A stretch of DNA of 22,911 bases, from IMG/VR virus record IMGVR_UViG_3300031658_000141, positions 1 through 22,911 of that record. The stretch is one strand, 5' to 3'. Positions 1-22,911 of the stretch are shown here, piece after piece. Below the pieces are notes generated by a model that was not told the origin of the DNA, did no database searches, and worked only from the letters and a program-made list of their open reading frames with translations. The stretch's first letter is position 1, and each line of letters opens with the position of its first letter. Source of the DNA: a virus. The translations under genes and the position numbers were made by a program.

Positions 1-1031
1 GTTGTAGACCTAGCATAAGTAATTACTACTTGATTAGAATCAGAATTATAATTAGCAGATATGTAGCCGAGGTTGGCATTAAGGAAATTTACTTGAGAGC
101 CTATTGCCCCAATATCATCTTCATTTTCTACTGGTGCTATATTTACTGCGCCGAAGTCAGGGCTGTCCATTCGGTAAGCAATTATTAGTTTAGCTTGCGT
201 AGTGTCATAGGCGAGACTTATGCTTGTGACGTTTGCAGTCGTAAAAACTACGGCGGTATTTACACTGCGTAGTGTCCCGGCAACATCTATAGTACGCACA
301 TAACCTTTATCGCCGTTACCACGGTCCCTATACCCAATCAGAACTATAGACGCAGTTGCCGCAACTATAGCAAGGTTATCAACATTTGTTTGTTGAAAAG
401 CAGCGGCTGATCCAAAAGCTACGGAAGTCCCACTGATTGTCGCAACGATAACTTTTCCGTAATTACTGTCAGATTCGTCCCTATAAATAATTACGTTTTT
501 TGTTTCTTCAGCAGTATAGGCTACTCTTACAAACGTGGATGTGCCACTACGAAATACTGAAACTGTGCCAAAGCTAATTGAGTTATTTGAAGGGTTTACA
601 GTTCCTACAATAGCTTTTCCGTAAGAGCTATTACCGTAATCCGTAAATGCGATTAAAACTTTGTTTGCATTTACATCATAAGTTATATCACCCTCAGTAG
701 TAGCACTTTCAAACACAACAGGCGTCCCGAATGAAATACTTGAATCTGAATTAACCTGACCCACTACGGCAGTGCCATAACTACTGTTCCCATCGTCACG
801 ATAGCAGATTACTATCCTATCTGATCCAGTATCATCCGCTATGCTCATTTGATAAGGGCTTCCCGAATCAAACTGTGCTGTAGCGCCCACAGAGTCGGGG
901 GACCCCGTTGCAGAAATCGCACTAACAGTCCCATTAGCATTAACCACAACAGGATCACCATTGGGCAACGTACCACTGGCAATGGCGTTCAGCTTTCTTA
1001 CTTGTGTGCTGGGTGTACCAATGGTGCGCAT
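1..1031 (-). CDS. Second propeller-type fibre protein, N-terminal part (partial)
   Basis: An open frame of 343 codons runs from the ATG at 1031 off the left edge with no stop. It starts MRTIGTPSTQVRKLNAIASG, then TLPNGDPVVVNANGTVSA, clearly paralogous to the N-terminus of the 870-aa protein. At least five propeller units follow, plus part of a sixth. Examples are ICYRDDGNSSYGTAVVGQVN, IAFTDYGNSSYGKAIVGTVN and IIYRDESDSNYGKVIVATIS with SISFGTPVVF-type ends. Units 4 and 5 are more diverged and lack the SGTSISFG signature. It probably reaches seven blades and a collar domain outside the window. Receptor binding is inferred. A tandem gene duplication followed by divergence explains the pair. Confidence 0.88.
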   Translation of the reverse strand, partial: MRTIGTPSTQVRKLNAIASGTLPNGDPVVVNANGTVSAISATGSPDSVGATAQFDSGSPYQMSIADDTGSDRIVICYRDDGNSSYGTAVVGQVNSDSSISFGTPVVFESATTEGDITYDVNANKVLIAFTDYGNSSYGKAIVGTVNPSNNSISFGTVSVFRSGTSTFVRVAYTAEETKNVIIYRDESDSNYGKVIVATISGTSVAFGSAAAFQQTNVDNLAIVAATASIVLIGYRDRGNGDKGYVRTIDVAGTLRSVNTAVVFTTANVTSISLAYDTTQAKLIIAYRMDSPDFGAVNIAPVENEDDIGAIGSQVNFLNANLGYISANYNSDSNQVVITYARST

Positions 1032-1035
1032 ATGA

Positions 1036-1299
1036 TTATTCCTCGTCTTCGAGTGTCGGGTCTACCCAATCAGAGTTTGCAGTCCAAGATGTTCCGTCAA
1101 AGAAATACTTGTTGCCAGTCCAGTCGGCTGGGGCGTTGGTCACGTTGTCTGTGACAGTCACTGTGGTGCTGTTCAGATCACCAATGATGAACTGTGCAGG
1201 GTCTCCTACAGTGATGTTGTCTGCTGTAGCTGTGATTGTTACGTCATCAGCAAGAAGGTACTTACTCAGGTTGGTTGATGTTTCAACGATAGTTTTCAT
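1036..1299 (-). CDS. Small conserved phage protein between propeller genes, 87 aa
   Basis: Begins MKTIVETSTNLSKYLLADD and ends DWTGNKYFFDGTSWTANSDW followed by an acidic tail. I recall proteins with the same MKTIVETSTxxSKY start and DWxGxKYFFDGTxW motif in many marine phages, next to fibre genes, without known function. It starts 4 bases after the preceding stop with an AAAGGGTGA site. Its final codons carry the ribosome binding site of the next propeller gene. A fibre chaperone or small fibre-tip subunit is possible from context only. Confidence 0.85.
   Translation of the reverse strand: MKTIVETSTNLSKYLLADDVTITATADNITVGDPAQFIIGDLNSTTVTVTDNVTNAPADWTGNKYFFDGTSWTANSDWVDPTLEDEE
1039..1044 (-). 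promoter_or_regulatory. Ribosome binding site for the partial propeller gene
   Basis: GAGGAA lies 7 bases before the ATG at 1031, within the last codons and stop of the 87-aa gene (GAG GAA TAA). It fixes the start of the gene that runs off the left edge. Confidence 0.8.
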
Positions 1300-1303
1300 T
1301 CTG

Positions 1304-3916
1304 TCACCCTTTCACGATGATGTCTGTGGCTGACACGGCTGTGCCAGCGATTACTGATGGGTCATCAGCCGTTAGGCCAAGCGTCCCGTCTGTTTGTACA
1401 AAGTATTGTTGGCCTGCTGTGAGGCTGAGTTGATTAGTGCTGATTGCACTGCCAATGTCTATGGTGGCTTTGGAGCCTGATGCTACTTCGGCTCTTGTCG
1501 TAACTATAGTGTTTGGTTGAAAAACAATAGCGGTTGCGGAGTTAGAGTTACCTGCGTCTTTGTAAAAAACAACATTTTTGTTTTGATCTGGATCATATAC
1601 ATTCCCAATAAACTCATGTGATCCACCAGTATCTAACACAACCGCTGTTCCAAAAGAAATAGATGTACCACTCACAACACCTCTAATTGCTGTAGCATCT
1701 CTATCATCCCCTCCTTCATAAGTAATTAATACTCCACCTGAATCTGTGTCAAAAGATACAGCCGATACGGAATTACTTTGATATGTATCTGTTCCTGTAA
1801 AGGTTACAGGTGAACCAAATGAAATAGAAGTCCCTGATACTGTTCCAACCAATGCAACTCCAACGCTACTAGCGCCATTATCTCTATAGACAATAACTAT
1901 TTTGTTATTAGTGCTATCAAACGCCGCCGCGACATAACTACTACTTGCAGCAAATGCCGTAGCAGAACCAAAACTAATGCTAGTTCCGCTCACAGTTCCA
2001 ACAATTGCAGTTAAATAATTACCATTATCCCCATCTGAATATGCAATAACTATTTTATTATTACTGCTATCGTAAACAGTATTAGTCCAATTTGTTGCGC
2101 CCGCCTCAAAAACTACAGGAGTGCCGAAACTTACAGATGTGCCGTTAATAGTACCAATTACGGCTGTACCGTAGGAAGAATTATCGTTATCACGATATGC
2201 AATAACTGTTTTATTATTTGAAGCGTCATATGCAGAAGAAATATAAAGTGCATTTGCGGACTCAAAAACAGTAGGCGTCCCAAAACTAACTGATGTACCA
2301 CTAATAGTCGCTACTATCGCTGTGCCGTAATTACTATTCCCCCCATCTCTATAAGAAATTAAAAGTTTTCCTGCTGTTGAATCAAAAGATACTGACGTAA
2401 ATGAGAGTGTAGATTGTGTTTCAAATATAGCGGGACTCCCAAAAGATATGGACGATCCTGAAACAGTTCCTACAATAGCCGTGCCTTGGGAAGAGTTGTC
2501 AATGTCCCTGTAAGCTATTAATACTTTGTTATTAGTTGTATCATAAGCACCTGAAAAATTCTTTGCATTACCATCAAAAACAACTTCACTCCCAGTGGAC
2601 CCCGCCGAACCTGTCTGCACAACCGACCCACTCGACATACCAATGTAGTTCTCAGAGGTGAGGTTTGTGGCATCAGTTGCGTTTTGAAAAACCCTTGCAG
2701 TACCCTTATATGAATTAATACCACCTTCGTCACCGTAGACTACAACTACTTTTTTCTGGTCAGGGTCATACACACTACCTAAATGCTGAATGTCAAAATT
2801 GCTAAAGTTTGTTGCAGTCCCAAAAGAAGGAGTTGTCCCGCTTATAGTAGTAGGAAGATTTTTTCCGGAGTTAGGAGAAGTTCCTGTTTCCTCAAAAGAA
2901 ATAACAGTTTTACTTGCGTTTGCATCATAAGCAAGACTAATTCCTCTAAGCACTAAAGCAGAATCATCAAATACAACTATACTTCCAAAAGAAATATTTG
3001 TCCCAGAAACTGTCCCTACAACACACTTTCCTTTATTACTGTCGCCACCATCTTTATACGCAATTAAAACCTTTTGAGCACTTGCATCGTATACAATTTT
3101 TTGTGCTCCAGAAGTAGTACCACTTTCATACGTTACCTGATTACCAAAACTGATAGAGGTGCCACTTATTGTGCCGACTGCAGCACACCCTGCACTTCCA
3201 TCACTGTAGTTTGTCCATATTGCAACTACTTTTTGAGTGCTGGCATCATAAGTAATATCTTCAACTGCTGCATTATTACTGGATATGTCAGCCTCACTAC
3301 CAAAAGAAACGGAAGTCCCACTTATTGTGGCTACTTTAGCCTTTGACCTTCTGCCACTACTACCTTGATCTCTATAAACAACAACACATTTTTGAGCATT
3401 TTCATCGTATGCAATAGCCGTTGTAGAAGAAGAACTAGAGCTAAAAACCACCGAAGAACCAAAGCTGATTGACGTGCCGCTGACAGTCCCGACAATAGCA
3501 GTTCCGTATCCAGAGTTAGCGTTTGATTCCCAGCTAAAAATAACTGAACCTGCGTTTACATCAAAAGCTGCGTTTAAAGCACCGGGCGAATTACCTGTAA
3601 AAACGGTAGGTGATCCAAAAGATATTGATTGACCACTAACTGTTCCAACTACAGCCGTACCCCTACCGCTGCTGCTGCTATAGTCAGCGTACCCTACAAT
3701 AACTTTGTCATTACCGGGGTCATAAACTGCTACACTATAAAGGCTTTGTGCTGCCTTAAACACAACGGCAGAACCAACGCCTTGAGTTAATGTAGCTAAC
3801 CCAGCAACACTTACAGTTCCATCAGCATTCACGATTACAGGTTGCCCACTGGGCAGTGTGCCAGAGGCAACAGCTTGTACTTCACCATCTACAGGTGTGT
3901 TGCCAAGGGACCGCAT
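1304..3916 (-). CDS. Double beta-propeller-type putative receptor-binding/fibre protein, 870 aa
   Basis: After an N-terminal domain (1-45, ASGTLPSGQPVIVNADGTVS) there are 14 repeats of about 43-54 residues, each with a VVF strand, a YDxxNNKVVIAYRD strand pair and AIVGTVSGTSISFG. Units 1-7 cover residues 50-411 and units 8-14 cover 445-800. The seventh unit of each set lacks the GTxSGTSISFG ending and instead exits as ARVFQN or AIVFQP, as expected where a propeller closes. Between the sets is a short NLTSENYIGMSSG linker. The end (805-870, with NQLSLTAGQQYFVQTDGTL and ATDIIVKG) is a collar-like domain common in marine fibre proteins. Receptor binding is inferred from position and modular repeats. 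No enzymatic residues were recognised. Confidence 0.88.
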   Translation of the reverse strand: MRSLGNTPVDGEVQAVASGTLPSGQPVIVNADGTVSVAGLATLTQGVGSAVVFKAAQSLYSVAVYDPGNDKVIVGYADYSSSSGRGTAVVGTVSGQSISFGSPTVFTGNSPGALNAAFDVNAGSVIFSWESNANSGYGTAIVGTVSGTSISFGSSVVFSSSSSSTTAIAYDENAQKCVVVYRDQGSSGRRSKAKVATISGTSVSFGSEADISSNNAAVEDITYDASTQKVVAIWTNYSDGSAGCAAVGTISGTSISFGNQVTYESGTTSGAQKIVYDASAQKVLIAYKDGGDSNKGKCVVGTVSGTNISFGSIVVFDDSALVLRGISLAYDANASKTVISFEETGTSPNSGKNLPTTISGTTPSFGTATNFSNFDIQHLGSVYDPDQKKVVVVYGDEGGINSYKGTARVFQNATDATNLTSENYIGMSSGSVVQTGSAGSTGSEVVFDGNAKNFSGAYDTTNNKVLIAYRDIDNSSQGTAIVGTVSGSSISFGSPAIFETQSTLSFTSVSFDSTAGKLLISYRDGGNSNYGTAIVATISGTSVSFGTPTVFESANALYISSAYDASNNKTVIAYRDNDNSSYGTAVIGTINGTSVSFGTPVVFEAGATNWTNTVYDSSNNKIVIAYSDGDNGNYLTAIVGTVSGTSISFGSATAFAASSSYVAAAFDSTNNKIVIVYRDNGASSVGVALVGTVSGTSISFGSPVTFTGTDTYQSNSVSAVSFDTDSGGVLITYEGGDDRDATAIRGVVSGTSISFGTAVVLDTGGSHEFIGNVYDPDQNKNVVFYKDAGNSNSATAIVFQPNTIVTTRAEVASGSKATIDIGSAISTNQLSLTAGQQYFVQTDGTLGLTADDPSVIAGTAVSATDIIVKG
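1517..2587 (-). repeat. Second seven-unit propeller repeat set (residues 444-800)
   Basis: Seven units more alike than those of the first set, for example AYRDGGNSNYGTAIV and AYRDNDNSSYGTAVI type cores. The last unit ends TAIVFQP, mirroring the exit of the first set. Confidence 0.85.
2684..3769 (-). repeat. First seven-unit propeller repeat set (residues 50-411)
   Basis: Seven units of about 45-54 residues. The last is short, ending TARVFQN without the SGTSISFG strand. The DNA copies are strongly diverged in codon choice while the motif is kept. Confidence 0.85.
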
Positions 3917-4287
3917 TAGCTGATCTCTTCGTAACTAATCGTTGCTACAAGATCAGATGCAGCGGAAGCTATTCCGCCAAGAGATTTATCTTCCTCTAAA
4001 TATATGGCTGTACTTTTATCCAGAACAACAAGAGCGGAGTCGGCAGGCACTGAAATCGTAGAAGCGATAGCAATGCCGGTACCGCCAACATCATCTTGCG
4101 GATACAGATTGACTGTAATATCGGCAGCGTTAGTGCCATCAATATTAGTAATTATAAGCATGTTGACTTTAATAACCTTGCTTGAACTAGCAGGGTTTTC
4201 TAAAATTTGTGTAGCTGATGTACCGATAGCAACCTGGGCTGTCTTGGCGGTAATCGTCGCAACATTTACGACATTGGGGGCTGACAT
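3916..4287 (-). CDS. Small beta-rich virion protein near the fibre genes, 123 aa
   Basis: Predicted beta-sandwich with strands such as KVIKVNMLIITNID, ADITVNLYP, SALVVLDKSTAIYLEEDKSL and DLVATISYEEIS. Similar small proteins with the LxKxTxIYLEExxSL and VSYEEIS pattern occur beside fibre or structural genes in marine phages, as far as I recall. The role is not established; a fibre-associated or capsid/tail accessory part is likely. It has a strong AGGAGA site that follows the fibre stop, and its own stop overlaps the start of the propeller gene as TAATG, so it is coupled to the receptor-binding module. Confidence 0.8.
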   Translation of the reverse strand: MSAPNVVNVATITAKTAQVAIGTSATQILENPASSSKVIKVNMLIITNIDGTNAADITVNLYPQDDVGGTGIAIASTISVPADSALVVLDKSTAIYLEEDKSLGGIASAASDLVATISYEEIS

Positions 4288-4299
4288 TTATATTCTCCT

Positions 4300-6033
4300 T
4301 TAACCAAAGACCATCGCCATTGCGATTGCTTTTCCTGTTGTTGCTGTAGAGTTTAGGTGCGCTGCGTTTACTGTAAGATCGCTAATCTGAGATACGTTTA
4401 TGCTTGTCGCCACCGGCGCAACGTCCTGCCAAGCAGATCCATTGTAGACCCTGACTTTATCTGAGGTTGTATTATAAACCAAATCCCCTTCGTTCAGACT
4501 GTCTGACGGGTCGGAGCTTGCTATTCGATACTGAGCCGCAAAATTGTTTACGGAGCTTATATTAGACGCAACAGTATTTACGTTACCTATTGATCCAGAA
4601 ACATTCGACATCGCCGTGACATTAGCAGACGTTCCAAGAACATTCATTACAGTGACATTGGCAGAAGTGCCTAAGACATTCATGTCATTAACTACATCAG
4701 CAGTCCCAAGTATTGACATGTCTGTTACAACTGCGCTTGTTCCTAACAGGTTCATCGCAGTGACGGTTGCCGAGGTTCCCAAGACGTTCATGTCATTAAC
4801 GACATCCGCCGTGGCAAGAACATTCATGTCTGTTACAACGTCTGCTGTAGCCAAGACATTCATGTCCGTTACCACATCAGCAGTCGCCAGAATGTTCATG
4901 TCGTTTACTACGTCAGTAGTCCCCAAGATCGCCATGTCGGCAATGACCGCAGACGCGGCTAGAGCATCAATGTTAGTTTGCTCTGCGCTTGTGGGTGTAG
5001 TGCGCAGCCAGGTTGTATTGCCAAGGTTATAAACTTTTGTGACGTTGTTGGTAGTATCAAAAAACAGCGCGCCATCAATCAATGCGTTGCCATCATTATC
5101 AACAGTAGGATCGCCGCCAGAGGTAGATTTAGCCCCCAGGTAACGATCATCGAATGTGTCATAGACAGCCTCTGCCGCAGCCTGGGCTGTTTCAGATGCA
5201 GCCTTTGCTGTTTCGGACGCGCCCTGAGCAGTTACGCTTGCGTTCTTTGCAACGACACTTGCGTCTCTCGCTGTCTCAGAGGCCGCCTGAGCAGTCTCTG
5301 CGTTTGTCTCTGCTGTCTCTGCCGCTGTCTCGCTTGCGGCTGCTGCTGTAGCGCTGGTGGTTGCTGCGGCTGCATTAATAATCAAATCATACTTTGCAGC
5401 GTTAGCATTTGTCGTAATAGGTTGGGAACCGCTAGAAGTGTGCGCAGTTTTTACCATAAAGATATTATTAGTGCTTGTGTCCTTAACCAAGTCGCGCACT
5501 TCATAAGCGGTAGACGCGGCCCAATTTCCCCGAAACGTGCCGATCTCTTGGGTAATGCTAACATTGCCGGAGCTATCAAAAGCAAAAATCTTATTTGCAC
5601 GATCTGTTGCAGAGATTGTAAATTCAGAGCCAGTAATGACGTTTGTTCGAGAAGCCTTGATTGTTCGACCAAGCTCTTCTTTGTGCTGCTGCACCATGAA
5701 GGTCAGTTTGTCTAAACTGTTTTCCAGAGATTGGGCTGGAAAAGGATCGTTAGGAACTAAATCTAATCCTTGATCCAGATCCAATTCGCGCAAGATAACA
5801 ATGGTAACTCCTGATGCCGGTGCAGCCCCAAACACTACGTTGCCGCCGCCAGCAGCCCCCACACCTGTAACAGTGTAGTTAGTTGTGATCGATTGGACTG
5901 TTTCGGTTCCAGCGCTTGATCGAAGGATAACCGTCAACTCATCTTGGTCAAAAACCTTAAAGCCATAAGCAAAAGTCGTAAGCGTGTTATTGCCGCTGTA
6001 ACTTGCTCGATTAGTGCTGCTTGATACTGTCAT
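4300..6033 (-). CDS. Tail fibre with T7 gp17-type N-terminus and 12-residue repeats, 577 aa
   Basis: Residues 1-130 match the N-terminal virion-attachment domain of T7 gp17-like fibres (FAYGFKVFDQDELTVILRSS, NYTVTGVGAAGGGNVVFGAA, LVPNDPFPAQSLENSLDKLT). Residues of about 165-215 form a small GNWAASTAYEVRDLV module resembling carbohydrate-binding modules. Residues 219-290 are an Ala/Ser/Thr/Glu coiled coil. Residues 300-345 hold a GALFFDTTNNVTKVYN module, 357-476 ten 12-residue repeats, and 510-540 a NEGDLVYNTTSDKVRVYNGS module. The protein ends in TTGKAIAMAMVFG, a C-terminus I recall from marine phage fibres. No large receptor-binding head is visible, so it may act as a trimeric stalk or adaptor for proteins encoded downstream. 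The start has an AAGGA site. Confidence 0.9.
   Translation of the reverse strand: MTVSSSTNRASYSGNNTLTTFAYGFKVFDQDELTVILRSSAGTETVQSITTNYTVTGVGAAGGGNVVFGAAPASGVTIVILRELDLDQGLDLVPNDPFPAQSLENSLDKLTFMVQQHKEELGRTIKASRTNVITGSEFTISATDRANKIFAFDSSGNVSITQEIGTFRGNWAASTAYEVRDLVKDTSTNNIFMVKTAHTSSGSQPITTNANAAKYDLIINAAAATTSATAAAASETAAETAETNAETAQAASETARDASVVAKNASVTAQGASETAKAASETAQAAAEAVYDTFDDRYLGAKSTSGGDPTVDNDGNALIDGALFFDTTNNVTKVYNLGNTTWLRTTPTSAEQTNIDALAASAVIADMAILGTTDVVNDMNILATADVVTDMNVLATADVVTDMNVLATADVVNDMNVLGTSATVTAMNLLGTSAVVTDMSILGTADVVNDMNVLGTSANVTVMNVLGTSANVTAMSNVSGSIGNVNTVASNISSVNNFAAQYRIASSDPSDSLNEGDLVYNTTSDKVRVYNGSAWQDVAPVATSINVSQISDLTVNAAHLNSTATTGKAIAMAMVFG
4606..4965 (-). repeat. Ten tandem 36-bp (12-residue) repeats in the tail fibre gene
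   Basis: The units follow the pattern V/I-L-A/G-T-A/S-D/A-V-V-T/N-D/A-M-N, for example VLATADVVTDMN, and correspond to fibre residues 357-476. The first unit (ALAASAVIADMA) is degenerate; the other nine are close. The DNA copies differ at many third positions although the protein copies are nearly identical. A rod-like trimeric fibre segment is the likely structure. Confidence 0.9.
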
Positions 6034-6089
6034 GTCAAATCCTTATCTCAGCCGAAAAATACCACATATTGTTTCCATTTGATAGACAA

Positions 6090-8573
6090 CTATTCAAATG
6101 CTTTCGATATTTCTGGCGCACGGCTAGGTGTAGTATCTCCCTGCCCCCACCAATATTTTTGTCCTGTCTGTTTTTTTGTTCTATTTTCCAGCCTGCGAAA
6201 CTTAGATTTTGCTTTCGGATCAGTCATTAGCTGCATTTGATCCCATAAACCGCGCTCCAATGCTAGGCGTCCATACCAAAGAGAAGACCCTGGCGTGTGA
6301 CGTTGTGTGAACTTAACCATTTCACTGGCAGCGTTTGTATCCTGGCCTGTGGCCGCTTGGTACAGATTGCCCACTGTTAGTTCAAGAAGGTCTTGACCCG
6401 CACCGGCAACCGGCCCAGCTATTGTTTCGGATAGCCCTGACCCATAGCGGCTTGTACCGGAAGTTAGGAAATCACCAAAGATGCCTAATCCGCCGCCCTG
6501 CATAAAAGCTGCAAACCAAAACTTTGCTGTTTCTTCGCTATCGCCAAACATTTCACGCGGATCTCTACCCTTGGAAACCTCTTTCATTTGCATCGCTAGA
6601 GCGCCCATGAGAGTTGTAGAGATTAACAGATTTGAATAGTACGCACCTTTAGAAGATGATTGCGGCAGCTGCATCCCGCGCATCAAGTGCGTATTAACCA
6701 GGGTAACGCCAAAGTTTTTATACATTGCAAACGATCGGGCCATTTCGCCAGTTAGCGTTCCAGGCTGCGTGCCGCCAGTTAGGAATGTAGCGCCACGAAC
6801 AGATGTTGAGGGAACCGCAAAATTGGTTTCCGTGTTTATCATTTCCAGCAACCTGGTAGATATGTTTTCGCGCAGATCCTCATCAATATCAGTGCGCGCA
6901 GCAATGTCTGTAGGACGTATAAACTTTGCGCCCTTCTCGTCATATGGATCTGTGCGCCGTATTATGTCCCACTGCGTAGCCTGGATATTGTACCGTTCCA
7001 TTGTAGAACGAAAGTTAGGGTCTAGCTCGTCAAAGGCTTTGCCAGCATTGCGGGCTACAGTACCCATAAACTCCATGCCAAATGCCCACCGTCCGGCCGA
7101 AGTCATAGGCGACAAGAATGACGCCCTCATAACAAAGTCAGATATTCTGCGCGTGACCTCTGGTCCCGACATATCCCCGACAAAACGCATTTGACCAGCA
7201 GCAAGGCTAGTCCAACCCTCAGCAATCAAGCCGGAGCTAATAGCAAGCTCACCTTTTTCCTTGGCCCCTAGCGGGCTTATATATTTTAAATAATCTTTAA
7301 GTATGCCAGTTTGGGGCAGTCCAGAGAATTGACGGGCAAGGCGCTGAAAATTAACATCTGTTATTGCTGAGATTGCAGCCGCGCCAAGTTGCGCAGACTG
7401 CAAGATTTGGCGCGTTCCTGCCATTGTCGATGAAAATTTGCTGTTAATAGGAGAGTTGTTTCTGCCAGATACAGCCATATACATATCGTCAAGTCGCTTG
7501 CCGGTAGAGCGCGCCTTGTCCTTTAGGGCTTCATCCTTTGCCATGTTGGCTTGCTTGGTCAGACTGTCTTTCATAAAAGTTATAGTTGACGTTGGGTTAG
7601 GGCCAAGCACTTCCATCATTGCAATATCGCGGGACATATTAGAAATGTGAGAAACCATAACATCAAACACGTTATCGTCGCCAAATTCCCTTTGATACTC
7701 AAGCCAGCTATCAGCATCCTTAAAAACCAAAAAGCGGTGATCCTGGCGTTGGTTGGCAAGGCTTTTGCCACGCTGGCCGGAACCAGGCCGCATTTTGTTT
7801 GCGCCCTCTGTAGTTATAGTTTCGTAAACATCTCTTAAAGCTAACTCTAAGCGCTGAGGTGTGAAGGCAAGACCCGTCATTTGGTCTATCATATCATTAG
7901 GAGAAAGCTTAGGAAGAATGCTGCTTCTCCAACCCTCATAGTCAGCTTTGCTTATTTTTAAGCTTTGATGATTTTGAGGCAAGAACCACTTTTCATTTTT
8001 AGGAATAGATCCACCGGCACGATTAAACTTTTTGCGAAGTGTCTCTGCGGTCTTAGTCCATGCAGCCGCCATCTCTTTCGCGCTGACATCTCCCGTATTT
8101 TCGCCAAAGATCTCGCGCGTCATGTTTTTAAGCTGCGCTTTTTGCCGAACCTCCCCAACCAGGTTGCGCCGAAACGTACCAAGAACCTTGTTCATCTCAG
8201 CAAAAGCCATGCCTTTTACGGCGTCTTCCCTTTGAGTAACGCTAGAAAAACGAGACATCCCATCTTGTTCAAGATGCGCAATTGCTGCGGCAAAAGGATT
8301 GCTGCGTCCCAGAGGGTCTTTGTATTGGTTCATATTAAAGCTAACTTGCTGCCAAGCCTTAGCTGTTAAAAGCTTTTTCCGTTTGCGCTCAAAGGCTTGC
8401 CGCTCAAGAGCGTCAAAGGTATCACGCGCAGCTTGGCTAGAAGCCGGTCCAGATCCCATCTTTCCCTGGTACTGCTCTTCAAGCTCATCAAGAAGATCCC
8501 GCGCTTCCTTCGCCTGGGCTTCTGTGATGGTTCCCTCGGCCTGGGCGTTAATAATACATTCCCTAAAGCTCAT
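6090..8573 (-). CDS. Second giant ejected/internal virion protein, 827 aa
   Basis: The ATG at 8573 is chosen over the GTG at 8582 because of Shine-Dalgarno spacing and the ATGA overlap with the 1093-aa gene; the longer reading would give 830 residues. The rest of this entry uses 830-residue numbering. The protein is mainly helical. It has the block RFLVFKDADSWLEYQREFG (283-301) and VMVSHISNMSRDIAMMEVLG (308-327), which recurs in large virion-associated proteins of podoviruses. Hydrophobic, Gly-rich segments follow: LQSAQLGAAAISAI (394-407), YYSNLLISTTLMGALAMQM (648-666) and FWFAAFMQGGGLGIFGDF (688-705). Together with the 1093-aa protein it takes the place of T7 gp16, so it is expected to be ejected and help form the DNA channel across the inner membrane. 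No enzyme motif was recognised. Confidence 0.85.
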   Translation of the reverse strand: MSFRECIINAQAEGTITEAQAKEARDLLDELEEQYQGKMGSGPASSQAARDTFDALERQAFERKRKKLLTAKAWQQVSFNMNQYKDPLGRSNPFAAAIAHLEQDGMSRFSSVTQREDAVKGMAFAEMNKVLGTFRRNLVGEVRQKAQLKNMTREIFGENTGDVSAKEMAAAWTKTAETLRKKFNRAGGSIPKNEKWFLPQNHQSLKISKADYEGWRSSILPKLSPNDMIDQMTGLAFTPQRLELALRDVYETITTEGANKMRPGSGQRGKSLANQRQDHRFLVFKDADSWLEYQREFGDDNVFDVMVSHISNMSRDIAMMEVLGPNPTSTITFMKDSLTKQANMAKDEALKDKARSTGKRLDDMYMAVSGRNNSPINSKFSSTMAGTRQILQSAQLGAAAISAITDVNFQRLARQFSGLPQTGILKDYLKYISPLGAKEKGELAISSGLIAEGWTSLAAGQMRFVGDMSGPEVTRRISDFVMRASFLSPMTSAGRWAFGMEFMGTVARNAGKAFDELDPNFRSTMERYNIQATQWDIIRRTDPYDEKGAKFIRPTDIAARTDIDEDLRENISTRLLEMINTETNFAVPSTSVRGATFLTGGTQPGTLTGEMARSFAMYKNFGVTLVNTHLMRGMQLPQSSSKGAYYSNLLISTTLMGALAMQMKEVSKGRDPREMFGDSEETAKFWFAAFMQGGGLGIFGDFLTSGTSRYGSGLSETIAGPVAGAGQDLLELTVGNLYQAATGQDTNAASEMVKFTQRHTPGSSLWYGRLALERGLWDQMQLMTDPKAKSKFRRLENRTKKQTGQKYWWGQGDTTPSRAPEISKAFE

Positions 8574-11500
8574 TTTGCGCACCCTCTTAAACGATCCAGC
8601 ATTTTAACATCCTGGTCAAATTCATCCTTCATGTCTCGCAATGTTTGGAATTGCGGCACGATTTCGTTTGTCTTCTCATCCAGGCGGCTACCGATCGGGA
8701 TCTCCGTATCTTCTCGGAAGTTGACTTGTAGCTCTTCTAGCAGTATATCGGTGTCGGAGGTATCAACATTGAGATTTTTTCTAGTAGACGGGTCTATACC
8801 CACAGTCGAAACAGAGCCAGGCGCAATGGTGTCTCTTGCAAGTGACGGGTCTTGGAAGCCTATTTCCTCTGCTGCAATACTTTCGGATACCCGCTCACCA
8901 GAAGTTACGCGAGAAATGGTAGCGTCACTGACTACCAGGCTCGGCTGGTCTATGCCCGATGGCAGCTGACGGTTTATAAGTGCCGACCAGCTTCCAGAAA
9001 GATTGCCTGCAACCTCCCCATACAGATTTTTCATATCCTCAACCGCTTTGGCTCTAGCTGCATCGGGTTGATTTAAATCACGCGATATTTTGTAAAGCTC
9101 AGTGCCGCCGCTTTCCTTTGCTTCCAACATACCAGGAGGCCAGATCTGGACCTCTCCAATTTGTCCATCATCGAATACAACGGAAAGCTTGCGGTCAAAA
9201 TAGCCTTCACTTGTAAAAGCATATCCTTCATCAATAACCTTGTATCGCTTGGATAAAGCAGCAATGAATTGCTCCGCAGCTTCGTTTGTTTCAGCACTAA
9301 TTCCACCACGCGCGACATCTGTAATTCGGTTCAGATCACCAGAGTATTTATCTCGCAGTTTTTCCTCGACACGTTCACGCTTTTTGAGTTTTGCTGGTTT
9401 CTGTTTTGCCCCAGCCAACTCAGCAGCCCTGGAAATCTCAGAAGTTAATTCCGCGTGGTTGCGCTCTGCGCGTACCATAATTTCATCAACATCAATAAAA
9501 TTTTGCTCTGTTTTAACTTGGCTTTCAAGAACCTTGCTTTCGATAGGGTCCATATCTTGAAGCCGAACAATGCGATCTTCTGGCATAACAGCAGGCTTGC
9601 CGATCTTTGCCTTAGCTGCATCATTTGCAATCACGCTGCCCAGGACATCGCCCTCTAACTGGCTGGCCTGGTCTAAAGCCCCTTGACCAAACGCATCATC
9701 AAATGCGTCTAGCTGGCCTTCCTCTGCGCTAGTTCGTATTGACGCGATTTCATCTGGAGCATTGAAAGTGCGTCCAGCATCGCCAATTTCTGCGCGGTCG
9801 AATTCGCCTGCTGAAATTGCTCGTCGGACATCTTCGATAAAGCTAGTTGTAGCGGCGTTATAGCTTCCGGTTTCTTTTGCGTTTCTTGCTGCTTCGGTAA
9901 GGGCGTCTGAGAGAGCGCCTTTCCTGTTCGCTTGACTTTGGAGGAGCGCGACCGCTTTGCCATCTTCTTGAGCCCTTTTCTGATTTGCATCTCTAGCTAA
10001 TAAGTTACCTTCATCTTCAAGCCTAGTAGCGTTCTTGATGAGGTTTTGAAATGAAGATTTATCTTTGCGCAGCTGTTTTTGAGCTCGGTCTAAAACCTTT
10101 GCACGCTCCATAAAAAGGCTAGTCGTAAGCACTTCTTCGCCAAACAGGTTCTCTTGCGTTTCAGACACCATGCTAGTTTCTCTTACCTGACGCACAATCG
10201 ATTCTGCCTGGAATGCGTTAGCCGGTTCTGTTTTCGCCAAAACATTTAAGGCTGCTTTCTGCAAGTTTTCATCACCAGGGATTAACCGACCAACAATAGC
10301 CGCAAAGTTTGGAGAAACAACCTCGTTTTTAACCATTCCCCAAGCTTCACCGACCAGGTTTGCAAGATCAGTTGCCTGGCGAACAAATGCCGATCGTGGT
10401 GGTAACTCGCCAATGCGCTGTGGGCTAGTTCGCAAAACCTTTGCAGCGTCAATCGCGCTACCCGTCCCCTCAGATATATTCTTTAGAGCGGCTGTGACCA
10501 TAGCATCTTCTGGCGTAATCCCGTCAACTTCGCGCAAACGATAGCCAATCATTTTGACGTTCTGTGACGGATCTTGCTGAGAGATCCGCTTGGCAAGGCC
10601 TAGTCTCTGGTGGCCGTCAGCAATGAATAAGCGACCATCCGCATACTCATAGATAGTAACCATGCCACCCTTAATAGGATCCCACTGGGTTACACCCTGG
10701 AGCCGGTCAGTCACCCCAAACTGGTCGCCACCTTCTTTAAACTGAAACGTCTTAGCATCCACGCCAATATCGTTAGGATCAAACTCGTCAACAATACCTC
10801 TAATGTTTGTTGCTCGGTTTACGTTATCCGGCAACTTTACCGGAGAGGCAGGGATCTCAGAAACCTTGGGAAGCTTCCCATTGGTAAACGCAATATCCGC
10901 TTCGGTAAGACGCGCGTTGTGCTCTATATCAGCGTCCTGGGTTCTGACCAGGGGGGTACTTTCTGCGGCTGAGGTGTAAACTTCCTCTAATACTTCGGCG
11001 TTTGCCTGCATTGGGGATTTCCGTCCCGCTGCCTGACTGAGAACTTTAGCGCCTTGCCTTGCCTGGCTTGCTGTAAGCTTAACTGTATCCGCGCCAATTT
11101 TAATGGCTATTGGGAATGCGCCACCAATTAACGCCGCCTGTCCAACATTATTGCGAAAATCTTCCCAGCCATATTTTAGGCCTAGACTTTTGTACCATGC
11201 AGCTACACCAGGTTGCTGTATTGCTTCGGTGGTAGCATTTACAGCCGCTTCGTAAAAAACCATACCAAGCAAACTTTTTCCAGTTTTTACCCAACCAGCA
11301 GGCAGGGCCATAGCAGACTGATTTATTGGGTCAGTTGCACCAAATCCCATACCGCCAACAAACCTGGCAGTTACATTCCCCAAGCCTGGAGATCTAGCAG
11401 TAAGCTCCGCTAATTCACTTTGTTCAACAAAGTATTTGTCTCTTGCGGCTGCAACCCAAACTTTATCCCGCTCTGGATCAAGAACAGACACAACAAGCTC

Positions 11501-11851
11501 TGGCGGTAATGCCTCACGGTTTTCCCGAACATAGCTTTCAACCTGCTGTGCTTCATAATCGTATCGTTTTTTACCGTAACTACGCATAGCCTCGCCAGAA
11601 AGAATGGAAAGAACATTCGGGTTTAGATACGAACCTGGATTTTTAAAAGACTTGCCAGTGATACTTTCAATTTCATCGACGATAGGCTCCCAGGTGTCCT
11701 CTACATACAATTCAGCAGCAGATCCGCTTTGCATCCTGGCAGCATCAAACGATTTCTTTACGTTTTCGATAAACCCACCTTCGGGCTTATTGCGTCGAGG
11801 AACCGTTGCAAAAGAAGTTGGGTTTATTTCATCTCTGAGGTAACTACTCAT
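8570..11851 (-). CDS. Giant ejected virion protein with ParB-like and RelA/SpoT-like domains, 1093 aa
   Basis: In the place of the N-terminal part of T7 gp16, but without a visible lytic transglycosylase. In order: a charged helical N-terminus (1-150); Gly/Ala-rich amphipathic segments (about 160-260, for example NNVGQAALIGGAFPIAIKIG) suited to membrane or channel contact; a ParB/sulfiredoxin-like domain (about 385-480) with LFIADGHQRLGLAKR (DGHQR at 412-416) and ALKNISEGTGSAIDAAKVLR; a long helical linker (480-800); and a RelA/SpoT-like domain (about 805-925). The last has a KLKKRERVEEKL basic start, ITDVARGGI (Asp845), EGYFDRKLSV (Tyr884) and GQIGEVQIWPPGMLEAKE (Glu900). A C-terminal helix ends in RDMKDEFDQDVKMLDRLRGC. 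The domain calls are from pattern, the virion role from position, and effector activity is inference. Confidence 0.85.
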   Translation of the reverse strand: MSSYLRDEINPTSFATVPRRNKPEGGFIENVKKSFDAARMQSGSAAELYVEDTWEPIVDEIESITGKSFKNPGSYLNPNVLSILSGEAMRSYGKKRYDYEAQQVESYVRENREALPPELVVSVLDPERDKVWVAAARDKYFVEQSELAELTARSPGLGNVTARFVGGMGFGATDPINQSAMALPAGWVKTGKSLLGMVFYEAAVNATTEAIQQPGVAAWYKSLGLKYGWEDFRNNVGQAALIGGAFPIAIKIGADTVKLTASQARQGAKVLSQAAGRKSPMQANAEVLEEVYTSAAESTPLVRTQDADIEHNARLTEADIAFTNGKLPKVSEIPASPVKLPDNVNRATNIRGIVDEFDPNDIGVDAKTFQFKEGGDQFGVTDRLQGVTQWDPIKGGMVTIYEYADGRLFIADGHQRLGLAKRISQQDPSQNVKMIGYRLREVDGITPEDAMVTAALKNISEGTGSAIDAAKVLRTSPQRIGELPPRSAFVRQATDLANLVGEAWGMVKNEVVSPNFAAIVGRLIPGDENLQKAALNVLAKTEPANAFQAESIVRQVRETSMVSETQENLFGEEVLTTSLFMERAKVLDRAQKQLRKDKSSFQNLIKNATRLEDEGNLLARDANQKRAQEDGKAVALLQSQANRKGALSDALTEAARNAKETGSYNAATTSFIEDVRRAISAGEFDRAEIGDAGRTFNAPDEIASIRTSAEEGQLDAFDDAFGQGALDQASQLEGDVLGSVIANDAAKAKIGKPAVMPEDRIVRLQDMDPIESKVLESQVKTEQNFIDVDEIMVRAERNHAELTSEISRAAELAGAKQKPAKLKKRERVEEKLRDKYSGDLNRITDVARGGISAETNEAAEQFIAALSKRYKVIDEGYAFTSEGYFDRKLSVVFDDGQIGEVQIWPPGMLEAKESGGTELYKISRDLNQPDAARAKAVEDMKNLYGEVAGNLSGSWSALINRQLPSGIDQPSLVVSDATISRVTSGERVSESIAAEEIGFQDPSLARDTIAPGSVSTVGIDPSTRKNLNVDTSDTDILLEELQVNFREDTEIPIGSRLDEKTNEIVPQFQTLRDMKDEFDQDVKMLDRLRGCAK
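8583..8588 (-). promoter_or_regulatory. Ribosome binding site that decides the start of the 827-aa protein
   Basis: AAGAGG stands 9 bases before the ATG at 8573 but directly touches the in-frame GTG at 8580-8582. Only the ATG has usable spacing, and it also forms an ATGA overlap with the preceding stop, the dominant junction type in this cluster. Confidence 0.8.
9077..9409 (-). other. Encoded RelA/SpoT-like nucleotidyltransferase domain in the 1093-aa protein
   Basis: Residues of about 815-925. Asp845 (TDVARGG) and Glu900 (GEVQIW) are 55 apart, close to the 59 between the catalytic Asp264 and Glu323 of the Streptococcus RelSeq synthetase (numbering from memory). Tyr884 and Lys888 fall where Tyr308 and His312 of that enzyme would lie. 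The substrate cannot be told from sequence. Confidence 0.72.
10412..10699 (-). other. Encoded ParB/sulfiredoxin-like domain in the 1093-aa protein
   Basis: Residues of about 385-480. The motif ADGHQRLGLAKR corresponds to the D-G-H/N-H/Q-R core of ParB-N/sulfiredoxin-like domains, which bind or hydrolyse nucleotides (CTP in ParB, ATP in sulfiredoxin). The following KNISEGTGSAIDAAKVLR is a common companion in phage versions. The preceding YEYADGRLFI would be the beta strand leading into the motif. Confidence 0.8.
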
Positions 11852-14301
11852 TACTGATCCCTCAACCTAACAGCTTCTGTCCTGACTAAAACTTTGCGGC
11901 CTAAAATTCTTTTATTTTGCGCGTTGTTTTCAATGAAATTATCTACAGCTTGCTTGTCATTTAGATCTATGCCGCTGTTATTTAAGTCGTTAGCTAGTTC
12001 CCCTATCAAGACTTGATCTCCTTTAGTCGCTAGAAAACCGCTGTACTTTTTAGAGGATGCACTTTTAGGCGAAGATCGCACTAAATCTTCCATAGTAAAT
12101 GTTATATCAATGTCTGCATTGTCAGTTAGCATCCCATATTTACTATCGCCATACTCTCCGTCAAAAATCCCATAAACCATTTGCCCGTTTCTCTTGCCGA
12201 GCACTTGGATACTATAATCCTCGTCTTGGAATGCCTTAAAAACCTTTTGATTAATTACGCCATCCGCTGCTATGTCATTAAAGTCTTCATAAGATATAGA
12301 GTTTATAGCCTCATTGATTTCATCTGCTGTGCGGTTTGCTGGTAAAAGCGTGGGCTTGCCGGACACTTCTTGAACACCGCCAGTGCCTGTTTGAGAGTTG
12401 AAGCCAGAAGCTACTTGAACGGCCTGCAACCAGAGGCCTTCATCAAATTCTTTGTTAACTTTACGAGAAATAACTTCTGCATAATAGGCTTCGGCAGTAT
12501 CGCTAATATTCTTTTTTAGCTCTGCATTAACACCACCAGGCAGGTTTTCAAACGCCGTTCCTATAATGCTAAACATTTCTTTTTTGATTTCAGCCTTATC
12601 TGCACCTACAAAAGGGGAACCATTCTCCTCAATTTCAGAGATACCATTTAGAATAATCTCAGCCTGGTTTAGCAAACCATCCTGCATAAGCCCTGCAACA
12701 TGCGCAGTAACTGGAGAGTTCGGCGCAATCTGGGCCATAACCGCATTAGAGTAATCTCCAAACAGCTGCGTAATGTCGTTGATTGCCTGCATCTTCTCTA
12801 AAGCCGTGCCGGTATTCAATCTTGGGGCATACGCCAAAGCTTCGGTCGGGCGTAGAATTGTAAGAGGACCAGATAAATTATAATGGCCTTGAACCTGGAT
12901 TGCTGCCAAGATTCTTTTCTGAACTCCAGTTTGATCCTCTCCTGTCTCCTGGGTTCTCTTAATTGCATCCGCTGTTAAGTCCACTGACGCAACCTTTACA
13001 GCGCCTGTTTTAGAAGCAAAGCCAATAGGATCGCTTGCTAGTTGTTTATCCATGTTGGAACGGAAGCCGCGCAGAAATTCTAGTCCTAACAACTCTCTAG
13101 CTTGAAGACCTGGACCACCCATTAACTTGCCTGTTTCGGGGTCAATCGTGTCGCCGCTTTCTAGGCTCATTATCATACCATCAAGATCTTGAAGGTTTGA
13201 AACCTTTTTTACTGAGGAAGAAAGATCTTGTATGTACTGAAGATCTGCCAAGCCCTCTTGCAACTCGACTGCCTCTATGTTGTCGATAAATGGAGCAACT
13301 CCAGAAACCAATTTTTCTAGATCTGCAACTCCATTGCCTGGCAAAGTTCCGCCATCTTGGAGTATTTTTGCATAAGATGTAATCTGTTGGCCGGTTGTTT
13401 TTGCAACCTGCTTACCAACACGGATCTGCTTTTGCTCTTCCGCAGAAGCCGCGTCTATAAATCCAGCGCCAGTGCCAAGAGATTGCAGGATCTGGGCCTG
13501 ATTTTGCAGGGGAAGCTTTTTTAGAAGAGCAAGTTGCAGTTGGTTCTTGCCTGCTAAGTTTGGATCATTGTCCCTAATAGCCAGGCGGATGTTTTCAAGA
13601 TCACGGCTTGGGGTGTCGCTGCTTTGTATCGCTTGCATTAGGTTGCTTGTTACAGCACCTGTAATAACCGCAAACTCTTGCTTTTTTAATGCCTCTGGAT
13701 TGCCCAGGCCAAGCTGACCCATACGAATACTATCAACGCCAAAGTTGGAAGCAATAAGATTAAACTCATCAACCGATGTTACATTAGCAAGGTTTTGCAT
13801 TGTTGTATTAGCCCTGACCGCGCGGGCGGCTGTGTTGGCACTTTCAATCTTTTGGTCAATCGTGTTGCGCAAGGAAAACCGTTGCGTTAATTCCATCTGA
13901 TTGAAACGATCGGTCAGAATACGCCGAGACTCTAAGTCATTTACATCTTCAAGAAGCTTTTCGCGCGTGGCCTTGCTTGCCTGGGACCAGAGGCCTTCCT
14001 CTTCCTTACCGCCCTCATTGAAAACATTGCGAAGTTTGCCGGTTTGAATCTTTGATAGGTTCAAAGCCTCTTCTCTTAACGTCTCTTCGCCAGCAAGCAG
14101 TTTTTCATTAACCTGCGTTTCACGCGCAGCCTTGTAACGCATTGCCGTAAACTCAGCTGCCTGGCCTATTACAGCGCCAGATATGACGCTCTGGGCCTGC
14201 GCCTGCTGCACAAAGGGCTGCGCATTTGCTCGCGCTCGAAAGCTACGACCAGGAGCTTCGGATGTCATTTGTGATCCGGCTGTGTATGTAGGAATTCTCA
14301 T
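11851..14301 (-). CDS. Internal virion protein C-like (T7 gp15-like), 816 aa
   Basis: A long protein predicted almost wholly helical. It lies between the gp14-like gene and the two giant ejection proteins, where T7 places gp15 (747 aa), which forms the periplasmic channel during ejection. The start MRIPTYTAGSQMTSEAPG is of the type I recall from gp15-like proteins of marine podoviruses. Residues of about 30-150 are charged Ala/Glu/Arg/Gln-rich helix. The remainder consists of helical segments with few Cys and no recognisable enzyme motif; I see no lysozyme signature. The start has a GGAG site 7 bases upstream. The stop overlaps the next start as TAATG. Confidence 0.82.
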   Translation of the reverse strand: MRIPTYTAGSQMTSEAPGRSFRARANAQPFVQQAQAQSVISGAVIGQAAEFTAMRYKAARETQVNEKLLAGEETLREEALNLSKIQTGKLRNVFNEGGKEEEGLWSQASKATREKLLEDVNDLESRRILTDRFNQMELTQRFSLRNTIDQKIESANTAARAVRANTTMQNLANVTSVDEFNLIASNFGVDSIRMGQLGLGNPEALKKQEFAVITGAVTSNLMQAIQSSDTPSRDLENIRLAIRDNDPNLAGKNQLQLALLKKLPLQNQAQILQSLGTGAGFIDAASAEEQKQIRVGKQVAKTTGQQITSYAKILQDGGTLPGNGVADLEKLVSGVAPFIDNIEAVELQEGLADLQYIQDLSSSVKKVSNLQDLDGMIMSLESGDTIDPETGKLMGGPGLQARELLGLEFLRGFRSNMDKQLASDPIGFASKTGAVKVASVDLTADAIKRTQETGEDQTGVQKRILAAIQVQGHYNLSGPLTILRPTEALAYAPRLNTGTALEKMQAINDITQLFGDYSNAVMAQIAPNSPVTAHVAGLMQDGLLNQAEIILNGISEIEENGSPFVGADKAEIKKEMFSIIGTAFENLPGGVNAELKKNISDTAEAYYAEVISRKVNKEFDEGLWLQAVQVASGFNSQTGTGGVQEVSGKPTLLPANRTADEINEAINSISYEDFNDIAADGVINQKVFKAFQDEDYSIQVLGKRNGQMVYGIFDGEYGDSKYGMLTDNADIDITFTMEDLVRSSPKSASSKKYSGFLATKGDQVLIGELANDLNNSGIDLNDKQAVDNFIENNAQNKRILGRKVLVRTEAVRLRDQ

Positions 14302-14313
14302 GTACCGGCTCCG

Positions 14314-14886
14314 TTAAAATGGGCTTGCTTGTGGGCGATCGTATCGTGTCGGCGCAGTTGTTGGCGTAAACATGCCGCTATTGTAACCAAGTTGCGCCGC
14401 TTTCCCGAAGCTTGAGATTAAACTTGCTGTGCCTTGTGCGCGCATCGCTGCTGCGCCAGCGCCAGCCTCCATGCGAGACATCTCAGCAGTAAGTTTGGCG
14501 TCTTCTTGGGCATCGTTAATCTGCATGTTGGTGACGTAGTTGTTAAACTTATCAATCGTTATCTCATACTCAATCTCTCTGGCGTTCTCCCGCAAAACTG
14601 CCATTGGAGTACCTACGGCAATGTCGATCCCAGCGTAAGCAAAGTTAGCAACAACCTCGCCCTGCACCTTGCGGAACTGCGTTCTCTTGCGCGTGTTGGA
14701 GATAAGCGTGTTATTGTTTATAATAGTACGCTGGTTTTCCAGAAGGTTTACATCACGCTCAATGATCTGTGCGTTAAACTCACCGATACGCTGTTGTGCA
14801 GCGGCTGCACGATTAGCAGCAGATTGCTGGTTGATACCGCCAAGCAATGATAGCCCCATCTGTGCAATGGCTAATTCTATAGACAT
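14314..14886 (-). CDS. Internal virion protein B-like (T7 gp14-like), 190 aa
   Basis: A small, mainly helical protein in the position of T7 gp14 (196 aa), which enters the outer membrane during DNA ejection. The N-terminal segment AIAQMGLSLLGGINQQSAAN is hydrophobic and Gly-containing. It is followed by a long helical run with VNLLENQRTIINNNTLI and the block GEVVANFAYAGIDIAVGTPM, common in gp14-like proteins (a single hydrophobic helix region around residues 75-100). It ends in a flexible Pro/Thr-rich tail. Its start overlaps the gp13-like gene; the gp15-like gene follows after 12 bases. Confidence 0.85.
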   Translation of the reverse strand: MSIELAIAQMGLSLLGGINQQSAANRAAAAQQRIGEFNAQIIERDVNLLENQRTIINNNTLISNTRKRTQFRKVQGEVVANFAYAGIDIAVGTPMAVLRENAREIEYEITIDKFNNYVTNMQINDAQEDAKLTAEMSRMEAGAGAAAMRAQGTASLISSFGKAAQLGYNSGMFTPTTAPTRYDRPQASPF

Positions 14887-15314
14887 TTGGCGTACCTTTC
14901 GTAATCAAGACCGTCAGGCCCGTACTGTTTCATCAAGCCTTCGCTTTGAAAGCCCAGAAACTTAGCAAGCTTGTGCGCGCTGTCAAAGTCTGACCGGACA
15001 ACAGCCTGAACTCTGCGCAACTTCAAGCGTTTAATTGCTGCACCTAGCTCACGGCGAACAAGACGTATTGTCTGCACCTTCTTATGCTGCATGTCTTCCG
15101 TTGGTATAAACCAAGCCTCTGACACGCCATCCCACAAAGGAGCCAGGCCAGTTACAGCGTACACCTTACCCTCACCAAGAAACGCCAAGCCCCTACCTGG
15201 GACCGTAAACGTAGGAAGAGCGGCAAGGACTAAACCAAGCTGCGCATCATTCTGTTTAGGCGCGTTCTTAGAGGCGTACAAAACGTGCGCTCTGGTAAGA
15301 GGTGCTGCTATCAT
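14877..15314 (-). CDS. GNAT-fold protein, T7 gp13-like, 145 aa
   Basis: The sequence has the pattern of a GNAT acetyltransferase fold. There is a beta segment GLAPLWDGVSEAWFIP (residues 56-71), then RRELGAA (87-93), which fits the acetyl-CoA pyrophosphate-binding motif R/Q-x-x-G-x-G/A, and then VQAVVRSDFDSAHKLAKFLGF (102-122) with a GPDGLDYERY tail. T7 gp13, a virion-assembly protein encoded in the same position before gp14, is of this kind. Whether this one acetylates anything is unknown. It overlaps the nozzle gene by 4 bases and the next gene by 10. The alternative is a purely structural use of the fold. Confidence 0.85.
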   Translation of the reverse strand: MIAAPLTRAHVLYASKNAPKQNDAQLGLVLAALPTFTVPGRGLAFLGEGKVYAVTGLAPLWDGVSEAWFIPTEDMQHKKVQTIRLVRRELGAAIKRLKLRRVQAVVRSDFDSAHKLAKFLGFQSEGLMKQYGPDGLDYERYAKCL

Positions 15315-17314
15315 TTGTCAAACGTATTCATTCTTGGGTACAACGCTAAAATTGTAAGTGGTAACGGCTGTGTCTGCTGCAAGTATATCCTATCATCGTC
15401 ATCAAACCCACCCTGGAATTCAATATCTTTATCACCAGTGAACAAAGGCACAGCTTTATCCATAGCCATCGAGCTATCGCGGAAGAAAACGCGGTCTATT
15501 TCGCCAGCATCATTTCCGATCTCAACGCCAACAGTTTCAAACAACCGCATTGTAATACCGTGAATTCTTTTAGGCTTGCCCTGAGAAATGCCATCTTGAG
15601 ATCCGCTTTCTATGCGCAGTGTCTGCATACTTGAAGTGTAGCCATATCCAATTGCTGCGCTTGTAGCGGAAAAGTCCAAGGAGATTGCCCCGTTAGATAC
15701 AGTTTTATCAGGGTGGCTTGCGCCGTTAGCCAGGATTGAAACATCATCGCCCTCTAAATGGTAAAGCGAACTAAAGCCGGATACAGCAGAACCCGCATAA
15801 GCGAGGCCACTGTCAACAAAAAATGCAGAAGTTGTGGTGCTTCCAAAGTCAAAGTCCTTCATCACCTCAACATAGCGCATTGTCTGCCCATTGATCGTGC
15901 GCTTAACAACTATGTAAAGCTCGTCATTGCCGCTGTCAGTCGGAAGCGCTGAAATGCTTTCAACAACCGCTTGGCCTCCGCTAAACGTCCCACCAATCAC
16001 ATGCTTATGCCATGCAACAACAGCCTCTTCTCGTCGATACGTTAAGCCCAAAAGTGTGCCATCGGCACGAATACACCAAACAATGTTTTCTGGCTCTTGC
16101 TGATATGCAAACCCTTCGACACCACCTTTAGTAATGTGCTCTGCTAAAACTGTTATATCTGGGGCTTGATAGCCAGCCGTATTAACTTCACCAACATATT
16201 TAAACTCACGGACCTTTCTATTGCCGCGCTGTAGGAAAAGCGTGACATCCGCAACCTGGACGGGCTCAATATTTGCAGAGCCATAGTTAGAATACTTGCG
16301 GATTTGCGTGGTTGTTGGGGTAATGGGGCCATCGTTTGTTGTTGTCAGGACATACTCGCCGCCCGAAGTGCCTATTGTTAGCACTCGCGTAGGAGAAAGA
16401 TAGCGAATACTGTTCACTTGGTTTGATGCAATAGTATATATTAAAGCATCGTCTGCACTGGTTCCGGTGTGAAAGTTTAAATAATCAGCATTTTTGGAAA
16501 ACCACAATGTCTGAGGGTTATTGTTAGTTGCCGCAAACACAAGTCGCTGCTCAAAGAAAGTAACAACACTAGGATAATTGTCAGAGCTAGTCAGAACTGG
16601 CGTATTGTTTTCGTTAATAGTAGGAGTGGCAAACGTCCATGCGTTGTGATCCGTGCGGGAAAGCGTTCTGATTGCGTAGCTTGGATGAGCAAAATACATA
16701 ACATCAGCAGATTGGGCAAAGCGTAGATTGAATACATCAGCCGAAGCGTATGGCGTTGCCGTTTCATATATCTCGTCAGTGGACCCACCAGATGTGTAAG
16801 TTGTATAATTAGTTGAGTTTATGTTGTTGCCAAACAAATCTTTTAGCGAGTAAGTATTTGTCGATGCGTTTGCTACAATGTAATTGCGAGCGTTTAGCTC
16901 AGTCATTCCACCCACGCTAGTTAGATAGATCTCATCGCCATTGCTGTATCCGTGGCTATTGCTGGTTATAACGGCGGGGTTTGCTTTGGTTGCAGCAGTA
17001 ATGGTTTTTGCAGAGCCTAATAAAACTTGCAACCCATTGCGAAAAACCCGCATGTATTGGTGGCCGAACTCCAAAATGTAGGTGTCAGAGGTTTTAAACT
17101 GGAAAGGGATTAGCCGTGTTTTTACAGAACTATCTTTAACTGCGCCCAAGTATTCTGTGCCTGGCCTACGGGTCAAGCCTCCGTGCGGCTGCACAATCAT
17201 GTTTGTCAAATCTGAAAGCCCAGAGCGATACTTTTCAATATCTATGCGACCCTCAAGTCGTGGAGAGATCTCGCCAGATGTAAAGGTGCTAAGGGCTAGT
17301 GAGGAACGAGCCAT
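15311..17314 (-). CDS. Tail tubular protein B-like nozzle protein, 667 aa
   Basis: The large tail-tube (nozzle) protein of podoviruses. The start LSTFTSGEISPRLEGRIDIE, followed by NMIVQPHGGLTRRPGTEYLG, is highly characteristic of the nozzle family shared by T7-, BPP-1- and P22-related phages. Other blocks are FEQRLVFAATNNNPQTLWFS, SGGEYVLTTTNDGPITP and EPENIVWCIRADGTLLGLTY. The protein is predicted nearly all beta. It is somewhat shorter than T7 gp12 (794 aa) but usual for BPP-1-like phages. It directly follows the tubular A gene and overlaps the next gene by ATGA. The predicted partners are the adaptor ring above and the fibres at its sides. Confidence 0.92.
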   Translation of the reverse strand: MARSSLALSTFTSGEISPRLEGRIDIEKYRSGLSDLTNMIVQPHGGLTRRPGTEYLGAVKDSSVKTRLIPFQFKTSDTYILEFGHQYMRVFRNGLQVLLGSAKTITAATKANPAVITSNSHGYSNGDEIYLTSVGGMTELNARNYIVANASTNTYSLKDLFGNNINSTNYTTYTSGGSTDEIYETATPYASADVFNLRFAQSADVMYFAHPSYAIRTLSRTDHNAWTFATPTINENNTPVLTSSDNYPSVVTFFEQRLVFAATNNNPQTLWFSKNADYLNFHTGTSADDALIYTIASNQVNSIRYLSPTRVLTIGTSGGEYVLTTTNDGPITPTTTQIRKYSNYGSANIEPVQVADVTLFLQRGNRKVREFKYVGEVNTAGYQAPDITVLAEHITKGGVEGFAYQQEPENIVWCIRADGTLLGLTYRREEAVVAWHKHVIGGTFSGGQAVVESISALPTDSGNDELYIVVKRTINGQTMRYVEVMKDFDFGSTTTSAFFVDSGLAYAGSAVSGFSSLYHLEGDDVSILANGASHPDKTVSNGAISLDFSATSAAIGYGYTSSMQTLRIESGSQDGISQGKPKRIHGITMRLFETVGVEIGNDAGEIDRVFFRDSSMAMDKAVPLFTGDKDIEFQGGFDDDDRIYLQQTQPLPLTILALYPRMNTFDK

Positions 17315-17920
17315 TTAGAACCTCGCTTCTATAAAGTCGCTTGCCTCAATCCGCTCCGGCGCGCCTTCTGTAGCATCCTCGAAACGAGCATCCTTTAGTT
17401 TTCTGTCAAAATCTGCCGCAGCAATTTGTCGAACAGTTGTTGATCCCGTAATCGCATATGAAAGCTCATAAGCCAAACGTGAAGCCAGAACCTCTACTAA
17501 CCCAGCATCATACTGTTGAGGGTCTGTAATCCTAGCAACGTACTTAATCTTTACCGTACCCTCATCTGTCAAAAGTTTGCGACCTTCAATGATAAACGCT
17601 GGGGTGTCACTGTTGCTGCGCATATTGTCATAAGGGTAGGTCATTGACCCGTTGCTAAACTGTAGCACACGAAGGCAGTATGGATCGGATGGCAGGGCGT
17701 AGTTATAAGCGTAGCCATAAACAGGAGCTTCAGTCTCTTGCGCAAGCTCCGCTCTTCGTATTAAGCAATTCCAGGGATGGGATCTAAACACGCTGTCACG
17801 CACAGCCTCGTAACGCTGATTAACAATACGGGCTGGCTTACTGTTCTCGCCAAGGGAAGTAATGTTAGAAGCACCTAAAGAGTTTAGGGCGTAATTGGCA
17901 ATATCTACAACGCTGGTCAT
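17315..17920 (-). CDS. Tail tubular protein A-like adaptor (T7 gp11-like), 201 aa
   Basis: This should form the adaptor ring under the portal that joins head and tail nozzle. The N-terminus VDIANYALNSLGASNITSLG followed by ARIVNQRYEAVRDSVFRSHP and WNCLIRRAEL is the family signature. YNYALPSDPYCLRVLQF and the later block ADFDRKLKDARFEDA also fit. Length matches T7 gp11 (about 196 aa). The ATG has a GGAGAT site just after the hairpin that follows the decoration gene. The stop is immediately followed by the start of the nozzle gene, so the two tail-tube genes are coupled as in T7. Confidence 0.93.
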   Translation of the reverse strand: MTSVVDIANYALNSLGASNITSLGENSKPARIVNQRYEAVRDSVFRSHPWNCLIRRAELAQETEAPVYGYAYNYALPSDPYCLRVLQFSNGSMTYPYDNMRSNSDTPAFIIEGRKLLTDEGTVKIKYVARITDPQQYDAGLVEVLASRLAYELSYAITGSTTVRQIAAADFDRKLKDARFEDATEGAPERIEASDFIEARF

Positions 17921-17931
17921 TTGCTATCTCC

Positions 17932-17969
17932 ATAAGGGAGAGGGGGCGACAAGCCGCCCCCGCTCTTAT
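17932..17969 (-). terminator. GC-rich hairpin downstream of the capsid genes (terminator or RNA-processing site)
   Basis: On the transcribed strand GGGGGCG (17961-17955) and CGCCCCC (17948-17942) form a perfect 7-bp stem around a 6-base loop. Flanking ATAAG (17969-17965) and CTTAT (17936-17932), with an AG/CT pair between, can lengthen the stem. The sequence after the inner stem is pyrimidine-rich (TCTCCCTTAT) but not a true U tract, so termination may be partial. It lies between the capsid/decoration genes and the tail genes, like the late terminator after gene 10 of T7, and could lower tail gene expression relative to capsid. Confidence 0.6.
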
Positions 17970-18430
17970 TAGTCTACCACATACATGATAGTTAGCTCAA
18001 TAGAGCCAGTGCCAGCAGCGCCACCAAGCGTCACTGTCACGGGAGCGCCATTCTCATTTGTGCTTAACTCTGAGCCGGAACCCAGCGCAAGCGTTGCGAG
18101 AATGTCAATTTTCTGTGCGCCCGTAGATGCAGCAGCAGCCTTGTAGGCAGCAGCAGCAGCAGAGACAGCAGTACCAGCAGCGTTAGTATACGCGGCGTGA
18201 CCGACAGAAAGTGTTGTTGAGCCACCAAGCGCGTCATGCGCAAGGGAGCCTTCTAGCAAGCGAGCGCCATCTGGCAAAATAAACATCTCGATGATGTCGT
18301 TTTGAGCCAAACTTGCTGCTTCGTATGTGCCATAAGCTATGCGGACTCGTCCACTAAGCTCATTGGCTTGGTTCATCACTGCCGGTGTGGCGCGTGAGTT
18401 GGTGCGTTGTGCGGAATATACAGTAGCCAT
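17969..18430 (-). CDS. Probable head decoration/cement protein, 153 aa
   Basis: The gene directly follows the major capsid gene, with the stop 12 bases upstream and a clear AAGGAGA site. The protein is Ala/Gly/Thr-rich and predicted mostly beta, with segments such as GRVRIAYGTYEAASLAQNDI, FILPDGARLLEGSLAHDA and SIELTIMYVV. Place, size and style match the Bbp16-type cement proteins that stabilise BPP-1 heads. The family assignment is inference from position and general pattern. A less likely alternative is a minor head or head-completion protein. The stop codon lies at the foot of a strong hairpin. Confidence 0.75.
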   Translation of the reverse strand: MATVYSAQRTNSRATPAVMNQANELSGRVRIAYGTYEAASLAQNDIIEMFILPDGARLLEGSLAHDALGGSTTLSVGHAAYTNAAGTAVSAAAAAYKAAAASTGAQKIDILATLALGSGSELSTNENGAPVTVTLGGAAGTGSIELTIMYVVD

Positions 18431-18442
18431 TTTTCAGTCTCC

Positions 18443-19303
18443 TTATTCGTTACAAGCGATTTCAACGACTTTGGACTCTTCCATCCGCGTCGCACCGACT
18501 GACTGACAATAGTACACCTGAGTCGCATAGGATTTGTCTGCACGTTCATCAATGCGTGCTGATGGCTCTTTGCCAATAGCGCACTTGATGCCGTCTGTTG
18601 CAAACGCAATCACTCGACGATCAGCGTTACCGTCCACAGCCAAGCGGTTTGAAACAATGAAGTTAAAACCAACAAATGTGTTGATCTCGCCCATCGCCAA
18701 AGCTTTGACAGTGTTGTAGTCGCTTGAAGTTACAGTTGTGTTGTTCAGCAGGTCACTGACTTGCTTTGGAGAAACAACGATATTGCGCGTAATCGAAGGA
18801 TCGACGTTGCCGCTATCAAGTTTCTCTTTAGCTTCAATCAACTTAGCAAGGGTCAAACCAGCAGATGCGTGTACGATCTTTTGGCTTGATGGCAATGATG
18901 TTGTTGATGAACCGTCTTTACCTGTCTGGGCTGTGCCAAGAGCAGCAGAAAGGATAACATCATCCATTGCGCGGCCCATAGCTGCGGCAGCAGCACGACT
19001 GTATGTTGAAGTCGGATCAACGAGCAAACGCACTTTGTCTTGATCATCGATCAAGTCAGCGTACTCATAATCAGACATTGTTACCATCCGGCGCGAATGT
19101 GGAGTGTCCACAATAGGCGTGTCAGCGTGGCGCGAAGTTCGTAGGACAGCCGCAGCCGCACCCACTTGGTCGAAGAAAGCTTTTTCGCCATTCACACTTT
19201 CTACATCTACCGCGTTACGCAGCAGAGAACCCATTTGCTGTGACAGCATTTGGATGTTTGCAGAAAACTGATTGACAAAAGCTGTGGTAATTTGAGAAGA
19301 CAT
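18443..19303 (-). CDS. Major capsid protein (HK97-fold, BPP-1/Bbp17-like family), 286 aa
   Basis: This is the main shell protein. It belongs by pattern to the short capsid family of BPP-1-type podoviruses: an N-terminal helix (TTAFVNQFSANIQMLSQQ), the middle motif VDTPHSRRMVTMSDYEYADL, and a C-terminal block with INTFVGFNFIVSNRL, AIGKEPSARIDERADKSYAT and GATRMEESKVVEIACNE, which is very characteristic. About 286 residues is shorter than T7 gp10 but usual here. It follows the scaffold after a structured leader and has a strong AGGAG site, which fits high expression. The decoration protein gene follows 12 bases downstream. Confidence 0.95.
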   Translation of the reverse strand: MSSQITTAFVNQFSANIQMLSQQMGSLLRNAVDVESVNGEKAFFDQVGAAAAVLRTSRHADTPIVDTPHSRRMVTMSDYEYADLIDDQDKVRLLVDPTSTYSRAAAAAMGRAMDDVILSAALGTAQTGKDGSSTTSLPSSQKIVHASAGLTLAKLIEAKEKLDSGNVDPSITRNIVVSPKQVSDLLNNTTVTSSDYNTVKALAMGEINTFVGFNFIVSNRLAVDGNADRRVIAFATDGIKCAIGKEPSARIDERADKSYATQVYYCQSVGATRMEESKVVEIACNE

Positions 19304-19433
19304 GTTGTCTCTCCTATGCTCTATTACAGTTAAGGTTGCTGCGCATGGTTATCCCCGAAGAGGCCTTGCTGTTGCTTGGGGCAACTACTCCGCTTGACTG
19401 ACAAGCTTACCGCGTGGGCCTTTCGGTTATCCA
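19304..19433 (-). promoter_or_regulatory. Structured leader of the major capsid gene (candidate cis-acting RNA)
   Basis: This is the longest non-coding gap in the window. On the transcribed strand it can fold as a closing stem (CCGAAAGGCC at 19426-19417 with GGCCTCTTCGG at 19365-19355, ten pairs and one bulged base). The closing stem encloses two small perfect hairpins: GCTTG-TCAGT-CAAGC (19406-19392) and GTTGC-CCCAA-GCAAC (19385-19371). The octamer GGATAACC occurs in direct orientation at both edges (19432-19425 and 19354-19347). A good AGGAGAG ribosome binding site stands about 6 bases before the capsid ATG. There is no U tract, so a terminator is unlikely. A promoter, a processing site or a translational control element for capsid overproduction are all possible. 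The base pairing is visible; its function is inferred. Confidence 0.5.
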
Positions 19434-20288
19434 CTATACATAGCCACGCAAGCGCAAGACTTCGGCAACTGCCATGTCATGCTCTGGGTGTCCAGCAATT
19501 GTATACGGCGTATTAGGCCGCATGTGTTCTGAAATGAGTTGTTTTGCATCTTGCGAACTCATAACAACATCAGTCGGTTCCCCGACCAAACCATCTTCTC
19601 CAAGCATTTCCGCCATGCGGGAGAATGTTCTAATAATAGCAGGGTGATCGCCCAAGGAGCGCCCGTCTGCTAGTTGAATTTCGTCAAAGATTGCAGTGTC
19701 GCCCATAACTGTACGGGCCGCAGCCTGTGCTTGAGTAAGGCGTTGCTCAAAGTTTTGCCCAAATTCTTTACGCAATTCTTGCTCGCCGCTAAACCTAGCT
19801 TCCTCTGCGCGCTGATTAAGAGCCTCGCGGCCGGTGGCTATCTGATCCTGATACAAGCCTGCAATTTCTTGCGCCTGCTTATTAGACAAACCAATCTCAT
19901 ACGCTTTGTTTCTGAAGGCAGTAAATGAAGCTTCGTCAAAAACATCCGTTTGCTCTACTTCGTATTGGTTCGGATCTTCTGGAGCACCTAGTCTTTGATA
20001 AAGGCTCTGCCATTCCTCGTCTGTAGCAGCCTTACCTGGTATAGCAACTTTGTCTGCGCCAATAAGTTTTTGCGCGTTAAGGTGCGTCTTTGCAAAATCG
20101 TTTAACGATCCCCACTTGTTGATAAGTGGGTTTTGCCGATAAGCCTCATCTAGCCCATCTAGCCAATTACCTTCACTAACAGGTTGCGCAACTTCTTGCT
20201 GTGCAACGGGTTCAGCCGCAGCTGTCGCAATTACAGCTGGTTCGGCTACTTCTTGAGATCCTGTATCTAGGGTTGTCTCTTCGATCAT
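19434..20288 (-). CDS. Capsid assembly scaffolding protein, 284 aa
   Basis: An acidic, largely helical protein encoded directly before the major capsid gene, where podovirus scaffolds sit. The first 45 residues are Glu/Ala/Val/Gln-rich and probably disordered. They are followed by the conserved block WGSLNDFAKTHLNAQKLIG, then DKVAIPGKAATDEEWQSLYQ and RLGAPEDPNQYEV, which recur in scaffolds of this group. A long Gln/Glu-rich helical region follows (about residues 125-200). Scaffolds act as internal chaperones for procapsid assembly and leave before DNA fills the head. The gene ends in TAG and is followed by the 130-base structured leader of the capsid gene, the longest gap in the cluster. Confidence 0.9.
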   Translation of the reverse strand: MIEETTLDTGSQEVAEPAVIATAAAEPVAQQEVAQPVSEGNWLDGLDEAYRQNPLINKWGSLNDFAKTHLNAQKLIGADKVAIPGKAATDEEWQSLYQRLGAPEDPNQYEVEQTDVFDEASFTAFRNKAYEIGLSNKQAQEIAGLYQDQIATGREALNQRAEEARFSGEQELRKEFGQNFEQRLTQAQAAARTVMGDTAIFDEIQLADGRSLGDHPAIIRTFSRMAEMLGEDGLVGEPTDVVMSSQDAKQLISEHMRPNTPYTIAGHPEHDMAVAEVLRLRGYV

Positions 20289-20509
20289 TGGTTTTCCTGT
20301 TCGGGATTGCGTTCTTCGGCCAACATTCTGACGATAGTAAGCACTGCTGCTCGTTGACCCTCTGCAAACGCTGATTGATGTGGATCGCCAGAAACAAAAG
20401 TGGTTGTCTCAAAGCTAAAGCGCTTTTTGAGATCACCTAAAACCTGTGAGCCATCATCCGTTCCAAAGGTCCGACGATAAGCTAATTTTAATTCTTTTAC
20501 CTTATTCAT
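20285..20509 (-). CDS. Bbp19-like small phage protein, 74 aa
   Basis: The sequence has the pattern YRRTFGTDDGSQVLGDLKKR, then DPHQSAFAEGQRAAVLTIVR. This is the layout of the small Bbp19-like family found between portal and scaffold genes of BPP-1-type podoviruses: F-G-T near the N-terminus, then D-P-x-x-(S/T)-A-F-x-E-G-x-R and a C-terminal helix. Its biochemical role is not established; position suggests a head-assembly function. It is coupled on both sides by ATGA overlaps. The family call rests on remembered family patterns, not a search. Confidence 0.85.
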   Translation of the reverse strand: MNKVKELKLAYRRTFGTDDGSQVLGDLKKRFSFETTTFVSGDPHQSAFAEGQRAAVLTIVRMLAEERNPEQENQ

Positions 20510-22119
20510 AATTGACCGCGCTCCCTAGCTGTGGAAATCGCTTCTGCCATAGGTGCAGCCTTCTGAGCCTGCTCTGCAAGCATCATTTCTTGCTGTTGTT
20601 GAGCTTGTTGAGCTTCTGCTTCTGCCCGCCTACGACGAAGATCACTGACCTCTGTGTCACTACGGATAACGCGCGCAGGTATGCCCGTGGTTTCTACCAG
20701 GTACTGCACAAGCTTATCATCATCAAGGTAATCCATGACCGGCGCAATCTGCTGCATCTGCAACAACACCTCAAAGCCGCGCAGCATAGACTGCAAGTCA
20801 GTCATTTTCTGAGCCTTAGCAAGCGGAGAAACGTATTCAATATCAATGTCTTGTCCTTGTAGCTCCTCCGGAGCAGGCGGGAGGAGCCCAGACCGAAGGA
20901 GCAGTGCAAAGGATCGGGAGATAAGAGGTTGCAGCAACTCAGCCTGGAGTCTACCGAGCACTGGACCTAGAAGCCTCATTTTCTCCTCATTCCTCTGCAA
21001 CACCTCTGTTGCGGTCATGGCTGGGCCATTAGACATCAACAGTTGATCCACAAAGAAAGCTTGTCGAATTGCGTTTCGCCGCTGTTCTTCCATGTTTAGA
21101 CCGAGCGGATTGTTCGCGCCAATCTGTAAAGGCTCAAGACGGTCACGGGTTCCAGAGCGGTAGAAGTTTAAAGCACCTGGCGTTGTTCGGACAGGCAACA
21201 TGAACCCATCATCTGGAACCATAAGGGGCGGATCAATCTGTTTTTGCGCAGCACGGATGGTTGTCTCAGACATTTTGTTGAGCATCTTCGTGTCGGGCAG
21301 GGCATTCATTGCGGGACTACGGCCATACGTTGAAACGCTGTCTTTTACAAAACGCGTAACCATAAACGGAAATTCATCAAATCCGCTCTCTGAAAGAAGC
21401 TGGCGAGTGTCAGCTGTATAGTAAACAGAAGCAATCGGCTTATTCTTTTTGGACCTACCCTTAGTATCTGTGCGTGGGAAAACAGCATGGACGATCGAAT
21501 GCTCCTTGTAAGGATCGTTTTCAATGTCTTTCTTTATCTCTTTAGGGCAGTTTTCTTCCCCGAACTGCATCCCAATAGCCCGCGCAGTCAGTTTAAACTT
21601 ACGGTAAACAGTATCAACTCTGCCATCTGGACCTTCAGAAATGCAAATTTCAGCAATATGACGCGAAGAAAAGCGCAAACCATCGTCTGCACCCTCAACA
21701 TAAAACGCCGCTGTACCAAAAACAACGAGATCATAGTATAGTTCGTGGATCTCCTGCTGAAAATTGGACCGATGAAACGCTTGGTACATCTGATCTATGC
21801 AGGTTTCTAACCATTCGTTCGCTTCATCGCTTTGCTGTAGTTCCTGATTGCGAAAACGCATGGCAAACCAAGGGGTGCTGGGGCTGGTCAACATGCCATG
21901 AAGACTTGACGCAAGTAACTCAACGGCATGAATGGCTGTACCATCATACAAAAACTCTGTTCTCTTATCGCCCTGGGTGCGCTTCTTAGTAATGTCGGCT
22001 TTGCGCGGCAACATGTAGTCTGCCAACTCTTGCCAATGGCTTTCCCACTGGGACCGCTGCGTCTGCAATGTCTTATATCTGCGATCTAACTGCGAAATTA
22101 TAGGCAATATTTCGGCCAT
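20506..22119 (-). CDS. Portal (head-tail connector) protein, 537 aa
   Basis: This should form the dodecameric ring at the unique capsid vertex through which DNA is packaged and ejected. Length and sequence fit the podovirus head-tail connector family (T7 gp8 type). The N-terminal region has WQELADYMLPRK, then a YDGTAIHAVELLASSLHGML block around residues 58-77 followed by TSPSTPWFAMRF, all typical of the family. A middle section has the conserved EFPFMVTRF and GRSPAMNALPD blocks. The C-terminal 60 residues are Gln/Glu/Ala-rich helix (AEAQQAQQQQEMMLAEQAQK), the usual portal crown and tail helices. It follows the 63-aa gene with a TAATG overlap and overlaps the next gene by ATGA. No irregularity was seen. 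Confidence 0.96.
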   Translation of the reverse strand: MAEILPIISQLDRRYKTLQTQRSQWESHWQELADYMLPRKADITKKRTQGDKRTEFLYDGTAIHAVELLASSLHGMLTSPSTPWFAMRFRNQELQQSDEANEWLETCIDQMYQAFHRSNFQQEIHELYYDLVVFGTAAFYVEGADDGLRFSSRHIAEICISEGPDGRVDTVYRKFKLTARAIGMQFGEENCPKEIKKDIENDPYKEHSIVHAVFPRTDTKGRSKKNKPIASVYYTADTRQLLSESGFDEFPFMVTRFVKDSVSTYGRSPAMNALPDTKMLNKMSETTIRAAQKQIDPPLMVPDDGFMLPVRTTPGALNFYRSGTRDRLEPLQIGANNPLGLNMEEQRRNAIRQAFFVDQLLMSNGPAMTATEVLQRNEEKMRLLGPVLGRLQAELLQPLISRSFALLLRSGLLPPAPEELQGQDIDIEYVSPLAKAQKMTDLQSMLRGFEVLLQMQQIAPVMDYLDDDKLVQYLVETTGIPARVIRSDTEVSDLRRRRAEAEAQQAQQQQEMMLAEQAQKAAPMAEAISTARERGQL

Positions 22120-22310
22120 TATACTACCATCCCGTAACTATTCATTAAGCTTTTACGTTTCTTAGACTTGTTGCCGCCTTCAGTGCGACCAGCCATGCGC
22201 TGATTTAGACGCTCTATGGGGTCAACAGAAGCGGCCTTATTCATTTTTGCAGGCTGAGAAGAGCGCTTGCCCATTGTACCAGCAATGTTTTTTGGCTTAC
22301 GTTTCATCAT
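22119..22310 (-). CDS. Small basic protein of unknown function, 63 aa
   Basis: A short, very basic protein, with Lys/Arg clusters such as MMKRKPK, GKRSSQ and KSKKRKSLMNSYG, and no hydrophobic segment. It starts within the ATGA overlap with the preceding gene and its stop overlaps the portal start (TAATG), so it is translationally coupled on both sides. That coupling is the main reason to treat it as a real gene. A nucleic-acid-binding role or a role in portal or head assembly is possible, but only from charge and position. Confidence 0.75.
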   Translation of the reverse strand: MMKRKPKNIAGTMGKRSSQPAKMNKAASVDPIERLNQRMAGRTEGGNKSKKRKSLMNSYGMVV

Positions 22311-22843
22311 GCAATCAACCCCGCTCCTACAAGGCCGCGCCTTTGACGCAACATAGACGTTGCTGCATTAGTATCTGACAAAAGACCTTGGGCGGTTGTT
22401 AGTATTGTGGAACGGCGACCCTTCTCATAGAAACCAATAGCCTCGTCTTCCGCCGGTCCCTGGCTAACCAAACTGGCTGCTGCTGCTGTTTCAGCCCCAC
22501 CGGCAGCTGTGCCAACAGAAGTACCAGCAGTATAAACAGTGTTATCAACAGAAGTGTCGGCCGTATCAGCTGCCGTGGTCTGCACACCAACCACATCATT
22601 TATCGATGTCTCTTCGCTACCCGTAGCCGATGAAGTATCAACAGTCGTGGTGTCAGTTGCAGTCGTGGCAACACCTGGAACATCCGGCACAGCCATCGCT
22701 TGAGGCTGTGCCTGGTTCATCATTGAATTAACTGCAAGGCCAGTACCAATGCCAACAGCAGCAGAGGTAAGAGCAGTTGCCCCAAGAAAAGACGCCGTAG
22801 CACCAGCGCCAAAGCCAGCCAAAAGTGGAATAGCAACTGCCAT
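22307..22843 (-). CDS. Conserved phage protein of unknown function, hydrophobic N-terminus, 178 aa
   Basis: The first 42 residues are rich in Gly, Ala and Leu (MAVAIPLLAGFGAGATASFL and following) and could form one or two membrane-compatible helices. Residues of about 45-120 are Thr/Ala/Val-rich low-complexity sequence, probably disordered. The C-terminal part has the motif GRRSTILTTAQGLL followed by a basic tail RQRRGLVG. I recall this GRRxTILT-type ending in small proteins encoded beside portal genes in marine podoviruses, but know of no proven function. The ATG has a good GGAG site that overlaps the stop of the preceding gene. It overlaps the next gene by ATGA. A virion component or membrane-associated factor are both possible. 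Confidence 0.8.
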   Translation of the reverse strand: MAVAIPLLAGFGAGATASFLGATALTSAAVGIGTGLAVNSMMNQAQPQAMAVPDVPGVATTATDTTTVDTSSATGSEETSINDVVGVQTTAADTADTSVDNTVYTAGTSVGTAAGGAETAAAASLVSQGPAEDEAIGFYEKGRRSTILTTAQGLLSDTNAATSMLRQRRGLVGAGLIA

Positions 22844-22853
22844 ATTCTATCTC

Positions 22854-22911
22854 CTATGCCGCAAATGGATCGTAATCCATCAACGCTTGCCTCTGAGGCG
22901 CTCTAGTATCG
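22854..22911 (-). CDS. C-terminal end of an upstream gene (partial)
   Basis: Nineteen codons are open on the minus strand from the window edge to a TAG, reading DTRAPQRQALMDYDPFAA. The stop lies 10 bases before the start of the next gene, and the TAGGAG at the junction doubles as that gene's ribosome binding site, the same tight packing seen throughout the window. That makes a real upstream gene likely. The fragment is too short to assign a function; in related phages a terminase or another small head gene could sit here. Confidence 0.5.
   Translation of the reverse strand, partial: DTRAPQRQALMDYDPFAA

Follow-up and report, generated by a model that had tools for sequence, protein, structure and literature searches.

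Two predicted seven-bladed propellers in the loops of one collar domain in a pelagiphage-type fibre module protein

Beta-propellers occur in several phage receptor-binding proteins, including the five-bladed Gp45 of the S. aureus phage phi11, P2 of PRD1 and the seven-bladed gp131C of phiKZ (PMC4901313). The 870-residue protein described here resembles these systems in that a beta-propeller is carried on a phage surface protein, for which receptor binding is known or proposed (PMC4901313). It differs from them, however, as Gp45, P2 and gp131C contain one propeller per chain on other scaffolds, whereas this protein appears to hold two seven-bladed rings in the loops of a collar domain, resembles no PDB chain in sequence and belongs to a family whose members use different collar loops. 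The predicted fold of this type of collar may be similar to that of the phi29 gp8.5 base, lambda gpD, SHP and TW1 gp56 (PMC7602432); these proteins, in contrast, are capsid trimers for which that paper reports no propellers, while the context here is that of a tail fibre. In Alteromonas phages A5 and V22, as appears to be the case in this locus, a fibre domain has been gained by insertion, a partner chaperone is present and the module is common to distant phages (PMC10579305). In A5 and V22, however, it is a knob domain that was duplicated, whereas here whole propellers of apparently different origin occupy alternative loops, and the A5/V22 paper mentions no propeller (PMC10579305).

Two proteins of the same type are already on record. 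Gene 49 (AYP28108.1) of Lentibacter phage ICBM2, an isolated podovirus, encodes the same type of collar with related repeats, and the next gene contains the domain of the 87-residue protein found beside the propeller gene reported here. The ICBM2 protein differs in its modest identity (26-32%) and its single propeller region, and its partner bears an added Phage_tail_APC domain. The BFVD entry A0A516MG07, a viral protein of 865 residues, is nearly the same length, displays 37% identity and is the top match to our structural model (E 1e-61); it is probably a twin-propeller protein already deposited, unannotated. Adhesins with propellers, the modular exchange of fibres and fibre chaperones are thus established in phages; in the literature consulted we found no account of seven-bladed propellers placed in different loops of a single collar.

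The locus and its relatives

The window, the whole stretch of DNA analysed, is a 22.9 kb virus record of 22,911 nucleotides. Its virion genes constitute an HTVC010P-type pelagiphage set, indicative of a podovirus-type genome; tail tubular protein B displays 54% identity to that of Lederberg/HTVC010P, the gene order is the same, and the host of the virus is probably a SAR11 bacterium. In Lederberg a C1q-like protein occupies the slot of the propeller gene. The genes of the module lie on the minus strand in the following order:

4300..6033, minus strand: main tail fibre protein, with PHROG tail and tail fibre matches in the first ~120 residues (lowest E 1e-39)
3916..4287, minus strand: conserved 123-residue virion protein whose gene immediately precedes the propeller slot, 99% identical in the sister phage L086 and used as the slot marker in 80 contigs
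1304-3916, minus strand: open reading frame with an ATG start encoding the 870-residue twin-propeller protein
1036..1299, minus strand: 87-residue partner protein, a likely fibre-assembly chaperone domain judged by its similarity to ICBM2 and its co-occurrence with propeller genes
3..1031, minus strand: second propeller-array gene, truncated by the end of the window, with the N-terminal part of a collar and at least six blades

The full-length counterpart of the truncated gene in L086 (L086_11078_12529) has seven blades. The propeller gene belongs to the tail fibre module: it comes immediately after the fibre and 123-residue virion genes and lies beside a chaperone-like neighbour. Its original description as encoding a podovirus fibre protein is in accord with this gene order and with the PHROG fibre match in an HTVC010P-like genome. 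Within the fibre gene, the region 4544-5032 (minus strand) contains shaft repeats of the type ATADVVTDMNVL that are more numerous than in L086, which suggests that the length of the fibre shaft varies between the two phages.

Searches of Pfam, PHROGs and PDB sequences with the 870-residue protein returned nothing meaningful, and a profile of the collar and propeller retrieved antibody noise alone from PDB sequences. When the whole protein was scanned against IMG/VR as a single sequence there were hardly any matches, as the patterns derived from variable stretches; searching IMG/VR with an alignment of the blades identified over 500 relatives. The relatives analysed comprised 77 contigs obtained through the blade alignment and 80 through the upstream 123-residue protein. 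Scanning contigs of bacterial and archaeal genomes yielded six loci, all of which derive from metagenome bins and possibly represent viral contamination.

Two sets of seven blades

The repeat region of the protein comprises two domains:

2684..3799, minus strand: propeller 1, seven blades, in collar loop site 1 (residues about 40-411; seven blade matches; AlphaFold2 pLDDT about 90)
1514..2623, minus strand: propeller 2, seven blades, in collar loop site 2 (residues about 432-801; seven blade matches; pLDDT mostly 75-95)

A hidden Markov model of the ~52-residue repeat detected 14 copies, seven at residues 49-408 and seven at 443-798, and thus bears out the original prediction of fourteen repeats arranged as 7 + 7. 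The accompanying observation that the seventh unit of each set lacks the GTxSGTSISFG strand and leaves through a VFQ motif also holds, as unit 7 ends in GTARVFQ and unit 14 in ATAIVFQ. The AlphaFold2 model, which was built from an alignment of 23 twin-propeller proteins, adds one strand immediately ahead of the first blade in both sets (residues 40-43 and 432-435), and the absent outer strand of the last blade is presumably supplied by the residues before blade 1 in a 'Velcro' closure.

Blade numbers in the family were determined with a retrained model in complete open reading frames with at least three repeats (n=209). Exactly seven blades were present in 176 of these and exactly 14 in 25, while eight had another number; the related loci include near-duplicates, such that the counts are not fully independent, and some of the eight reflect missed degenerate blades, as in L100_12425, which scored 13 and is a 7+7 protein with one blade missed. 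With 201 of the 209 frames carrying seven or 14 blades the pattern is not due to chance, and counts in multiples of seven argue for closed seven-bladed rings, as open solenoids would not predict such numbers. The structure prediction that had been proposed as a check returned both propellers at a pLDDT of about 90 (mostly 85-95), with regular strands. When the model was searched with Foldseek the best PDB matches were mostly proteins with paired or multiple propellers (Pwp2, Elp2, the Utp proteins of the 90S pre-ribosome and DDB1), with low TM-scores that probably reflect uncertainty in how the two rings are placed relative to each other. Blade counts, AlphaFold2 and the matches to tandem propellers support the predicted assignment of both domains as seven-bladed beta-propellers, a fold shown here by prediction only.

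The collar and the origin of the second propeller

In relatives with a single propeller, the repeats are preceded by the collar motif AVASGxLxxGxPVVVNADGTVSVV and followed by TNLTSENYIGxxxG..ATVxxxGSV..QSGLTAGQxYYVQTDGTLG..AGTAxSATKLIVKG. These flanks form one domain of ~110 residues, which is uninterrupted in the natural propeller-less proteins L026_7417 and L019_5604; as both parts of the collar are joined there without a propeller, the propellers are inserts. The two propeller-less genes (L026:7417-7800 and L019:5604-5933) lie in the slot of the propeller array and are natural 'empty socket' forms. In the window protein the collar is split into three pieces:

3797..3916, minus strand: N-terminal part of the collar, with the hairpin AVASGTLPSGQPVIVNADGTVSV (residues 1-40; match to the N-terminal collar model)
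2627..2665, minus strand: collar strand NLTSENYIGMSSG between the propellers (residues 418-430; positions 3-27 of the C-terminal collar model; single copy)
1307..1510, minus strand: C-terminal part of the collar, with the LTAGQQYFVQTDGT hairpin and the last strands (residues 803-870; positions 11-80 of the C-terminal collar model)

It had originally been proposed that a collar remnant lies between the two sets of blades and that a full collar ends the protein. The C-terminal piece, however, lacks the NLTSENYIG strand, which in the window protein is found only between the propellers. The comparison of sequences indicates that NLTSENYIGMSSG, of which there is one copy, is the strand absent from the C-terminal piece and not a remnant, and the notion of the middle motif as a decaying second collar was dropped once collar elements had been counted in the twins. 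Proteins with a propeller at this second site contain a conserved stretch, TR(A/G)(E/Q)VA(D/S)G, in the outer piece; the collar model gives it a weak alignment to the NYIG columns, and it could conceivably be a degenerate second copy of the NYIG strand. The collar was poorly modelled in the full-length AlphaFold2 prediction (pLDDT 31-71); its fold in that model was set aside on account of this low confidence, and contacts among the three pieces are putative.

Among about 200 relatives, propellers emerge as swappable parts placed in different loops of this one small collar. Site 1, after DGTVSVV, is used by most single-propeller proteins. Site 2, after NYIGMSxG, is used in addition to site 1 by the window protein and by L042, L051, L077, L083, L100, L104, L116, L133, L143 and L160, while in L082_5593 the only propeller occupies site 2 and site 1 is empty. 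Site 3, before LTAGQxY, is used in the twins L033, L055, L062, L063 and L065, in which matches to positions of the collar model such as 4-40 and then 44-80 tile one collar. A more N-terminal position of insertion is found in L057, L104_9384 and L116_993, and in L036 two rings lie head-to-tail within site 1. Site 3 may also house a different repeat family, as in L014, L041, L083_1930 and L100_8439, which in L014 is SGL/lactonase-like by Pfam. These proteins (L014:4479-6731, L041:5421-7772, L083:1930-4149 and L100:8439-10685) combine one seven-bladed propeller with about five GTKMYV repeats at site 3; in ICBM2 the GTKMYV family is encoded by a separate gene (gene 51). Twin propellers had been considered an unusual architecture. 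They are, however, a recurrent minority form (about 12%): 26 twin proteins were found in 161 loci, and some phages have three twins in a row, L104:9384-17377 and L116:993-8947 each containing three consecutive twin genes with six propellers in all.

How the second propeller was acquired bears on a further element of the original prediction, namely that a whole propeller-collar unit was duplicated in tandem, after which most of the inner collar was lost. It could be argued that the 7 + 7 blades and the collar motif between the sets, both of which do exist, reflect such an event, that tandem propeller-collar units are found in nature, and that the two propellers of L036, and those of L063, are more alike than random pairs. 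Tandem units are represented by L169:3451-10503, a 2350-residue protein with four complete propeller-collar units on a contig that was binned as a Euryarchaeota MAG and is probably viral. When this protein served as a positive control the N-hairpin, NYIG strand, YVQTDG hairpin and C-strand were detected four, three, four and four times, respectively. In all 26 twins, by contrast, the N-hairpin, YVQTDG hairpin and C-strand are each present exactly once and the NYIG strand at most once (it was undetected in seven divergent twins), and the junctions fall in different loops. The single propeller of L082_5593, with site 2 alone filled, also argues against duplication. Propellers 1 and 2 of the window protein display 42% identity, less than random pairs from the family (mean 50%), and the predicted pairing of blade 1 with 8 and 2 with 9 did not materialize, as in-register identity (42.4%) was matched by shifts of four (42.6%) and six (41.9%) blades.

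The nearest relative of propeller 2 is instead a propeller from another phage. Propeller 2 shares 67% identity, blade for blade, with the lone site-1 propeller of L042_2877, although the sequence that follows the propeller differs between the window protein and L042_2877 (YLPAYSTSNLTSSENFIG versus FQPNTIVTTRAEVASG), and in a careful tree of 30 rows the two group with 100/100 support. Uniting propellers 1 and 2 in a clade costs 25 log units and is disfavoured, with formal rejection narrowly missed (p-AU 0.082); the branch leading to propeller 1 is long. A quick tree of 90 rows was discarded as poorly searched, the AU test having placed the constrained tree 48 log units better. As the protein has one collar with two interruptions, its blades show no register and its propellers are less alike than average, we regard duplication of the unit as very unlikely. 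Propeller 2 most likely came as a cassette from another phage and not as a copy of propeller 1.

Module exchange, virion location and function

The sister phage L086 provides a view of such exchange. Its 123- and 87-residue proteins are 99% and 97% identical, respectively, to those of the window, whereas the propeller gene in the slot has one ring; 36 of the first 37 residues of the collar, and most of the last 40, are identical. At the DNA level identity is 97-100% up to about position 3875 and 90% to 3815, the propellers are unalignable, and identity returns to 75-98% from about 1414, in the C-terminal collar. On this alignment the comparison shows exchange of propellers between conserved collar ends. 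The tail tube protein of L086 displays 76% identity to that of the window, while three proteins encoded just upstream of its fibre gene, where the window has its internal virion proteins, have no detectable similarity to these. A mosaic boundary is evident beside the fibre gene, with L086:2-7414 dissimilar to window 6090-14301 and the fibre module 92-100% identical in DNA over long stretches. In L134, L157 and L160 the slot genes are the same and no homologue of the tail tube protein of the window was detected; the module thus appears to move between phage types, with the proviso that homologues may be concealed where contigs are incomplete.

The 87-residue protein matches, at 43% identity, the N-terminal domain in the ICBM2 protein that ends in Pfam Phage_tail_APC. 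Homologues were present in 93 of 117 propeller loci and, in 93 of 94 cases, directly followed the propeller gene. The similarity to the ICBM2 protein makes it likely that these homologues are a family of dedicated chaperones for which Pfam has no model.

Where on the virion the protein resides was considered from its collar. The propeller-less collar of L026, modelled alone (pLDDT 72), gave as its best Foldseek match Adjutor 8saj (E 6e-4), with weaker matches to HFTV1, TW1, Pam3, Sf11, the phi29 gp8.5 base, SHP and lambda gpD; TM-scores were about 0.3-0.4. The collar, on this weak model, may therefore resemble the beta-tulip domains of capsid decoration proteins, making a capsid location possible. 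It could thus be proposed that the collar is a trimeric beta-tulip domain on the capsid that holds the propellers out from the head near cells or particles, a model that departs from our preferred explanation in location only. The best matches of the L026 collar are indeed capsid decoration or head-fibre proteins, and the base of the phi29 head fibre shares the fold (PMC7602432). The same fold, however, occurs in the phi29 preneck appendage (PMC7602432), and so does not settle head versus tail. The propeller genes, moreover, follow a tail fibre gene and are accompanied by a protein resembling tail-fibre-assembly chaperones, relatives in L009, L030 and L072 are fused to tail-fibre-type shafts or tips, and the ICBM2 module lies in the tail fibre region, which is variable (PMC6775973). 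Given the weak collar model and a fold that is not capsid-specific, we consider a head-fibre location improbable, and the genetic context favours a tail-associated adhesin.

A second question is whether the propellers bind or cleave. Several phage propellers, such as the K1F endosialidase, are enzymes, and those described here could be glycan-cleaving, tailspike-like domains and not binding heads. The repeats, however, match no Pfam enzyme family above chance (the rejected match to Cyclophil_like2 covers a single repeat), the PDB sequence search identified no solved homologue, and the propellers are highly variable among relatives, as expected for binding surfaces. We therefore give an enzymatic role little chance of being correct. 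That these propellers bind a receptor is inferred by analogy with phage receptor-binding proteins already known to carry a propeller (PMC4901313), and because genes of this kind are hypervariable in pelagiphages (PMC3909814).

The explanation that we prefer, and hold with reasonable though not full confidence, is that the product of the gene is an accessory adhesin from an HTVC010P-type pelagiphage, with a single collar in three pieces and propellers at sites 1 and 2. The small beta-rich collar formed by residues 1-40, 418-430 and 803-870 would anchor the protein, presumably as a trimer attached to the tail, and bear the propellers in two loops; the adjacent 87-residue protein would help folding or assembly; and the propellers would bind a ligand on the surface of the host, in all probability a SAR11-type cell, with a glycan or a protein as the probable ligand. 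A tail-fibre adhesin whose propeller heads can be exchanged, paired with a chaperone-like protein, is the most likely identity of the product. A bolder proposal, which we view as doubtful, is that the collar is a trimeric beta-tulip plug-board in which at least three loops each take an independent propeller, with arrays of three such genes, propellers swapped by recombination in the conserved collar ends and display possibly from the capsid. If this were true, six propellers could be displayed by a single trimer, and a phage with three twin genes in a row, as in L104 and L116, could present several kinds of propeller.

Pelagiphages are among the most abundant marine viruses, and their host-recognition genes are hypervariable, lying in metaviromic islands (PMC3909814), and mostly unannotated. 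This study offers a simple grammar for the variable part, in which a conserved collar has several loops that take propellers, singly, doubly or with an unrelated second type of propeller. The rule can be tested by annotators on hundreds of 'hypothetical' marine phage proteins, and defines domain boundaries for binding tests. The swapping of propellers suggests how these viruses trade candidate host-recognition parts.
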